Below are positions 1-64,000 of a stretch of 64,000 bases of DNA, one piece after another (the stretch's first letter is position 1; every line of letters starts with the position of its first letter). The DNA is from Pirellulales bacterium (lineage in GTDB: Bacteria; Planctomycetota; Planctomycetia; Pirellulales; Thermoguttaceae). The notes below the pieces were generated by a model, which had not been told where the DNA came from, searched no databases, and saw only the letters and a list, made by a program, of their open reading frames with translations. The stretch is from assembly GCA_016935315.1 (NCBI GenBank), contig JAFGRD010000149.1:1-64000 (forward strand). The letters run 5' to 3'. Position numbers and translations under genes: made by a program.

Positions 1-86
1 CCGCGGAGGCCGATCCTCCCCGGCGACTGAAAACTGAGACTCGCAACACGACCAAGCGTCGCTCCCAGCCCGGAGCGACGCTTTTC
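1..86 (+). terminator. Rho-independent terminator block (copy 1)
   Basis: A perfect 12-bp stem (54-65 pairing with 72-83, six-base loop) is followed by a short T run at 82-85. The whole block 1-86 closely resembles 9825-9906, which directly follows the stop of the large PEP-CTERM gene. The two copies differ mainly by a short indel around 30-45 and in the loop. I infer that the gene ending just left of the window is another member of the same surface-protein group. Confidence 0.8.
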
Positions 87-267
87 TCTTGTTTGCCAGG
101 CATCTGCTGTACCCGCAAGATCGAGGTTCTCTACAGGCGACAGTAGCGTCGTGCCCATCGTGGTCGTTTCCTGGCTTCGCGGTGCTGCTCCCGGGCTCTG
201 GCCCGGCCGGTTTTGGTTTATAATGGAGACAGTCAATCGTCGACCTCGCCATGTCCGGCAATGCACG
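87..267. other. Intergenic leader before the TPR/SGNH gene
   Basis: No independent gene is seen. The frame of the next gene is open from 151, but that extension (rich in Arg, Trp and Gly) reads like untranslated leader. An AT-rich patch near 216-225 could belong to a promoter, but no convincing -35/-10 pair was found. Confidence 0.4.
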
Positions 268-2817
268 ATGAGTAAATCAAGCAAGGCGAACCGCAGGAGA
301 AGGGCTTTGCCGAATCGCCCCGAGCCGGGCCGCCGAGCCATCTGGCCGCGTTTTCGCCGATGGCGGAAGTGGCTGGTCAGACTGTTGGCCGTAGTGTTGG
401 CGCCGCTGCTGTTTCTGACGCTGATCGAAGGGGGATTGCGGCTGTTGGGCTATGGAGACGAGACGTCGTACTTCATTCGAGCCAAGGACCCGGAGGTCTG
501 GCTGTCGAATCCGAAGTTTGGCTACCGGTTCTTTGGGCCCGATCTGGCCAGAACACCGACACCCACCGTCATGGCGGGCGAAAAACCCCCGAAGACTTAT
601 CGGGTATTCGTCTTCGGAGGATCGGCGGCGCACGGCACGCCCGACCCGGCATTCAGCTTCGGCCGCCTCCTCGAGGCCATGCTGACGGAACAATATCCCC
701 AAACGCATTTCGAGGTGATCAATACGGCCATGGTTGCCGTCAACTCGCACGTGGTCTTGCCGATTGCCAGAGAGTGTCGCGGCTTCCAGGCCGATTTGTA
801 CATCGTATACCTGGGCAACAACGAAGTGGTCGGCCCTTACGGTGCCGGGACGGTCTTCGAGAGCCCCAGCACGTCTATCCGTCTGACCCGAGCGAGCATC
901 TACGCCCGGGCGACCCGGTTGGGGCAGTTGATGGGTCACACAATTCGGGCGGTTGCCGGCGAGGACTCCCAGGCGAAGAAGGAATGGGGTGGGATGGCGA
1001 TGTTCCTCGACCATCGCGTCGCTGCTGATGATGCGCGGATGGGCACCGTCTACGACAACTACCACGCCAACTTGAACGACCTCTGCCTCGAAGCGCGGCG
1101 GGCGGGAGTTCCCGTGCTGCTGACGACCGTGTTGACCAATCTCAAGGACTGTCCCCCCTTTCATTCGCTGCATCGCCCCGGGCTGCCCAAGGCCGAGAAG
1201 GCGCGTTGGGAGGAGGCCTACGCACAGGGAAATGCCCTGCGCCGGTCGGGCGACCACCAGCAAGCCATCCAGCAATATGAAACGGCCGAGGCGATCGACG
1301 ATCAGTACGCCGAGCTGCACTTCCAGTTGGGACAAAGTCGACTGGCTCTGGGGCAATTCGAGTTGGCACGCCACCGGTTGGTCCGTGCTCGTGACCTGGA
1401 CGCCTTGCGATTCCGCGCCGACACCCGAATCAACCAGATCATTCGTCAAGTGGCCGCGGATCACCGGTCGCACGGCGCCCACCTCGTCGATTCGGAGGAG
1501 CTTGCCTGGGCCGGCCGCCAGAGTCCGCACGGAATTCCCGGCTCGGAACTGCTGCACGAGCACGTCCACCTGAACTTCGCCGGCAACTATCTCGTGGCGG
1601 CCGCCCTGTTCGAGCGGCTCGTGCCTCTCTTGTCTCCGGAGATCTGCGAGGACGCTCCCCGAGATCCTTCCCCGCCGTCGCCGGCTCGTTGCAGGCAGTT
1701 GACGCTCTTCACGGAGTTCAACCAGTTCTATGCGGTCACGAAGATCGCCGAAATCACCATGGATCCTCCGTTTCCGAAGACGATCGGCCAGCGGTGCCTG
1801 GCCGAGGCCAAACGACTCGAAGCCGAGTTGACTCCCGACGTGCTTAGTCGGATTGCCAAGCAGTACGAACGGGCACTCGATGATCGTCCGAAGGACCTTC
1901 TGCTGCGCCAGGCGTTCGCGCTGGTGCAATCATCGCGTCAGCAGCACGCCTCGGCGGCCGAGCAATATGCCGCGCTGATCAGGCAGTATCCGCTGTGCAC
2001 CCAGTGGCACTGTCAGCTCGGTCGGGCACTGGCGAGCCAAGGCAAGACCGCCGACGCCATTGCGGAGTTCCGCTGCGTCTTGCAGCGGGAGCCGAATCAT
2101 GTGCTGGCGCATACCAGTCTGGCTTCAGCGCTCGCCGACGCCGGTCGGGAGGACGAGGCCATCGCCCAGTACGAAAGGGCCCTCTCCGTGCGGCCGAACG
2201 ACGAGACGACCCACTGGGAGCTTGGCCGAATGCATCTCGAGCAGGGACGCCCGCAGAAGGCCGAGCAGCATTTCGCGGCGGCGCTGAAGATCCATCCCGA
2301 ATCGTCGCGTTCTCTGCACTTTTTTCTCGGTCGGGCGCTGGCCCAACAAAACAAGATCAAGCAGGCGATCGAGCAATACCGCCAGGAACTCTCGGTCCAT
2401 CCTCGGAACCCGCTGCCCCATGTGGAGCTTGCCGGCATCCTTCTGGCCGGCAGTCCACCCCAGCAGACCCGGCAGGCCTTGCAGCACTACGAGCGAGCCG
2501 TCGAGCTCGATCCGGATCTGCTTCCGGCGCTGAACAATCTGGCCTGGATTCGTGCGACCAACCCGATCGACGATCTGCGAAACGGCCATCGGGCCGTACT
2601 GCTGGCAGAGCATGCATCGGGGCTTCTCCGCGGGGCCGACCCGACCATTCTCGACACGCTTGCGGCCGCCTATGCCGAAGCCGGTCTGTTCCACCGGGCC
2701 GCGGAGACGGCCCGTAAGGCGATCGCGCTCGCGGAGCAGGCAGAACATGCTTCGCTGGCCGAGCAGATCCGTGGGCGTCTGGACCTGTATCTGGCGGGAA
2801 AACCCTACCGCGACTGA
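268..2817 (+). CDS. Membrane-anchored SGNH-like hydrolase with TPR repeats
   Basis: The product has 849 residues if translation starts at the ATG at 268; upstream in-frame starts at 151 and 223 would add a tail of atypical composition. A basic N-terminus (KSSKANRRRR) is followed by one transmembrane helix at about 36-57, which suggests inner-membrane anchoring with the rest outside. An SGNH/GDSL-type fold is indicated by FGGSAAHG (Ser about 119), the YLGNNE block (Asn 184-185) and a late HEHVHLN block (about 431-436) that resembles the catalytic His region. A TPR pair (about 314-378) sits inside this fold, before the His block. A long TPR array fills about 527-841. The substrate is unknown. 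An esterase or acyl-transfer role on an envelope glycan is possible but is inference. The downstream gene is on the same strand after a 495-bp gap. Confidence 0.8.
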   Translation: MSKSSKANRRRRALPNRPEPGRRAIWPRFRRWRKWLVRLLAVVLAPLLFLTLIEGGLRLLGYGDETSYFIRAKDPEVWLSNPKFGYRFFGPDLARTPTPTVMAGEKPPKTYRVFVFGGSAAHGTPDPAFSFGRLLEAMLTEQYPQTHFEVINTAMVAVNSHVVLPIARECRGFQADLYIVYLGNNEVVGPYGAGTVFESPSTSIRLTRASIYARATRLGQLMGHTIRAVAGEDSQAKKEWGGMAMFLDHRVAADDARMGTVYDNYHANLNDLCLEARRAGVPVLLTTVLTNLKDCPPFHSLHRPGLPKAEKARWEEAYAQGNALRRSGDHQQAIQQYETAEAIDDQYAELHFQLGQSRLALGQFELARHRLVRARDLDALRFRADTRINQIIRQVAADHRSHGAHLVDSEELAWAGRQSPHGIPGSELLHEHVHLNFAGNYLVAAALFERLVPLLSPEICEDAPRDPSPPSPARCRQLTLFTEFNQFYAVTKIAEITMDPPFPKTIGQRCLAEAKRLEAELTPDVLSRIAKQYERALDDRPKDLLLRQAFALVQSSRQQHASAAEQYAALIRQYPLCTQWHCQLGRALASQGKTADAIAEFRCVLQREPNHVLAHTSLASALADAGREDEAIAQYERALSVRPNDETTHWELGRMHLEQGRPQKAEQHFAAALKIHPESSRSLHFFLGRALAQQNKIKQAIEQYRQELSVHPRNPLPHVELAGILLAGSPPQQTRQALQHYERAVELDPDLLPALNNLAWIRATNPIDDLRNGHRAVLLAEHASGLLRGADPTILDTLAAAYAEAGLFHRAAETARKAIALAEQAEHASLAEQIRGRLDLYLAGKPYRD

Positions 2818-2846
2818 CCGGCGCAGGCAACTCTCAAACACATCCG

Positions 2847-2873
2847 GGAGGCGTTCCGCCGAATGCGGCCTCC
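2847..2873 (+). terminator. Possible terminator hairpin after the TPR/SGNH gene
   Basis: Nested hairpin about 30 bases past the stop: GGAGG (2847-2851) pairs with CCTCC (2869-2873), and CCGC (2856-2859) pairs with GCGG (2865-2868), with a four-base bulge. There is no T tract, so it may be only an mRNA 3' structure. Confidence 0.35.
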
Positions 2874-3087
2874 TCGAGGTTTCGTTGGTATCGCCCGGGC
2901 GGCAGTTCGCTGCCGACAGGCTGTCTGTCCGCCCTGCCGCTACCCCCTCGCAGGGAGGGTTATGCGGAAAAAAAGAAACGGGTTTCTCCGACTCTCCAAA
3001 CAGCCATAAGTCCTTTGTGAGTAACTAGATGGATCGTTCACCCTCCAGAAAACCAGGAAAAAAAACGGGCGACTCCCGGCGAGTTGC

Positions 3088-3115
3088 TTGCAATTCTGTC
3101 CGTTTGTGCTAATTT
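3088..3115 (+). promoter_or_regulatory. Extended -10 promoter motif (copy A)
   Basis: TTGCAA (3088-3093), a 16-base spacer, then TAATTT (3110-3115) preceded by TGC, an extended -10 element. The same arrangement, including a TCCG in the spacer, recurs at 10006-10033 and 10498-10525. Identical spacing at three sites ahead of surface-protein genes is the main support. Confidence 0.6.
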
Positions 3116-3242
3116 TGGAGGTCATAGAGGTAAATAGGATCGTGCAGGTAGTCTGGCCTGATCCGTATGTCGGGTCTGACCGGCCGCGCGAAACTCGGGC
3201 GAGTCACAACTCTTGAATCTGCCGGAGGGCAGTTGGTTCGGA

Positions 3243-3268
3243 AAGAAGGCGGCGCGGACCGCCTTCTT
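3243..3268 (+). promoter_or_regulatory. Stable hairpin in the 5' leader
   Basis: A perfect 10-bp stem (3243-3252 with 3259-3268) and a six-base loop lie about 45 bases before the start codon of the giant PEP-CTERM gene. There is no T run after it and it lies inside the inferred transcript. It could stabilise the mRNA or modulate translation. Confidence 0.45.
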
Positions 3269-3312
3269 GCAATGACTATTCCTACTACTGTATCTGTTCC
3301 AGGAGAGACGCG

Positions 3313-6300
3313 ATGAGAAAGCTGTGTACAGGAACTCTGGTGCTGGGCTTGCTGCTGATGCTTGGCGGCCCGGCCCTGGCCGCGCTGGTGGGAACACCGA
3401 TTGGGACCACCAACGGCACACTGCTCGACAACGGGGATGGCACCTACACCATCAGCGAAGCCGGCGGCCACGATCTGTGGGGAAACGCCGACACCTTCTT
3501 CTTTGCCTATGAAGACGGCACCGGCGGAGAATGGGCCGGCAGCGGTGATGGCGCGCTGATCGCCCAGGTGACCAACAATGTCAGCGGCGGCGAGTGGTCG
3601 CGAATCGGCGTGATGTTCCGGGAGTCGCTCAACGCGGACAGCCGCCATTTCACGGCGGGGCTGGGCGACATCAGCAATGGTAGGGGTATTAACACCCATC
3701 GCACCGACACGGCGGGCGGCACGGAACGCGATGTCGACCTCAATGACCTCGGCTATACCGACGTCTGGCTGAAGGCGGAGCGCATCGGCAACAGCTTCAC
3801 GGCGTACAACAGCGCCGACGGCGTCACCTGGACGCAGATGGGTAGCACGAACGACCTCGCGTTCGCCAGCAGCGACGCCTTCGTCGGTTTCTTCGCCCAC
3901 GGCCGAAACGACAGCTCCTTTACCACGGCCACGTATGCCAACGTGCAACTGCTTCCAATTCTCGACTACACTTGGGACGACACCAATAACGATTGGGGCA
4001 GCGACCACTGGGGAATGGCCGGCGATTATCCGGCCGGCGATTATTCCCGGGCGATCGTCAACGGCGGGGTTGTCACGGTGGAAGCCGCGCACAGCGCGCG
4101 GAGTCTGACGATCGGCGCCGACGGCACGGTCAGTGTCGGTGCCGGCAACAGCCTCAGCCTCAACCCTGACTCGCTGAGTTCCGAGGGTACGCTGAACCTC
4201 GGATCCGGGGCGACCCTCTCGGCGTCCGGCAACGCCGCTTTGGTGACCGCGGAGGGAATGGCGACTGTGAACGTGCCCGGCACGTTGGTGGTCACTGACT
4301 ACGCCTACACCGGCGCGGCCGACGGCCAACTCGTCAAGACGGGCGACGGGACCCTGGTCATCGCCAACATGAACGCCGTCGCTCCGGCCGCCAAAGGCAT
4401 GCAGGGCATGAAGATCGAGGCGGGCGAAGTGGTCCGATACGGCACGGATCCGCTCGGCGGAGCCAGCACGCTCGAATTGGCCGGTGGCACGCTTACCGCG
4501 TACAGCCTCAGAACGGCCACCAACACCGGTTCGGTGAATCGGTTGACGGAGTCCTTCTACAGCGGCACCTACAATGATGCACAAATCTTTCCGATCGACG
4601 CGGGCCAAGGATACTTGGTTGCCAAGACGCCCGTGCTGACGCGCCTGCTCGGCGAGGGGCTCGACACGGCAACCGGTCTTCCCAATGGCGTCACGGAGAG
4701 CGTGGATCTGAACTTCGTCCAGGACACCTACTCGGTGCGCTCCAACGCCACGATTGGCGGGACCGACGGCGACGCACCCGACTATTACGGCGTGGCCTAT
4801 TCCGGCACGATCACGATTGAAGACCCGGACGTGACGGGATTCGAGTCGGTTCTGCAGCCGGGCATGTACTCCTTCGCCACCAACAGTGACGACGGCAGCT
4901 CGCTCTATATCGGCGGCCAGTTGGTCGTCAACAACGGCGGCTTTCACGGCGGCCAGTGGCGCTACGGAAGCGTCTACCTCGGCCCCGGTAGCTACGACTT
5001 CAAAGTCGGCATGTACGAGGGCGGCGGCGGCGACCAACTGCTGGTGAAGTTCGCTCCGGGGGTGGTCACCGACGAGACCCAGATGCAGTTCATCAACCCC
5101 GCCAAGTCCGACTACACGCAGTATCAGGCGTGGAACTCGGCGGGCACGATTGACGCCGGCAGCGGGATGATCGACATGAGTGGTGCCACCGTGGAAGTGA
5201 CCAACGGCGGGACGCTCAATCTTCATGACAACAGTGGCGCACCTGCCGAGGTCGGCGAGGTAGTCCTGGGCGTGGGCACGCTCGTCACTATGGGCTCGCC
5301 GATCAACATCGGCACCACGACGTTCGCGGCCGGCGCGACGGAAGTGGGCATCGACCCGCAGAGCGCGACGGACTTCAACTTCGACGGCACCGGCTTCGGC
5401 GGCGTGCTGGTCAAGCAAGGCACCAGCGCTCACACAATGGGCCCCTCGGCCAACATGGGCAACGCATCGTTCGGTGTGGCCGACGGTTCTTTGACGATGG
5501 TAGGGCTGGACTCGTGGGGTGACTCGACGTCGGCCGTGCTGCGTGGCGGCACCATGACGATCGAGAACACCGACGTCGACGTCGTGCCGGGTCTGTCCTT
5601 CGGCACGGTCCCGGGGAACTTGAACTCCACGACGCCGAACCCGGTGAACCTGGCGCTGGATCCGCTCGGCCCGACCTACTCGGAGGTCAACGAGGGTGAG
5701 CCGTACTCCACCACGCCATGGGATTACGACGCGACGCTGATCTACACGGGCGAGATTCAGCTTCCGGGTGGACGCGTCGATTTCACCGAGGACATCGATG
5801 ACGTGGCCTGGCTGGTCATCGACGGCCTGCAGATCCTCAACGACGGCAACTGGGATACCGACACGTTTGGAGCCATTACCCGCGATGCGGGCTGGTACTC
5901 CTTCGAGTTGCGGATGTCCAACGGCGGCGGCGGCGCGGGCATTGCCAGCTCGCCGCACGGCTTTGCCTGGGACCCGACCGGCTCCGGCAGCACGGACCCC
6001 GCGGCTGGCGTCTGGGCACATCCTGAGAATTCGGTTGTCGAGGAAGTGGTCCAGATGGACGTGTTCCGCACGGTGGTTCCCATCGGTCCCACCGTCATGA
6101 CTGCGCATTCGGTCACTGTTGAGAGTTCAGCCACACTCAACGCGGATACGATCACCAACGAGAGTCTCGCGTTGGGTAGCCTGACGTTGATGGACGGCGC
6201 CGTGCTGACCACGACGGGCGCCCCGATCAGCTTCACCACCACGACGATGGCGGGCGCGACGGAAGTCGGCTTCGACCCGCAGACCGCGACGTCCTACAAC

Positions 6301-9300
6301 TTCGACGGCACCGGGTTTACCGGCCGGCTGTTGAAGGAGGGCGGCGCCTCGCACGTCATGGAAGACAGCACGGCCAACATGGACGACGCAGCGATCGGCG
6401 TGGCCGGCGGCTCGTTGACGATGGACGGCCTGGACCCGTGGGGCGGCTCGACGTCGATGTGGCTCCGCGGCGGCACGATGACGATCATGAACAGCCCCGG
6501 CCTTGTGCTGTCGCCCGGCTTGGCGTTTGGCACCCTCGCCGGCAACGTCAACACGACCACGCCCAACTCGGTAAACGAGGGCTTCGATCCGCTCGGTCCG
6601 ACCTACTCGGAAATCAACGAGGGTGAACCTTACCCCAACACGCCGTGGGACTACGATACCACGCTGGTCTACACGGGCGAGATTCAGCTTCCGGGTGGAC
6701 AAGTTGACTTCACCGAGGACATCGACGACAAAGCCTGGCTCGTCGTCGATGGCGAGCAAGTCCTCTTTGACAATGACGGTTGGGATACCGACACCTTCGG
6801 AAGCATCACCCGCGATGCGGGCTGGTACGCCTTCGAGTTGCGGATATCCAACGGCGGCGGTGGCGCGGGCATTGCCAGCTCGCCTCACGGCTTTGCCTGG
6901 GATCCGACCGGTTCCGGCAGTACGGACCCGACGGCTGATGTCTGGGCACATCCCGAGAACTCGGTAGTCGAGGAAGTGGTCCAGATGGACGTGTTCCGCG
7001 TGATGGCGCCGACCGGTCCCACCGACATGACCAGCCACACGGTGACGGTCGACGGTGCGGCCACGCTCCACGCCGATTACACGACCAACACGAGCCTCGC
7101 GTTGGGTGGCCTGAACTTGATGGAAGGCGCCGTGCTGACCACGACGGGCGTGCCCATCAGCTTCACCGGCACGACGGTCGATCCGGCGGCCATGAACGTG
7201 GCGCTCGACCCGCAGACTGCGACCTCCTTCGGCGTAGTCGACGGCAGCGGCGGCACGGCCACGATCGCGAAGGTCGGCAGCGGCGATCTGATTCTGGACG
7301 CGGGGGCGGTCAACGTCAGCACCGCCGCGTTCTCCGCCAATGCGGGCCGGATGATCGTCCGCGAGTTGCCCGCCAAGGCAACCGCCGTGGGCGATGCTGG
7401 CCTGAAGATCAACGGCGGTGAACTGGTGCTCTCCGGCGCCACGACCGACGGCGCAGTCACCTACAGCAACACGCTGGAGGGACTTGCCAACGGGACGTTG
7501 ACCGCCGGAGCCGGCGGCAACGGCACCACCGGCGTGGCCGTGACTCTGGGAGGCCCCGTGACGCTTACCAGCGGCACCGTGGCCATGCGTTCCCAGGACG
7601 GCTACACGCTGACGGTCGGCGACGTGGCCGGCCCGGGCGGCATGAGCGTTGCCGAGGGTGACGTGACCCTGGGCGGCAGTTCGGACATCGGTTCGCTGAC
7701 CCTAAGCGGTGGCATGCTCAGCGCCGTAAGCGACATCAACGTCGCCAACGCGTTGGTCACCGGCGGCCAGTTGGGCCTGGGCGGCAATCAGCTCGTTGTC
7801 AGCGACACTCTCAACGTCGGCTCGGCGAGCTACTCGATCAGCGCCGGCAACACGATTGCCGCGGAAGGCACGGACCTGCCCAGCGCGATGGATCTTACCG
7901 TTGCCGGCGGCATTGTGACGTTGTCGTCCACCACCGGTGGCGGCGGCATCCAACTGGAGGGTATCAATATCGACGCCGGGCTGGTGGGCTCGTACACCTA
8001 CGATGCCAACACCGGCGAGCACGCCGTGGTCGGTGGCGGGGCCGATATCTGGGGCGGTTCCGACCAGTTCTACTTCGCCCAGACGGCCGTGGGAACGGAT
8101 CCGATCAGCCTGCTGGCCCACGTGGAGAGCATCGCGCTGGAGCCGGGCTACGACGGCCTCAACGGCTGGGCCAAGGCGGGCGTAATGGTCCGCGACAAGC
8201 TGGTGGGCAACTCGGTGCACGTCAGCACCGCGGATACCCCCGAGAACGGCGTTGCCGCCCAAGGCCGCTCCGCGGAGGGCGACAACAACTACAACATCGG
8301 CAGCAGCACCGTTGCGTTCGCCGCGGCCTGGTTGCGGGTCGATTTCGACCCGGCCACCAACACGGCGACGCACTACCGCTCTGCTGACGCCGGCACGACC
8401 GAAGTCGGCGCGATTAACTGGGAGCAGTTTCACCAGCAAGTCGTGAGTCCGACCGCCGGCACCGAGTTCTACGTCGGTCTGTCGGTCACCTCCCACGACA
8501 CGGCCGATCTGGTCAGGGCCGTGTATACCAACCTGTATCTCAACGACACGGAGGTCGGGCCGTTCTCATCCGTGGAGTTGGTCGAATTGGGGACCAACAT
8601 CGTGGTGGCCGCCGACACGGAGTTGGTGCCCGCCACGGGCGTGACCGCGGCGAAGGTCGGTAACCTGACGCTGCTTGAGGGCGTTGACACGCTCACGCTC
8701 AGCGGCATGACCTACGAGGTCGGCGATCTGACGACCCCGGCGGAGTCGACCATTGTCGGCAACCTGAACGTGCGTGGGACCGTCAACGTCGGCGGCAGCC
8801 CGGGCACGCTGCACCTGACCGACACGTTCGAGTTCCTCGATAGCGCGGTGTACCACTGCGAGATCGGCAACGCGGACGTCGGACCGGCCAACGACCTGAT
8901 CAGCAGCATGGCCGACGTAAACCTGGCCGGCGCGCTGAGCCTGACGGCCGTGGCCAAGCTGCACAGCCCGGTGCCGCACCCGACGCAGCCGAGTATCATG
9001 AGGGAGTGGTACGGCTTCGAGACTCGGACGATTATCAGCACGGATGCCGATCCCAGCGGCGAAGCCTCCGTCTTGTGGGACTTCGCCTCGGTTCCGGACG
9101 CAGGTAGCCACCTGGGTTACGGTGTGTTCCTCCAGGGCGTCAACCTGGAGCCGACGGCCGTGACGCTCGACCTGCTGCAGGCCGCCCCGGGCGACACCGA
9201 CGGTGACCTCTACGTCAACGGCATCGACATCCAGAACATCCTCGCGGCCAACAAGTTCGGCCTGGACGAGGATGCCGACTGGATGCAGGGTGATATGACA

Positions 9301-9810
9301 GGCGACCAGCGCGTCAACGGGCTCGACATCCAGGCGATCCTGTCGGCCAACCTCTTCGGCCTGCAAACGCCCTACGCCGCGACGGATCCCGGTGAGTTGG
9401 GCGAGGGCGCCGTGGACCTGGTGGTGGTTCCGGGCGAGGGTGTCTATTTGGACACCAAGGGGACGACCATCAACAGCTACGTGCTGACCTCGCAGGCAGG
9501 CGTGTTCACCGGGGAACCGGCCGACAACCTCGGACTGTTCACCGAAGACACGGACGATTGCGTCAGCGGCAGCTTTGCGTTCGCGCTCAATGGCGAGCAT
9601 TTCCTGGGCAACATCCTGGGTTCCTCGGCGACCGGCAGCAAGGCCGACCTGCTGGAGGACTTGTACATGACGTACACGATCGACGGGATGAATGGCACCT
9701 ACGAGGCGAAGCTGATCATCGTGCCCGAGCCGGGGACGCTGATCCTGCTGGCCAGCGGCCTGGCCGGTCTGTTGGTGCTGGCGATCCGTCGTCGGCGCCG
9801 CAAGGCGTAG
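3313..9810 (+). CDS. Giant PEP-CTERM surface protein with PA14-like and dockerin-like modules
   Basis: The product has 2165 residues and the start is fixed by AGGAGA. The signal peptide is MRKLCTGTLVLGLLLMLG followed by a GPALA-type cleavage site. In order: a concanavalin-like beta-sandwich (about 40-217); autotransporter-like Gly/Thr-rich beta strands; a PA14-like domain (about 473-583); two near-identical 309-residue repeats, each with a PA14-like core (EDIDDVAWLVIDG); more beta strands; and a second concanavalin-like domain (about 1550-1745). A dockerin-like pair follows (about 1960-2016, with NGIDIQNILAANKFG), then a module of about 105 residues shared with two neighbours. The PEP-CTERM tail starts at Pro2138: VPEPGTLILL, a hydrophobic helix, then IRRRRRKA. 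Proteins with this tail are normally processed by an exosortase and sent to the outer surface; no exosortase lies in the window. A carbohydrate-binding or adhesive role is inferred. Confidence 0.9.
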   Translation: MRKLCTGTLVLGLLLMLGGPALAALVGTPIGTTNGTLLDNGDGTYTISEAGGHDLWGNADTFFFAYEDGTGGEWAGSGDGALIAQVTNNVSGGEWSRIGVMFRESLNADSRHFTAGLGDISNGRGINTHRTDTAGGTERDVDLNDLGYTDVWLKAERIGNSFTAYNSADGVTWTQMGSTNDLAFASSDAFVGFFAHGRNDSSFTTATYANVQLLPILDYTWDDTNNDWGSDHWGMAGDYPAGDYSRAIVNGGVVTVEAAHSARSLTIGADGTVSVGAGNSLSLNPDSLSSEGTLNLGSGATLSASGNAALVTAEGMATVNVPGTLVVTDYAYTGAADGQLVKTGDGTLVIANMNAVAPAAKGMQGMKIEAGEVVRYGTDPLGGASTLELAGGTLTAYSLRTATNTGSVNRLTESFYSGTYNDAQIFPIDAGQGYLVAKTPVLTRLLGEGLDTATGLPNGVTESVDLNFVQDTYSVRSNATIGGTDGDAPDYYGVAYSGTITIEDPDVTGFESVLQPGMYSFATNSDDGSSLYIGGQLVVNNGGFHGGQWRYGSVYLGPGSYDFKVGMYEGGGGDQLLVKFAPGVVTDETQMQFINPAKSDYTQYQAWNSAGTIDAGSGMIDMSGATVEVTNGGTLNLHDNSGAPAEVGEVVLGVGTLVTMGSPINIGTTTFAAGATEVGIDPQSATDFNFDGTGFGGVLVKQGTSAHTMGPSANMGNASFGVADGSLTMVGLDSWGDSTSAVLRGGTMTIENTDVDVVPGLSFGTVPGNLNSTTPNPVNLALDPLGPTYSEVNEGEPYSTTPWDYDATLIYTGEIQLPGGRVDFTEDIDDVAWLVIDGLQILNDGNWDTDTFGAITRDAGWYSFELRMSNGGGGAGIASSPHGFAWDPTGSGSTDPAAGVWAHPENSVVEEVVQMDVFRTVVPIGPTVMTAHSVTVESSATLNADTITNESLALGSLTLMDGAVLTTTGAPISFTTTTMAGATEVGFDPQTATSYNFDGTGFTGRLLKEGGASHVMEDSTANMDDAAIGVAGGSLTMDGLDPWGGSTSMWLRGGTMTIMNSPGLVLSPGLAFGTLAGNVNTTTPNSVNEGFDPLGPTYSEINEGEPYPNTPWDYDTTLVYTGEIQLPGGQVDFTEDIDDKAWLVVDGEQVLFDNDGWDTDTFGSITRDAGWYAFELRISNGGGGAGIASSPHGFAWDPTGSGSTDPTADVWAHPENSVVEEVVQMDVFRVMAPTGPTDMTSHTVTVDGAATLHADYTTNTSLALGGLNLMEGAVLTTTGVPISFTGTTVDPAAMNVALDPQTATSFGVVDGSGGTATIAKVGSGDLILDAGAVNVSTAAFSANAGRMIVRELPAKATAVGDAGLKINGGELVLSGATTDGAVTYSNTLEGLANGTLTAGAGGNGTTGVAVTLGGPVTLTSGTVAMRSQDGYTLTVGDVAGPGGMSVAEGDVTLGGSSDIGSLTLSGGMLSAVSDINVANALVTGGQLGLGGNQLVVSDTLNVGSASYSISAGNTIAAEGTDLPSAMDLTVAGGIVTLSSTTGGGGIQLEGINIDAGLVGSYTYDANTGEHAVVGGGADIWGGSDQFYFAQTAVGTDPISLLAHVESIALEPGYDGLNGWAKAGVMVRDKLVGNSVHVSTADTPENGVAAQGRSAEGDNNYNIGSSTVAFAAAWLRVDFDPATNTATHYRSADAGTTEVGAINWEQFHQQVVSPTAGTEFYVGLSVTSHDTADLVRAVYTNLYLNDTEVGPFSSVELVELGTNIVVAADTELVPATGVTAAKVGNLTLLEGVDTLTLSGMTYEVGDLTTPAESTIVGNLNVRGTVNVGGSPGTLHLTDTFEFLDSAVYHCEIGNADVGPANDLISSMADVNLAGALSLTAVAKLHSPVPHPTQPSIMREWYGFETRTIISTDADPSGEASVLWDFASVPDAGSHLGYGVFLQGVNLEPTAVTLDLLQAAPGDTDGDLYVNGIDIQNILAANKFGLDEDADWMQGDMTGDQRVNGLDIQAILSANLFGLQTPYAATDPGELGEGAVDLVVVPGEGVYLDTKGTTINSYVLTSQAGVFTGEPADNLGLFTEDTDDCVSGSFAFALNGEHFLGNILGSSATGSKADLLEDLYMTYTIDGMNGTYEAKLIIVPEPGTLILLASGLAGLLVLAIRRRRRKA
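5266..7240 (+). repeat. 927-bp in-frame tandem repeat (two full copies plus a partial third)
   Basis: Copies begin near 5266 and 6193, and a truncated third runs from about 7120 to 7240. The 927-base period (309 codons) is fixed by the shared block at 5751 and 6678. Long stretches are nearly identical at the protein level, for example GWYSFELRMSNGGGGAG against GWYAFELRISNGGGGAG. The high identity points to a recent duplication. Confidence 0.9.
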
Positions 9811-9824
9811 CCCCTGAATGGCAG

Positions 9825-9906
9825 CCGCGGAGGCCGATCCTCCTCGGCGATTGACACTCGCAAGACGACGAAGCGTCGCTCCGGGACCGGAGCGACGCTT
9901 TTTTTT
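9825..9906 (+). terminator. Rho-independent terminator block (copy 2)
   Basis: A perfect 12-bp stem (9871-9882 with 9889-9900), a GGGACC loop and a run of eight T (9899-9906) lie 60 bases past the stop of the giant PEP-CTERM gene. The sequence from 9825 repeats the block found at position 1. Confidence 0.93.
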
Positions 9907-10005
9907 CTGCCACCCTCCTTGATCCGGCTTTCCAAGGAGGGGCGGATCGCAGCAAAGGCGGGCGGCCCGGCGCACAGAAACGGGGAGGATTCTTGGTTCC
10001 TGGAC

Positions 10006-10033
10006 TTGCAATCTGTTCCGAATATGCTATTCT
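10006..10033 (+). promoter_or_regulatory. Extended -10 promoter motif (copy B)
   Basis: TTGCAA (10006-10011), 16 bases, TATTCT (10028-10033), with TGC directly before the -10 and TCCG in the spacer. It matches the motif at 3088-3115 and lies about 650 bases upstream of the next clear gene. Confidence 0.55.
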
Positions 10034-10497
10034 GGATAGATGAGAAGGATATGCAGGAAGCAGCGATTGTGTGTTCTAAGGCAATTGTCCGGGCCGGGCG
10101 GTGGAGGAGATTCCAGCGGTTGTACCGGGAGGTTTTGGCCTGCTCCATGGATATCGGCGTTGCTTCTAGGACTACGGAACGGGGGGTAACGGCCGTGAAT
10201 CTGGGTTTCTTCCAAGGGGATTAGACGTGTCCTGGAATTCAAACGCGACTTCGGAAGCGCCACAGGCGTGCCCGCGACCCACTCTTGCCCTCTGGGCGAG
10301 TCGGGAGCGTCCGGATCGTGGCCAGTTCGCAATTCGCGTTCCGCAGGGCGATTTCTCCCCGCTATCCCCCCCTTTTTTCCTGGCTCCGGAGGATTTTTTG
10401 CCACCGAATCAAAGTCGCAACCCATTGTCCGGAAATGACTTGCGTTGTTTCGGAAAAAAATCTCCCAAGAAAACCCCCGAATCGGCCGTTGAAACGT

Positions 10498-10525
10498 TTG
10501 CATTTTTTCCGGAATCTGGTATTCT
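10498..10525 (+). promoter_or_regulatory. Extended -10 promoter motif (copy C)
   Basis: TTGCAT (10498-10503), 16 bases, TATTCT (10520-10525), TGG directly before the -10 and TCCG in the spacer. It would give a leader of about 155 nt for the PEP-CTERM gene at 10687. Confidence 0.6.
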
Positions 10526-10686
10526 ATCGGATGTAGTGAGTTTCTCGCCTGTATCGGTAATACGGGTGGGGATGGGGAAGTGGAGTCTGAGGCCGCTTCG
10601 CCGCACAGCTTGAGATTGTTTTTCGCCATCGTGGCATACCCGCAAAGGGAGGCAGATTCCCGCCGCAATTTTTAGGAGAGGATGTG

Positions 10687-11505
10687 ATGAACGTGCGAAT
10701 TGTCTTGACAGTCTTCTTTGGTTTGTTGGTTGCCGCCTGTGCACCGGCTTCGGCGGCCATGGTCTTGGGACAAGCTGGCGACAGTGTCCCGGACATGTAC
10801 GTCAATCAGGTTCCGGCCGGCTACGCGGGCCCGGAGACACAAGGGGTTTGGCTCGTTTGGGACGATGTTTTTAGTGCTCCGGGCGCGGGGGGGTCGGAAG
10901 TCGGTTTCTTCCTTCTTCAGTCGGCTGGGGGGCGCTTTAACGGCAGTCCCATCCTGCCGCCGGGTCGTCTTTTCCAGGATAACTCCCCTGGCTTCATCAG
11001 CACGGGTTTCCCCAACATGGCGATCGAGGAACCTTACTACGTGGGCGAGATCTTCGCGGACGCCGACGAAGCGACGCTGCTGGCGGACCTGACGTATTCG
11101 GTGACCATCAACGGCGTCGATGGGGCTTGGTATGGCGACCTGATCATGGGCGGCCCCGTTGAGGGCACTCCCCCGACGTTCACCAACCTGCCGACCGGCG
11201 TGATCGACCTCGGCAACTACGGTACGGACGTCTACGATCTCGACGCGACCGAGCCGGACGGCGACCAGATGACGTTCAGCTTGACCAGCGGACCGGCCGG
11301 CGTGGAAATCGATGCCATGACCGGCGTGGTCACTTGGCCTGGTGTTCACACGCCCGATGGATTGTACGACATCGGCGTGATGGTTTCGGACAAGGACGGC
11401 TCGGACACCGGTTCGATCTCGGTATGGGTTCCGGAGCCCAGCACGCTGGCCATGCTGATCACCGCCAGCTTGCTCGGTCTGGTCATGTGGCGGCGCCGCC
11501 GCTAG
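10687..11505 (+). CDS. PEP-CTERM protein with shared module and Ig-like domain
   Basis: The product has 272 residues. The ATG at 10687 is preferred over the GTG at 10684 because of its distance from AGGAGAG (10674-10680). A signal peptide (MNVRIVLTVFFGLLVAA, cleavage near ASAA) leads into a domain of about 110 residues homologous to the module found before the PEP-CTERM tails of the genes at 3313 and 11816. An Ig-like domain of the He_PIG kind follows (about 162-247, with DATEPDGDQMTFSL and MTGVVTW). The sorting tail is VPEPSTLAML (Pro249) with a hydrophobic helix and a terminal WRRRR. There are no dockerin-like repeats. It is probably exported and processed by an exosortase. Its function is unknown. 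A strong terminator follows. Confidence 0.88.
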   Translation: MNVRIVLTVFFGLLVAACAPASAAMVLGQAGDSVPDMYVNQVPAGYAGPETQGVWLVWDDVFSAPGAGGSEVGFFLLQSAGGRFNGSPILPPGRLFQDNSPGFISTGFPNMAIEEPYYVGEIFADADEATLLADLTYSVTINGVDGAWYGDLIMGGPVEGTPPTFTNLPTGVIDLGNYGTDVYDLDATEPDGDQMTFSLTSGPAGVEIDAMTGVVTWPGVHTPDGLYDIGVMVSDKDGSDTGSISVWVPEPSTLAMLITASLLGLVMWRRRR

Positions 11506-11562
11506 GCAACCAAGGGTGGTTTCTGCCCAGTAGAGATTCAGAGCGATAGGCGAAGGCAATAG

Positions 11563-11598
11563 ACACACGGCGGCCGTTTCGGTCGTCGTGTGTTTTTC
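11563..11598 (+). terminator. Rho-independent terminator
   Basis: A 13-bp stem with two G-U pairs (11563-11575 with 11581-11593), loop GTTTC, then a T run to 11597. It lies about 60 bases past the stop of the PEP-CTERM gene at 10687. Confidence 0.92.
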
Positions 11599-11605
11599 TT
11601 GGGGC

Positions 11606-11700
11606 ATGTCGTTTTACGCGGCGGAGCCGAGTGCTTTGGCCATGCTGCTCAGCGGCGGCGTCCTGGTGGGTGGCTGCGCCGGCGGAGGGGCCGGCGGTAG
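11606..11700 (+). pseudogene. Frameshifted remnant of a PEP-CTERM sorting tail
   Basis: From the ATG at 11606 one frame reads MSFYAAEPSALAMLLSGG and ends in a hydrophobic Gly/Val stretch. From 11671 another frame reads WLRRRRGRR and stops at 11700. Joined by a single frameshift near 11665-11671, this gives a full PEP-CTERM signal: EPS-type motif, hydrophobic helix, arginine cluster, stop. It resembles the tail of the gene at 10687 (EPSTLAML, WRRRR). No matching upstream body is present, because a terminator lies at 11563-11598. It is best explained as the broken 3' end of a duplicated gene. A random match is possible but unlikely. Confidence 0.65.
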
Positions 11701-11729
11701 CCCACCCAAGCAAAAGCCATGAAAAATCG

Positions 11730-11758
11730 TTGCCCCGGCTGGGGGTGTCATGTAAAAT
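11730..11758 (+). promoter_or_regulatory. Probable promoter of the peptidase-like gene
   Basis: TTGCCC (11730-11735), 17 bases, TAAAAT (11753-11758), preceded by TG. It lies about 60 bases before the ATG at 11816 and just after the pseudogene fragment. It resembles the TTGCAW motif of the neighbours but has a one-base-longer spacer. Confidence 0.5.
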
Positions 11759-11815
11759 GGAGGCTGGGCGAGGCGCGTGGCGTTCTGCGCATTCTGTGGG
11801 AAGAGGATCCGGCGT

Positions 11816-13312
11816 ATGGTCTGGCGTCGCGAGTTGGCGAGACAAACGGTGCGACTGGCGATCTGCGTGGCGGTTGCCCTGGTGTGTGCCCGCGGCCAGG
11901 CCGGCTTGACGATCCGCTTCGATTATACCTACGACGGCAACGGGCTGTTCGATGATCCGGCGCGGCGGGAGCTGCTCGAGGTGAGCGCCGGTCTGGTCAA
12001 TCGTTTCATCGACGATTTGGATGCGATCGTTCCGTCTTCTTCCGATCACTGGTCCTATTACGTCCCTCGTCCAGACGATCCGAACTTCGCGTTCGTGGAC
12101 GACGACACGATACCGGCCGATACGGTGAAGATCTACGTGGGCGGTCGCGACCTTTCGGCGAACTATCTTGCCCTGGCCTCCTTGGCGAGCACCTGGCTGG
12201 TCGACGGCTCGGACGATTGGGAGAATACGATCGCGTATCGTGGCGAGATTGGGGCGGATGCCGATCCGGCGACCGACTACGCGTTCTATGCGGGCAGCAT
12301 CACGTTCAACACGGTCCGCAACTGGCACTTCAGCAGAACGACGGACGGTTTGGACGAGACGACGGTCGATTTTCTCACGGTGGCGACGCACGAGCTGCTG
12401 CATCTTCTGGGGTTTGGGCCGGCCGAGTCTTGGAATGCGCACATCGCCGACGGCCGCTTTGCGGGGCCGGAGGCGATGGCCGTCGGCAGCAGCAACAACC
12501 CGGATCTTGTGCTCGACTCGGTCCGTGCCCACTGGGCCGCCGACACGCTGAGCGCCGTGGGGGAGGCATCGCAGGAGGCGCTGCTGACTCCGTACATCAG
12601 GCGTGGTGAGCGGCGTTTGCCCACGGCTTTGGACCGGGCCGGATTGCGCGACATCGGTTGGCAAGAGGCGCCGGCCGGCGATGCGAACCTGGATCGAGCG
12701 ATCAACGGCATCGACATTCAGGCCATCTTGGCGGCCAACCTCTTCGGCAAAGACAAGGAGCAGCTTGTTGCGCAGCAAGCCTGGCCCGCACTCTGGGCGA
12801 CGGGTGACTTCACGGGTGACGGAGTGGTCAACGGCATTGATATTCAGGCGATCCTGGAGACGAACCTCTTCGGAACCGGACCCTATGCCAGCACAACCCC
12901 GGAGGAGGGCGCTGCGCAGGTGGTCGAGTTGATGGTCGGGCCACAGGGGTTGAGCATCGACACCGGCGGCGCAACCGTCAACGGCTATGTCCTGGCGTCG
13001 TCGTCGGGGGTCTTCCGTGGCCAGCCGGCCGACAACCTGGGATTGTTTCAGGAAGACACCGATTGCCGTATCAGCGGCAATCTGGGCTTTGCTCTCGACG
13101 GTGTTTGGCGACTGGGCAACGTGATCGGAGAAGATGTCGGAGACGTCGATTTCTTCAGCGACCTTGCGCTTTCATATACGCTGGTCGGCCGGCCCGGTGT
13201 CTATGCTGCCCGCATTGTCGCGGTCCCCGAGCCGTGCACCTTGCTGATGCTGGCCGGCGGCGTCTGGGGGCTTCTGCTTGCGTTTGCGGCTGGCAGACGA
13301 CGAGCCAGGTGA
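11816..13312 (+). CDS. Zinc-peptidase-like PEP-CTERM protein with dockerin-like pair
   Basis: The product has 498 residues. The ATG at 11816 has AGAGGA eight bases upstream; an in-frame GTG at 11777 has none. A signal peptide ending near ARGQA is followed by a domain with HELLHLLGFG (His192, Glu193, His196, Gly199), a zinc-peptidase signature related to metzincins. The usual third histidine position (202) is Pro, so the third ligand must come from elsewhere or be absent. A dockerin-like pair covers about 288-354 (two NGIDIQAIL segments). Then come the shared module of about 105 residues and a tail of VPEPCTLLML (Pro471), hydrophobic helix and GRRRAR. It is predicted to be secreted and processed by an exosortase. 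It may cut or mature neighbouring surface proteins, which is inference. A hairpin and the convergent leuD follow. Confidence 0.87.
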   Translation: MVWRRELARQTVRLAICVAVALVCARGQAGLTIRFDYTYDGNGLFDDPARRELLEVSAGLVNRFIDDLDAIVPSSSDHWSYYVPRPDDPNFAFVDDDTIPADTVKIYVGGRDLSANYLALASLASTWLVDGSDDWENTIAYRGEIGADADPATDYAFYAGSITFNTVRNWHFSRTTDGLDETTVDFLTVATHELLHLLGFGPAESWNAHIADGRFAGPEAMAVGSSNNPDLVLDSVRAHWAADTLSAVGEASQEALLTPYIRRGERRLPTALDRAGLRDIGWQEAPAGDANLDRAINGIDIQAILAANLFGKDKEQLVAQQAWPALWATGDFTGDGVVNGIDIQAILETNLFGTGPYASTTPEEGAAQVVELMVGPQGLSIDTGGATVNGYVLASSSGVFRGQPADNLGLFQEDTDCRISGNLGFALDGVWRLGNVIGEDVGDVDFFSDLALSYTLVGRPGVYAARIVAVPEPCTLLMLAGGVWGLLLAFAAGRRRAR

Positions 13313-13314
13313 AC

Positions 13315-13346
13315 AGCCGAGCAGCGGCCGCAATGCGCTGCCGGCT
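13315..13346. terminator. Hairpin between convergent genes
   Basis: An 11-bp stem with one bulged A (13315-13326 with 13336-13346) lies in the 63-base gap between the peptidase-like gene and leuD. There is no T run on either side, so a bidirectional terminator role is plausible but not certain. Confidence 0.5.
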
Positions 13347-13375
13347 GAACCGAGGGCCAACGGGAACCGTCGCTC

Positions 13376-13969
13376 TCAGGCGATTCCGCGAGCCTGTTCG
13401 TAGGCCGCGATCTGAGGCTCGTGTTCCAGCGTCAGCGCGATGTCGTCCAGACCGTTGAGCAAACACTGCCGGCGAAATTCGTCCAGCTCGAACGACAGCG
13501 ATAGGCCGTGGTCGTCAGTGATCGTGCGGCTCCGGAGATCGACGTTCAGCCGATAGCCTTCATGCCGGGCGGCGCGGGTGAACAGATCATCTATGGTGGC
13601 CTCGTCGAGCTTGATCGGCAGCACCGCGTTCTTGAGGCAATTGTTGTAGAAGATGTCGGCGAAGCTGGGCGCGATCAGCACGCGGAACCCGTAGTCTTCC
13701 AGGGCCCAGGGCGCGTGTTCCCGGCTCGAACCGCAACCGAAGTTGCGCCTGGCCAGCAGGATGCTCGCGCCGGTGTGTTCGGGCCGGTTCAGCTCGAAGT
13801 CGGGATTGTCGGAGCCGTCGTCGAGGAATCGCCAGTCGAAGAAAAGGAACTGGCCGAAACCGGTCCGCTCAATCCGCTTGAGAAACTGCTTGGGGATGAT
13901 CTGGTCGGTGTCGACGTTGACGCGGTCCATGGGAACGACCAGTCCGGTGTGTTGCGTAAAAGCTCGCAT
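13376..13969 (-). CDS. leuD: 3-isopropylmalate dehydratase small subunit
   Basis: The product has 197 residues, the usual LeuD length. It carries family blocks near the N-terminus ([14 protein letters not shown]) and in the middle ([17 protein letters not shown]). With LeuC it isomerises 2-isopropylmalate to 3-isopropylmalate in cytoplasmic leucine synthesis. LeuD supplies the small swivelling domain that completes the active site. It lies 50 bases downstream of leuC on the same strand, so both are probably made from one transcript. AGGA lies nine bases before the ATG. Confidence 0.96.
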
Positions 13970-14019
13970 CGGGGGATTCCTGTCGGTTTTGAACTCGCGG
14001 CGGCATTCTCGTACCGCCG

Positions 14020-15429
14020 TCAGGTTAGGACTCGCACGTCAACGAAGTGACCGGCCACGGCGGCCGCGGCGGCCATGGCGGGTGAGACCAGATGGGTGCG
14101 GCCGCCTTTGCCCTGACGGCCCTGGAAGTTGCGGTTGCTGGTGGCGGCGCACCGTTGCCCCGGTTCCAGCCTGTCGGGATTCATGGCCAGGCACATGCTG
14201 CAGCCGGGCTCGCGCCACTCGAATCCTGCTTCGGAGAAGATCTTGTCGAGGCCCTCCGCCTCGGCCTGCTGTTTGACGAGTCCGCTGCCGGGAACCACCA
14301 TGGCTTCCACGCCGTCGGCCAGCCGGTGTCCACGGACGACGGCCGCCGCCGCCCGCAAATCTTCGATCCGGCCGTTGGTGCAAGAGCCGATGAAGACACG
14401 ATCGATCGGTATCGATGCGATCGGCGTGCCCGGGGTAAGCCCCATGTACGCCAAGGCGTCGGCGACCGCTCGGCGATCGGACGGATCGTCGAAGTCGTTT
14501 GGATCGGGCACCCTGCCGCCGATTTCCGTGACCTGGCCCGGGTTGGTTCCCCAGGTGACTTGAGGCTGAACCTCGGCCGCGTCGAACACCTCGACGCGAT
14601 CGTAGGTGGCCCCGTCGTCGGTGGGCAATCGTTTCCAGTGTTGGACGGCCGCCTCGTAATCCTCGGGGGCAAACTCGCGCCCCTTGAGATACTCGAAGGT
14701 GGTTTCGTCGGGGGCGATGAGTCCGGCACGGGCACCGGCCTCGATCGACATATTGCAGACCGTCATCCGCTGCTCCATGCTGAGCCGGCGGATTGCCTCG
14801 CCGGTGTATTCGACACAATAGCCGGTTCCACCACTGGTCGAAATGCGGCCGATCAGGTAAAGGATCAGGTCCTTGGCGGTAGTGCCCAGCGGGAGTTGGC
14901 CGTCGGCGCGGATCTCGAAGGTCTTGGGCTTGTGCTGGAGCAGCGTCTGTGTGGCCAGCACATGCTCCACCTCGCTGGTGCCGATGCCGAAGGCCAGGGC
15001 TCCGAACGCACCGTGGGTCGCCGTGTGGCTGTCGCCACAGACGATCGTCATGCCCGGCTGGGTGAGCCCCAACTCAGGGCCAATCACGTGCACCACGCCC
15101 TGACGGATGTCGTGCAGATCGTAGAACGGAATATCGAACTGCCGGCAGTTCGCGCGGAGTGTGTCGATCTGCTGTTTCGAGATGGGATCGATGATCGGCA
15201 GCGAGCGGTCCGTGGTCGGCACGTTGTGGTCGGCGGTGGCGACCGTCCGCTCGGGCCGGCGCACCTTTCGGCCTGCGATTCGCAGCCCCTCAAACGCCTG
15301 GGGACTGGTCACCTCATGGACCAGTTGCAGATCGATGTAAAGGACCGTCTGCTTCCCCTCTTCGGCCAAGACGACGTGATCGTCCCAGATCTTCTCGAAC
15401 ATAGTCCGGCGGGTGGATGACGCGTTCAT
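14020..15429 (-). CDS. leuC: 3-isopropylmalate dehydratase large subunit
   Basis: The product has 469 residues, matching LeuC. The three cysteines that bind the 4Fe-4S cluster are visible: Cys350 in FIGSCTNGR, and Cys410 and Cys413 in EPGCSMC. Other aconitase-family blocks include [12 protein letters not shown] and [11 protein letters not shown]. It forms the heterodimeric dehydratase with LeuD. The start at 15429 gives [18 protein letters not shown]; an inner ATG at 15402 (MFEKIWDD) is the more usual LeuC start and cannot be excluded, since neither has a strong ribosome-binding site. leuA and leuB are not in the window. Confidence 0.96.
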
Positions 15430-15519
15430 GGTTCTTTTCGTTGGGCTTGTCGGATTGGGAGACGCCGGTCACGCGCAGAATTCGTGGGCAATGGCCGCGA
15501 CTCCAGGCAATAGTGACAT

Positions 15520-15548
15520 ATTCTACTTCCCTTCGGTTCGTGGGAAAA
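15520..15548 (-). promoter_or_regulatory. Possible leuCD promoter
   Basis: On the minus strand, TTTTCC (15548-15543) and TAGAAT (15525-15520) are 17 bases apart, about 90 bases before the leuC start. The -35 is weak. I saw no T-box or leader-peptide attenuator in the 218-base gap 15430-15647. Confidence 0.3.
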
Positions 15549-15647
15549 CGGCCCCGGTGGCCGATTGCCTGCCGAAACTCGTCGGCCGGCGCCCGGGACC
15601 TGCGTGAGAATTCTGGCATCACCGAGCAGGCTGTTGGCAGGAGCAGG

Positions 15648-16199
15648 TCAGGCCGCCTTGCGGACCGTTGCCGCGATCACCAGATCGTTGATCTCGCTCC
15701 GATCGAGCAACCGTATCGATTGCCGCCCGGCGGGTTTCGAGGTTTCGAGGAACACCTGCGAGCGGAGATGCAACAGCCGCGGCACGTAGAACCACGCTCG
15801 GGCAAGGGCCCGCGGGTCGAGGCGGGAGGAGACCACGATGAGGTCTACCTGCCCCAGCGTGTTGGCTGCCTCGGCCAGTCCGATAAAGGGGTCGCCGGGC
15901 ACGAGGCGGATTCGGGCCCCGGTAGCGCTGAGCAATCGATGGGCCTTCTTGATGCTGACACCTGGGCCATCGACGGCGGTCCGCGCCTCAAACAGATCGA
16001 TCGCCGTATATCGCACTGCACTTGGCACCCGATTCCAACAGGCCACTTCGATCATTCGGGTGGCTCGTTGCGTCGTCCCAACCCCCACTTCGAGTATAGT
16101 TTGAATCCCTTGAAAATGGATGGCTCGGTAAATTGGGCGTTCTATGTGCGGCCGAGAGAAATAAGAAAGATAGAAAAGCCTCAGGCGGCTCGTGGTCAC
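15648..16199 (-). CDS. SAM-dependent methyltransferase-like protein
   Basis: The open frame extends far upstream, but a strong ribosome-binding site AAGGAGG (16215-16209) lies inside it. This places the start at GTG 16199 (nine bases away) or TTG 16202 (six bases away), giving about 183 residues; the ATG at 16226 has no such site. A class I Rossmann methyltransferase fold is suggested by ILEVGVGT (motif I), YTAIDLFE (motif II) and VDLIVVSS (motif IV region). The acceptor-binding part is short and unfamiliar, so the substrate is unknown. It is transcribed divergently from the large LEPR protein and lies 218 bases from leuC. Confidence 0.65.
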   Translation of the reverse strand: MTTSRLRLFYLSYFSRPHIERPIYRAIHFQGIQTILEVGVGTTQRATRMIEVACWNRVPSAVRYTAIDLFEARTAVDGPGVSIKKAHRLLSATGARIRLVPGDPFIGLAEAANTLGQVDLIVVSSRLDPRALARAWFYVPRLLHLRSQVFLETSKPAGRQSIRLLDRSEINDLVIAATVRKAA

Positions 16200-16208
16200 C
16201 AAGATCAC

Positions 16209-16215
16209 CCTCCTT
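16209..16215 (-). promoter_or_regulatory. Ribosome-binding site that decides the start of the methyltransferase-like gene
   Basis: AAGGAGG on the minus strand, overlapping in-frame codons of the longer reading. Its spacing to TTG (16202) and GTG (16199) argues that the upstream ATG at 16226 is not the start. Confidence 0.6.
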
Positions 16216-16430
16216 GACGGCTGCATGGTTGATTTGGGATTCCTGCTATCGTGTCTGATTTCGGTCGCAGATCGTGGTTGGGTCCAGACAAACCACCAGG
16301 CTGTTGCAGATGCACGTCCGAGACACGAACAGGAAACGTTACGCCTTCCGGTTGCCGGGTGACGATACTGATTGTAGGGAAAGTAGAGATTAGGCAGGTT
16401 TTTCCGGGACGGGGGTTGAGAGAACGCTCG

Positions 16431-19400
16431 ATGTTGCGATGTCGTCGCCTGTGTCTGGAATTGCTGGAAGACCGTCGGCTGCTGGCGCTGTTGCCACTGG
16501 GCACGGAAATCCACCTCGGTGAGTCGTGGTCCGGGAGACAGACCACGTTCCCACAGAACCCTGCCGCAGAGGTGGCCGGAGACGCGTCTGGGAATCTCGC
16601 TGTGGTCTGGGGCGCCGATGGCCGGGACGGTGACGACTGGGGAGTCTATGCCCAACGATTCGATGCGACCGGCGCACGAATGGGCAGTGAGTTTCGGGTC
16701 AACACAACCATCGCTTCGGCGCAGACGTTTCCCAGTGTTGCGATGGACGATCCCGGCAACTTCGTTGTCACCTGGTCCAGCCTGTCGCAGGACTTCAGCG
16801 GCTACGGGGTCTTCGCCAAGAGGTTCGATTCGGCGGGGCAGCCCGTGGGCGGTGAGTTTCGGGTGAACACGTTTACCGCCGGAAACCAGAACTTCTCGGC
16901 CGTGGCGATGGATGCCGACGGCGACTTCGTGGTGACTTGGACCAGCCAGGGCCAGGACGGTAGCGGTACGGGGATCTTTGCCCGGCGATACGACGCTTCA
17001 GGAACGGCCGGCGGCGGCGAATTCCCGGTCAACGTTACCACGGAGGGTAACCAACGCTACTCATCGGTGGCCTGCGACGCGGTGGGTGGTTTTGTGGTCA
17101 CGTGGACCGGCGAGGACGAAAGCGGCAGCGGTGTTTTCGCGCGGAGGTTTGCTCCCGATGGAACCCCAATCACCGACGAGTTTCTGGTGAACACAACCAC
17201 CGAGAGCACGCAGCAATTCTCGTCGGTGGCTGTCAATCCGGGCGGCAACTTCGTCGTCGCCTGGCAGGGATACGACTTGGAGCGTAACACCTGGAACATC
17301 TACGCCCAGCGTTTCGATCCGGTCGGAGGTGCCCTGGGAGAGGAAACGCTGATTGCGGAGGGCCGATTTCCGGGAGTAACCATCGGCCGCAATGCCGACT
17401 TCGTTCTGGTCTGGGAGACCTATGACCCGCAAGACGCTGAGCCGTCCGCGATCTACGCCCAGCACTACGACGCGCTGGGAGGGGCCCTGAGCGAGCCGCT
17501 CTGGGCACACAGCCAATCGGGCTATGACCAGGAAAGTCCGTCGGTGGGCATGACCGACGATCGCCTGGTGTTTCTCTGGACGAGCATGGGGCCGGACCAC
17601 CCCGAGGTCCACGCGCAGCCTTGCGAAGTGACGGCTCCCGATGTAATGAATCATCCGCCGACGATTGCACCGCTCGATGACCAGACGGTGGCGGAGGGAA
17701 GTACGCTGCTTTTGGTCGCCACCGCCCTTGATACTGACGATCCCCCCGACGGACTCACGTTCAGCCTGGACGGCAACGTTCCGGAAGGCGCCCTCATGGA
17801 CCCGGCGAGCGGCGTGCTTACGTGGACTCCCAGCGAGCGGCAGGGGCCGGGCACCTATCGGATCGGCGTGCGCGTGACCGACGACGGCAGCCCGCCGCTG
17901 AGCGACTTGACGTTCTTTTCGGTCCGCGTTGACGAAGTCCATCAATCGCCGCTGATCGATCAGGTCGCGGACCAGACAGTCGCCGAGGGCCAGAAGTTGT
18001 TGCTGGCGATAACCGTAACCGATCCGGACGTTCCTTCTGGCCAATTCACGTTTGGCTTCGAGACAGACGTGCCGGACGGGGCGGAGATCGATCCCGGCAC
18101 GGGAGTGTTCACCTGGATACCGACCGAAGAGCAGGGGCCCGGTGTCTATCCGATCACGATCACGGTGGACGATGGGACCTCGGCGCAAGGCGACACGATG
18201 CGGTTTGTAGTTGTTGTCGAGGAAGCCAACCAGCCACCGGTCCTGGCGGAGATTGCCGATCAAGCGGTCGATCGGGGCCGAACGCTCTCGTTGACCGCCG
18301 TGGCCACCGACGCGGATCGTCCGGCCAACGGGCTGACGTTCGGCCTGGGTGCCGACGCGCCACCGGGGGCCTCGATCGACCCGATCAGCGGCTTGTTCAC
18401 GTGGACGCCGTCGCCGTTTCTGGAACTTGGCAGCTACGACGCCACCGTGCTGGTATTCGACGACGGCATGCCGTCTTACAGCGATTCGGTCACATTCTCC
18501 ATTCTGGCCGAACCTTCGATGCTCGAGGAAATCGACGACTTTTCGGTGGATGAGGAGCAGCCCCTTTCTTTCACGGCCATCGCGACGCCGCCGTACGATC
18601 CGGCCACCAACGGGTTGAGTTTCAGTCTCGACCCGGGGGCGCCCGCGGGCGCTGTCATTGACCCCGCGACAGGCGTGTTCACCTGGACGCCGACCGAACA
18701 ACAGGGGCCGAAGGCGCACTGGCTCACGGTTCGACTGACCGACGACACACAGCCGGAACTGAGCGACCGCGAGACCTTCAAGATCGTGGTCAACGAAGTC
18801 AACCGGCCACCTGTTTTGGGAGTAGCGGAAGACCGGACGATTGCCGAAGAGACGCAGTGGTCGTGGACGGTCCCCGTGACCGATCCCGATGTCCCGGCCA
18901 ACGTGCTGAGCTTTCGCGTCGAGCCTGGAGCACCCGAGGGACTTCGGATCAACCCGAAGACGGGGAAAGTCACCTGGACGCCGACGGAAGAACAGGGCCC
19001 CGGTGTCTACGACGTCACCATTGTCGTCAACGACAACGGCTTACCGGCATTCGAGGAGACGATTTCTTTCTCGGTCACGGTCGTCGAAGTCAATCGGTCC
19101 CCGGGGTTGGAACCGATCGTCGACCAGTACGTCGAGTTGGGACAGACGCTCTCGCTTGTCGCGGTCGCGACCGATGGAGACTCTCCCCTGAACGCGCTGA
19201 CCTTCAGTCTCGACAGCGGCGCGCCCGAGACGGCCACGATCCATCCCGCCAGCGGACAGTTCACCTGGACGCCGAGCGAAGCGGCGCCGAACAGCTACGA
19301 CGTGACGATTCGCGTGACCGACGACGGCACACCACCGGCAAGCGATACGGTATCGTTCACGATCCGCATGGAGTCTTCCATCCTCGATCCGATAGATGAC

Positions 19401-22400
19401 CTGACGGTGAACGAAGGGCAGACCATCTCGCTGACGGCGATGACCGCGGCCGGATACGATCCGGTCGGCGATCTGCACTTCAGTCTCGATTCCGATGCAC
19501 CCGACGGCGCAGCCATCGATCCGCTTGCCGGCACGTTCACTTGGACGCCGAGCGAGGAGCAAGGGCCCGGCACGTATCGGATCATCGTGCGATTGATCGA
19601 CGACGGCAGTCCGGAACTCAGCGACAGCGAGTCGTTCGTGATTCGCGTTGTCGAGGTCAACGAGGCCCCCATGTTGGGCGCCGTCGACGATCTGACCATC
19701 GATGAAGAATCGGCCATCTCGCTGACGCTCCTGGCTACCGACCCGGACGTTCCGGAGAATGGATTGACGTTCGGTTTCGCCACCGACGCGCCGGATCCGC
19801 CGGACGGCGCGGAGATCGATCCGAAGACCGGTGAGTTCACCTGGACGCCGACGGAGGCGCAGGGACCGGGCGTGTACCCGATTGGAGTCGGGGTGGTCGA
19901 CGACGCCACGCCGCCGCTTCGTCACACCTTGGAGTTCTCCGTTATCGTCGCCGAGGTCAATCGAGCCCCGGTGCTGGAAGGAATCGACGACCAGGTTCTC
20001 GATCGGGGAGAAACGCTCCGGTTGATCGCCGTGGCGACCGATCCGGACCTTCCGGCCGATGGATTGACCTTCACGCTCGACGCCGGCGCCCCCGCCGAGG
20101 CAACGATCGATCCGATCACGGGCGAGTTGGTTTGGACCCCGGCGCCCGATCAGCCACCGGGCACGTACGACGTGACGATCCGCGCCGTCGACGACGGCAC
20201 GCCACCGCTGAGCGCCACGGCCTCGTTCTCAATCAGCGTCGAGCCCGCCATGCTCGGCACAATCGACAATCGCTTCGTTGCCGAGGGATTGACGCTGCAA
20301 CTGCTTGCCGCCACCACCGCTCCCTACGGTCCGGGAGAGGGGCTCACGTTCAGCCTCGACCCGGGTGCGCCGGCCGGAGCAGCCATCGATCCGGTCACCG
20401 GTGTGTTCGTCTGGACGCCGTCCGAGGAGCAGGGGCCCGGGACGTATCACGTGACCGTGCGACTAACCGACGATGCCCACCCGTGGCTCAGCGACTGCGA
20501 GACGTTCTCGATCACGGTTGCAGAGGTCAACCAGGCTCCCGTGCTGGAGACAATCGGTCCTCAGACCGTCGACCGAGGGCGGACGTTGCTGCTGCCGGTG
20601 GTCGTCACGGATGCGGACCTTCCGGCGAACGGGCTCACCTTCAGCCTGGACTCGGGCGCTCCGGCCGGCGCCACAATCGACGCGGAGACCGGACTGTTCG
20701 CCTGGACGGCTGCCGACGACCAGGAACTGCGAACCTATGAAAACGTGACGATTCGCGTCACGGACGACGGGGCGCCGATTTGCAGCAGCACCACGTCGTT
20801 TTCGGTGACCGTCGAGCCCGCGATGCTCGAGGCCATCGACGACCGTACTGTCAAGGAATGCAGGACGCTCTCGTTGTGGGCGACGGCCACTGAGCCCTAC
20901 GATCCGGCCACCGGGCTGACCTTCCATCTCGATCCCGGGGCGCCGGCCGGGGCCATGATCGACCCGGCCACGGGCCGGTTCACCTGGACACCATCCGAGG
21001 AGCAAGGTCCCGCGGCATACCGTGTCGTCGTCCGGCTGACCGATGACCATGACCCGTCGTTTTCCGACAGCGAGGCCTTCACGATCACGGTCGTCGAGGT
21101 AAATGGGGCTCCGAGGGTAAGTCCGATCGACGACCAGACGGTCCGCGAACAGATGGCGCTCACGCTGACAGCCGTTGCGACCGACGAAGACCTTCCCCCA
21201 AACGAGTTGGTTTTCAGCCTTGCCCCGGAGGCACCGGCCGGGGCGACGATCCATCCGGCTACTGGGGTGTTCACCTGGATTCCGACCGAACAGCAGGGGC
21301 CCGGAACGTACACGATTACGGTGCGAACGACCGATAGCGGAACACCTCTGCTGGGCGATGCGACTTCGTTCTCCGTAACCGTCGAGGAGGCCAACCGGGC
21401 GCCGGTACTCCAGGAACTCGCCGACCAGACGGTCGACCTGGGCGGAACGCTGGCTTTGACTCCGATGGTTGCCGATCCGGATTGGCCTGCCAACGGGCTG
21501 ACGTTCAGTCTTGATTCGAGTGTTGGCGACGAAGCCGCGGTGGACCCGGCCACGGGACGGTTTACGTGGACGCCCGCTCCGGATCAGACGCCCGGCACCT
21601 ACTCGTTTGTCCTTTGGGTCACCGATGACGGGACGCCGCCGATGAGCGACGCGACATCCTTTTCCGTCACGGTGGAATCTCCGATGCTGGAGGCGTTCGG
21701 CGCTCAAACCGTCGACGAACAGCAGGAGCTTTCCTTGTTTGCCGTGGCCACGGCTCCGCACGACCCGGCCGACGGATTGACCTTCAGCCTGGATCCCGGG
21801 GCGCCGGCCGGGGCCGTGATCGACCCGACAACCGGTCACCTCACCTGGACGCCCGGCGAAGCGCACGGCCCCGGAACGTATCATCTCGTGGTCCGATTGA
21901 CCAACGATCATGATCCGACGCAAAGCGACAGCGAATCGCTCTTCGTGACGGTCGCCGAGGTCAACAGGCCGCCCGTGCTCGACCCAATCGACGACCAGAC
22001 GATCGCCGCGGGCGGCACCCTTGTGTTGGACGTTACGGCCGATGATCCGGATGTTCCGGCGAACGTGTTGACCTTCAGCCTCGGCGCGGGCTGCCCCGGC
22101 GGGGCCACCATCGACGCCGCCACGGGTCGGTTTACATGGACCCCGACCGCGGGCCAGGCGTTGGCGACCTACCCGGTGACAGTCCGTGTGAGCGACGGAG
22201 GGGCACTGGATGATTCGTCCGTCTTTGCGGTCACGGTGACCGAGGCGGCTGAAGCCCAAGAGCTGACCTGGGACGGACTTGGAGATGGCCAATGGGGCGA
22301 CACGCACGAGGTGACCGGATTCTCACATTGGGTCGACACGGACGGCGCTCCCGTGTGCCTGTTGCCTGGGCCGCTCACCAACGTGACGATCGACACGAAC

Positions 22401-23219
22401 ACGGTAGGCGTAGCAAACGACTGCGTAGCCGGAAGTCTCACGGTTCGGGGCGGTGGACTATCCATTGCCGCCGGCCATACCCTTGCCGTTGCCAACGACG
22501 TGCGTTTCGCTACCGGTACCAGCCTGCGACTGGGAGTCGGTGCCCGACTTGTCGTTGGCGGTGATCTCTGGGTTGAGGCAGGTGCTGAGTACGTGTGCGA
22601 GTTGAGCAGTTCGGCCAACGGCTCGATCGTCTGCAGCGGCTGCGCCCATCTGGATTACGGCAGCAGGCTCGTCTTGCAGGCGAACGGCGGTCTGGGCGTA
22701 TTTGGCTACAAGACTCGAACGATCATGGAACTTCAAGACGGGTGCGTCATTTCAGGGAGCTTCACGAACGCGCCGATCCCGCGCGATCACCTGGGGCATG
22801 GCGTGTTCGCAAGAGATTTCACTTACAGCGAGACGTTGCGGGTCGCCGTCCTGCAGGCGGGAGACGGTGACGCAGACGGCGACGGCATGGTCAACGGCAA
22901 CGACATTCAGAGAATCCTGGCGGCCAACAAGTTTGGAACCCTCAAACCGGGCGATTGGACCGAAGGCGATTTTACGGGCGACGGCTTCATCAACGGCAAG
23001 GACATTCAGGCGATCCTGGCGGCCAACCTCTTTGGCCAAGGGCCCTACGCCGAGACGCCTTCCCCTGCCGGCGGAAGCAGCAAGCTTGGCGCGACGACCG
23101 CGATTTTGTGGAGTGTTGAGCCTTGGCTTGAGACAAGGCGTTCCCGCCGCGATGCCAAGCGGCAGGACGCGGCGTCGATCGTTGACCTGCTGATGCGTCA
23201 CGCGGACTGGTGCGACTGA
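16431..23219 (+). CDS. Giant LEPR surface protein with 16 Ig-like repeats and a dockerin-like pair
   Basis: The product has 2262 residues. The ATG at 16431 is chosen because it starts MLRCRRLCLELLEDRRLLA, the planctomycete N-terminal motif seen in large exported proteins; the frame is open from 16251 but that part is not protein-like. Residues about 35-400 hold six to seven repeats such as VFAKRFDSAGQPVGGEF and FVVTWTS, suggesting a beta-propeller. Sixteen Ig-like (He_PIG, cadherin-like) repeats of about 96 residues cover about 407-1944, with recurring TFSLD and ATGxFTWTP signatures and acidic residues that could bind calcium. A beta-rich stretch and a dockerin-like pair follow (about 2145-2202, NGNDIQRIL and NGKDIQAIL). 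There is no PEP-CTERM tail. It is probably a long cell-surface stalk or adhesin. The convergent membrane-protein gene ends 16 bases beyond. Confidence 0.87.
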   Translation: MLRCRRLCLELLEDRRLLALLPLGTEIHLGESWSGRQTTFPQNPAAEVAGDASGNLAVVWGADGRDGDDWGVYAQRFDATGARMGSEFRVNTTIASAQTFPSVAMDDPGNFVVTWSSLSQDFSGYGVFAKRFDSAGQPVGGEFRVNTFTAGNQNFSAVAMDADGDFVVTWTSQGQDGSGTGIFARRYDASGTAGGGEFPVNVTTEGNQRYSSVACDAVGGFVVTWTGEDESGSGVFARRFAPDGTPITDEFLVNTTTESTQQFSSVAVNPGGNFVVAWQGYDLERNTWNIYAQRFDPVGGALGEETLIAEGRFPGVTIGRNADFVLVWETYDPQDAEPSAIYAQHYDALGGALSEPLWAHSQSGYDQESPSVGMTDDRLVFLWTSMGPDHPEVHAQPCEVTAPDVMNHPPTIAPLDDQTVAEGSTLLLVATALDTDDPPDGLTFSLDGNVPEGALMDPASGVLTWTPSERQGPGTYRIGVRVTDDGSPPLSDLTFFSVRVDEVHQSPLIDQVADQTVAEGQKLLLAITVTDPDVPSGQFTFGFETDVPDGAEIDPGTGVFTWIPTEEQGPGVYPITITVDDGTSAQGDTMRFVVVVEEANQPPVLAEIADQAVDRGRTLSLTAVATDADRPANGLTFGLGADAPPGASIDPISGLFTWTPSPFLELGSYDATVLVFDDGMPSYSDSVTFSILAEPSMLEEIDDFSVDEEQPLSFTAIATPPYDPATNGLSFSLDPGAPAGAVIDPATGVFTWTPTEQQGPKAHWLTVRLTDDTQPELSDRETFKIVVNEVNRPPVLGVAEDRTIAEETQWSWTVPVTDPDVPANVLSFRVEPGAPEGLRINPKTGKVTWTPTEEQGPGVYDVTIVVNDNGLPAFEETISFSVTVVEVNRSPGLEPIVDQYVELGQTLSLVAVATDGDSPLNALTFSLDSGAPETATIHPASGQFTWTPSEAAPNSYDVTIRVTDDGTPPASDTVSFTIRMESSILDPIDDLTVNEGQTISLTAMTAAGYDPVGDLHFSLDSDAPDGAAIDPLAGTFTWTPSEEQGPGTYRIIVRLIDDGSPELSDSESFVIRVVEVNEAPMLGAVDDLTIDEESAISLTLLATDPDVPENGLTFGFATDAPDPPDGAEIDPKTGEFTWTPTEAQGPGVYPIGVGVVDDATPPLRHTLEFSVIVAEVNRAPVLEGIDDQVLDRGETLRLIAVATDPDLPADGLTFTLDAGAPAEATIDPITGELVWTPAPDQPPGTYDVTIRAVDDGTPPLSATASFSISVEPAMLGTIDNRFVAEGLTLQLLAATTAPYGPGEGLTFSLDPGAPAGAAIDPVTGVFVWTPSEEQGPGTYHVTVRLTDDAHPWLSDCETFSITVAEVNQAPVLETIGPQTVDRGRTLLLPVVVTDADLPANGLTFSLDSGAPAGATIDAETGLFAWTAADDQELRTYENVTIRVTDDGAPICSSTTSFSVTVEPAMLEAIDDRTVKECRTLSLWATATEPYDPATGLTFHLDPGAPAGAMIDPATGRFTWTPSEEQGPAAYRVVVRLTDDHDPSFSDSEAFTITVVEVNGAPRVSPIDDQTVREQMALTLTAVATDEDLPPNELVFSLAPEAPAGATIHPATGVFTWIPTEQQGPGTYTITVRTTDSGTPLLGDATSFSVTVEEANRAPVLQELADQTVDLGGTLALTPMVADPDWPANGLTFSLDSSVGDEAAVDPATGRFTWTPAPDQTPGTYSFVLWVTDDGTPPMSDATSFSVTVESPMLEAFGAQTVDEQQELSLFAVATAPHDPADGLTFSLDPGAPAGAVIDPTTGHLTWTPGEAHGPGTYHLVVRLTNDHDPTQSDSESLFVTVAEVNRPPVLDPIDDQTIAAGGTLVLDVTADDPDVPANVLTFSLGAGCPGGATIDAATGRFTWTPTAGQALATYPVTVRVSDGGALDDSSVFAVTVTEAAEAQELTWDGLGDGQWGDTHEVTGFSHWVDTDGAPVCLLPGPLTNVTIDTNTVGVANDCVAGSLTVRGGGLSIAAGHTLAVANDVRFATGTSLRLGVGARLVVGGDLWVEAGAEYVCELSSSANGSIVCSGCAHLDYGSRLVLQANGGLGVFGYKTRTIMELQDGCVISGSFTNAPIPRDHLGHGVFARDFTYSETLRVAVLQAGDGDADGDGMVNGNDIQRILAANKFGTLKPGDWTEGDFTGDGFINGKDIQAILAANLFGQGPYAETPSPAGGSSKLGATTAILWSVEPWLETRRSRRDAKRQDAASIVDLLMRHADWCD
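17649..22256 (+). repeat. Sixteen tandem Ig-like repeats with a three-repeat super-unit
   Basis: Repeats of about 96 codons begin with an N-x-P-P/A-V-L type motif or with an E-P/S-x-M-L motif. The second type occurs at repeats 4, 7, 10, 12 and 15, and the one before it is usually the DRG type. This gives the pattern (2,3,4)(5,6,7)(8,9,10)(11,12)(13,14,15), as expected if a three-repeat block was duplicated and one member was later lost. Confidence 0.85.
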
Positions 23220-23235
23220 CGCCGGTAGCCTCTCT

Positions 23236-24645
23236 TTACCAGCAGTATCCGCCCAGCGTTTGCATCGCGAGACTCTGGCCGAAGACGAGCCACAGCAGCA
23301 GTCTCATGTCGGCGTCGCAGTATCCGCGATGGTGGAGATGGCAGGCCACGGGAAACATGAGATAGGGGTAAATGAACAGGCAAGCCCGGGCCGTCTCTCC
23401 TGTTCTGAAGGTGCCCGCAAGAAACATCGCCAATAGCGTCAGAACGCCCAGGCCGGTCAAGGTGAGAAGTTCTGAGCAGGCACGGTGCCGTCGCAGCTCG
23501 CTGATTCCACGCGCTGAGAGGACCAGCAAGAACGGCCCGAAAAACAACACGATGTCCGCGACGTTCTCCACCCGGGTGATTGCGTAGGATACTGGTTCCG
23601 ACAGTGCCAGGAATCCTCCGGGATTTTCAAGTGCCGATGCGGTGCTGAAGGCACCCAGGTAATTGAATCCCCAAAGCAAGTAGACAACCGTGTAGAGAGC
23701 CGCGACTCCGAGCACGACCGCAACCGACCGGCGCACACTTCGGCGAGTGACCAGCTCAAACCCGACGACCACCGGCACGAGGAAGCACGCTCCAAATGAG
23801 AGCAGTGACGCACAGAATAGCCAGGTGATCATTCCGGCACCACCAAGTATCGGATTCGGCCGTCGGAGGTATGCCAGCACGCCCAGACAGCAGCTTGCGA
23901 TCACGGCGTCGAGGGTCGCACAGTAGTAGACCTGGACGGCCGGAATCAGCAAGAACAGCAAGGTCACGTAGCCGCACGTGTCTGGATCCAGTTCGCGGGA
24001 GAGAATCCGGTAGAGAAAGCAGCCCGAAAGCCCTACCGACAGTGCAGCCATCACCAGCGAGATGGCGGTCGGATGTCGGACGCACTTCGCCAAACCGTAG
24101 ATCAGCAGCACGGCACCGGGCGGGTGCGTGCGACTGTGGCAGCCCAGTGTCGATTGGGTCTTCTCGAAGTCTCGCAAGAACTGCCCGGCCGAGGCCACTT
24201 GCGTCGCGTCGTGGTAGTATTGCCGGGCTGCTCCGGGAGAATCCTGGTTGCTGCCGACGTGTGGGTGAGCCAATCCGTAGTGCGCGCCGTGGATCAGATT
24301 GGTCCCGATGACGAAGAAAAGACCGGCGAGCACAACGAGAGCTGCGCTACCGGTGACCCGCCGCAAGAACCATTGGACAAACGCATAGAACGCCGCCAGC
24401 GTGCCGGCAGCCCGACCCAGATCGGACCAAGGTGCGCGGACCCCCGGGACCTTCCACTGGAAACAGCTCAGCGGCCACCAGCGAGACTGAACATCGACAG
24501 CTATCCCGGCCGATTCGGCCAGCAGCTTGCCCCCTTGGGCCGCGCTCCACGCGAGGACAAAGACGGCCACGAACCTGATCGAGTGGTTCAGCACCGTACG
24601 GGCGGTGAACAATCGGGCACGAGCTCCTTCGGCTGCCTGGCTCAT
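23236..24645 (-). CDS. Polytopic membrane protein, GT-C glycosyltransferase-like
   Basis: The product has 469 residues. The ATG at 24645 has AAGGTGA at the right distance; the frame is open upstream to 24819 but that part is not protein-like. About ten to eleven membrane helices are visible. A loop with SRTHPPGAVLLIYG resembles the periplasmic region of GT-C family proteins, which use polyprenyl-phosphate sugars. An acidic pair typical of the catalytic first loop is not obvious, so enzyme activity is uncertain. It is the last gene of the polysaccharide operon, 76 bases after the DegT aminotransferase, and could decorate or modify the repeat unit outside the membrane. Confidence 0.65.
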   Translation of the reverse strand: MSQAAEGARARLFTARTVLNHSIRFVAVFVLAWSAAQGGKLLAESAGIAVDVQSRWWPLSCFQWKVPGVRAPWSDLGRAAGTLAAFYAFVQWFLRRVTGSAALVVLAGLFFVIGTNLIHGAHYGLAHPHVGSNQDSPGAARQYYHDATQVASAGQFLRDFEKTQSTLGCHSRTHPPGAVLLIYGLAKCVRHPTAISLVMAALSVGLSGCFLYRILSRELDPDTCGYVTLLFLLIPAVQVYYCATLDAVIASCCLGVLAYLRRPNPILGGAGMITWLFCASLLSFGACFLVPVVVGFELVTRRSVRRSVAVVLGVAALYTVVYLLWGFNYLGAFSTASALENPGGFLALSEPVSYAITRVENVADIVLFFGPFLLVLSARGISELRRHRACSELLTLTGLGVLTLLAMFLAGTFRTGETARACLFIYPYLMFPVACHLHHRGYCDADMRLLLWLVFGQSLAMQTLGGYCW

Positions 24646-24721
24646 CCGCTCACCTTGCCGCACCTCTGAACGCCGCTGCCTTTCCGCCCATGAGAATGCC
24701 CAATTTGTTTTCTTGCGAGTC

Positions 24722-25981
24722 CTAAGCGGCCCGGGCTGCGGGTGCCGGCGCGCCGGTGGTTGCCGCTCGGATGACCTTCTCCACCGCCCGGCACGTGTCG
24801 ATAACGTCCTGTCGGCCAAGTGTCGGATGCACGTGCAGCATCAGGCTCGTTTTCCCCAGCTCTTGGGCCGTGGAAAGCCTTTGGGTGGGTCGAAGGCGCG
24901 ATTCCTCGAACGCCTTCTCCCGATAGATTTCCGAGCAAGCTCCGCTGCCACACGGAATGCCCTCCGCTTGGATTGCACGCACGACCCGATCACGCGACCA
25001 ACCGGCGTGTAGCAGCGGGGACCGCAAGAAGGCATAGTACCGATAATAGGCATGCCGGATGTGTTTTGGCGGAATCGCCACGCGGAGTTGCGGTATACGG
25101 CTGAGCCGGTCGTCGAGTATCGCGGCGTGTTGGCGGCGCGTGGCGACCCAGTCGGACAGATTCCGCAACATCACTCGCCCGATTGCCGCCTGCATCTCAG
25201 TCATTCGCGCGTTGGTGCCGAACGATTCGTGCAGCCATCGGAACACACTCGAATCATCTTGCCGATAGACGGCTTCGCGGTTCTTGCCATGATCCTTCAG
25301 GCTCCAGAGCCTCTCCCATATCGCCCGGTCGTTGGTGGTGAGCATGCCTCCTTCGCCGCCGGTCGTGAGGATCTTGTCCTGGCAGAAGGAGAACGCGGCC
25401 ACGTGGCTCAAGGAGCCGACGGGGCGGCCCCGGTATGTTGCCCCGTGGGCCTGGGCACAGTCTTCGATGACGTAAAGGCCATGTTCGGCGGCAAAATGCA
25501 TGATCGGCCCCATCTCGCAGGGCCATCCGGCCAGGTGAACGGCAACGACTGCTTTGCTGCGAGGACTGAGCACGGCTTTGATCGTCTCGGCCGTGACGTT
25601 TTGGCTGACCGAATCGACGTCGGCAAAGACGGGGACTGCGCCACGGATAGTGCAGCAACTCGCCGAGGCGATGAAGCTCCGGCTGGTGACGATCACTTCG
25701 TCGCCAGGCCCGACATCCAAAGCTGCCAAGGCCAATTCCAGTGCGACCGATCCGTTGGCCACGGCCACGGCATGGCGGCATCCGACCGTCTCGGCGAACT
25801 CCTCTTCGAACAGGCGACCCTCCCGGCCGGTGTGGTAGTTGACCTTACCGGAGCGCAAGACGTTCGCGGCCGCCTCGATCATCTCGTCGTCGAAAACGGG
25901 CCAGGGCGGAAGCGCCGCGGTCCGCACGGGCGTCCCGCCCTCGATGGCCAAGAGGTCTCGAGATGTATTTCGGCTGTTCAT
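24722..25981 (-). CDS. DegT/DnrJ/EryC1/StrS family aminotransferase
   Basis: The product has 419 residues, near the family length. The PLP-binding lysine is Lys203 in FCQDKILTTGGEGG, and the upstream block VIEDCAQAHGATYRG supplies the aspartate that contacts the cofactor. These enzymes transfer an amino group to a nucleotide-bound 3- or 4-keto sugar, so the glycan made here probably contains an aminodeoxy sugar. No keto-sugar-forming dehydratase is encoded in the window, so that step must come from elsewhere. It starts 15 bases after the GT2 gene with a purine-rich GGGAGCAGG upstream. Confidence 0.9.
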   Translation of the reverse strand: MNSRNTSRDLLAIEGGTPVRTAALPPWPVFDDEMIEAAANVLRSGKVNYHTGREGRLFEEEFAETVGCRHAVAVANGSVALELALAALDVGPGDEVIVTSRSFIASASCCTIRGAVPVFADVDSVSQNVTAETIKAVLSPRSKAVVAVHLAGWPCEMGPIMHFAAEHGLYVIEDCAQAHGATYRGRPVGSLSHVAAFSFCQDKILTTGGEGGMLTTNDRAIWERLWSLKDHGKNREAVYRQDDSSVFRWLHESFGTNARMTEMQAAIGRVMLRNLSDWVATRRQHAAILDDRLSRIPQLRVAIPPKHIRHAYYRYYAFLRSPLLHAGWSRDRVVRAIQAEGIPCGSGACSEIYREKAFEESRLRPTQRLSTAQELGKTSLMLHVHPTLGRQDVIDTCRAVEKVIRAATTGAPAPAARAA

Positions 25982-25996
25982 GACGGCCTGCTCCCG

Positions 25997-27073
25997 TTAA
26001 GTGCTTCTTGTGATCCGCCGGAACTCCACCACGTAGTCTCCGCACTGTTCCTGGTCCTGTGGCACGGTCGTCCGGTGTGGGATGTGCGGGGCATGCTCCG
26101 GTGTTGGCTCGGCGCAATCCGGTGCTGGCGAGGTTTGGAACCCGCAGGTCTCGCGCACAATCCATGGCGGCCGCCGCTTGACCTCGTCGTAGATCCTTCC
26201 GATGTATTCGCCGATGATGCCCAGGCAAATCAACTGGACGCCGCCCAGGAAGAGAATGGCGATGACGATGGTGGCAAATCCCGGCACGGGTCCCCAACCG
26301 ATCCGTGCAAACCAATCGGCAAAGACCCGTTGCAGCAGAGTCAACAGCGTCCCCAGAAAGGCGAAGGTAGAGATCACGAATCCGAGCCGCGTAGCCAGCC
26401 GCAACGGCGACGTCGAAAAGGAGAAGAGCCCGTCCACGGCCAATTGAACCAGTTTGCGAAGGCTGTACTGGGGCCGCCCCGCAGCCCGAGCGTGGCGTTC
26501 GTAATCGAGGCCCACCTGGCGAAATCCGACCCACGCCCGCAATCCGCGCACGAAGCGATTCTGCTCAGGCATCGAGTTCAACAGATCGACCACTTTGCGG
26601 TCCATCAGGCAGAAGTCACCCGAGTCGAGAGGAATCGGCGTTTTCGAGACACACGCCAACGTGCGGTAGAAGAGGCTGTAGCACAGCCGCTTGAGTCCGT
26701 TCTCCTTGCGCCGGCGGCGGATCGCGTAGACCACTTCGTAGCCTTCACGCCATTTGGCGAGAAAGCGATGCATCTCTTCGGGCGGATCCTGCAGGTCGGC
26801 GTCCAGAACGATCACTGCATCGCCCGAAGCGTAGCGGAGCCCGGCCGAGACGGCGGTCTGGTGGCCGAAGTTTCGCGAAAAGCGAATGATCTTCCAGCGC
26901 GAATCGCGCCGGCCGATCTGCTCGACCCGTTGCCAGGTCGACTCGTCGGACCCGTCGTCCACCAGCACGACCTCGAACGGCTCGTTCCAGGATTCGGCCG
27001 CTGTGGTCAATCGCCGATACAGCGGTTCGAGGACTTGCCGCTCGTTGTAGCAAGGCACAACCACGGAGATCAT
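25997..27073 (-). CDS. GT2 glycosyltransferase of the polyprenyl-phosphate sugar synthase type
   Basis: The product has 358 residues. The start at 27073 is fixed by GAGGAGG seven bases upstream and by a four-base ATGA overlap with the preceding GT-C gene. The N-terminal GT-A domain shows ISVVVPCYNE, VLVDDGSDD-type and VLDADLQDPPEEM motifs. Two membrane helices at the C-terminus (about 230-310) are typical of the DPM1/ArnC/GtrB group, which makes undecaprenyl-phosphate sugars. It probably supplies the donor for the GT-C protein encoded immediately upstream. A Pro-rich cytoplasmic tail of about 50 residues is extra. Confidence 0.9.
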   Translation of the reverse strand: MISVVVPCYNERQVLEPLYRRLTTAAESWNEPFEVVLVDDGSDESTWQRVEQIGRRDSRWKIIRFSRNFGHQTAVSAGLRYASGDAVIVLDADLQDPPEEMHRFLAKWREGYEVVYAIRRRRKENGLKRLCYSLFYRTLACVSKTPIPLDSGDFCLMDRKVVDLLNSMPEQNRFVRGLRAWVGFRQVGLDYERHARAAGRPQYSLRKLVQLAVDGLFSFSTSPLRLATRLGFVISTFAFLGTLLTLLQRVFADWFARIGWGPVPGFATIVIAILFLGGVQLICLGIIGEYIGRIYDEVKRRPPWIVRETCGFQTSPAPDCAEPTPEHAPHIPHRTTVPQDQEQCGDYVVEFRRITRST

Positions 27074-28644
27074 CGGACGGCCTCCTCTCGGGAGCGCCGG
27101 CTGGCCCAGGAGGAGCGCCGGCGAAAAACCTGAAGCGCGTATTGATCGAGGAAGTATTCCGATCGGACCTGCCAGGCCAAAGGCCGCGCCGGCCGTAGCG
27201 CCTCGCCACACGGTTCCCATTGCCCACCCAGCATCTCTTGGATGGTCCCCATGGCGGCCGGATCGACCACCACTGCGGAGATCCCGGCCTTCTGCCGGGG
27301 CGTCATGGCCGCCAGATGCCTGCGGCCGGTCTCGACTGACGCTCGCTTCTTTGCGGCGTAGTATGCGGCGCCGTCGCAATAGACGACGTCGTCCGGGCCC
27401 AGACGTCCTTCTACCAAGCCCTCGACATTTCGATAGTCGCGGTCTGTCCACTGGAGAAGCGTCAGTCCCGTAACGAACGGTAAGCCCACCAAGCCGGCCA
27501 GGACGAGCAGGAGAGAAGGCATCACGAGTCCGCCCATCGGCGTCAGACGGGGGCGGCGCGCGGCGAGCTCCGAGCAGAGACATACACACGCGGGCAGATA
27601 GGCCATCCACGCATAATAGCAGGGGTATTGGCCCCTTAAGAGATAGAGTATCGACGGAATGGCCAGACCGCTGGCCACGGCGAACCCCAGCGGTGAACGC
27701 CAGTGCATTCGCCGCCGAACCGTAGCCCACCTAGCCAACCCGAGAATCGTCACGAGCACCAGGAGGAAGCTCGGGTCCTTCAGCCCGCCCGGGATCCGCA
27801 GTTGACCGAGTCGGGCCGCAAGGCCTTCCTGTCCGGCCGCCGAATGCCTGCCGATCGTGGAAGCGAGGAAGTCGCCCCAAACGCCGTGCCAAGTGTAGAA
27901 AGCGAACAGCACGCCTACGCCGGCAGTGCATCCCAGCCCGAGAACGATCGCCTCGCCCAGGAATCTCGTTCTCAGCCATGGCAGCAACAGCAATGACAAC
28001 AGAGCGGCGTACACGAGCAACTGCAGCCCGGCGATCGGAAACAAGACTCCCAAGCCCCCCACGGCGATCAGGCGGACCGGCCGGTTTGAAATCGAATAGG
28101 CCAAGGCCGACGACGACGCCAAGAGAATGCAGACGGCGTCGGGGCGACCGCTGCGGTAGCTGAAGCACACGCCGAACCCCAGAAGCATCAGCGCGATCAA
28201 GGCCAGCCGATATTCAGGCCGCCCAATCAGCCCGTGCCGTCTGACGGCAAGCCAGAGCAGCACCGCGGCAGCCGAAATCAGCACGTAGTTCATCGCGCGA
28301 ACGGCCAAGACGCTGAAACCGAACAGCCCCGTCCAGAGATACAGCAAGGCGGAGTGCAGCGGGACGTTGCCGGCCCAGAATTCGTCGCCGGCTTGGGCGT
28401 ACCACGCCGAGGACGTGAAGCCTTGGCCGAGGTGTAGATTCCAGGCGGGGTCCGTGTAGGCGGCCTCGTCGATCCAGACGGCGGGACATCGACTGCCCGT
28501 CAGGAGGTTGACCGCCAACACCGCGAGGATCAAAACGCATACATAGAACATCTCGCGCCGCGAGGAGTCCGCTTTCAGCGATGCCGAATTGCGCACGCTC
28601 GGTCCCTCACCAGTCAGGGGCTTCCTGACGCCCGCCTCCCACAT
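27070..28644 (-). CDS. GT-C (family 39-like) membrane glycosyltransferase
   Basis: The product has 524 residues. GGGAGAG lies seven bases before the ATG. About a dozen helices are visible, and the first periplasmic loop carries the acidic WIDEAAYTDPAW motif typical of PMT/ArnT-like enzymes, which take a sugar from a polyprenyl phosphate. A soluble C-terminal part (about 420-524) may bind the acceptor. The stop overlaps the start of the GT2 gene, so the pair is probably translationally coupled and works as donor-maker plus transferase. Confidence 0.85.
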   Translation of the reverse strand: MWEAGVRKPLTGEGPSVRNSASLKADSSRREMFYVCVLILAVLAVNLLTGSRCPAVWIDEAAYTDPAWNLHLGQGFTSSAWYAQAGDEFWAGNVPLHSALLYLWTGLFGFSVLAVRAMNYVLISAAAVLLWLAVRRHGLIGRPEYRLALIALMLLGFGVCFSYRSGRPDAVCILLASSSALAYSISNRPVRLIAVGGLGVLFPIAGLQLLVYAALLSLLLLPWLRTRFLGEAIVLGLGCTAGVGVLFAFYTWHGVWGDFLASTIGRHSAAGQEGLAARLGQLRIPGGLKDPSFLLVLVTILGLARWATVRRRMHWRSPLGFAVASGLAIPSILYLLRGQYPCYYAWMAYLPACVCLCSELAARRPRLTPMGGLVMPSLLLVLAGLVGLPFVTGLTLLQWTDRDYRNVEGLVEGRLGPDDVVYCDGAAYYAAKKRASVETGRRHLAAMTPRQKAGISAVVVDPAAMGTIQEMLGGQWEPCGEALRPARPLAWQVRSEYFLDQYALQVFRRRSSWASRRSREEAVR

Positions 28645-28662
28645 CGCACAACTCTCCCATGT

Positions 28663-29604
28663 TCACATTTGAGGGCGAAGTATACCGGCGTCGCCGTGGC
28701 GACCACAAGGGTAATCCGGCTGCAGGGAATGTCCGATGCAACACTTCTTGCCCCGGGACTCGCAACAGAACAGCCTGTCGAAGCGTGCCAGCGCTTCCGC
28801 GTGGGCATCCTCGTGCAGCCAAAACGTGTTGATGTGTTGGGCGATGAAGTCTTCGACGCGACGAAGCGGCTTCCCCTCCGGTGTGAAGAGCCGATAGCCG
28901 TGCCGCCCGGCCAATTGCATGACCTCTGCATGGTCGGCTTGAATCTCGACCATCAGCATCGGGTGGACGTTCTGCAGCAGGGACGATGCCCCTTGAAGAA
29001 CCTCGCGTTCAAATCCTTCGACGTCGATCTTGATAAAACCCGGTCGGACCGCTTCTTCCCGGCAAAACTCGTCCAGTGCGACGACGTCGACAACCGTTTG
29101 CCGCACGTCGGCACCGGCGGCGTACGCTCGTGCCTTGTTCGTCTCGAGCACCTCGAAGTCGTGCACAAACGAGTTGTTCTGGCCGGTAAGGCCTTCGATG
29201 TAGAAGACCCGACGCTCGTTGCGGCTGCCGGCGCCTTTCTCGACGACCGTGACGTTTGCCTTTCCGCGAGTATTGTGTCGCAGGTAGGGCAGGTTGTTTT
29301 CGCCGGGTTCGAAAACGAAAACCTGGCCCTCGGGCCCCACTAGGCTTGCCAGATACAGGGCCACGTAGCCGGTGTGCCCACCGACGTCCAAAACCGTTGC
29401 ACCCTCGGAGAGGAACCGGCGGAACAACTGCATCGTTGCGGCCTCGCGTTGCCGTCCGTGGAACCAGTAGCCTTTGTGGTGGTAGCTGTGGATGCGGATG
29501 CGGTCGCCGGTGTAGTGGTGCCGGATGGTGATGTCGCCCGGGTTGAACCTGGCCAACAACGGCAGGAAGACCCGACGGAGGATTCTGCTCTTGTGGACTC
29601 TCAT
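28663..29604 (-). CDS. FkbM-family methyltransferase
   Basis: The product has 313 residues. Motif I is VLDVGGHTGYVALYLA, VFVFEPGENN is the acidic loop, and GFIKIDVEGFEREVL is the FkbM hallmark. It probably O-methylates a sugar or similar group of the glycan using SAM. The first four bases overlap the end of the HAD gene (ATGA). The C-terminal 60 residues hold three cysteines near CCESRGKKC whose role is unclear. Confidence 0.9.
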   Translation of the reverse strand: MRVHKSRILRRVFLPLLARFNPGDITIRHHYTGDRIRIHSYHHKGYWFHGRQREAATMQLFRRFLSEGATVLDVGGHTGYVALYLASLVGPEGQVFVFEPGENNLPYLRHNTRGKANVTVVEKGAGSRNERRVFYIEGLTGQNNSFVHDFEVLETNKARAYAAGADVRQTVVDVVALDEFCREEAVRPGFIKIDVEGFEREVLQGASSLLQNVHPMLMVEIQADHAEVMQLAGRHGYRLFTPEGKPLRRVEDFIAQHINTFWLHEDAHAEALARFDRLFCCESRGKKCCIGHSLQPDYPCGRHGDAGILRPQM

Positions 29605-30350
29605 GCGGGACTCCGAACGGCCAAAGGCTGCCCTCGGCGGGATGCCGCTTCAGGCAATCCGCCTGCGCAATCAGTGAGAAGGTCCTCCAGTTCACCGAGA
29701 TCCGCGATTTCCGCGTCTGGAGCGTCGTCCGCCCCGTGTGGCTGAAGATCGCGATGCTCGCCGCGCGGGAGGCGCACGCGAATCGTGCCCATGCCGACCG
29801 CACGGGCGCCGCGAAAGTCCTTGGCCGGGTTGTCGCCGACGTAAACGGCTTCGGTTGCGGGGACCTGAAGCTCCCGCAGCACGGCCTCGAACGGTTTAGG
29901 ACTCGGTTTCCAGGCATCACGTCCCAAGGCGTCGGAAAAGACCACGGCGCTGAGATAACGCCGCACGCCCAACGCGGACACCTTGCGACGCTGGACTTCC
30001 AGGTATCCGTCGGTCACCAGACCCAGGCGGTGTCTTCGACCGAGGTGTTCGAGCAAATGGCGGACCGCAGGCTGCAGCCGTATGGCCGGTTCATGCCAGC
30101 GATAAACGCGCACCATAGACGTGATCCGACCGTCCGGCGGAAGCCCGCGGCCGGCGAGCCAGCGATTGAACGTATCGCCGCGAACGCCTTGCTCGAAAAG
30201 ACCTTGCAGCTCGGCGAAACTCCGCTTCCTCGGCCATCCCAGCTCGGCCTCGGCCCAGGCGGCGACCGCACGCATCCCGCTGAGCACGTAGTCGCGTTCC
30301 GGATAAAGTGTGTCGTCCAGGTCAAACACGATGGCTTGCCATCTGCTCAC
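29601..30350 (-). CDS. HAD-family hydrolase
   Basis: The product has 249 residues and starts with GTG (30350). Catalytic motif I is VFDLDDTLY (Asp10, Asp12), motif II is LVTDG, the motif III lysine lies in WKPSPKPF, and motif IV is VYVGDNPAKDF. An alpha-helical cap lies between motifs I and II. It is likely a small-molecule phosphatase. It overlaps the ATP-grasp gene by 29 bases and the FkbM gene by four, so it is probably co-translated with both, which points to a joint step in making one glycan component. Confidence 0.9.
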   Translation of the reverse strand: MSRWQAIVFDLDDTLYPERDYVLSGMRAVAAWAEAELGWPRKRSFAELQGLFEQGVRGDTFNRWLAGRGLPPDGRITSMVRVYRWHEPAIRLQPAVRHLLEHLGRRHRLGLVTDGYLEVQRRKVSALGVRRYLSAVVFSDALGRDAWKPSPKPFEAVLRELQVPATEAVYVGDNPAKDFRGARAVGMGTIRVRLPRGEHRDLQPHGADDAPDAEIADLGELEDLLTDCAGGLPEAASRRGQPLAVRSPA

Positions 30351-31359
30351 GTTCGGCCTCGGTCAGAAACAGGGACTGATCGAATCGGGAAAGGTACACG
30401 CCGCGGCGGTACGACCCCAGCGGTGGAATCTCAACCGGCATGTCGGCTACCGCTGCCAGCAGCCAGAGCGGCGAGTTCGCCCCCGCCGAGATTCCCAGCG
30501 GCAGCCCGCCACCGAGCCGGGCGTTGATCTCGGTGAACACCGGCACGGGCCCGCGATCGCGAGTGTCCTTCATCATGCACTGTACCGTCACGGGGCCCAC
30601 GGCGGGCAATGCCCCTGCGATTCGCACGCATGCCTCGGCGATCGCCGGGTCGAAAACCGTCATGCCCACGGTCACTTCGCCGCCCCGCACGCGAATCCGC
30701 TGTCTTGAAACGACCGACAGCACCTTCCCGTCCAGGTCGCAGATCACGTCGTTGGTGATTTCCGGGCCCGGAAGGTATTCTTGTACGATCGGGTCGGTGA
30801 CGTACTCGCAGAAGAACTCCAACTGACGGGGATTTTTGACCTTGAAGGTCTCTTGTGATGCACTTCCCCCGCGCGGCTTGATGAATAGCGGATAATCCGC
30901 CTTGGCTGGGTCCAATTCCCCCGGCAGCCATGATGCGGCGACGGTCAATCCCAGGCCGCGGAAGAACTCGCAGGTATGCCACTTGTCGGCCGCAATCGCG
31001 CTGGCCTTCGGCGAAACTACCGCCAGACGGGCGCCGGTTGCCTCCAACTCGCGCCGATGCGCGGCCAGCACCGGAATGTCCGGATCAATCAGCGGAAACA
31101 CCACGGCAGGCCGTTCGCGTTCGAGAATCGTTAGCAGCGAGGGAATATATCCGGGATCATCCAACCGCGGAACAAGGTAGGTCGTATCGGCCAACCGCAG
31201 CGCAGGTGCCAGCGGGTCGATGTCCACGGCTACAATGCGGCCGGAGATTCCCAGCGTCTGGTACGCCTCGCGGAAGCTTCGCAAGAGTTCCACGCGACGG
31301 CCGACGCTGGTGAACAGCACATTGACGCCAGCGCTCGAGTTGGTTCGCTCTGCGATCAT
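30322..31359 (-). CDS. ATP-grasp ligase
   Basis: The product has 345 residues. The ATG at 31359 overlaps the stop of the sugar transferase (ATGA); the frame is open to 31641 but only in shadow of that gene. A Rossmann-like N-terminus (VNVLFTSVGRRVELLRSF) is followed by an ATP-grasp core with PLFIKPRGGSASQETFKV and the metal-binding end VFTEINARLGGGLPLG. It resembles the short carbamoyl-phosphate-synthase-like ligases found in capsule loci. Such enzymes join a carboxylate to an amine through an acyl phosphate, so amide decoration of a sugar acid or amino sugar is a reasonable inference. Confidence 0.87.
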   Translation of the reverse strand: MIAERTNSSAGVNVLFTSVGRRVELLRSFREAYQTLGISGRIVAVDIDPLAPALRLADTTYLVPRLDDPGYIPSLLTILERERPAVVFPLIDPDIPVLAAHRRELEATGARLAVVSPKASAIAADKWHTCEFFRGLGLTVAASWLPGELDPAKADYPLFIKPRGGSASQETFKVKNPRQLEFFCEYVTDPIVQEYLPGPEITNDVICDLDGKVLSVVSRQRIRVRGGEVTVGMTVFDPAIAEACVRIAGALPAVGPVTVQCMMKDTRDRGPVPVFTEINARLGGGLPLGISAGANSPLWLLAAVADMPVEIPPLGSYRRGVYLSRFDQSLFLTEAEREQMASHRV

Positions 31360-32087
31360 GGCTTCGCCGCCGTTTGGGTTCTGTTTGGTTTGCGGGGCTG
31401 ATGCTGGGGTCGGTCCGGTGCGGGCGCCGGTTCGCGCCGGGATGAGCCCGGCGACTCGCTGGCCGGCAAATGGGGCGGCTTGTCGGTCGATCCCATGAAC
31501 TCCGGCATGGTGGCGTCTCCGTCGTGGCTGATTCCCTCGCGGCGGAGAACCTGCCAGACCGTGAGCAGGAGAATCCAAGCGTCGAGCCTTGGGCTCTGGT
31601 GATCCACGTACCACACGTCTAACGCGAACTTCTCTTCCCACGAAAGGCGATTGCGGCCGTTGACCTGGGTCCAGCCGGTAAGTCCGGGAGTAACCTCATG
31701 TCGCCGGGCTTGCTCGGGTGTGTAGCGGTCGAGGTATCGCATCAACAGCGGGCGCGGCCCGACAAGGCTCAACTGGCCGCGTAGGACGTTGAAAAGCTGG
31801 GGAAGCTCGTCGAGGCTGGTGCGTCGCAGCAGACGTCCCAAGCCGGTCAGACGCTCGGCGTCGGAAAGAGGCTGTCCATCACGCCCGAACGCCTCGCGCA
31901 TCGTGCGAAACTTGACCAGCGTGAATGGGTTCCCCCGGTAACCGGCCCGGACCTGCCGAAACAACACCGGCCGCCCCATGGCAACGCAGATGCAGCCGGC
32001 GATCAGCATCATTGCCGGAGCGGCCAGTACGAGCAAAGCGACGGCAACCAGGAAGTCCATCACACGTCTTGGGAGTGTCAATCGCAT
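31356..32087 (-). CDS. Initiating sugar-phosphate transferase (small monotopic PGT type)
   Basis: The product has 243 residues from ATG 32087; upstream in-frame sequence overlaps the previous gene. One N-terminal membrane segment (about 10-35) is followed by the family core: KFRTM, the SLDELPQLFNVLRG catalytic block, LVGPRPLLM and PGLTGWTQVNGRN. Enzymes of this group transfer a sugar 1-phosphate from its nucleotide to undecaprenyl phosphate, which starts the lipid-linked repeat unit. A Pro-rich tail of about 50 residues after the catalytic domain is unusual. The stop overlaps the ATP-grasp start. Confidence 0.93.
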   Translation of the reverse strand: MRLTLPRRVMDFLVAVALLVLAAPAMMLIAGCICVAMGRPVLFRQVRAGYRGNPFTLVKFRTMREAFGRDGQPLSDAERLTGLGRLLRRTSLDELPQLFNVLRGQLSLVGPRPLLMRYLDRYTPEQARRHEVTPGLTGWTQVNGRNRLSWEEKFALDVWYVDHQSPRLDAWILLLTVWQVLRREGISHDGDATMPEFMGSTDKPPHLPASESPGSSRREPAPAPDRPQHQPRKPNRTQTAAKP

Positions 32088-32127
32088 CGGACGTTCAATT
32101 CGTCGAAATCGTACGATTCGTGGAATA

Positions 32128-33363
32128 TCATGCAGCCTTTCGCCTTTCCTGGAATCCAGCCGTATCCAGGAGCAGCGACATCCAAAGCTCGGCAAGCTTC
32201 GCGCGGTCGAAACGCTCTTCACCTACCCGGCGTGCGGCGGCTCCCGCCCGAGTCAGCCACGACCGGTTGTGTAACGCCGCCACCATGGCATCGGCCGATG
32301 CCTCCAAGTCGTGGGGATCCAGCACCAGACCGCACTCGGTTTGGCGAATCAGGTCGGCCCACCAGCCTTCGTGATTGATGGCGATTGGTCGGCCGGCGGC
32401 CATGGCATCGTAGACCTTGCTGGCCGAGTTGTTCCACATCTGTCGCACGTCGAGGAATACGGAGGTGGCCATGTCGGCAGCCGAGAGGATGGGCGGCATG
32501 TCCGTCTTGGGAATGGGTGGGTGGATGAAGAAGCTCTTCTGCCATACATCCAGCTCCTTCGCCACGCTGCGCACTTTCGCCTCCTCTCGGCCGGTCCCTA
32601 CGACCAGGAAACGGATCTCCGGGTCGCGGACACGCACGGCCGCCGCAAGGCGTGCAAGGTAATCCACGCCGTTGATCAGTCCCATCGTACCGGTGTAGAC
32701 GACCAGAGGGCGGTCCTGCAGCCACGGGTGACGATTGCGGAAGGCCCGGCCGGCCGCCTCGTCGGCGCGGAACAGCTCCAGGTCACAGCCGTTGGGAATC
32801 GTCGTGACCTTTTCTTCCGGATACCCGGTTGCCACGATGCCGGCCTTCATGCCCGGCGAGAACGCCACGATGTGGGCGGCGTTCCGATAGGCAAACCGCT
32901 CCAACCAGCGGGCAGCCGCGATCGCCGGGCGGCTCTTGAGCGCCCCAACGGCGATCGGCATCTCCGGCCAGAGGTCGGCCACCTCGAACACCATGGGGAT
33001 CGACTTGCGGCGCGACACGTGCACGCCGGGCAGGGCAATGGTCAGCGGGCTGCTGCTGGCATAGACCAGGTCGCCCGGCAGCGTGACTGCCTTGCGGGCG
33101 GCCGCCCAGGCAAACTGGAAGAAGGCACGGATGCGCCGCTTGAAGCTCATGTGGTTCGAGTACAGCAGCGGATACCAATGCACGCGGATACCGGCTTCCT
33201 CGGTCTCATGCCAGGCCGCCGAGCTTCCCGTGCAGTCGGCGGTGACCATGTGGACCTCGTGTCCCCGCGCCACGAGTTGTCGGGCCATTTCATAGGAGTA
33301 GGTGCCGCCGTTCATTTGCGGAGTCTTGAAGTACTGGTGCAGATAAATGACTCGCATCATCAT
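32128..33363 (-). CDS. GT4 glycosyltransferase, WbuB-like
   Basis: The product has 411 residues. The N-terminal GT-B half has LHQYFKTPQMNGGTYSYE, the pattern of the WbuB group (fucosamine transferases). The C-terminal half has PNGCDLELF, VYTGTMG and a SKVYDAMAAGRPI donor site. It probably adds an amino sugar as the second residue on the undecaprenyl-linked sugar at the cytoplasmic face. It starts 42 bases after the preceding glycosyltransferase and ends 40 bases before the initiating transferase. Confidence 0.88.
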   Translation of the reverse strand: MMMRVIYLHQYFKTPQMNGGTYSYEMARQLVARGHEVHMVTADCTGSSAAWHETEEAGIRVHWYPLLYSNHMSFKRRIRAFFQFAWAAARKAVTLPGDLVYASSSPLTIALPGVHVSRRKSIPMVFEVADLWPEMPIAVGALKSRPAIAAARWLERFAYRNAAHIVAFSPGMKAGIVATGYPEEKVTTIPNGCDLELFRADEAAGRAFRNRHPWLQDRPLVVYTGTMGLINGVDYLARLAAAVRVRDPEIRFLVVGTGREEAKVRSVAKELDVWQKSFFIHPPIPKTDMPPILSAADMATSVFLDVRQMWNNSASKVYDAMAAGRPIAINHEGWWADLIRQTECGLVLDPHDLEASADAMVAALHNRSWLTRAGAAARRVGEERFDRAKLAELWMSLLLDTAGFQERRKAA

Positions 33364-33405
33364 TGCTTCCCGGTTTTCCCGTGCGATTTGATCACGCTTG
33401 GCGGC

Positions 33406-34509
33406 TCACGCTGCCCACCTGCGATAGGCCTGGAGCGACTGGGCCGCCACCGTCTCCCAACCGTAGCGTTCGGCCGCCAGCCGTCTCGCGAAGGCGCCTG
33501 CCTGCTGCAACGGCAGTCTGCCGGCCGCAAGGACCTGCCTTAACCCGTCGGCGATTCCGTTTGGCGACGGTTCCACGCTCCAGCCGGCGCCGGCCGCAGC
33601 CACCTCTTCGGCCATGTTAGTTACGGGTGTCAACAGACAGGGCACGCCGTAGGCGAGGGCCTCCAGCACGGCCATGGGATGGCCTTCGCTGCGCGAGGGA
33701 TGGAGAAACACGTCGGCGTGATGCAGCACAGATGCTTTGACTCGGTCGACCACCGGACCGTGCAGTCTGACAAGGTCCTCCAGGTGCAGCCCGGTGATTC
33801 GCTCCGCAAGCAGCCTCGCGCTGCCGCGCCAATCGGGGCCGTATAGTTCGACCAGCGCACGGGCGCGCTGCAGCTCGGGCCGGACGTCGTGGCAGGCCTC
33901 CAGCAGCATGTCAAGGCCCTTGTATTGAACGTGCAGCCGGCCGATGAACACCAGCCGCAACTGCCCCGATTGGCCTGGCGTGGCCAGTTCGGCCGGTGGC
34001 GGGATGCTGGCCCCGTTGCCCACCACGAACTTCGGGCGGTTCCATCCGCGCGACACCTCGGCTTCCCCTTGACTGAGGTAGTGGACGGCGGCCGCTCGAG
34101 AAACCATCCTGTCGAAGAAGAACAGATTGGCGAGCTTCTTCTTCCACGACCGATAGGCTTGGGCGTAATGCGTCATGCCGCCGCGAGGGCAAATGATGTA
34201 GGGGATTCCGGCCTTGCGCAGCCTGGCGGCCAGCCGTGCGTGTTCGGGAATGTAGGTGCTGTGGAAAACAACGACATCGGGTCGGTCAAACGGATCCGGC
34301 AGGCTCAGCCGACCACCGCGGCCAAGCCGAATCTTGCCGTGGAAGGTGGGCAATCCCGCCTCGGGCGGCTCTCCTGCATCGACTGTGCTGATCGCCAATG
34401 CGGCGTGCACGCCGTCGATGCTGTTCTGCGCCGCGACCAGCGCGGGAATGCTCACGGCAAGACCGCCGATCTCTTGCCAACGAATTGGGGCTACGTGCAA
34501 CACGATCAC
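33406..34509 (-). CDS. GT4 glycosyltransferase
   Basis: The product has 367 residues. The start is GTG 34509, set by AGGAGAG six bases upstream; the frame is open far upstream but only as a shadow of the O-antigen ligase gene. Family features are the HSTYIPEH and CPRGGMTHYAQ blocks in the N-terminal half, LVFIGRLHVQYKGLDMLLEA, and the E-x7-E nucleotide-sugar site in SEGHPMAVLEALAYGVP. It is probably a retaining transferase acting on the lipid-linked oligosaccharide. It starts two bases after the stop of the ligase gene. Confidence 0.9.
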   Translation of the reverse strand: MIVLHVAPIRWQEIGGLAVSIPALVAAQNSIDGVHAALAISTVDAGEPPEAGLPTFHGKIRLGRGGRLSLPDPFDRPDVVVFHSTYIPEHARLAARLRKAGIPYIICPRGGMTHYAQAYRSWKKKLANLFFFDRMVSRAAAVHYLSQGEAEVSRGWNRPKFVVGNGASIPPPAELATPGQSGQLRLVFIGRLHVQYKGLDMLLEACHDVRPELQRARALVELYGPDWRGSARLLAERITGLHLEDLVRLHGPVVDRVKASVLHHADVFLHPSRSEGHPMAVLEALAYGVPCLLTPVTNMAEEVAAAGAGWSVEPSPNGIADGLRQVLAAGRLPLQQAGAFARRLAAERYGWETVAAQSLQAYRRWAA

Positions 34510-34511
34510 AA

Positions 34512-35885
34512 TCAGCTCTCCTGCGAAACCGGGTCCGAAAGGGGTGCGTGTCGGATGAGGCGCGGGCGGCGCCGGTGCTGCCCGGTTGCCGACAGCGAGT
34601 CTGCCGGTTCCGGACGCGATAGGCGAGCCTGCCCGATCGGGGACGGTGCCGACAGACTCGACAAGATCAGCGCCCCAGCGGCGACAAAAAACTGCTGATA
34701 GAACGTAACGTAGTTCATCGATGTCAAGCAGAAGCAGAGCAGAATCACCTGGCGGTTGATCGTTCCGTCGCGCCGATCCATATGTCTTGCCCTGCGACAG
34801 ACGGTCACCAACATGCAGATGCCGGTGGCCGCGCCGAATAGACCAAAGCTCAATCCCCACTCGACGAACGCGTTGTGGGCATCCAGCGCGGCGGGTGTAT
34901 AGCCGTCGCCTTGCGTCAAACCGAGGTGTCGCCCCAGTGCCTCGGGGGCGGTGCCCGTGCCGGTTCCCACCAGCCAGTATTGTGGGTTGGTTCGCCATGT
35001 ATCGAAGGCATACTTCCAGATCAGCGTGCGCCCCGACCCGGTGACGATCTCCTTCTGTGAGTCGAACCGGCCTTGCAGTGATCCCCAAGGTGTGAACCCA
35101 ACGGCAATCGAGGCAAACAACATCAGCAGCGCCAACACCGTACCGAAGCCGACCAGGTCCCTGACTTTGTACGACTTTTGCGATCTGGTCCCCCAGAAGA
35201 GCAGCGGCCCCATGCCGCCGAGCCAGGCCACAAAGGCCCCGCGAGAGGCGGTGAGGATACATCCCAGTGAGAGAAAGAGGGTCCAGGCAAGGCTGAACTT
35301 CTGAAGCCCGACGGCTGCCTTCCGGGCCTCGCTCTGGGACGACCCGGCCTTCAAATACATGATGAAGGCCAGAACCGAGGCAAACGCCAACTGCCCGCCC
35401 ACTACGTTGGGATTAGCCAATCGGTAGGCCCCGTCGCTGCTTCGCAGGAATCCCAGGCGGTGCAGATCGCCGAGCATCGTGATGCCGTGGACCCAGTATT
35501 CGAAGTACAGGGCCAGACTCAATGCCAGGGCATTCGCATAGACGTAGACTTTCGCACACAACCACCAGCATCGGTTCTCCACGATCAGAGCCGCGATCGG
35601 CAGCGTCATGAGGATGTAGCTCAGCCCCACGAATCCCCGATGGTTCTCCGGCTCGGTGGCGTAGAACATGCCAGCCACGGCGATCAGGGCGCACGCGACG
35701 ATCAGTCGCGATCGGGCGAAAGAAGCAACCGACCACCAGCTAGCGGCACCCAAGGTCACCGCCGGCACGCCCATCGCCACGGCGTACAGCAGCGGGGCCT
35801 TGCCTCCGAAGGCATCGCCCAGCTTCAAGGCCACGAAGTTCAGCCCGGCGGCGAAGAACGCCAGCGTCAAGGCGAGCTTACCCAT
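34512..35885 (-). CDS. O-antigen ligase/polymerase family membrane protein
   Basis: The product has 457 residues with about eleven helices. The large periplasmic loop holds SGRTLIWKYAFDTW and DAHNAFVEWGLSFGLFG, the conserved Wzy_C/O-antigen ligase blocks with the reactive His. It may polymerise repeat units (Wzy role) or attach them to an acceptor (ligase role); sequence alone does not decide. Its start overlaps the preceding GT4 gene by eight bases. Confidence 0.88.
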   Translation of the reverse strand: MGKLALTLAFFAAGLNFVALKLGDAFGGKAPLLYAVAMGVPAVTLGAASWWSVASFARSRLIVACALIAVAGMFYATEPENHRGFVGLSYILMTLPIAALIVENRCWWLCAKVYVYANALALSLALYFEYWVHGITMLGDLHRLGFLRSSDGAYRLANPNVVGGQLAFASVLAFIMYLKAGSSQSEARKAAVGLQKFSLAWTLFLSLGCILTASRGAFVAWLGGMGPLLFWGTRSQKSYKVRDLVGFGTVLALLMLFASIAVGFTPWGSLQGRFDSQKEIVTGSGRTLIWKYAFDTWRTNPQYWLVGTGTGTAPEALGRHLGLTQGDGYTPAALDAHNAFVEWGLSFGLFGAATGICMLVTVCRRARHMDRRDGTINRQVILLCFCLTSMNYVTFYQQFFVAAGALILSSLSAPSPIGQARLSRPEPADSLSATGQHRRRPRLIRHAPLSDPVSQES

Positions 35886-37206
35886 CGCCGTCGCCTCCTT
35901 CCGTCCGTTCCGCCGGTGCGCACTGCCAGATCCGGCAGAGCGTCTCAGTGCATCGTTGCACCGTGAATTCGCTCCCCAGAAAAGACGCTAGCGCAGCCTG
36001 CCGCTGTTGCTCGGACGGCCGATGGGCGGCCAACTCTTCGGCAAGACGGGCCCAACTCACGTCGGGTTCGTCAAGGGACAAGCAGTGGATGCCGGAGAGC
36101 CGGGCGGCCATCTCGCGAATGCTGGGCAAATCGCTGGCCAACACGGGCGTTCCCGCCGCAAGGGCCTCCAACACCACGTCACCCAAGCCTTCCCAAAGCG
36201 AGGGGAAGATCAGCGCGTCGGCCGCCTTGAGCAACCGGGGCACATCGGTCCGCTCGCCGGCGAAGACCACGGCCCGGGCCATTCCCAGTTCGGCGATGCG
36301 CCGACGAACGTACTGCTCGATGGTATTGTCGTTGCGCCCCGACGACATCCGCCCGACCAGCAGCAGCCTCGCCGTCGGCCGGCGTTGCAGCACCTCGGCA
36401 AAGATCGATACCAGCCGACCATGGTTCTTCGGCTCGACCATGCGACCAACGTGGACGAACAGCGGGGCGGTTTGCGGTAATTGGAACTCGCGACGCACTT
36501 CGAGACTGTCGGCCCCTTGGCTGTACGGCGCCGTGTCGATCCCGTCGTAGACCACCTGGCAACGCGGATCCGATTGCCAATCCGTTCCCCAATTGTTGAC
36601 CAGAACCGACCGGCTGACCCCCAAAACGCTCGTGGCGTAGCGTTCCAGCCAACGGCGCATGATAGCGTCGCTCGCATAACGCTCGACGCACAAGCGCAAA
36701 GCTCCATGGAGTACCCTGCGGACGGGACCGGGAACGACGTCGCTCTTCGAGCTGCGAAAGTGTGCCACGCGAACGGGCACACGGCACTCGGCGGCCAGCC
36801 GCAACAGATAGCCTGAGTAGTAGTGCAGATGAGAATGCACCACGTCGATCCGCTCTTGCCGGAGCAGGCGGCGGAAGCGTCGCGGAAAGCCGAACCGGCT
36901 TTGCCGCAGTAGATGCACCTGACCCCCAAGGCGGCGGATTTCGTGATCCAACTCACCCGGCACGCCGGCGACTGCGCAGAAATGGAATCGGTAGCGGCGA
37001 CGGTCCACGTGGCGGAGGATCTCCACCGTGCGGACCTCGGCCCCGCCGCGGGCCATGCGACCGTGCACGTGCAGGATGTCGATGGGCCTCGGTCGGCGCG
37101 CGGCACGCGGTTGCGCGGGGAAACCCGCCGGCTGAGGCAGGCCGAGGACATGGGGCACGGCATGTCCCGGTCGCATCGCGTTGACGGTCTGCCTCGTGCC
37201 TTCCAT
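35878..37206 (-). CDS. GT4 glycosyltransferase (paralogue 1 of a tandem pair)
   Basis: The product has about 442 residues from ATG 37206; a TTG at 37260 or an ATG at 37176 are alternatives, and none has a strong ribosome-binding site. The GT4 domain begins near DILHVHGRMARGGAEVRTVE. The donor site is FPSLWEGLGDVVLEALAAGTP. It is clearly related along its length to the next upstream gene (37337-38497), sharing GGAE-RTVE, PGELD, RTDVPRLLKAADA and LASDLP-IREMA blocks. It probably forms a distinct linkage in the same glycan. Confidence 0.88.
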   Translation of the reverse strand: MEGTRQTVNAMRPGHAVPHVLGLPQPAGFPAQPRAARRPRPIDILHVHGRMARGGAEVRTVEILRHVDRRRYRFHFCAVAGVPGELDHEIRRLGGQVHLLRQSRFGFPRRFRRLLRQERIDVVHSHLHYYSGYLLRLAAECRVPVRVAHFRSSKSDVVPGPVRRVLHGALRLCVERYASDAIMRRWLERYATSVLGVSRSVLVNNWGTDWQSDPRCQVVYDGIDTAPYSQGADSLEVRREFQLPQTAPLFVHVGRMVEPKNHGRLVSIFAEVLQRRPTARLLLVGRMSSGRNDNTIEQYVRRRIAELGMARAVVFAGERTDVPRLLKAADALIFPSLWEGLGDVVLEALAAGTPVLASDLPSIREMAARLSGIHCLSLDEPDVSWARLAEELAAHRPSEQQRQAALASFLGSEFTVQRCTETLCRIWQCAPAERTEGGDGDG

Positions 37207-37336
37207 GGCGGTCGTTCCGTTTACAGAACCGGTCCGGATCAATTGACGTTTGCCGGTCAATGCGGCAGGGCGACCAACGGAAACTCGGTTCTTGCGGGCT
37301 CCCGATGGTCGGCCTTGATCATTCGCAATACGAACA

Positions 37337-38497
37337 TCAGCAAGCCACGGCTCGCGCTACCGAGGCCGGCTTGGCTTCCTCCCAAATCCGCCGGTGTTGC
37401 TGGACACACCGCCCGATTGTGAACACGCTGTTGGCGAACTTCCGGCGGGCCGTTTCCCGTTGCTGCGGCGTGGATCCTCCGTGGCACATCTCCATGGCCA
37501 CTTCCGCCCACCTCGCATCGTCCTCTTCGAGCGAGAGGCATCGCACGAACGGAAGTCGGCTGGCAATCTCGCGAATTCCGGGCAGGTCGCTGGCCAGCGT
37601 CGGTGTGCCCAGCCCACACGCCTCCAATACGGCGCCCGGCAGACCTTCCCACAGCGAAGGGAAGATCATGGCGTCGGCCGCCTTCAGCAGGCGAGGTACG
37701 TCCGTGCGTTGTCCGGCGAGGCCGACGCGACCGGTCAAGCCCAAGTCGGCGATTCGTTGTCGTATGCCACGCCACTCCACGTCGCCGCCCTGTCCCACCA
37801 GGAGCAATCGTGCCGATGGCTGCCTTTGCACCACGTGAGCGAAGATCGACAGCAGCCGCAGATGGTTCTTGGGGCGCCGCAGGTGTCCGATGTGCACGTA
37901 CCAGGGCGCGTCTGCCGGCAGGCCGAACTCTCGCGCGACGCCGTCGCGATCGCTCGTGCCGTCGAGTGTTGCCGGATCGATGCCGTTGTAGATCACCTGA
38001 CAGCGCGGATCGGACCGCCAACGCCTCCCCCAGACACTATCCAGCACCCCTTCGCTTACGCCGACAAGATGCGTTGCGTATCGGTCCAGCCAGCTGCGCA
38101 TGAGCTTGCGGTACGCGATCCGAACTGTCCCCGCGGTCCGGTCGTCTCGCGGGCTGCGAAACATGGCCACACGAACCGGCACGTTGCAGCGGGCTGCCAA
38201 CCGCAATACGATTCCCGAATAGTCCAGCACGTGTGCGTAGACGACGTGGAATTGCCTGTCGTGCAGCCATTGTTGAAACGAGCGTGGGAACCCAAGCAAG
38301 CCTCGCCGCAAGAGTTGGACTCTCCCGCCCAACGCTTCGACCTCTGCGTCCAGCTCCCCGGGCAAACCGGAGAGAGAGCAGAAGTCGAATTGCGCATATC
38401 GGGCGTCGACACGCCGAAGCATCTCAACAGTGCGCAACTCGGCTCCACCACGACCCAGGCGGCTGAACACGTGCAGGATTCTCAGCGGATCAGACAT
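37337..38497 (-). CDS. GT4 glycosyltransferase (paralogue 2 of a tandem pair)
   Basis: The product has 386 residues. The N-terminal half has ILHVFSRLGRGGAELRTVEM and the donor site is FPSLWEGLPGAVLEACGLG. Its start overlaps the end of the asparagine synthetase gene by eight bases, so translation is probably coupled. It is homologous to the following gene, most likely through tandem duplication and divergence. Acceptor and donor sugars are unknown. Confidence 0.9.
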   Translation of the reverse strand: MSDPLRILHVFSRLGRGGAELRTVEMLRRVDARYAQFDFCSLSGLPGELDAEVEALGGRVQLLRRGLLGFPRSFQQWLHDRQFHVVYAHVLDYSGIVLRLAARCNVPVRVAMFRSPRDDRTAGTVRIAYRKLMRSWLDRYATHLVGVSEGVLDSVWGRRWRSDPRCQVIYNGIDPATLDGTSDRDGVAREFGLPADAPWYVHIGHLRRPKNHLRLLSIFAHVVQRQPSARLLLVGQGGDVEWRGIRQRIADLGLTGRVGLAGQRTDVPRLLKAADAMIFPSLWEGLPGAVLEACGLGTPTLASDLPGIREIASRLPFVRCLSLEEDDARWAEVAMEMCHGGSTPQQRETARRKFANSVFTIGRCVQQHRRIWEEAKPASVARAVAC

Positions 38498-40460
38498 GAC
38501 GGCTCACCATGTCGGCTTGGCCCCGTGACCTGGACGGCTTCCCGTGGCAATCGTTCCACTTCTCGAGCATGTACAACTTCCACAGCCGGTGGCTCTGATC
38601 CCGGCTTCCGGCCAGGTGGTTCTCGATCAACCTCTCGACCGTGGGGCGCGGGAACAGTGACGTGACCAGTCCGTGGGGCCGCAGCAGCGTGTCGCGCAGG
38701 TCGTCGCGAAGGTCCTCCCGAAACCATTTGCCCAAGGGAACTGCGAACCCCATTTTGCGTCGATCGAGAAAAGCGCTGTTCCACTCTCGGCCCAGAAGCC
38801 TGCGCAACGGCAGCTTGTTCCGTTTGACGCCAAATCGCGTTTCCAAGGGCATCCGGCCGATCAGCTCAAAGAGCTTGTGGTCCAGAAGCGGCGAGCGCGC
38901 CTCCAGCGAGACGTGCATGCTGGTGCGATCCACCTTAACCATCAGGTCCTCCGGAATGTAGAATCGGCTATCCGTGGCGCACATCCGATCGACCAGGTGT
39001 CGCGGCCCGTCGGACCAGGCCGACTCCAGCAGGCAGTTCCAGTGCTTTGCCAAATCGCCGTGGGCGAGGTCGATCAGGTAGTCGTCGAGAAAGACCTTGA
39101 AGTAGCGGGCCTTGGCGCCAGGCACCAAGAGCTGCAGCAGGGATTTGCCTCGCGCCCGTTCCGGCCAGAGCGAGGCGATCGGCCCGAAAACCATCTTCAG
39201 CAGAAAGCGGGGATGCGGGTCCAACATCCGGGACAGTTGGTGTTGGAGCCGATAACGCCGGTAACCGGCCAGGAGCTCGTCCCCGCCATCGCCGGAGAGT
39301 GCCACGGTGACGTGCTGCCGTGCCAGTTGCGACACTTTGTAGGTGGGAATGGCGCTCGAATCGGCAAACGGCTCGTCGAAGATGTCTGCCAGCAGCGGAA
39401 CCACTTCGATGAGTGTTTCCGGCGACAGCACCTCGCAATGGTGGATCGTGCCGTACTTCTCCGCCACCCGACGCGCGTACGGCGACTCGTCGAACCGCGG
39501 TTCGTGGAATCCAATCGAAAAGGTGCGCACGGGCCGGTTCGAAGCGCGGCTCATCTGGCGGGTGACGGCCGTCGAATCCAACCCACCGGAAAGGAAGGCT
39601 CCCAGCGGAACGTCGCTGGCCATTCGCAGGCGGACCGACTGGCTCAACTCGGCCTCGAACTCGTCGAACCACTGCGCGTCGGACTTGCCCGCCACCGGCT
39701 CGTGGTTGAGAGTCCAATAGGTCTCCGGCCTGGCGGTCGACGCGGCGGGCAACGGGATCATCAACCGCTCGGCAGCCCGCAGCTTCTTCATGCCGTGCCA
39801 GATGGTCCGGGGCGCCGGCACGAAACCGTGGCTGAGGTAATCGATCAACGCCGCCGGTGAGATCGCTGTGTCGAAATCGAGAAGGCGGAAGAGGGCTTTT
39901 GGCTCGGAGGCAAACGTTACACCTGCGCCATCCAAGCGGTAGTATAGCGGTTTTTGGCCGAGTCGATCTCGGGCCAGCAGCACGCGCTCCGCCGTGAGAT
40001 CGAGTACCGCCAGGGCAAACATGCCGCGCAGCTCATCGACAACGTGGGCACCCCATTGTTCATAGCCGTGGACCAGAACCTCCGTGTCGGAATGATGGGT
40101 AGAAAAGCGGTGGCCACAGCCTTCTAGCCGCCGGCGCAGCTCGGGGTGGTTGTAGATCTCGCCATTGAACACGACCCAGACCGTGTGGTCTTCGTTGGCC
40201 ATCGGCTGGAAGGCCTCCGGCGCCAGGTCAATAACCGAGAGCCGCCGGTGTCCCAAGAAGAAATCGCAGGCTTCCGGCAGGCGGAGTTGCAGGAGCTCCG
40301 TTGTCGGATTGAGGTCGAACACGGTCAGCCGTCGGTCCAAGCGCCCGGCGGCGACGCCCAGGCCGTCTGGGCCCCGGTGCGTCAAGGTCTGCACGGCCGC
40401 AAGGCAGGCTGCGGGGTCGATCGGTTTTCCCGGCGTGATCTGACCGAAGATCCCACACAT
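38490..40460 (-). CDS. asnB: Asparagine synthetase (glutamine-hydrolysing) homologue
   Basis: The product has 656 residues. The N-terminal glutaminase domain starts MCGIFG, so Cys2 is the nucleophile, with RGPDG and NGEIYN blocks. The synthetase domain has the ATP pyrophosphatase loop GAFLSGGLDSTAV and LSGDGGDELLAGY. The length and order match AsnB. In polysaccharide loci such proteins often amidate a sugar carboxylate instead of making asparagine; the genomic position favours that but does not prove it. It starts 13 bases after the flippase gene. Confidence 0.93.
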   Translation of the reverse strand: MCGIFGQITPGKPIDPAACLAAVQTLTHRGPDGLGVAAGRLDRRLTVFDLNPTTELLQLRLPEACDFFLGHRRLSVIDLAPEAFQPMANEDHTVWVVFNGEIYNHPELRRRLEGCGHRFSTHHSDTEVLVHGYEQWGAHVVDELRGMFALAVLDLTAERVLLARDRLGQKPLYYRLDGAGVTFASEPKALFRLLDFDTAISPAALIDYLSHGFVPAPRTIWHGMKKLRAAERLMIPLPAASTARPETYWTLNHEPVAGKSDAQWFDEFEAELSQSVRLRMASDVPLGAFLSGGLDSTAVTRQMSRASNRPVRTFSIGFHEPRFDESPYARRVAEKYGTIHHCEVLSPETLIEVVPLLADIFDEPFADSSAIPTYKVSQLARQHVTVALSGDGGDELLAGYRRYRLQHQLSRMLDPHPRFLLKMVFGPIASLWPERARGKSLLQLLVPGAKARYFKVFLDDYLIDLAHGDLAKHWNCLLESAWSDGPRHLVDRMCATDSRFYIPEDLMVKVDRTSMHVSLEARSPLLDHKLFELIGRMPLETRFGVKRNKLPLRRLLGREWNSAFLDRRKMGFAVPLGKWFREDLRDDLRDTLLRPHGLVTSLFPRPTVERLIENHLAGSRDQSHRLWKLYMLEKWNDCHGKPSRSRGQADMVSRHV

Positions 40461-40473
40461 CGAACGTCACCTG

Positions 40474-41985
40474 TCAGAGGGGCATTTCTACGCCGGCTTG
40501 CGGCGAGCACTGCTTGGGTATCAGGTCGTGTCGCAGCAACCAGAGTATCACGCCAAGACATCCCAACATTGAGCACGTGAAGCTGATACCCATGGCTACC
40601 GCTGCTCCTTCCAGGCCGTAACGGGCGAGCAAACCGGGCAGTAGCCCGACCAGCACCAGCACGCCCGCGCCGCGGATGACCATGTGCGTCTTGAATCGGC
40701 GTTTCGCTTCCACGGCGATACCCAACGGAATCGTCAGATACATCACGGCGCCGGCCAACGTCAGCCACACGGGGAGGTTTCCGTATCGCGTGAAGTCGGC
40801 GTCGTACAGCAAGTGGAAGATCGCCCCGCCGAACAGCCCGACCATCAAGACGACGACCACACCGAGACCGGCGACGAGTGCCGCCAGCGTTACCAGCAAT
40901 CGGACGTAGGCAGCCGTGTTTCCGGCAACGTGGTACTTCGCGAACCGGGGACCGGCCGACTGCCCGATGGCCGTCACCACGCGACTTCCGGCCATGGCCA
41001 AGTAGAAGATCGAGACGAAAACGCCCAGCGAACGATTGCCCAGATAGTGGCTGATCATGTAGCGAGGAACACTTGCGGTCAGCGCGATCAGCATCAGCAC
41101 AATTCCCAGCGGCAGCGTCAGCCACGCCAGCTTCGTGAGTGTTTGGGCGTCGAAGCACGGTCTCAGGCGGCCAGCGCAGGGCGAATTGCCAGGAGAGTTG
41201 TTGCCTTGCACGGCCGAAGCGGTCCTGATCATTCGCGATCCGTTGGGCAGGTCGAAGGCCAGCAACGTAGCGGCCGCTGCCAGCGGGAAGCCCGCCATGC
41301 CCCAAGCGATCTGGCCCGTCAGGGCCACCCCCAGTGCCAGCAGCGCCAAGGAAGACAATCCACGGATCATCTGGGAAATCGCGATTCGATCCATGCGCTC
41401 GTGCTGCTGTAGCAAGGCGTGGAAGATGTCGCTGATGGACTTAAACCACTCGGTGATACCCACGATGAGAATGATCAGCGCGGCCTCCGAGTAGGCTCCC
41501 GTGGCGAAGACGATCGCGGCAACCGCCAGCAATGCCAGGGTCGCCGTGATCAGCCGCAGCGCGAGGTAATGGCCGAACTGAAACTCTTGCCGTGCGTCGG
41601 TCACGACCGCGCTGCGAAGTCCGAGCTGCGCCAGCGCGTTCAGCGGGGCGCAGACTGCAAACGCCAAGACGACGACGCCGATCATTTCCAGGTTGCCCAC
41701 GTGAGCCAGCAGTACGAGCAACGCCCATTGGCAACCCATCTCGACGGCGTTACCCGTGGCAATCCACGAGAAGTTCAACCTCAACGGCAGCGGCTCCAAA
41801 CGCCCGGGAGAACGGCGACTCCGAGGCGTCGATCCTCGAGGGCCGGAGTCGCGCGCGGCCCGGTCCGGCGCGACCGCGGGGACGCGTGCGATCGCGGACG
41901 GGCAGTAGCCGGTAGGAGACTTCAAAGTGCAACTTTCTTGTCGATGGACCGAACGTGTTGCGCCTGGGGACGAGCGCCGCTCCAA
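40474..41985 (-). CDS. Polysaccharide flippase (Wzx/MATE-like)
   Basis: The frame covers 503 residues, but the first 65 are Arg/Pro-rich and do not look like membrane protein. Probable starts are TTG 41784 or 41778 just before LNFSWIATGNAVEMG; TTG 41985 gives the full frame. About 12 to 14 helices follow, in the pattern of the oligosaccharide flippase family. It would move the undecaprenyl-linked repeat unit to the periplasmic face. It is the first gene of the minus-strand polysaccharide operon, and no clear promoter was found upstream. Confidence 0.85.
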   Translation of the reverse strand: MERRSSPGATRSVHRQESCTLKSPTGYCPSAIARVPAVAPDRAARDSGPRGSTPRSRRSPGRLEPLPLRLNFSWIATGNAVEMGCQWALLVLLAHVGNLEMIGVVVLAFAVCAPLNALAQLGLRSAVVTDARQEFQFGHYLALRLITATLALLAVAAIVFATGAYSEAALIILIVGITEWFKSISDIFHALLQQHERMDRIAISQMIRGLSSLALLALGVALTGQIAWGMAGFPLAAAATLLAFDLPNGSRMIRTASAVQGNNSPGNSPCAGRLRPCFDAQTLTKLAWLTLPLGIVLMLIALTASVPRYMISHYLGNRSLGVFVSIFYLAMAGSRVVTAIGQSAGPRFAKYHVAGNTAAYVRLLVTLAALVAGLGVVVVLMVGLFGGAIFHLLYDADFTRYGNLPVWLTLAGAVMYLTIPLGIAVEAKRRFKTHMVIRGAGVLVLVGLLPGLLARYGLEGAAVAMGISFTCSMLGCLGVILWLLRHDLIPKQCSPQAGVEMPL

Positions 41986-42667
41986 TACCGAGAGCGCTCA
42001 CCGCACCGTTGCCGACAGTTGGGGTTGGAGAAGGGCTGGTCTGGTGGCCCGCGCGCAGGCCTGTCCAATGGCTGCAGACCTGCAGCCGGATTCTGCGAAT
42101 AGGGGCGGGAGTCTGGCAAGATTTCGCGGCAAAGTCAAGCCCAAATGCGACGTGCCGCAGGGAAGAAGGGAAGGCTTGCGCACGGACCGCGAGCCGCGGG
42201 GACTCAACGCCGTGGCCCCAAATCCCCCAGTTTCTGGCGACGGCCGTTTTCGGGAGTCGGGCGATCCTTTTTCGCAATCGGTTCGTAGTGTTGCCAGAAG
42301 ACCACGCCGTTGACGATCTGCAACGGCCATGGATGTCTTGTGGCAACGGTCGGTTCCGTTTGAAGCGGTTCTCCCCGACGCAGATCATCGCAGGCCCCCG
42401 TGAAGCGGAGACCGTCCTCCACTGCCCTTCTTCAGATCGCATCAGAACCTATATTATCTCGTTCCGGCAACGGAGGCGCCGGAGAGGTGGCTTTACGCCA
42501 CACGTCCGATCGAGACGTTGCGGCCGCTCCCTCGGCGGCCGCCGTTAGAAAGCGGATTCGCAAAACAGACAGTCACCGCTTGGTGAACGGTTTCGCGCGG
42601 CCTCTGCGCCGTCGTCTCCTCCCCGCGAGACCGGTATCCCAACGATGACGACCAGGAGACGGTTGTC
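41986..42667. other. Divergent intergenic region between the glycan operon and the subtilisin gene
   Basis: These 682 bases carry no convincing gene. Visible features: an 8-bp inverted repeat at 42070-42087, an AT-rich island CTATATTATC near 42449-42458 that could be part of a promoter for either direction, a 7-bp stem with seven-base loop at 42521-42541, and AGGAGA at 42651-42656 before the subtilisin start. The region should contain the promoters of both divergent units, but I cannot place them with confidence. Confidence 0.45.
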
Positions 42668-45454
42668 ATGCAGCCTTTCGACGAGCGCCGCCATCCCAAT
42701 CGCGTGTCTCGGTTCGAGCCGATCGAACCTCGCCTGTTCTTGTCCGCGAAGCCATTTGCCGGTTTCGTGTTCGACGACTTCGTCGAGATGCAGGCCTCCG
42801 ACAATCCGCAGGCCACCGTGGCCGAGGTCGGCGAGCTTGGGGATTCTCCCCTGGCGTGGAGTGAGTACGGCTTCACCGGCAGGGGACAGACCGTGGTGGT
42901 GATCGACAGCGGAATCGCCTATACACACGTGGCCCTGGGCGGCGGCCTGGGGGCGGAATACCGCGTTGTCGGAGGTTTCGACTTCACCGCCGAACGAGAT
43001 GCAGACCCCTATGACGATGGCCCTTATGGAGGACACGGCACCCATGTGGCCGGCACCATTGCGAGCCGTGACACGGCCAACCCGGGCATCGCGCCGGGCG
43101 TCGATCTGGTCGCCCTGCGGGTGTTCGACGACACCGGTCGCGGCGAATTCGCATGGATCGAAGAGGCGCTGCAGTGGGTCCACACGAACCGGTCGGCATT
43201 CGAGAATCCGATTACGACGGTCAACCTGTCGCTGGGGGCCGGCTGGATCGCCGACACGCCTTCGGATTGGACCATCCTGGAGGACGATCTGGCCCAGTTG
43301 GAAGCCGACGGGCTGTTCATTTCGGTGGCCGCCGGAAACGGCTTCGTGGCCACCAGCTCGCCCCAACTGTACTACCCGGCTTCGAGCCCCTACGTGGTCC
43401 CCGTCGCGTCCGTCGACGGCGACGGCGACTTGAGCTATTTCTCGCAACGCGATCCGCGCGTTATCGCCGCGCCGGGGCGCAACGTGCGCAGCACGGTGCC
43501 CGACTACCTTGGGAATCGCGACGGCATCGATGACGATTTCGCCCGGTTCTCGGGTACGAGCATGGCCGCCCCCTACGTGGCCGGGGCCAGCGTTCTTCTC
43601 CGCGAGGCCTACGAGTTTGTCGGGGTGGATAGTGTAACGCAGGACATGCTCTACAACCTGATGATGACCACGGCCGACACGGTCTACGATCCGGTGACCG
43701 GAGCAGATTATCAGCGGCTGAACCTCGACCGGGCACTCGATGCGATAATTCCGCAAGACGATTTCGGCTCGACCGATGCCGCGGCCCACGACCTCGGGAC
43801 GATTGGCGAGGCCCTGTCGGTAGATGGCACGATCGAAACATCGCGCGATCAGGATTGGTTCCGCTTCACGGCCGCGGCAACCGGTTCCCTCAGTATTTCG
43901 GTCGAGGGCGACTTGTCGCCGCGGTGGCATTCCTCGGCTGCGGCGTCCTCTGCGGGGGACCAGGGCGGCAGTGCTCTCTCGTTCGACGTGGTGGCCGGGC
44001 AGACCTACAGCGTTGGCCTGGCCACGGACACCGGTCCAGGTCGCTACACCCTGGATTTCCAGCTCGAACCGAAGCTCGATCACGTTGACTGGGGAATCGT
44101 CCGCCAGAATCGGTTCGACGCGCAGCCGATCGACTCGAACGGCCAGTGGTTTGCCGTCACGGCGGCCGCCGACGGGATCCTCACCACCGAAGCCTTCTTC
44201 TCCCACGCCGAGGGCGACGTCGATCTGGAACTGTTCGACGCCAACCGCATGCTCGTGGGGTCCAGCTCCGGGACGACCGATTTCGAGCGGCTCGACGTGA
44301 CGGCCTCGGCGGGTGAGCAGTTCTATCTGCACGCTTTCGTCTACGGCAGGGGAACGAACGAACACGTCGATTTCCGGGTGACGAACCTGGTCTCTCACGA
44401 CGCCAGGACCGTTTACGTTGGGGGGACCGACCGCGACGACAGCTTTGCGTTTGAGGCGGGCGGGACCCACCAGATCACCGTCAACGACGTCGTCTATCAG
44501 TTCGAGGCGGCGCGAGTCGATTCCGTCCTGTTCGAAGGCCGCTCTGGCTCCGATTCGATGGAACTTACCGGCAGCGACGGCAGCGACCGCGCCGAATTCC
44601 GCGTCGGTTCGGTCAGCGTGTGTGGGCCCGGTTTCCAGGTGCAGGCAGGCAACGTCGAGACCGTCACGGTGCGGGCGGGCGGGGGTTCCGATCGCGCTGA
44701 GCTCTACGACTCGACGGGGAACGATACGTTGCTCGCCACTCCCCGCTTGGCTCGACTCTCCGGCGAAGGTTTTGTCTTTCAGGCGGAGGGTTTCGACGAG
44801 GTCTGTGCCTTCGCCGTGGCGGGCGGCATCGACGTGGCCAAATTAATCGATTCACGCGGCAACGACACTTTCCTGGCCAATCCGGCCGCCGCCACGCTGT
44901 CGGGCGAGGGCTTCTCCAATCGTGTCGTGTCCTTCGAGGGGGTCCACGCCTACGCTGTGGCCGGCGGCATCGATACCGCGATGTTGGTCGATTCCGCCGG
45001 CAACGATCGGTTCGTTGCCGATCCGATCTCCGGGGCACTTTACGGCCAGGGCTTCTACAACCGGGCGAAGCACTTCGAAGGTGTCCATGCCTATGCTACC
45101 GCGGGTGGCATAGACACCGCCCTGCTCTACGGTTCGGCCGGTTCCGACAAGCTCGTGGTCGACGCGATGGCAACGGCCCTCTATGGCGACGGCTTCTACA
45201 ACCGGGCAAAACTCTTCGAACAGGTCCATGCCAGGGCCGAGGCCGGCGGATACGACCAGGCCTTCATCCACGATTCGGCAGCCGATGATTACTTCCGAGC
45301 GTGGACAGATCGAGGCCAGGTCTCCTACCAGGGTTCCGCCACGTGGTTCTACGGCTTCGAGTACGTCCGCGCCCTCGCCGACCAGGGCGGTTCGAACAAG
45401 GCGGAGATCGCCGCGGTGGACTACCTTTTGAGGCTCGATGGGAATTGGCGGTGA
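42668..45454 (+). CDS. Secreted subtilisin-like serine protease with LEPR-type N-terminus
   Basis: The product has 928 residues. AGGAGA lies about ten bases before the ATG. The N-terminus has FEPIEPRLFLSA, the LEPR-type planctomycete export motif. The S8 protease domain (about 45-365) has the complete triad: Asp80 (VVVIDSGI), His123 (GGHGTHVAGT) and Ser298 (SGTSMAAPYVAG). Two pre-peptidase C-terminal-like beta domains follow (about 375-470 and 475-580). The C-terminus holds 47-residue tandem repeats from about 665. There is no PEP-CTERM tail. It is predicted to be an active surface or secreted protease. It stands alone between the glycan operon and the flagellar locus. Confidence 0.92.
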   Translation: MQPFDERRHPNRVSRFEPIEPRLFLSAKPFAGFVFDDFVEMQASDNPQATVAEVGELGDSPLAWSEYGFTGRGQTVVVIDSGIAYTHVALGGGLGAEYRVVGGFDFTAERDADPYDDGPYGGHGTHVAGTIASRDTANPGIAPGVDLVALRVFDDTGRGEFAWIEEALQWVHTNRSAFENPITTVNLSLGAGWIADTPSDWTILEDDLAQLEADGLFISVAAGNGFVATSSPQLYYPASSPYVVPVASVDGDGDLSYFSQRDPRVIAAPGRNVRSTVPDYLGNRDGIDDDFARFSGTSMAAPYVAGASVLLREAYEFVGVDSVTQDMLYNLMMTTADTVYDPVTGADYQRLNLDRALDAIIPQDDFGSTDAAAHDLGTIGEALSVDGTIETSRDQDWFRFTAAATGSLSISVEGDLSPRWHSSAAASSAGDQGGSALSFDVVAGQTYSVGLATDTGPGRYTLDFQLEPKLDHVDWGIVRQNRFDAQPIDSNGQWFAVTAAADGILTTEAFFSHAEGDVDLELFDANRMLVGSSSGTTDFERLDVTASAGEQFYLHAFVYGRGTNEHVDFRVTNLVSHDARTVYVGGTDRDDSFAFEAGGTHQITVNDVVYQFEAARVDSVLFEGRSGSDSMELTGSDGSDRAEFRVGSVSVCGPGFQVQAGNVETVTVRAGGGSDRAELYDSTGNDTLLATPRLARLSGEGFVFQAEGFDEVCAFAVAGGIDVAKLIDSRGNDTFLANPAAATLSGEGFSNRVVSFEGVHAYAVAGGIDTAMLVDSAGNDRFVADPISGALYGQGFYNRAKHFEGVHAYATAGGIDTALLYGSAGSDKLVVDAMATALYGDGFYNRAKLFEQVHARAEAGGYDQAFIHDSAADDYFRAWTDRGQVSYQGSATWFYGFEYVRALADQGGSNKAEIAAVDYLLRLDGNWR
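44660..45451 (+). repeat. 47-residue (141-bp) tandem repeats in the protease C-terminus
   Basis: Copies begin at about 44660, 44801, 44942, 45083 and 45224, with a partial one at 45365. The consensus runs VHAYAVAGGIDTAxLxDS-xGNDxFxAdP, then LxGxGFYNRAKxFEG. Copies 1 to 3 are closest to each other, and the outer ones have diverged. I do not recognise the repeat as a named family. Confidence 0.9.
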
Positions 45455-45456
45455 GC

Positions 45457-45488
45457 GCGTCCCCAGGCCGTCGCGTCCCCAGGCCGTC
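45457..45488 (+). repeat. Two adjacent 16-bp direct repeats
   Basis: GCGTCCCCAGGCCGTC occurs twice in a row, starting three bases after the subtilisin stop. It may be a replication-slippage duplication. Confidence 0.8.
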
Positions 45489-45617
45489 GGGGGGAATAGG
45501 CAAACTGGCGGCATTCATCGCGGCCCGGCAGCCACTTCGCCACCCGCGGTTTTCAAGGCCCTCTTCTCAAGGGCATCCCAGTTCCCCCAATCGTGTTTCC
45601 GGGCAGCAAAACGTCCA

Positions 45618-45647
45618 TTGACAGGGCGTCGCGCTTTCGAGTACAAC
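45618..45647 (+). promoter_or_regulatory. Candidate promoter for the left flagellar operon
   Basis: A consensus -35 TTGACA (45618-45623), an 18-base spacer, then TACAAC (45642-45647), which matches the -10 consensus at four of six positions. It would start a transcript about 230 bases before the TPR gene. Confidence 0.4.
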
Positions 45648-45883
45648 CCGCCGACCTTTTCCTCGTTTCATCGGGCCCGTACCGGCGTTGGGGCCGTTCT
45701 GGTCCTCCCGTGGCTTCGGGCAAACCTCAAGTCCTGACGTTGACGGCCAAGCGATTCACGGCGATGGCAGCCCTTCGCCGCCGGTTTGCGCATCGACGTA
45801 TGATTGTGCTGTGCCTGATCGTATTGTGCTATCGCGAAACGTGAATCGACTCGTCTCCCAACCACCATCCGCCGGTCTTTCCC

Positions 45884-48358
45884 ATGCCGCCAGACGTTTC
45901 TGAAGACCAGGAACTCGAGCCACCTCGGCCGAAGCTCGTTGAGCAGTTGCGCCGGATGGCTGGCGGTGTGCGCGGACTGCCGGCTTGGGCCAAGGCCAAC
46001 CGGCTTCGGGCGGCCCTCGCTGCGGGTGCCGGCGTCGTATTCCTGGCTTCCGCGGTGTTGACGTGGCTTGCCATAGCCTCATACCAACCGCCTGAAGAGT
46101 TGGTCACTCTCGACATGGTTTTGGAGGCGTTGGATATTGGGGCGTATGAGCAGACGCGGGAGTTGGCCAGGAAGCTGCAAACCCAGGGAGACCTGCCGAT
46201 CGAAGAGTTGGGAGGGCCCGTCTTCGCTCTAGGGGCCGCCGCGGCCTATGAAGCCGACACGATGTGGAGCAAGGACAGGACGGACTACTACAAGCTGGCG
46301 TCTCGATATCTCGAAGAAGCACAGGATTTGGGATTCCCCGCGGGGCGCCGGGCGGAAGGGCTCTACCTTTTGGGAAAGAGCCTGTACCTCGGCGGCAGAA
46401 TCCCTGCCAGTCGGCCGATTCTGCAGTCGGCTTTGAAGGTCAACAAGCGAAAGCAGACGGAAATCCGTCAGCTCCTGGCCGGGGCTTATCTGGACGATGC
46501 GAATCCCGATCTCGACAAGGCGTTGGCTGAAAACGAGCAGTATCTGGCCGACCGCAGGCTTCCCAGTGCCGTCCGCCACGAGGGCCTGCTGCAACGTGCC
46601 CAAATCCTGCTGCGTCTGGGCCGAATTCCCGAGTGCATGACGACGCTGGACGAAATCCCCGCGGATGCGAAGAACCACGCCGAGGCGGTCATCATCCGGG
46701 GACGGATCCTGATGCACGAAGCAAGGGAGCTGAAGAACCGCCAGAATGCCACGGCAGAAGATCAGCTCCAAGCCCAAGGCAAGTACGAGAAAGCGATCAA
46801 GACCCTTCAGTTCGCCCAGGGCCGAGATACGCTGAAGACCCAGGCGACACGCAAGGCGATGTATCTGATCGGAGTCTGTTACCTCGAAATGGGCGGGCGA
46901 TTCCATCGCGCCGCGCTCGAACAGTTTGCACGAACCCGCAAGCTCTACCCGGATACGCCGGAAGGGTTGATGTCGGATTTCCAGGAAGGCGAGCTGTATC
47001 GCAAAATGGTGGGCCAGAACGCGGAGGCATTAGCGGCCTACCGGCGGATGCTCAAAGCGATCACCGATCCGGACAACTTCACCAATCCGTGGATCACGCT
47101 CGACACCCTGCGCTCTCGCATGCTGATCGCGTATCAGTACTATCTGGAAACGCAGAACTTCGAGGTCAGTCTGCAATTGACCAGGGATTTCTATCCACTG
47201 TTCTCGCGCACCCGCACGCTGGAATTGACGGCCGAAGCTCATCGACGGTGGGGAGAAGCGTTGTTGTCCCAGGCCCCACAACTGCCGGCCGACAAGGTCG
47301 AGCCGACCCGGCAGATCGGCCGAGCCCAGTTGCGCCAGGCCGGTCGCGTCTACTCGCGATTGGCCAAGACCCTGGTGGCCACTCGAGAATATCCGGATCA
47401 ACTCTGGAACAGCGCCAATGCTTATCTCGAAGGGCAGGACTATCGCAATGCCATCCGGGTCCTACAGGAATACCTCAAGAACGAGGCGCGACGCCGACAC
47501 CCGCAGGCCCTGGTGCGCCTGGGCGAGGCCCTGCTGGCGTTGAACCGGACGGAAGAAGCGCTGGAGGCGTTTCAGGAGTGCGTGGAGTTTCACCCCGACG
47601 ACGCGGCCGCTTTCCGTGCCCGCCTGCTGGCGAGCAGGGCGTACCTGGAAGCGGGAGACCTGCGGCACGTCGAGACCCTGTTGAAAGAAAACCTCTACGG
47701 AGGGCTCCAGTCACCCGACAGCCAGGAGTGGCGCGATTCGCTCTTTGCCCTGGGGGAACTGTATCACATCGAGCGACGTTTTCAGGACGCAATTGTCCGT
47801 TTGGAGGAAGCGGTCGAGCGGTATCCCGATGATCCGCAAACGTTGCGGGCCCAATACCTGATTGCGGACTCGTATCGGCAAAGCGCGGAAGCGGCCCAGA
47901 AGAAACGCAAGCAAGATCTGGCAGGAGCCGCTCGCGTGGTTCTTACCAGGCAGATCCAGGAGCTCTTCAACAAGTCGCTAGACAAGTACCGGGAGATTCA
48001 GCAGTTGCTCGGCCATCGCCAGGAAACCGGCGAGTTGCGGCCGCTGGAGAAGGCGATGTTGCGGAACTGCTACTTCGCGACCGGCGAGGTGCTGTTCGCC
48101 TTGGGAGAGTACGAGGCGGCTATCAAGGCTTACTCCACGGCGACGTACCGCTATCAGAACGAGCCGGAGGTATTGACGGCCTACATCCAGATTGCCAATG
48201 CCTACCATCGACTGAACGATCCGATCAAAGCCCGCAGCACGCTGGAGCAAGCCAAAGTCGTGCTGGGGCGCATGAAGACCGAGTCGGAATTCACCGAGAC
48301 GACCAACTACACACGGCAGGAATGGAGCGAGTTGCTCGATTCGCTCAGCAAGCTGTGA
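45884..48358 (+). CDS. Membrane-anchored TPR protein of the flagellar locus
   Basis: The product has 824 residues. A cytoplasmic Pro/Glu-rich N-terminus is followed by one membrane helix (about 45-66, GVVFLASAVLTWLAIA) and then an almost wholly helical, TPR-rich body to the end, including clear units such as HPQALVRLGEALLALNRTEEALEAF. The large domain probably lies outside the inner membrane. No enzyme motif is seen. It is followed 12 bases later by the FlgN-like gene and is on the strand of the flagellar genes, so a scaffold or assembly role is possible, but this is inference from position. The start lacks a clear ribosome-binding site. Confidence 0.82.
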   Translation: MPPDVSEDQELEPPRPKLVEQLRRMAGGVRGLPAWAKANRLRAALAAGAGVVFLASAVLTWLAIASYQPPEELVTLDMVLEALDIGAYEQTRELARKLQTQGDLPIEELGGPVFALGAAAAYEADTMWSKDRTDYYKLASRYLEEAQDLGFPAGRRAEGLYLLGKSLYLGGRIPASRPILQSALKVNKRKQTEIRQLLAGAYLDDANPDLDKALAENEQYLADRRLPSAVRHEGLLQRAQILLRLGRIPECMTTLDEIPADAKNHAEAVIIRGRILMHEARELKNRQNATAEDQLQAQGKYEKAIKTLQFAQGRDTLKTQATRKAMYLIGVCYLEMGGRFHRAALEQFARTRKLYPDTPEGLMSDFQEGELYRKMVGQNAEALAAYRRMLKAITDPDNFTNPWITLDTLRSRMLIAYQYYLETQNFEVSLQLTRDFYPLFSRTRTLELTAEAHRRWGEALLSQAPQLPADKVEPTRQIGRAQLRQAGRVYSRLAKTLVATREYPDQLWNSANAYLEGQDYRNAIRVLQEYLKNEARRRHPQALVRLGEALLALNRTEEALEAFQECVEFHPDDAAAFRARLLASRAYLEAGDLRHVETLLKENLYGGLQSPDSQEWRDSLFALGELYHIERRFQDAIVRLEEAVERYPDDPQTLRAQYLIADSYRQSAEAAQKKRKQDLAGAARVVLTRQIQELFNKSLDKYREIQQLLGHRQETGELRPLEKAMLRNCYFATGEVLFALGEYEAAIKAYSTATYRYQNEPEVLTAYIQIANAYHRLNDPIKARSTLEQAKVVLGRMKTESEFTETTNYTRQEWSELLDSLSKL

Positions 48359-48370
48359 GGGAGACGTGCC

Positions 48371-48817
48371 TTGGAAACCGACGCCCTGGCCGAATTGATC
48401 GCCAAGAAGCATGCGTGCCTAGTGCAATTGCGAGACATGGGGCGGCGGCAGTTGGAGCTGATCGACGCCGGAGACATGACCGCATTGCTGGACGTGTTGG
48501 CGGTGAAACAGCGGTCACTGTGGAAGCTGCAGCAGGCCGAGCGGGCGCTTGATCCGTTTCGGGATCAAGATCCCGAGCGGCGCCACTGGCGTACCCCGGA
48601 GGATCGCCGGCGCTGCGCGGAGCAACTCCGCGAGTGCGAGGCCCTCTTGAGCGAAATCGTCAGCCAAGAGAAGTGCAGCGAAGGCGTGTTGATGCGCCGG
48701 CGCGACGAAGCGGCCACGCGATTGCAGGGGGCCCATTTGGCCGGTCAAGCCCGGGGCGCATATACGGCGCACCGGCTCGGAAAGGCCAGTCAACTCGATC
48801 TGCTTTCAGACAGTTAG
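48371..48817 (+). CDS. FlgN-like flagellar export chaperone
   Basis: The product has 148 residues and begins with TTG 48371, six bases after AGGGAGA. It is all helical, with KKHACLVQLRDMGRRQLELI in the first helix and LLQEK/EKCSEGVLMRRRDE-like coiled coil later, the pattern and size of FlgN. FlgN chaperones hook-junction proteins (FlgK, FlgL) until export. Those partners are not in the window. It lies directly before the histidine kinase. Homology is weak at the sequence level, so the name rests partly on position. Confidence 0.62.
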   Translation: METDALAELIAKKHACLVQLRDMGRRQLELIDAGDMTALLDVLAVKQRSLWKLQQAERALDPFRDQDPERRHWRTPEDRRRCAEQLRECEALLSEIVSQEKCSEGVLMRRRDEAATRLQGAHLAGQARGAYTAHRLGKASQLDLLSDS

Positions 48818-48827
48818 GACGCGAACC

Positions 48828-49691
48828 ATGAGCCAGCAATCCCCTCTCTTCGAACCGGCCTTGCCCAAGGCCAACTCTGATCTGGAAACCGTCCTGGCCG
48901 CCTGGCATACGGCGACGGTTCGATTGGAGCAAACGCACAAGACGCTGCAAGCGGAGGTGCGGCGTCTGACTGACGAGTTGGAGGTGAAGAATCGCGAGTT
49001 GGCCCGAAAGAACCGCCTGGCCGACCTGGGACAAATGGCCTCGCACGTCGCTCACGAGGTCCGCAACAACCTGGTTCCCGTTTCGCTGTATCTGAGTCTG
49101 TTGCGGCGGCGACTCTCGGAGGACCCGGGCAGTCTGGATGTGCTGGATAAGGTAGCGGCCGGCTTCACGGCGCTGGACGCCACGGTAAACGACCTGTTGC
49201 ACTTCACGTCGGACCGCGAGCCGCGGCTGCACACCTTCGCGCTGCGAAAGCTCGTGGAAGACGTTCGTGCCTCCCTGGCCCCGCAATTCTCGGCCCAGGC
49301 GATCGAAACGACCGTCGACGTCTCCGATTCGCTGTTGGTGACCGCCGATCAGGACATGCTCCGCCGGGCCATGCTGAATCTGACGCTCAACGCGTTGGAC
49401 GCGATGCCTGACGGCGGCACTCTGGTGATTACCGCCACAGCCATCTCCTCGTGCATCGAATTGGAGGTGGCCGACACGGGTGAGGGGCTCTCGGACGATA
49501 CTCGGAGCCGCGCGTTCGAGCCTTTCTTTACGACCAAGCACGGAGGAACGGGCCTGGGGCTGGCAATCGTCTATCGGATCGCGGAAGCGCACGGCGGCGA
49601 CGTCACGGCCGCCAATTGCCCGGAAGGCGGAGCTGCCTTCACACTACGTCTTCCGCAGCCGCGTGCCAACGAACTGGAGATCGCCGCATGA
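48828..49691 (+). CDS. Soluble sensor histidine kinase of the flagellar locus
   Basis: The product has 287 residues with no membrane helix. A coiled-coil N-terminus (about 30-65) leads into the dimerisation domain with phospho-acceptor His76 in HVAHEVRNN. The ATPase domain has NLTLNALDAM (N box), VADTGEGLS (G1), FEPFFTTK (F box) and GTGLGLAI (G2). It resembles the FlrB/FleS kinases that control flagellar hierarchy. The stop overlaps the start of the next gene (ATGA), which encodes its probable partner. With no periplasmic sensor it must respond to a cytoplasmic cue, perhaps flagellar assembly. Confidence 0.92.
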   Translation: MSQQSPLFEPALPKANSDLETVLAAWHTATVRLEQTHKTLQAEVRRLTDELEVKNRELARKNRLADLGQMASHVAHEVRNNLVPVSLYLSLLRRRLSEDPGSLDVLDKVAAGFTALDATVNDLLHFTSDREPRLHTFALRKLVEDVRASLAPQFSAQAIETTVDVSDSLLVTADQDMLRRAMLNLTLNALDAMPDGGTLVITATAISSCIELEVADTGEGLSDDTRSRAFEPFFTTKHGGTGLGLAIVYRIAEAHGGDVTAANCPEGGAAFTLRLPQPRANELEIAA

Positions 49692-51103
49692 TTCACTCAC
49701 GCCCCGGACACGCCACGCCCGAAGCCTCTCCCGGAAGCGTCCTGGTGGTCGACGACCATCGCCAGGCCCGCGAGTCGATGGCCGACGTACTGCGCCGCTC
49801 TGGCCACCGGGTCGCGTGTTGCAGCAGCGCGGCTGAAGCGTTGCAGGTCCTCCAGCAGGAGGACTACGATTGCATCGTGACCGACCTGAAGATGCCGGGC
49901 ATGAGCGGCATCGAGTTTATCATCCAGCTCGAACAACGTCATCAGGGGGCGCAAGTCGTGATGGTTACTGCCCATGCCACGGTCGGTTCGGCCGTGGAGG
50001 CCATGCGGCACGGGGCGTTCGATTACATCGAGAAGCCGTTCGACGCCGATCAGATCGAGCGGCTGGTCGCCCAAGCGATTCGCCACGGGCGGTTGATCCA
50101 TCACCCCGCCCCCGGCGAAGGCGCGTCTCAGACGCCGGTGATGATCGGTTCCAGCGAGCCGATGCAGGCGCTGCGGGCGAGAATCGCCCAGGTGGCTCCG
50201 ACACCGGAGACCGTCCTGATCACCGGCGAGAGCGGGACCGGCAAAGAGCTGGTGGCGCGAGCGATCCATGCCGGCAGCAATCGCCGCAACGCCCCGCTAG
50301 TGAGCCTCAACTGTCCCGTCCTTTCCGCTCATTTGATGGAAAGCGAGCTGTTCGGCCACGAGCGCGGGGCGTTCACCGGCGCCGACATGCCGCGGATCGG
50401 ACGGTTTGAGATGGCCGATGGTGGGTCCATCCTGCTGGACGAGGTGACCGAAATCCATCTCAGTCTCCAGGCCAAACTGTTGCGCGTCCTGCAGGAGAAG
50501 ACGTTCGAGCGGGTCGGGTCGAGCCAAACGGTGCGGGTCGACGTTCGGGTGTTAGCCACCACGAACCGAGACTTGCGGGCAGCCGTCGAGGGCGAGCGGT
50601 TCCGAGAGGACCTCTACTATCGCCTGGCCGTGGTCCCGCTTTGCGTGCCGCCCCTGCGCCATCGCCTTGAAGACCTTCCGGAGTTGATCGATTGCTTCTT
50701 CCGACGCTGTGCCCAGCGATTGCAGAAAGACCCTTGCACGCTGCAGGCATCGGCGAAGGATCTGCTGGCCAACTACCACTGGCCGGGAAACGTCCGTGAG
50801 TTGGAGAACATTGTCACCCGGGCCAGCGTGCTCAATCTCGGTGAGCCCGTCTCCGCTGACGAACTGCGGCGGTGGCTGATCGACCCGTCTAGCGATACGA
50901 GCCGGGGACGGGACCAAGACGTGCCGGTAGGGCTGAGCCTTCAGGAGATGGAACGCAGGCTGATCGAAGCCACGCTCGAACGCCACGAGGGACACCGAGC
51001 CAAGACGGCCAAGGCCCTGGGAATCGGGATCCGCACCTTGTCGGGGAAGCTCCGGCAGTACGGCTACGCCCCGAGAGAAAAGACGTTTTCACGAGCAGGA
51101 TAA
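49688..51103 (+). CDS. Sigma-54-dependent response regulator (NtrC/FlrC type)
   Basis: The product has 471 residues. The start at 49688 is fixed by the ATGA overlap with the kinase gene. The receiver domain has the phospho-acceptor Asp66 in VTDLKMPG and a VVDDH acidic pocket. The AAA+ domain has Walker A GESGTGKE (about 180) and the sigma-54 contact loop GAFTGAD (227-233). A Fis-type HTH lies at the end (HRAKTAKALGIGIRTL). It activates RNA polymerase with sigma-54. A matching promoter-like site lies 230 bases downstream, before flgB, so it probably drives the hook-basal-body operon. Confidence 0.95.
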   Translation: MIHSRPGHATPEASPGSVLVVDDHRQARESMADVLRRSGHRVACCSSAAEALQVLQQEDYDCIVTDLKMPGMSGIEFIIQLEQRHQGAQVVMVTAHATVGSAVEAMRHGAFDYIEKPFDADQIERLVAQAIRHGRLIHHPAPGEGASQTPVMIGSSEPMQALRARIAQVAPTPETVLITGESGTGKELVARAIHAGSNRRNAPLVSLNCPVLSAHLMESELFGHERGAFTGADMPRIGRFEMADGGSILLDEVTEIHLSLQAKLLRVLQEKTFERVGSSQTVRVDVRVLATTNRDLRAAVEGERFREDLYYRLAVVPLCVPPLRHRLEDLPELIDCFFRRCAQRLQKDPCTLQASAKDLLANYHWPGNVRELENIVTRASVLNLGEPVSADELRRWLIDPSSDTSRGRDQDVPVGLSLQEMERRLIEATLERHEGHRAKTAKALGIGIRTLSGKLRQYGYAPREKTFSRAG

Positions 51104-51412
51104 TCACGCAGGACAAGGGCTTTCTGCTATTTGCAGGAGAGTCCAGAACCGGCAGCTTCTGCCGATCGCCAACACGCAGAAACTGCCGATGCGAACACTC
51201 CAACCACATCCAACGCGCAATTCGCCGAAATCTTCGACACGTATTCGACCAGGACCAAAGTCCGACGGGTCAGCAGGTTGCGTGCAGCCCGCCACCTGTT
51301 GACGCCCACACCACTGCCAGCAGGAAGCTCCGGATGGCGCGCCGCTTGCATCCCGAAGGAACCCGCGCCACCGAGGTTCGCGGCGTGAAGCGATCGGAGG
51401 AACGTTGACGTC
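51104..51412. other. Regulatory gap before flgB
   Basis: These 309 bases have only weak open frames. They contain a perfect 6-bp inverted repeat with a three-base loop at 51150-51164 (CGGCAG/CTGCCG), which could be a weak terminator or an activator-binding site, the sigma-54 motif at 51335-51351 and GGAGG at about 51396-51400. Confidence 0.6.
51335..51351 (+). promoter_or_regulatory. flgB: Sigma-54 promoter of the flgB operon
   Basis: TGGCGCG, four bases, then TTGCAT: the invariant GG (51336-51337) and GC (51348-51349) are exactly ten bases apart, as in the -24/-12 consensus. Transcription would begin near 51362, about 50 bases before flgB. The sigma-54 activator gene ends 230 bases upstream. 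Confidence 0.75.
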
Positions 51413-51826
51413 ATGTTTTCCGGCATCTTCCAAACGACAACGATTCCGGTACTCCAGGAGGTGGTGAATTTCTCGCAAACTCGCCATACCGTCCTGGCCG
51501 GCAACATCGCCAACCTGGATACACCCGGCTACAAGGTTCGCGACCTGTCGGTCGAGGACTTCCAGGAGAAACTGCACTCGGCCATCGAGAGTCGTGATCA
51601 ACCGCCGGCTCCCCGCAGCCCCGGCGAGCCGGCCGTCGAGGACAAGCCGACGCTGGCCGAGATCTCGAAGAACCCGAAGAGCATTCTGTACCACGACAAG
51701 AGCAACGTCGGCCTGGAATACCAGGTGACTGAAATGGTCAAGAACCAACTCCAGCACAACCTCGCTCTGTCGCTGATGAGGAGCCAGTTCCAGCTTCTCC
51801 AAGCGGCGATCAGCGGGCGCGCATAA
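51413..51826 (+). CDS. flgB: Flagellar basal-body rod protein FlgB
   Basis: The product has 137 residues, the normal length. It has the rod-protein signature near the N-terminus (LAGNIANLDTPGYKVRDL) and the C-terminal helix (NQLQHNLALSLMRSQFQLL). It forms the proximal rod with FlgC, FlgF, FliE and FlgG and is exported through the flagellar secretion gate. It is the first gene of the sigma-54-controlled run. A Pro-rich middle segment (about 65-80) is typical of the exposed loop. Confidence 0.96.
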   Translation: MFSGIFQTTTIPVLQEVVNFSQTRHTVLAGNIANLDTPGYKVRDLSVEDFQEKLHSAIESRDQPPAPRSPGEPAVEDKPTLAEISKNPKSILYHDKSNVGLEYQVTEMVKNQLQHNLALSLMRSQFQLLQAAISGRA

Positions 51827-51872
51827 GGCAAGAGGGAATCCGAGCCGGAGGCTCCAAACCGAGAGAAAAATC

Positions 51873-52283
51873 ATGCTGTTTCCCGCCCTTGATGTCAGTA
51901 CGAGCGGCCTGGAAGCCCAACGCGTGCGGATGAACGCCCGCTCCAGCAACATCGCCAATATCTCGACCACGCGCAACGAGGAGGGTCAACCGGAGCCCTA
52001 CCGACCGCGCTTCGTGGTTCTCGAGACCGACGACACGGTGGGGGCCCATGGCGGAGTCGGCGTGCGGGTCGCGTCCGTCGAGACGGCCGAGGTCGAGCCT
52101 CGATGGCGGTGGGAACCCGGTCATCCCGACGCCAATGATCGGGGCTACGTCGCTTACCCCAACGTGAGCATGATGACCGAGTTCACCGACGCCATGGAGG
52201 CGGCCCGGGCGTACGAGGCCAACCTGGGTGCGATTGAGATTACCAAGGACCTCGAACAGCAAACGCTGAGGATTCTGGCCTGA
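51873..52283 (+). CDS. flgC: Flagellar basal-body rod protein FlgC
   Basis: The product has 136 residues, as expected. The N-terminal motif is TSGLEAQRVRMNARSSNIAN, and the C-terminal motif is VSMMTEFTDAMEAARAYEANL. It is a proximal rod subunit. It lies 46 bases after flgB and shares one base with fliE (stop and start overlap as TGATG). Confidence 0.96.
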   Translation: MLFPALDVSTSGLEAQRVRMNARSSNIANISTTRNEEGQPEPYRPRFVVLETDDTVGAHGGVGVRVASVETAEVEPRWRWEPGHPDANDRGYVAYPNVSMMTEFTDAMEAARAYEANLGAIEITKDLEQQTLRILA

Positions 52284-52585
52284 TGAACCCTATTGCCAAC
52301 AACGTTTCCCCGCTGAGGTTGCCGCCCGGACAGGTTCCGGGGCAGCCAGATGCGACGGGAAAGGCGACCCCCTTCAAGGACTTTCTGCTGCAATCGATCC
52401 AGGAGGTCAACTCGATGCAGCAGGACGCCGACCGGGCCATCGAGAGCCTGGCCACCGGCGGCGACGTCACACCGGCCGAAGTGCTCACGGCCGTGCAGAA
52501 GGCCGACATCGCCTTCCGCTTGATGATCGAGGTCCGCAATAAAATGGTTCAGGCCTATGAGGAGGTGAAGAGCATTCGCGTCTAA
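52283..52585 (+). CDS. fliE: Flagellar hook-basal body complex protein FliE
   Basis: The product has 100 residues, as in other bacteria. It has PFKDFLLQSIQEVNSMQQDAD and the C-terminal block KADIAFRLMIEVRNKMVQAYEE, typical of FliE, which joins the MS ring to the rod and is the first exported rod part. It overlaps flgC by one base. A 112-base gap without clear signals follows before fliF. Confidence 0.95.
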   Translation: MNPIANNVSPLRLPPGQVPGQPDATGKATPFKDFLLQSIQEVNSMQQDADRAIESLATGGDVTPAEVLTAVQKADIAFRLMIEVRNKMVQAYEEVKSIRV

Positions 52586-52697
52586 CGAGGCTCGTCCGTT
52601 GTCGCCGATTGGTTGTCGGTTGCCAGCTATCTGCCACATATATCAGCTACTACTGCTACTTCGCCATTAATCACCATCTTCCCATGAGGCTCTCCGG

Positions 52698-54341
52698 ATG
52701 GACTTCCTCAATAAAGCGTTTGCCCAGGTTTCCGATCTCTTTCGATCGATGACCCCCGGAGCACGGATCACGGCCGGTCTGCTGTTGGCGGTAATCGTGA
52801 CCAGCCTGGGTTACCTCTTTTCTGCGGGGGTTGCAGGTCCCGACACCGATCTGATGAGCGGGGTGCCGATCGATCCGTCCCACTTGCTGACCATGGAAGC
52901 CGCGTTCGCCAATGCCAACCTGAACACTTACGAGATCCGGGGAACGCAGATCCGCATTCCCCGTGGGCAGAGGAACCGCTACATGGCTGCCTTGGCCGAG
53001 GCGAAGGCCCTGCCCCCAAACATCGACAAAATGTTCGACGATGTGCTGGAAAACATCAGCCCCTTCATGCCCGCCAGAGAGCGTGAGGAGCGCCTGAAGA
53101 TCGCCAAGCAGAGGACCTTGGCCATGATCATCAGTTCGATGAAGGGGATCGGCAGCGCCTACGTTCTGTACGATACCAAGGTCAAGTCAGGCTTCAAACG
53201 AGAGACCGTGACCACCGCCGCAGCGAGCGTCCAAGCAGCCGGCTCTGTCCCCCTCGACGAATCGCAGGTCTCCGCGATCCGGCATCTGGTCGCCGGAGCA
53301 ATCGCCGGTCTGAAACCGGAGAACGTTACCGTCCACGACCGCAACGGCTCCAGCTACTACGGCGGTGGCGACGAAGGCGGCGGAAGCGGTCTGGACGATA
53401 GCTACATTAGCCGCAAGCAGATTCACGAACAGCGGTTCACGACGAAGGTTCTCAACGCCCTGGCCTGGGTCCCCGGTGTCAAGGTCACGCTGAACGCCGA
53501 ACTCGACCGCGAGCGGATCAGTCGCACGCAGTCCGTGAAATACGACCCCAAGGCGACTGCCCTGCAGGAGCGTGACGAAAGCTCCACGGCGAGCCGCGAG
53601 GACACGGGGGTGCAAGGTCGGCCGGGCTATCAGGCCCAACAGCCCAACGTGGCCACCGCCCTGGCGGCCTCGCGTACCGCAGGATCACACGAAGAGGAGG
53701 AAGCAACCAAGCGGGAAGTCCTCAGCGTGACCGACACCGAGCGGATGGAGGTGGAGAAGGTGGGACTGACACCTGAGCGGGTCACGGCTGCGATCGGCAT
53801 TCCCAGCAGCTACTTCGAAAAGCTCTGGCGCGAAGAGAACCCACCGGCCGAAGGGGAGGAGCCGAAGCAGCCCACGCAGCAGGACCTGCAAACCGTTCTC
53901 TCCAGAGAAACGCCCAAGATCCAGCAATATGTGGCCAAAGTTCTTCCGCCACCGACCGGCGTGACAGATCTCTCCGAGCTGGTCACGGTGGCGATGTTCC
54001 AGGATATCGCGCCCCCCGAGATTCCGGGACCGACCGCCAGCGAAACAGCCGTGACTTGGTTCGGCGAATACTGGACCACGTTGGGCATGATCGGTCTGGC
54101 CCTGTTCAGTCTGATGATCCTGCGGTCCATGGTCCGGTCGGGGCCGACGGGCGCGGAAGTGTCAACGCCCGTGCATCACGAGGAGGAGGATGAGGTGTCG
54201 GAAGAGGAAGCCGTCCTGAGACGGCTGGGCCGTTTCACGGGCACGGGCAAATCGCTCCGCGACGAGCTTTCCGAGCTGGTCGAAGAGGATCCCGACGCGG
54301 CGGCCAACATTCTCAAAACGTGGATCGGCACCGTAGGGTAG
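52698..54341 (+). CDS. fliF: Flagellar MS-ring protein FliF
   Basis: The product has 547 residues, the usual FliF size. There are two membrane helices, about 26-45 (AGLLLAVIVTSLGYLF) and about 458-477 (LGMIGLALFSLMIL), with the periplasmic ring-building domains between them. The cytoplasmic tail after 480 ends with an acidic FliG-binding segment. The recognition block KIAKQRTLAMIISSMKGI is followed by a Gly-rich loop (about 215-235) in the region that varies among species. It forms the ring that anchors the export gate and rotor. It ends five bases before fliG. Confidence 0.95.
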   Translation: MDFLNKAFAQVSDLFRSMTPGARITAGLLLAVIVTSLGYLFSAGVAGPDTDLMSGVPIDPSHLLTMEAAFANANLNTYEIRGTQIRIPRGQRNRYMAALAEAKALPPNIDKMFDDVLENISPFMPAREREERLKIAKQRTLAMIISSMKGIGSAYVLYDTKVKSGFKRETVTTAAASVQAAGSVPLDESQVSAIRHLVAGAIAGLKPENVTVHDRNGSSYYGGGDEGGGSGLDDSYISRKQIHEQRFTTKVLNALAWVPGVKVTLNAELDRERISRTQSVKYDPKATALQERDESSTASREDTGVQGRPGYQAQQPNVATALAASRTAGSHEEEEATKREVLSVTDTERMEVEKVGLTPERVTAAIGIPSSYFEKLWREENPPAEGEEPKQPTQQDLQTVLSRETPKIQQYVAKVLPPPTGVTDLSELVTVAMFQDIAPPEIPGPTASETAVTWFGEYWTTLGMIGLALFSLMILRSMVRSGPTGAEVSTPVHHEEEDEVSEEEAVLRRLGRFTGTGKSLRDELSELVEEDPDAAANILKTWIGTVG

Positions 54342-54345
54342 AAGC

Positions 54346-55377
54346 ATGATGGACCCATCGAATACCGCTGACAACACGGCCGCCCAAGACGATGGCATGC
54401 GCAAAGCCGCCATCGTGTTGACCAGCCTCGATCGAGCGAGCGCCGATGCGATGCTCAAGGCACTGGATCCGGAGCAGGCCCGCCGCGTGCGCCAGATGGC
54501 CGTGTCGCTCGGCGCGATCGACCCGAAGGAGCAACGTCGGGTGATCGACGAGTTCTTCCGCAACGGCCCCGCTCCCAGAAGGCAAGGTCCTTCCGGGATC
54601 GAGTTGGACGACAGCCTGGCCGAGAAGCTGTCGATGCCGCAAGTGCATACTGCCTTGCCCGTTCGGCCCCATTCCGCTTGCCGCGAGGCTCAACCGTTTC
54701 AGTTCCTGCACGACGCCGAAGCCGGCAAGCTGGCCCAAGTGCTCAACACCGAGCGTCCCCAGACGATCGCCTTGGTGTTGTCCCACCTATCGCCCGATAC
54801 GGCGGGCAACGTGCTGGCCCGCTTCCCTGCGGCATTGCAGGTGCAAGTGGTCCAGCGTCTGGTCGACTTGGAGGAGACCGATCCGGAAATCCTCCGCGAA
54901 GTGGAAAGAGCCCTGCATTCGAGACTCTCGCAGCAAGTGCCGATGCAGCGGCGGCGAGTGGCCGGCGTGCACGCCGTCGTTGGAATCCTCGAAGCGGCCG
55001 ACAGCCAAGTGGGTTTGCAGATTCTGGATAACCTGGCGACGTGCGACCAGGCGCTGGCCGAGAGGCTGAGTCCTGAATCGATTCAGTTTGACGACCTGAT
55101 GCGACTGGATGACGACGAGCTAGTGACCGTATTTCGCGCTGCCGGCTCGGCGTTGACGATGACCGCATTAGTGGGGGCACCGCCGGAACTGATCGACCGT
55201 GTCGTGTCGCAGCTACCGACGTCGGAAGCGGAGAAGCTCCGCCGCCAGTTCGACCACCCGGGCCCGATCCGGCTCCAGGACCTGGAAGCCGCCCGCCAGC
55301 GGATCGCGGAGATCGCCGGGAGACTATCCATGCAGCGGCGAATCCATTTACCGAATCACCAACCGGCCCTCGCCTAG
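54346..55377 (+). CDS. fliG: Flagellar motor switch protein FliG
   Basis: The product has 343 residues. The N-terminal FliF-binding domain begins KAAIVLTSLDRASADAML. The middle domain has the equivalent of the EHPQ motif as ERPQTIALVLSHL. The C-terminal torque domain has SIQFDDLMRLDDDELVTVFRA with charged residues that meet the stator. The Glu-to-Arg-containing variant ERPQ (usual EHPQ) is a small departure at the FliM contact. Two adjacent ATGs (54346 and 54349) could serve as start. Confidence 0.95.
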   Translation: MMDPSNTADNTAAQDDGMRKAAIVLTSLDRASADAMLKALDPEQARRVRQMAVSLGAIDPKEQRRVIDEFFRNGPAPRRQGPSGIELDDSLAEKLSMPQVHTALPVRPHSACREAQPFQFLHDAEAGKLAQVLNTERPQTIALVLSHLSPDTAGNVLARFPAALQVQVVQRLVDLEETDPEILREVERALHSRLSQQVPMQRRRVAGVHAVVGILEAADSQVGLQILDNLATCDQALAERLSPESIQFDDLMRLDDDELVTVFRAAGSALTMTALVGAPPELIDRVVSQLPTSEAEKLRRQFDHPGPIRLQDLEAARQRIAEIAGRLSMQRRIHLPNHQPALA

Positions 55378-55392
55378 CAGCACGACTTGCTC

Positions 55393-56037
55393 ATGCCCAC
55401 GATTATTCGAGCCACCAACCGTAACCGCGGCACACAATGTGTAGCGTTCAACTTCGACGACATGGCGCTCCGGGCAAGCCAATACCTGGAGAAAGTGCGC
55501 AGCGATGCACGCCAGATCGTATCCGAAGCTCAGCAGAAGGCCGATGCCGTTCGGAAGAGGGCGGAGCAGGAGGGGCGCCAGGCGGCGTTGCAGACGGTGG
55601 AGGAAATGGTCCGGAAGCAGTTGGGCACGGTCTTGCCGGCGCTGCGGAACGTCATCGAGGACATCCAACATGCAAAGCAGGCGTGGTTGACCCACTGGGA
55701 AGCCAGCGCGGTCCATGTGGCCGCCGCCATCGCAGAGCGGCTGATCCGTCGCGAGTTGGCCGCCACACCCGAGATCACGTTGACTCTGGTTCGCGAAGCC
55801 CTGGAACTGGCCTCGGGAAGTTCCCATTTGCGCATCCACGTGAATCCCGAGGATCGCGAGGCCATGGGCAGGCAAGTGGAGATGCTGATCAGCGAGTTGA
55901 CCACGCTGACTACCGCCGAACTGGTAGCCGATCCCGAAATCAGTTGCGGCGGCTGCCGCGTGGAAACGGACTTCGGCATCATCGACCAGCAGTTTGAGGC
56001 ACAATTGAAACGAATTGAGGAAGAGTTGACGCAGTAG
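55393..56037 (+). CDS. fliH: Flagellar assembly protein FliH
   Basis: The product has 214 residues from ATG 55393 (a TTG at 55387 is in frame). A helical, coiled-coil N-terminal half with SEAQQKADAVRKRAEQEGRQ is followed by the FliH/SctL globular end (IHVNPEDREAMG, ADPEISCGGCRVETDFGIIDQQ). FliH regulates the ATPase FliI and links it to the C-ring. It lies between fliG and fliI, 11 bases before fliI, as in other flagellar operons. Confidence 0.9.
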   Translation: MPTIIRATNRNRGTQCVAFNFDDMALRASQYLEKVRSDARQIVSEAQQKADAVRKRAEQEGRQAALQTVEEMVRKQLGTVLPALRNVIEDIQHAKQAWLTHWEASAVHVAAAIAERLIRRELAATPEITLTLVREALELASGSSHLRIHVNPEDREAMGRQVEMLISELTTLTTAELVADPEISCGGCRVETDFGIIDQQFEAQLKRIEEELTQ

Positions 56038-56048
56038 GTCCGCATTCC

Positions 56049-57485
56049 ATGCTCGAAATCGTCGAACAACTCGAAACCGTCATGCCCACCGAACTGATCG
56101 GGAGCGTGGCCGAGACGCTGGGCCTGACGGTTTCCGTGGCCGGCTTTCCGGCCCCCGTCAATGCCGTGGCGGAGATCCAACGCGATTCCGGCCCTCCGCT
56201 GTTGGGCGAGGTCATCGGCTTCCGCAACGAGATGACAATCCTCTACCCCTTCAGCGATCTGACCGGCGTTCGGCACGGCAATCGCGTGCGCTTGGCGCGG
56301 ACCACCCGCTGGTTGCGCGTGGGCAACGAATTGCTCGGGCGCGTGATCGACGCGGCCGGAAACGCCGTGGATGGGAAACCCCAGCCGGCACTCAGCGACC
56401 GCACGTCCTTCCATCGGGCGCCGCCACACCCGTGCCAGCGCCCCAGAATCAACAAGCCCCTGGCGACCGGGGTCCGCTCGATCGACGGCCTGCTGACGTG
56501 CGGGCGGGGGCAGCGGATGGGGATCTTCTCGGGGTCCGGTGTGGGCAAGAGCGTCCTGCTGGGAATGATGGCCCGATACACTTCTGCCGACGTCATTGTG
56601 ATCGGCCTGATCGGCGAGCGGGGCCGCGAGGTCAACGAGTTTATCGAGCGCGACCTCGGGCCCGACGGTCTGGCCAAGAGCGTCGTGGTGGTGGCCACCA
56701 GCAACGAGCCCGCCCTGCTGCGTGTGCAGGCGGCTTCCACGGCCACCGCCATCGCGGAGTTCTTTCGCGACCAAGGCAAGGACGTGCTATTGCTGATGGA
56801 TTCGTTGACGAGGTTTGCATTGGCACAGCGGGAAATTGGACTGGCCGCGGGTGAACCGCCCACCACTCGGGGCTACCCTCCCTCCGTGTTCGCCACGCTG
56901 CCAAAGCTCGTAGAACGGGCCGGCCGCAGTCCGAAAGGAAGCATCACCGCCTTCTACACCGTGCTGGTCGAGGCCGATGACCCGAATGAGCCGATCAGTG
57001 ACACTGTGCGCGGCTTGCTCGACGGGCACACGTGGCTGGCACGGCAACTGGCGTCTCGGGGGCACTATCCGGCCGTCGACGTACTGGAGAGCCTCAGCCG
57101 CCTGATGCCCGACGTGACCAACGAGGAGCACCGTCAGGCCGCCTTTGCGATGCGTGATCTCTTGGCCGCCTATCGCGACCACGAAGACTTGATCTCGGTG
57201 GGGGCGTATCGCCGCGGCAGCAACAAGACCGTCGATGTGGCCTTGGAGATGCTCGACGATATTCGGCAATACTTGTGCCAGCCGGTCGAACAGCCGTCGA
57301 CGGCCCGGCAGGCTACGGAAGGGCTCCTACAGCTACACGAGGCATATCTCCAACACATCCAGAACGTTCCAGCCAATCAGATATCCGGCGGATCACCAGG
57401 CCAGACACGGGTCCAGCCTCAGAGCCAAACACGGGCCCAAGCTCCCAGCCAGACACGGGCTCAGGTCCAGTCGCCCGGAAGGTGA
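56049..57485 (+). CDS. fliI: Flagellar export ATPase FliI
   Basis: The product has 478 residues. It has the Walker A loop GIFSGSGVGKSVLLGMM, VIGLIGERGREVNEF, and Walker B VLLLMDSLTRFALAQREI, all typical of F1-like type III ATPases. It energises unfolding and export of flagellar substrates with FliH and FliJ. After the usual helical end near residue 445, a Gln/Thr/Arg-rich tail of about 30 residues is added, encoded by a 24-bp tandem repeat. The tail is unlike other FliI proteins known to me. Confidence 0.96.
   Translation: MLEIVEQLETVMPTELIGSVAETLGLTVSVAGFPAPVNAVAEIQRDSGPPLLGEVIGFRNEMTILYPFSDLTGVRHGNRVRLARTTRWLRVGNELLGRVIDAAGNAVDGKPQPALSDRTSFHRAPPHPCQRPRINKPLATGVRSIDGLLTCGRGQRMGIFSGSGVGKSVLLGMMARYTSADVIVIGLIGERGREVNEFIERDLGPDGLAKSVVVVATSNEPALLRVQAASTATAIAEFFRDQGKDVLLLMDSLTRFALAQREIGLAAGEPPTTRGYPPSVFATLPKLVERAGRSPKGSITAFYTVLVEADDPNEPISDTVRGLLDGHTWLARQLASRGHYPAVDVLESLSRLMPDVTNEEHRQAAFAMRDLLAAYRDHEDLISVGAYRRGSNKTVDVALEMLDDIRQYLCQPVEQPSTARQATEGLLQLHEAYLQHIQNVPANQISGGSPGQTRVQPQSQTRAQAPSQTRAQVQSPGR
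57401..57472 (+). repeat. 24-bp tandem repeat at the 3' end of fliI
   Basis: Three copies starting at 57401, 57425 and 57449 share CCARACACGGG and encode QTRxQ-type segments. Copy number may vary by slippage. Confidence 0.85.
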
Positions 57486-57520
57486 CCCGGCCGAAACGTG
57501 ACAAACGCGTGCGGTAAGAA

Positions 57521-57973
57521 ATGACGAAGTTCAAGTTCCGACTGGCGACACTTCTGCAACTCCGCGAGGCCGCCCGCGACGAGCGCCGCTCGGAGCTTGC
57601 CGAAGTGTACCGTTTAGACGAACTGCTCCAGGAAAGGTTGGACGATGTCTTGAGGCAACTGGGAAGCTTGCGGGGACAATGTCGCCGTGTCGCGGCACCG
57701 GGAGCGATCGACGTGGATCAACTCGTCGAAGCTCAGCGCTACGAGCTGACATTGAGGAGCCAGCAAAAGCTCTTGGAGCAACAACGGTTGACTGTTACCG
57801 ACGAGATCGAACGCCGCCGCCAGGTGCTCGTCGATGCTAATCGTGACGTTCGCGTCCTGGAGAAGCTCCGCGATAAGCAGAGTCGTCGCCATCGCGAAGA
57901 AGAGGGGCGGCGGGAAATCAAACAGTTGGATGAAGTGGCCGGGCAACGTGTGGCTCGGGGAGACGTGCGATGA
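57521..57973 (+). CDS. fliJ: Flagellar export protein FliJ
   Basis: The product has 150 residues, almost entirely coiled coil, starting KFKFRLATLLQLREAARDERR, the FliJ N-terminal signature. FliJ is the central stalk of the export ATPase. It lies 35 bases after fliI and overlaps the next gene by four bases (ATGA), so the two are probably coupled in translation. Confidence 0.9.
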   Translation: MTKFKFRLATLLQLREAARDERRSELAEVYRLDELLQERLDDVLRQLGSLRGQCRRVAAPGAIDVDQLVEAQRYELTLRSQQKLLEQQRLTVTDEIERRRQVLVDANRDVRVLEKLRDKQSRRHREEEGRREIKQLDEVAGQRVARGDVR

Positions 57974-58662
57974 TCAAGCGGCTGATCCAGTCGGGCATTT
58001 CGCTGCTGGTATACTTCTGCTTCGCCACTATCATGGCTGAGGTGATCTTGCTGGGCTACCTGGGATCGAACTGGAAGCTGAACCGCAACAAGCTCGTCCA
58101 AATCCTTGCCGTCCTGCAAGACGTGGACCTGTTTGCCATCAGGGAGCGGATCGAAGGCGACAAGGAAGAGATCAGTTCTGAACAGCTCTCGTACGAACAG
58201 ATCCTGGAAGCCCGGGCCTTGAACGTGCGCCACCTGGAGCTGCGCGAGCAAGCGCTTGCCGACGGCTTGGAAATGCTCCAATTCGAGCAGGTTAAACTGG
58301 CTGAAGAGCGAAAACGCTACAAGCAACTGCGAGCTGCCTTTGACACACAGTTGCGCGAGATGCAGGAGGGAGCCGTCGCCACCGGCGTTAATGAGAACAT
58401 CCAGATCCTGGGAAGCATTAAGGCGAAACAGGCCAAAGAACAGTTGGTTCTGATGCTGGACAACGACGAACTCGACAGAGTCGTCGCCCTGTTGGCCGGC
58501 CTGCAGGATGTGAAACGAGCCAAAATCATCGGCGAATTCAAGACCCCCAAAGAAGCCGAGCAGCTAAGCGATATCCTGCGCAGGATCCGCGAAGGCATTC
58601 CCGGCGTCAGCTTGCCCGAAGAAATGCGAAAACAGCTCGAACAAGCGACCCCCGCCCCATAA
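57970..58662 (+). CDS. MotE-like flagellar membrane protein
   Basis: The product has 230 residues. One N-terminal membrane helix (about 10-30, ISLLVYFCFATIMAEVILLGY) is followed by a long helical region (about 60-130) and a C-terminal MgtE-N/MotE-like fold (ILGSIKAKQAKEQLVLMLDNDELDRVVALLAGLQDVKRAKIIGEF). In other bacteria MotE chaperones the stator protein MotB or acts around the motor. The position directly after fliJ is the usual one for motE. The N-terminal helical stretch is longer than in the classical protein, so the exact role is uncertain. Confidence 0.72.
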   Translation: MIKRLIQSGISLLVYFCFATIMAEVILLGYLGSNWKLNRNKLVQILAVLQDVDLFAIRERIEGDKEEISSEQLSYEQILEARALNVRHLELREQALADGLEMLQFEQVKLAEERKRYKQLRAAFDTQLREMQEGAVATGVNENIQILGSIKAKQAKEQLVLMLDNDELDRVVALLAGLQDVKRAKIIGEFKTPKEAEQLSDILRRIREGIPGVSLPEEMRKQLEQATPAP

Positions 58663-58679
58663 ACACGACACGACGCAAA

Positions 58680-60455
58680 ATGGACAATATCCCCGGACTC
58701 TCGTCGATCGTAACCGTGCTGCCCGAACCGGGTAGGTTCTACTACCGGCCGGAGCAAACCGGGGCGTTCGACGATCATATGCAGCGGCTGCGCCCCCGCA
58801 AAGACGATATCCCCGAATCGGTCGGGCAATCTGGGGCGGCGTTCGATCGAAGCTCCGATGAGCCGACCGTCTCGGAGACAGGTTCTCGCGACCGCAGGCA
58901 ATCGACCGAAGACGAACGGACTCCTGGCCTCGAAGACGCACGTGAGACAGGCGCCGACGCGACCGTGACTGACGAGGCTGCCTCTGCCGACGCGGTGGAA
59001 GACGACACCAACGAATCGTCGGAACAGAACGAGGCAGAACCTCGCGCGGGCGAACAGGGCTGTTCTGAAACGGCGGGCAGGATCTCGGCCGTCCAGGGAA
59101 TGCCGATAACGACTGACGACGCGGACCAAGGCGACGGGACGGAGTTGCCGGCCGATCCCGACAAGCGGCCGGTTGGTGCCGGCCGATCCTCCGGCGGCTC
59201 CTCGCAATCACCAACGGACGTGGGACAATCGGTCACCGGTCGGGATCAGGCCGCTCCCGAGGTGATGGCGTCGCCGGGCGACGAGGCTCTTGCGTCGGCG
59301 CAGCGATTTGAACCAGGTGCCGCCCAGAACGAACAAGCCGATCGAGAAACCTCGCAGCCTACGGCAGAACGGCCTGAGGATGCGTTGTCTCAGGTGAAGG
59401 TCGGGGCAGCCGCCGGGCCCGACGGTGAGGAGTCGTTGGTGACCGACTCCGGCGAGAAAGCCTCTGGTGAGACCCTGCGGCCCGAGGCAGGTGACCCGGA
59501 CGTGCAGGAATCTCAATCGGCCGAAACGCAATCCGCAACGGTCACTTCCGAAGCGGAAACGCCCCTGCTGGACCATGCCGGCGACCTGGCCAGAGCGAAC
59601 CGGCAAGGACGACACGGGAAGGCACAGCAGGCGCCGCATGCGGAGAGCGCTTCTGCCGCAGAACTGCCCAAGCGTGGCGCCAAGGTCACAAGTCGGAAGC
59701 GGGCGGCCGATCGGCCCGCAACAGGTCCGACCTCGGCCGGTCGTGGAGAACAGCCAACGCCGCAACGGCCCGGTGAGATGCGACCATCCGACGCCTCGGG
59801 ATCGACACCGATCGACATTCGGACGGGCTTCGGCGAGCGAACAGCGGTGGCTGGGGAGCAACCGATGGACACCGGGGAGGCCCCTGGCACGCAGACCGTT
59901 GCGGGCCACGTGGCGGAAGGCCACGGGGAATCGCAGCCGCGAATCTCACCCGACCAGCGGTCCCACGCGGCGTTGCCCCAAGAATCCCACCCGGCGGCGG
60001 AACCGGAGCAAGTCGACCGCGTGCGGTTCGTCCAGCGCGTGGCAAGGGCATTTCAGGCAATGGGAGAGCGCAACGGGAGCGTCCGACTGCGGCTGAGCCC
60101 GCCAGAGCTTGGGGCGTTGCGGCTGGAAATCTCGGTTCGCGACGGCACGTTGACCGCCCGCGTCGAGGCAGAATCGGCAACGGCAAGGAGCCTGCTGCTG
60201 GACAACTTGCCGGCGTTGCGCGACCGCTTAGCCCAACAGGACATCAAGATCGAACAGTTCAACGTCGATTTGACGGGTCGATCGGCAGGGGGTCTTCCCG
60301 ACCAGACTGCCGACCATACGCCGTCGCACCATCGCGAGGGAGGGGGAGGGTCGCCGCAAGGAGGCCACAACGTAGGCAACACGGAGGAGGAACCCGCGCC
60401 CCGCCGCACCGTCAGCCGATCTGGTGAAGGAAGCCAACTAAACGTTGTCGTATAG
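58680..60455 (+). CDS. fliK: Flagellar hook-length control protein FliK
   Basis: The product has 591 residues. A long low-complexity N-terminal part (Glu, Gln, Ser, Pro, Gly-rich, to about 450) resembles the ruler region. The C-terminal switch domain (about 450-540) has VRLRLSPPELGALRLEI and DRLAQQDIKIEQFNVDL, typical of Flg_hook. FliK measures the hook and switches export from hook to filament subunits. It is longer than many FliK proteins (about 400), which may fit the unusually large hook subunit encoded downstream; that link is inference. Confidence 0.87.
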   Translation: MDNIPGLSSIVTVLPEPGRFYYRPEQTGAFDDHMQRLRPRKDDIPESVGQSGAAFDRSSDEPTVSETGSRDRRQSTEDERTPGLEDARETGADATVTDEAASADAVEDDTNESSEQNEAEPRAGEQGCSETAGRISAVQGMPITTDDADQGDGTELPADPDKRPVGAGRSSGGSSQSPTDVGQSVTGRDQAAPEVMASPGDEALASAQRFEPGAAQNEQADRETSQPTAERPEDALSQVKVGAAAGPDGEESLVTDSGEKASGETLRPEAGDPDVQESQSAETQSATVTSEAETPLLDHAGDLARANRQGRHGKAQQAPHAESASAAELPKRGAKVTSRKRAADRPATGPTSAGRGEQPTPQRPGEMRPSDASGSTPIDIRTGFGERTAVAGEQPMDTGEAPGTQTVAGHVAEGHGESQPRISPDQRSHAALPQESHPAAEPEQVDRVRFVQRVARAFQAMGERNGSVRLRLSPPELGALRLEISVRDGTLTARVEAESATARSLLLDNLPALRDRLAQQDIKIEQFNVDLTGRSAGGLPDQTADHTPSHHREGGGGSPQGGHNVGNTEEEPAPRRTVSRSGEGSQLNVVV

Positions 60456-60523
60456 AAAGTCCGTCAGGACATGTGCATCCGATCAACGCACGACGTGATC
60501 GGGTTGAAAAGGAGCAATCGAGC

Positions 60524-61159
60524 ATGGAAGCCGCTTCCGTAGGAGCGATTGGCCAGCAAGGCCAGCAGGACCCGACCGGTCACGATGCCTTTCGCGACGT
60601 CGCCTTGAGCGATTTCATCGACCTCATGGTGGCCGAGTTGCAGAACCAGGATCCGCTGAATCCGATGGATAATGCCGAGATCCTCCAGCAGATGAGCCAA
60701 ATTCGATCGATCGAGTCGAACGACCGTTTGACGGAAACGCTCGAATCGGTGTTCCTGGCGCAAAACGTGTCCACGGCCGGCAGCATGCTCGGCAAGTGGA
60801 TGGCAAATCTGTCGGAAGACGGCTCCGTCGGGCTGTTCGGCAGAATCGATCGTGTCTCCGTGGAAGGGGGCGTCCCGATGCTCCATGTGGGCGACGAGAC
60901 CGTCAATCTGAAGAACGCCGGGAAGATGCAGCTCTTCTCTGACGCGGCCGGCCAGGAATTCGACGAATACATGCAAATGGTCGGCAAAACGGTGGAGGTC
61001 GTTCCCGATGGCAATGAGCAAGTGCCAAGCCAGACGGTGACCGGCTTGGTCTACCAGGTCTCGTTCACCAACGGCGCCCCCAAGCTACACATCGGAAATC
61101 GCACGGCCGATCTCAGCGACGTCGTCCGAGTGTTGGCCTCGGGCAACGAGGACACCTAG
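60524..61159 (+). CDS. flgD: Flagellar hook assembly scaffold FlgD
   Basis: The product has 211 residues. The ATG at 60524 is chosen because AAAAGGAG (60507-60514) is nine bases upstream; an in-frame GTG at 60473 has no such site. The N-terminal block FIDLMVAELQNQDPLNPMDN is diagnostic. The rest contains the small beta-domain of FlgD. It caps the growing hook and assembles FlgE. It lies between fliK and flgE. Confidence 0.94.
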   Translation: MEAASVGAIGQQGQQDPTGHDAFRDVALSDFIDLMVAELQNQDPLNPMDNAEILQQMSQIRSIESNDRLTETLESVFLAQNVSTAGSMLGKWMANLSEDGSVGLFGRIDRVSVEGGVPMLHVGDETVNLKNAGKMQLFSDAAGQEFDEYMQMVGKTVEVVPDGNEQVPSQTVTGLVYQVSFTNGAPKLHIGNRTADLSDVVRVLASGNEDT

Positions 61160-61272
61160 CAGGGCAACGAGGGAGATTCTGTACGCCGCAAACCAGCCTT
61201 TGTGAAAACCACCTTGTCCGAAGGGCAAGCTCAATGTAACCGGAACCCCATTGCGAGAAAAAAGGAATAGAC

Positions 61273-63729
61273 ATGGGTCTAGCTTCATCACTTAGCACGG
61301 CGCTGACCGGCATGACCGCGGCCGAAACCACAATTGACGTGGTGGGCAACAATCTGGCCAACTCCAACACGGTCGGGTTCAAGGCGTCGGACGCCAACTT
61401 CGCCACCCAGTTCCTGCAAACGCAGAGCCTCGGGTCGTCCCCGGTGCCCAGCGGCAGCGGCGGCACCAACCCGCGCCAAACCGGCCTGGGAACGATGGTC
61501 GCGGAAATCACGCCCAATTTCAATCAGGGAACGATCGAGATCAGCACCTCGCCGACCGATGTGGCCATTCAGGGCGAAGGCTTCTTCATTGTCCAGGGCA
61601 ACCAGGGCGAAAAACTCTATACCCGCAACGGCGTCTTCAAGCTGAACTCCCAGAATGAGCTGGTAACCATGACGGGCAACCGAGTATTGGGATTCGGCGT
61701 CGACGATCAGTTCCTCATCCAGAGCACGCAACTGGTGCCGATCGAGATTCCGCTGGGCCAGAAGCAGGTGGCCCAGGCAACCGAAAACGTCGTCCTCGAA
61801 GGCACCTTGTCCCCCAACGGAGACCTGGCCACGACCGCCGAGATCATTCAAACCGGCGTTCTCGGCGACGGACTGTATACCCAGCCTCCCGCTGGTGTTG
61901 CGGCTAGCCAGGCCGCCACACCACCAGCGGGCACAACTTGGACCACCGGCGGCGGAGGTCCCCTCACACCTTTGACAACCTACCAGTACCGCGTCGTATT
62001 CGCCGACGGCGCCGTTGGCTCAATCACCGACACCGAGAGTCTGTCCTCGACAACCATCGGGCCGATCACCTTGGCTGGCGCCGAGAACGCCATCACCCTC
62101 AACAACATTCCCACGGACGTCAACGGGGACTATTCCGCCCGACGCATTTACCGATCCAACGACGGCGGAACTACCTACCACTACGTGGGGGAGATTCCGG
62201 ACAACGTCACAACCTCTTTCGCCGACCCGACGTCAGATGCGGTCGCCGCCGGCAATCCGACCCTTAACACCGATGCGCTAACCGGGGCCTATACGTATTA
62301 CGTCACCTTCGCCGACGGGGCGGGGGGACCGGGTTCCGGCACCGAAAGCCGTCCGGTGCTTGTTAGCGGGCAGCCCAACATCACCGGCAGTCGGATTCAA
62401 TTGCAGGACCTGCCGGTCGACGCCAGCGGACAATGGAACGTGCGACGGATCTACCGTAATCTCTCCACGGACGAGAACACGTTCTATTACGTCGGGGAGA
62501 TCAACGATGCTACAACGGCCGGACTGACATACACGGACTCGGCCAGCGATGCCACCATCTCGCTCAACGCCCAAATCAACAGAAACGGTCCGGTCATCGA
62601 CGAAAACACGCTGCTGACCAACTTGTTGCTCCGTGACGAAAACGACTACAACCACGTCTTTGACATTCCCGCCGGCGAGACCGGCACCCTGGCATTCGCG
62701 CCCCGCAAGGGCGGGCGCCTCCTTACCAGCAAGGAGTTCACCATCACACCAACCAGCACGGTAGCGAATCTGCTGGACTTCATGGAAGAGACCATGGGCA
62801 TCCAAATGTCGCCCGGACCAGACCCACTCAATCCAATACCTCCTGATGGTGGGTCTGGTTCCAATCCTGGAGGGCGCATTACCAGCAGCCAAATCCGCTT
62901 CATTGGCAACAACGGGGTGGACAATGCCCTGGAGATCGGGCTGTCGGGTATGCAGTTGACCACCAGCGCCGGCACGGACAACGTCATCCTGCCGTTCGGC
63001 TCGGTCCAGTCGGCCGTTGGGGAAAGCGCCGTGGCAGATTTCCTCGCCTACGACAGCTTGGGCGACCCGTTGGCTGTGCGGCTGACCGCCGTGCTGGAAA
63101 GCCGCGACAGCACTTCGATGACCTATCGTTGGTTCGCCAACTCCGGAGACAATAGCCCCTCGTCCGGTGCGGACATCACAGTGGGCACCGGTTTGATCAC
63201 CTTCGACGGCGAGGGCAACTTCGTGTCGGCCACCAACGACCAAGTGACCGTTGAACGCCGAGGAGTCCCGGCGGAATCCCCGCTGGTGTTCGACCTGGAT
63301 TTTACCCAGATCTCCGGCTTGGCCACGGATGAAAGCGTCCTCAACGTGGCATATCAGGATGGTTCGGAACCAGGAAATCTAACTAGCTTTATTTTGGGGG
63401 AAGATGGTAAGATTAGCGGGGTATTCAGCAACGGAGCCACCCGAGACCTTGGTCAGATCCGCCTGAGCCGATTTGCCAACCCGAACGGCCTCGAACAGAA
63501 GGGGCAGAACCTCTTCGCCGAGGGGGTCAACTCCGGGCTGCCGACGGAAGGAAATCCCGGGGCGCAGGGTATTGGCAACATCATTTCCGGGGCTGTCGAG
63601 CTGTCGAATACCGATATCGGCGGCAACCTGATCGATCTGATTCTGGCCTCGACGATGTATCGCGGCAACACCCGGGTGATCACGACCGTCCAGCAGATGT
63701 TCGATGAACTGTTGTCTCTGCGGCGCTAG
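61273..63729 (+). CDS. flgE: Flagellar hook protein FlgE with large inserted domains
   Basis: The product has 818 residues, twice the roughly 400 of classical FlgE. The N-terminal rod/hook motif is TTIDVVGNNLANSNTVGFKAS. FlgE core domains flank an insertion: GEGFFIVQGNQGEKLYTRNGVF lies before it, and AVADFLAYDSLGDPLAVRLT lies after. The insertion at about 220-440 holds two tandem Ig/FN3-like domains of about 103 residues. The C-terminal block is VELSNTDIGGNLIDLILASTMYRGNTRVI. The hook joins rod to filament. The extra domains should sit on its surface. It is followed by flbD after 98 bases. AAAAAAGGAA lies just before the start. Confidence 0.93.
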   Translation: MGLASSLSTALTGMTAAETTIDVVGNNLANSNTVGFKASDANFATQFLQTQSLGSSPVPSGSGGTNPRQTGLGTMVAEITPNFNQGTIEISTSPTDVAIQGEGFFIVQGNQGEKLYTRNGVFKLNSQNELVTMTGNRVLGFGVDDQFLIQSTQLVPIEIPLGQKQVAQATENVVLEGTLSPNGDLATTAEIIQTGVLGDGLYTQPPAGVAASQAATPPAGTTWTTGGGGPLTPLTTYQYRVVFADGAVGSITDTESLSSTTIGPITLAGAENAITLNNIPTDVNGDYSARRIYRSNDGGTTYHYVGEIPDNVTTSFADPTSDAVAAGNPTLNTDALTGAYTYYVTFADGAGGPGSGTESRPVLVSGQPNITGSRIQLQDLPVDASGQWNVRRIYRNLSTDENTFYYVGEINDATTAGLTYTDSASDATISLNAQINRNGPVIDENTLLTNLLLRDENDYNHVFDIPAGETGTLAFAPRKGGRLLTSKEFTITPTSTVANLLDFMEETMGIQMSPGPDPLNPIPPDGGSGSNPGGRITSSQIRFIGNNGVDNALEIGLSGMQLTTSAGTDNVILPFGSVQSAVGESAVADFLAYDSLGDPLAVRLTAVLESRDSTSMTYRWFANSGDNSPSSGADITVGTGLITFDGEGNFVSATNDQVTVERRGVPAESPLVFDLDFTQISGLATDESVLNVAYQDGSEPGNLTSFILGEDGKISGVFSNGATRDLGQIRLSRFANPNGLEQKGQNLFAEGVNSGLPTEGNPGAQGIGNIISGAVELSNTDIGGNLIDLILASTMYRGNTRVITTVQQMFDELLSLRR
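61972..62590 (+). repeat. Two tandem inserted domains in FlgE
   Basis: Period about 103 codons. Copies share YxYxVxFADGAxG, then NIP/DLP-VD-G-W/YxxRRIYR and a TxYxYVGEI-type strand. They lie inside the hook protein between the D0/D1-type and later core regions. Confidence 0.85.
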
Positions 63730-63761
63730 TCGACACCCGGCAGTCCCAAGGATTCTCGTGC

Positions 63762-63767
63762 TATAGT
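63762..63767 (+). promoter_or_regulatory. Possible extended -10 before flbD
   Basis: TATAGT (63762-63767), preceded by TGC, gives an extended -10 (TGnTATAGT). No -35 is visible. It lies about 60 bases before flbD in the 98-base gap after flgE. Confidence 0.3.
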
Positions 63768-63827
63768 TTGTTTTAACGGTAGAGCTTTGCCGTGTGTAAG
63801 CGGCATTTGACCGCCGCCGGAGGCGCC

Positions 63828-64000
63828 ATGATCAAGCTCACCCGGTTCGGGGGCGAGGCGTTTATTCTCAACGCCGACCTGATCCGGTACATCGAGTCGC
63901 GGCCTGACACGTTCATCACGCTGACCACCGGCGAGCGGCTGGTCGTCGCCGAACCGATGGATGAAGTGATGCGTCGCGCCGTGGCATATCAGCAGGCAAA
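63828..64000 (+). CDS. flbD: FlbD-family flagellar protein (partial, runs off the window)
   Basis: The first 57 codons are visible, with GGAGG four bases before the ATG. The sequence MIKLTRFGGEAFILNADLIR is the FlbD signature, followed by YIESRPDTFITLTTGERL. FlbD is a small protein of about 70 residues usually found between flgE and motA in flagellar operons. The 3' end lies beyond the window. Confidence 0.9.
   Translation, partial: MIKLTRFGGEAFILNADLIRYIESRPDTFITLTTGERLVVAEPMDEVMRRAVAYQQA

What the first reader, a model, noticed from the sequence alone, without database searches (positions are those of the whole stretch)
9411..13225. Shared module of about 105-115 residues placed before PEP-CTERM tails in three proteins
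The segment occurs at 9411-9720, about 10780-11150 and about 12920-13225. Common features are a strand with S/G-Y/F-V/L-L, x-G-x-F-x-G-x-P, then GLFxEDT-like, G-N/E-I/V, D-L-x-x-x-Y-T/S-x-x-G-x-x-G-x-Y, ending just before the VPEP motif or, in the second protein, before an Ig-like domain. It keeps company with dockerin-like repeats in two of three cases. I do not recognise it as a named domain. A cohesin-like or sorting-aid role would be testable.
Basis: partly seen in the sequence, partly recalled or inferred. Interest (0 to 1): 0.72.

Follow-up and report, generated by a model that had tools for sequence, protein, structure and literature searches.

The report
Unnamed surface domain beside exosortase tails
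Three neighbouring surface proteins of a planctomycete carry the same roughly 100-residue domain, which no domain library names; this bacterium has at least 16 copies and a distant relative 26, nearly always just in front of the tail that anchors the protein to the cell surface.

Summary
The three segments (about 9394-9720, 10780-11148, 12905-13222) belong to one homologous domain of about 100 residues that Pfam and NCBIfam do not name. The host genome has 15 close copies plus the divergent second-protein copy. They sit in otherwise unrelated proteins (papain, subtilisin, metalloprotease, lectin, LTD adhesin); 13 of the 15 have the order dockerin - module - PEP-CTERM. One copy is inserted in a loop of another domain, and an orthologue of the third protein has dockerin and PEP tail without the module, so it is a mobile, optional unit. 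A distant Planctomycetota genome (MB_PLM_2) has 26 copies, all directly before a PEP-CTERM-like tail: two separate expansions at the same site. AlphaFold2 gives a beta-sandwich for both the first and the second protein (pLDDT 82, 83). In both, the nearest solved folds are a GH20 N-terminal domain, cohesins and CBM2, but only at Z of 7.7 or less, and profile comparison shows no sequence homology to cohesins. A sorting-aid role is not supported. Most likely it is an anchor-proximal display domain that becomes the C-terminal domain after exosortase processing; what it binds is unknown. A dockerin-related role (cohesin-like or X-module-like) remains possible.

The parts
3313..9810 (+). Protein 1 (2165 aa): signal peptide, PA14-like match, long repetitive region, dockerin pair, module, PEP-CTERM tail
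9190..9372 (+). Dockerin pair of the DIQ type in protein 1
   Evidence: 119 bits; alignment
9394..9720 (+). Module, copy 1 (HMM limits 9403-9717)
9721..9795 (+). PEP-CTERM tail of protein 1
   Evidence: 29.8 bits, over cut-off
10684..11505 (+). Protein 2 (273 aa): signal peptide, divergent module, He_PIG Ig-like domain, PEP-CTERM; no dockerin
10780..11148 (+). Module, copy 2 (divergent; branches outside the genome's 15-copy clade)
11428..11499 (+). PEP-CTERM tail of protein 2
11777..13312 (+). Protein 3 (511 aa): HELLHLLGFG metalloprotease domain (partial NF038122/M10 match), dockerin pair, module, VPEP tail (below Pfam cut-off)
12677..12886 (+). Dockerin pair of the DIQ type in protein 3
   Evidence: 107.9 bits
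12905..13222 (+). Module, copy 3 (HMM limits 12920-13219), directly before the VPEP tail
22866..23048 (+). DIQ-type dockerin at the end of the neighbouring giant LEDRRLL adhesin (16251-23219), a counter-example with no module and no PEP tail

Best explanation
The segment is one copy of a mobile, independently folding beta-sandwich domain of about 100 residues found on exported planctomycete proteins. It nearly always sits between the functional part of the protein (in this genome usually ending in a dockerin pair) and the exosortase-recognised PEP-CTERM tail. Shown here: common ancestry of the copies; sharp domain borders; occurrence in unrelated proteins; insertion into another domain; presence or absence in an orthologous pair; two expansions in distant genomes at the same site. 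Inferred: after Sec export and exosortase processing at the PEP motif the module becomes the C-terminal, anchor-proximal domain. There it would hold the dockerin or enzyme off the envelope or exopolysaccharide and present it, and its own surface may touch a matrix partner. It is an accessory display domain, not the sorting signal.
For: Position: 13 of 15 close copies here lie directly before a PEP-type tail, and 26 of 26 in MB_PLM_2 with the PEP motif 105-110 residues after the module start (24 exact PEP, 2 near variants). Autonomy: in C120 and C112b similarity to most other copies is confined to about -10 to +104; in C120 the module interrupts the RHVFYN...DDxAIAPDKxALLPG domain that is uninterrupted in L060, L061 and C112b. 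Optional: the G184 orthologue of protein 3 (41% over 333 aa, E=1.5e-70) has dockerin then VPEP with no module. Ancestry: own copies versus distant planctomycete copies 98.9% hhalign probability over 105 columns; 15-copy clade support 0.955. Fold: beta-sandwich predicted from two divergent members. Exosortases are present.
Against: Small G120 proteins such as the 166 aa L083 frame consist of little more than signal peptide, module and PEP tail, where a spacer would have nothing to space, so a binding role of its own is likely there. In some relatives the module is N-terminal or precedes the dockerin (L025, L041, L067, L020). No experiment bears on anchoring, and exosortase chemistry in planctomycetes is assumed from other bacteria.
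Confidence: 0.45

Rival explanations
1. Dockerin partner: the module works with the adjacent dockerin, either as an X-module-like stabiliser of a dockerin dyad or as a reduced cohesin-like receptor, in a planctomycete cohesin-dockerin complex.
For: 13 of 18 DIQ-type dockerins in the genome are followed by the module after 6-14 residues. Dockerin and module distances correlate across 13 paralogues (Mantel r=0.42, p=0.003), upstream region not, although module and tail correlate equally. Cohesins fill much of both fold lists (best Z 7.3 and 5.8). X-modules are about 98-residue beta-sandwiches that stabilise dockerins (PMC5141474, PMC7456326). A planctomycete cohesin-dockerin protease complex has been proposed (PMC6461901).
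Against: Several relatives carry the module without a dockerin (protein 2; G120 small proteins). G022, the MB_PLM_2 genome, has no Dockerin_1 match though dockerin-like pairs occur in some of its proteins; G065 has 82 dockerin matches and no module was found there. X-modules precede their dockerin, here the module follows. No sequence homology to cohesins. 5 of 18 DIQ dockerins lack it.
Confidence: 0.22
2. Glycan or exopolysaccharide-binding module: a CBM-like sandwich that holds exosortase-processed proteins in the extracellular matrix.
For: PEP-CTERM genes are linked with exopolysaccharide (PMC1569441). Minimal SP-module-PEP proteins suggest an own binding role.
Against: No conserved Trp column and only two invariant Tyr, both in strands, in the 15 close copies. 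Z values do not separate kinship from a common arrangement.
Confidence: 0.22
3. Sorting aid: part of the exosortase recognition or processing signal.
For: Fixed place next to the PEP motif in two lineages.
Against: Most PEP-CTERM proteins of the same genome lack it. Two LEERxLL proteins carry it without a PEP tail. The G184 orthologue has the tail alone.
Confidence: 0.06

Closest known systems
Cohesin domain (PF00963; cohesins of cellulosomes)
   Same: Predicted beta-sandwich; cohesins are among the nearest solved folds for both models (Z up to 7.3 and 5.8, about 95-110 residues aligned at rmsd 3.1-4.3); occurs with dockerins
   Different: About 100 instead of about 140 residues; no Pfam match; hhalign probability 0.3% against 20 planctomycete cohesins; usually C-terminal to a dockerin in the same chain
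X-module of cellulosomal X-dockerin dyads
   Same: About 100-residue beta-sandwich coupled to a dockerin by a short linker in 13 of 15 copies
   Different: Lies after, not before, the dockerin; found without dockerin in other proteins and genomes; dyad interface untested
N-terminal domain of Vibrio harveyi GH20 N-acetylglucosaminidase and CBM2
   Same: Top fold match (Z 7.7 and 7.2) and further matches of CBM2
   Different: No sequence similarity detected; no conserved Trp
PEP-CTERM sorting tail (PF07589 / TIGR02595)
   Same: Immediate C-terminal neighbour; both show lineage-specific expansions
   Different: The module is a separate domain of about 100 residues; present in a minority of PEP-CTERM proteins and sometimes without the tail

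Membership tests
Cohesin (PF00963) | Match to the Pfam cohesin profile | tested here: not met
   no cohesin match on the module in full proteins or in 21 module sequences at E 0.05
Cohesin (PF00963) | Sequence homology by profile-profile comparison | tested here: not met
   hhalign probability 0.3%, 8 columns, though no positive control for cohesin sensitivity was run
Cohesin (PF00963) | Cohesin jelly-roll fold | tested here: inconclusive
   Z 7.3 and 5.8 to best cohesins, all rows under 8
Cohesin (PF00963) | Calcium-dependent binding of dockerin | not testable with these tools
   needs binding assay or complex structure
X-module of X-dockerin dyads | Beta-sandwich of about 100 residues next to a dockerin | tested here: met
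   13 of 15 close copies follow a DIQ dockerin by 6-14 residues; fold
X-module of X-dockerin dyads | Module N-terminal to the dockerin | tested here: not met
   module is C-terminal to the dockerin in all 13
X-module of X-dockerin dyads | Intimate hydrophobic interface with the dockerin | not testable with these tools
   no complex or dyad structure was made
PEP-CTERM proteins (host proteins) | Signal peptide, PEP motif, hydrophobic stretch, basic end; exosortase in the genome | tested here: met
   three exosortase loci; signal peptides read by eye only
Carbohydrate-binding module (CBM2-like) | Conserved exposed aromatic binding platform | tested here: inconclusive
   no conserved Trp column; Tyr29 and Tyr94 invariant, exposure not computed

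The most novel reading that the evidence does not exclude
The module is a reduced, sequence-unrecognisable cohesin equivalent: an exosortase-anchored dockerin receptor. Proteins made only of signal peptide, module and PEP tail would be anchoring scaffoldins, and dockerin-module-tail proteins adaptors, of an extracellular protease-rich assembly in planctomycetes.
Probability: 0.1. Interest if true: 0.82.

Novelty: new variant of a known kind. Interest (0 to 1): 0.52.

Why it matters
Most PEP-CTERM proteins are unannotated beyond the tail. A domain with clear borders, at least 16 and 26 copies in two genomes, and an orthologous pair with and without it, gives a handle on how exosortase-anchored proteins are displayed and on whether planctomycetes run a dockerin-based extracellular assembly with far more dockerins (86 matches here) than recognised cohesins (one over cut-off, one weak).

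Tried and rejected
Known-family match: Pfam, NCBIfam and PDB sequence searches gave nothing meaningful. Chance similarity for protein 2: rejected by shuffles. Cohesin membership: rejected at sequence level. In that script the He_PIG control failed (0 repeats extracted), so its last rows repeat an earlier result and are not used. Cadherin-like hits in L074, L075 and similar loci were discarded as false positives on reading; L022 was left out as doubtful. A first scan of genome contigs with the tight alignment found nothing; a second with MB_PLM_2 sequences found 26 loci, all of that genome. The Fisher value used a rough count of 27; the corrected table is (p=5e-7). Genome censuses are lower bounds, because only 12-16 first-look candidates per genome were scored. 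The first Foldseek search had no match under E=0.01. No structure was predicted for copy 3 on its own.

Full report
WHAT WAS CHECKED. The window is contig C30 of a 7.1 Mb, 172-contig genome. Kinship searches place it with planctomycete relatives: the named relative found is a Planctomycetota MAG, and LExRxLL N-terminal motifs, which I know from planctomycete surface proteins, are present. The three ORFs are 3313-9810, 10684-11505 and 11777-13312. Pfam sees only PA14, He_PIG, weak matrixin and dockerin, and PEP-CTERM; nothing lies on the segments. NCBIfam gives a partial NF038122 metalloprotease match on protein 3 and tail models.

THE MODULE IS REAL AND MULTI-COPY. A search of the genome with segment 1 gave 15 full copies at 48-100% identity, two copies cut by contig starts, and segment 2 at E=4.5e-4. 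The 15 align over about 103 positions with 17 invariant residues; the consensus core is INGYVLTSxxGVFTGEPAxNLGLFQEDTDxRISGxFAF and xLGxVIG...DLxxTYTIxGxxG. Segment 2 scores 36.8 bits against a 30-sequence HMM that excludes it, while 5000 shuffles reach 8.1 bits. More distant members were found in other genomes of the order and phylum: G057, G184, G020, G096, G120, G082, G087, G022, G041, G013, G407 and G535. hhalign of the 15 against 15 distant members gives 98.9% over 105 columns, E=4e-17. None of 21 representatives matches Pfam or NCBIfam meaningfully.

DISTRIBUTION. No other genome of the same family that was searched has a match. The 15 copies form one clade (support 0.955) with segment 2 outside it, so segment 2 is an older, separate copy. 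MB_PLM_2 has 26 copies, grouped together with weak support of 0.42. Two lineages therefore appear to have expanded the module separately.

ARCHITECTURE. The 15 copies sit in proteins with papain, subtilisin, M10/M12-like protease, L-type lectin, PA14 or LTD/cadherin regions. Thirteen have the order DIQ-type dockerin, 6-14 residue linker, module, PEP-like tail; in some the tail is below the Pfam cut-off and was read by eye. All-against-all BLASTP shows nested borders: many pairs share a pre-dockerin stretch as well, protein 3 shares only from the dockerin onward, and C120 and C112b share essentially the module alone. In C120 the module interrupts a domain of the form RHVFYNxSxFDG...DDxAIAPDKxALLPGxTATFANYTSYxRGINGxMVD; L060, L061 and C112b show that domain uninterrupted. 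C120 and C112b begin with LEERTLL / LEERQLL and lack PEP tails.

OPTIONALITY AND A CONSERVED NEIGHBOURHOOD. In G184, on contig C208, two genes with modules and PEP tails are followed directly by an orthologue of protein 3 (41% over 333 aa, E=1.5e-70) that has the dockerin and a VPEP tail but no module. The same gene order (large module protein, protein with a near N-terminal module, metalloprotease) occurs in the window. This natural with/without pair argues that the module is needed neither for the tail nor for the dockerin. Also in this genome, 13 of 18 DIQ dockerins are followed by the module, three DIQ-dockerin proteins with PEP or PEP-like tails lack it, and two DIQ-dockerin proteins with the LExR motif lack it. 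Among PEP-CTERM matches, excluding two contig-edge fragments, the association of module with DIQ dockerin is strong (8/1/1/33, p=5e-7), but the counts are paralogues and not independent.

POSITION IN THE SECOND LINEAGE. In MB_PLM_2 all 26 copies are at the C-terminal end with the PEP motif (24) or a one-letter variant (2) 105-110 residues after the module start. G022 has no Dockerin_1 match, though dockerin-like pairs were read in some of its proteins. G065, of the same family as the window's genome, has 82 dockerin matches and no module found. The steadier neighbour across lineages is therefore the tail, not the dockerin. In G120 a 166 aa frame (L083) is essentially signal peptide, module and tail.

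STRUCTURE. AlphaFold2 on the 15-copy alignment: pLDDT 81.8, pTM 0.76, eight strands and short helices; two of the five models were poor (43 and 36), so confidence is moderate. On segment 2 with 20 sequences: pLDDT 82.8, pTM 0.78, five consistent models. Foldseek gave no significant PDB match. VIA-align ranks the GH20 N-terminal domain of Vibrio harveyi first for both (Z 7.7, 3.3 A, 99 residues; Z 7.2, 3.8 A, 106 residues), then cohesins (6kgf_C 7.3, 2vo8 7.3; 2vo8 5.8) and CBM2 (6.3; 5.3). From general knowledge cohesins, CBM2 and chitobiase N-terminal domains are grouped in one structural superfamily; this is a lead only. All Z are under 8. The profile test against 20 planctomycete cohesins is negative. 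No Trp column is conserved.

INTERPRETATION. Shown: a homologous, mobile, optional domain placed beside exosortase tails, expanded twice, with a beta-sandwich prediction. Inferred: after export and tail processing it is the anchor-proximal end domain and presents the rest of the protein. The genome has 86 dockerin matches at E 0.1, one cohesin over the cut-off plus one weak, and three exosortase loci, so a dockerin receptor could be missing from annotation; that keeps the cohesin-equivalent reading alive at low probability. A planctomycete cohesin-dockerin protease complex has been proposed (PMC6461901), and X-modules next to dockerins are known to stabilise them (PMC5141474, PMC7456326). The module resembles the latter in size and neighbourhood but not in order or in constancy of association. 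PEP-CTERM proteins are known to expand within lineages and to be poorly annotated (PMC1569441); literature searches found no paper describing this module, within an open-licence library only.

Noticed in passing
L055 (C120), L057 (C112b), L060, L061: A second recurring domain (RHVFYNxSxFDG...ALLPGxTATFANYTSYxRGINGxMVD) followed by a NATDMLLARNN-type dockerin; Pfam did not match it in C120 or C112b. In C120 the module is inserted in its loop.
   Followed up: partly
window 16251-23219: Giant adhesin with an LEDRRLL N-terminal motif and 16 He_PIG repeats, ending in a DIQ-type dockerin that lacks both module and PEP tail.
   Followed up: partly
genome G000, C164 and C8: Open frames of 12,346 and 10,025 aa carrying dockerins; the first has a weak cohesin match and on reading holds more than one cohesin-like stretch (L061).
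   Followed up: no
genome G000: Two dockerin classes: N-G-x-D-I-Q (18 copies, mostly PEP-tail proteins) and N-A-T-D-M-L-L (read in LExRxLL proteins), which suggests two docking specificities.
   Followed up: partly
L178 3408-4856 and window 11777-13312: Orthologous HELLHLxGFG metalloproteases next to module genes in two families of the order: a conserved three-gene neighbourhood.
   Followed up: partly
window about 5300-7100: Protein 1 contains near-duplicate stretches of roughly 300 residues (TDPxAxVWAHPENSVVEEVVQMDVFR occurs twice), an internal duplication.
   Followed up: no
G065 (same family): 82 Dockerin_1 matches in a genome where no module was found: dockerin expansion without the module.
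   Followed up: no
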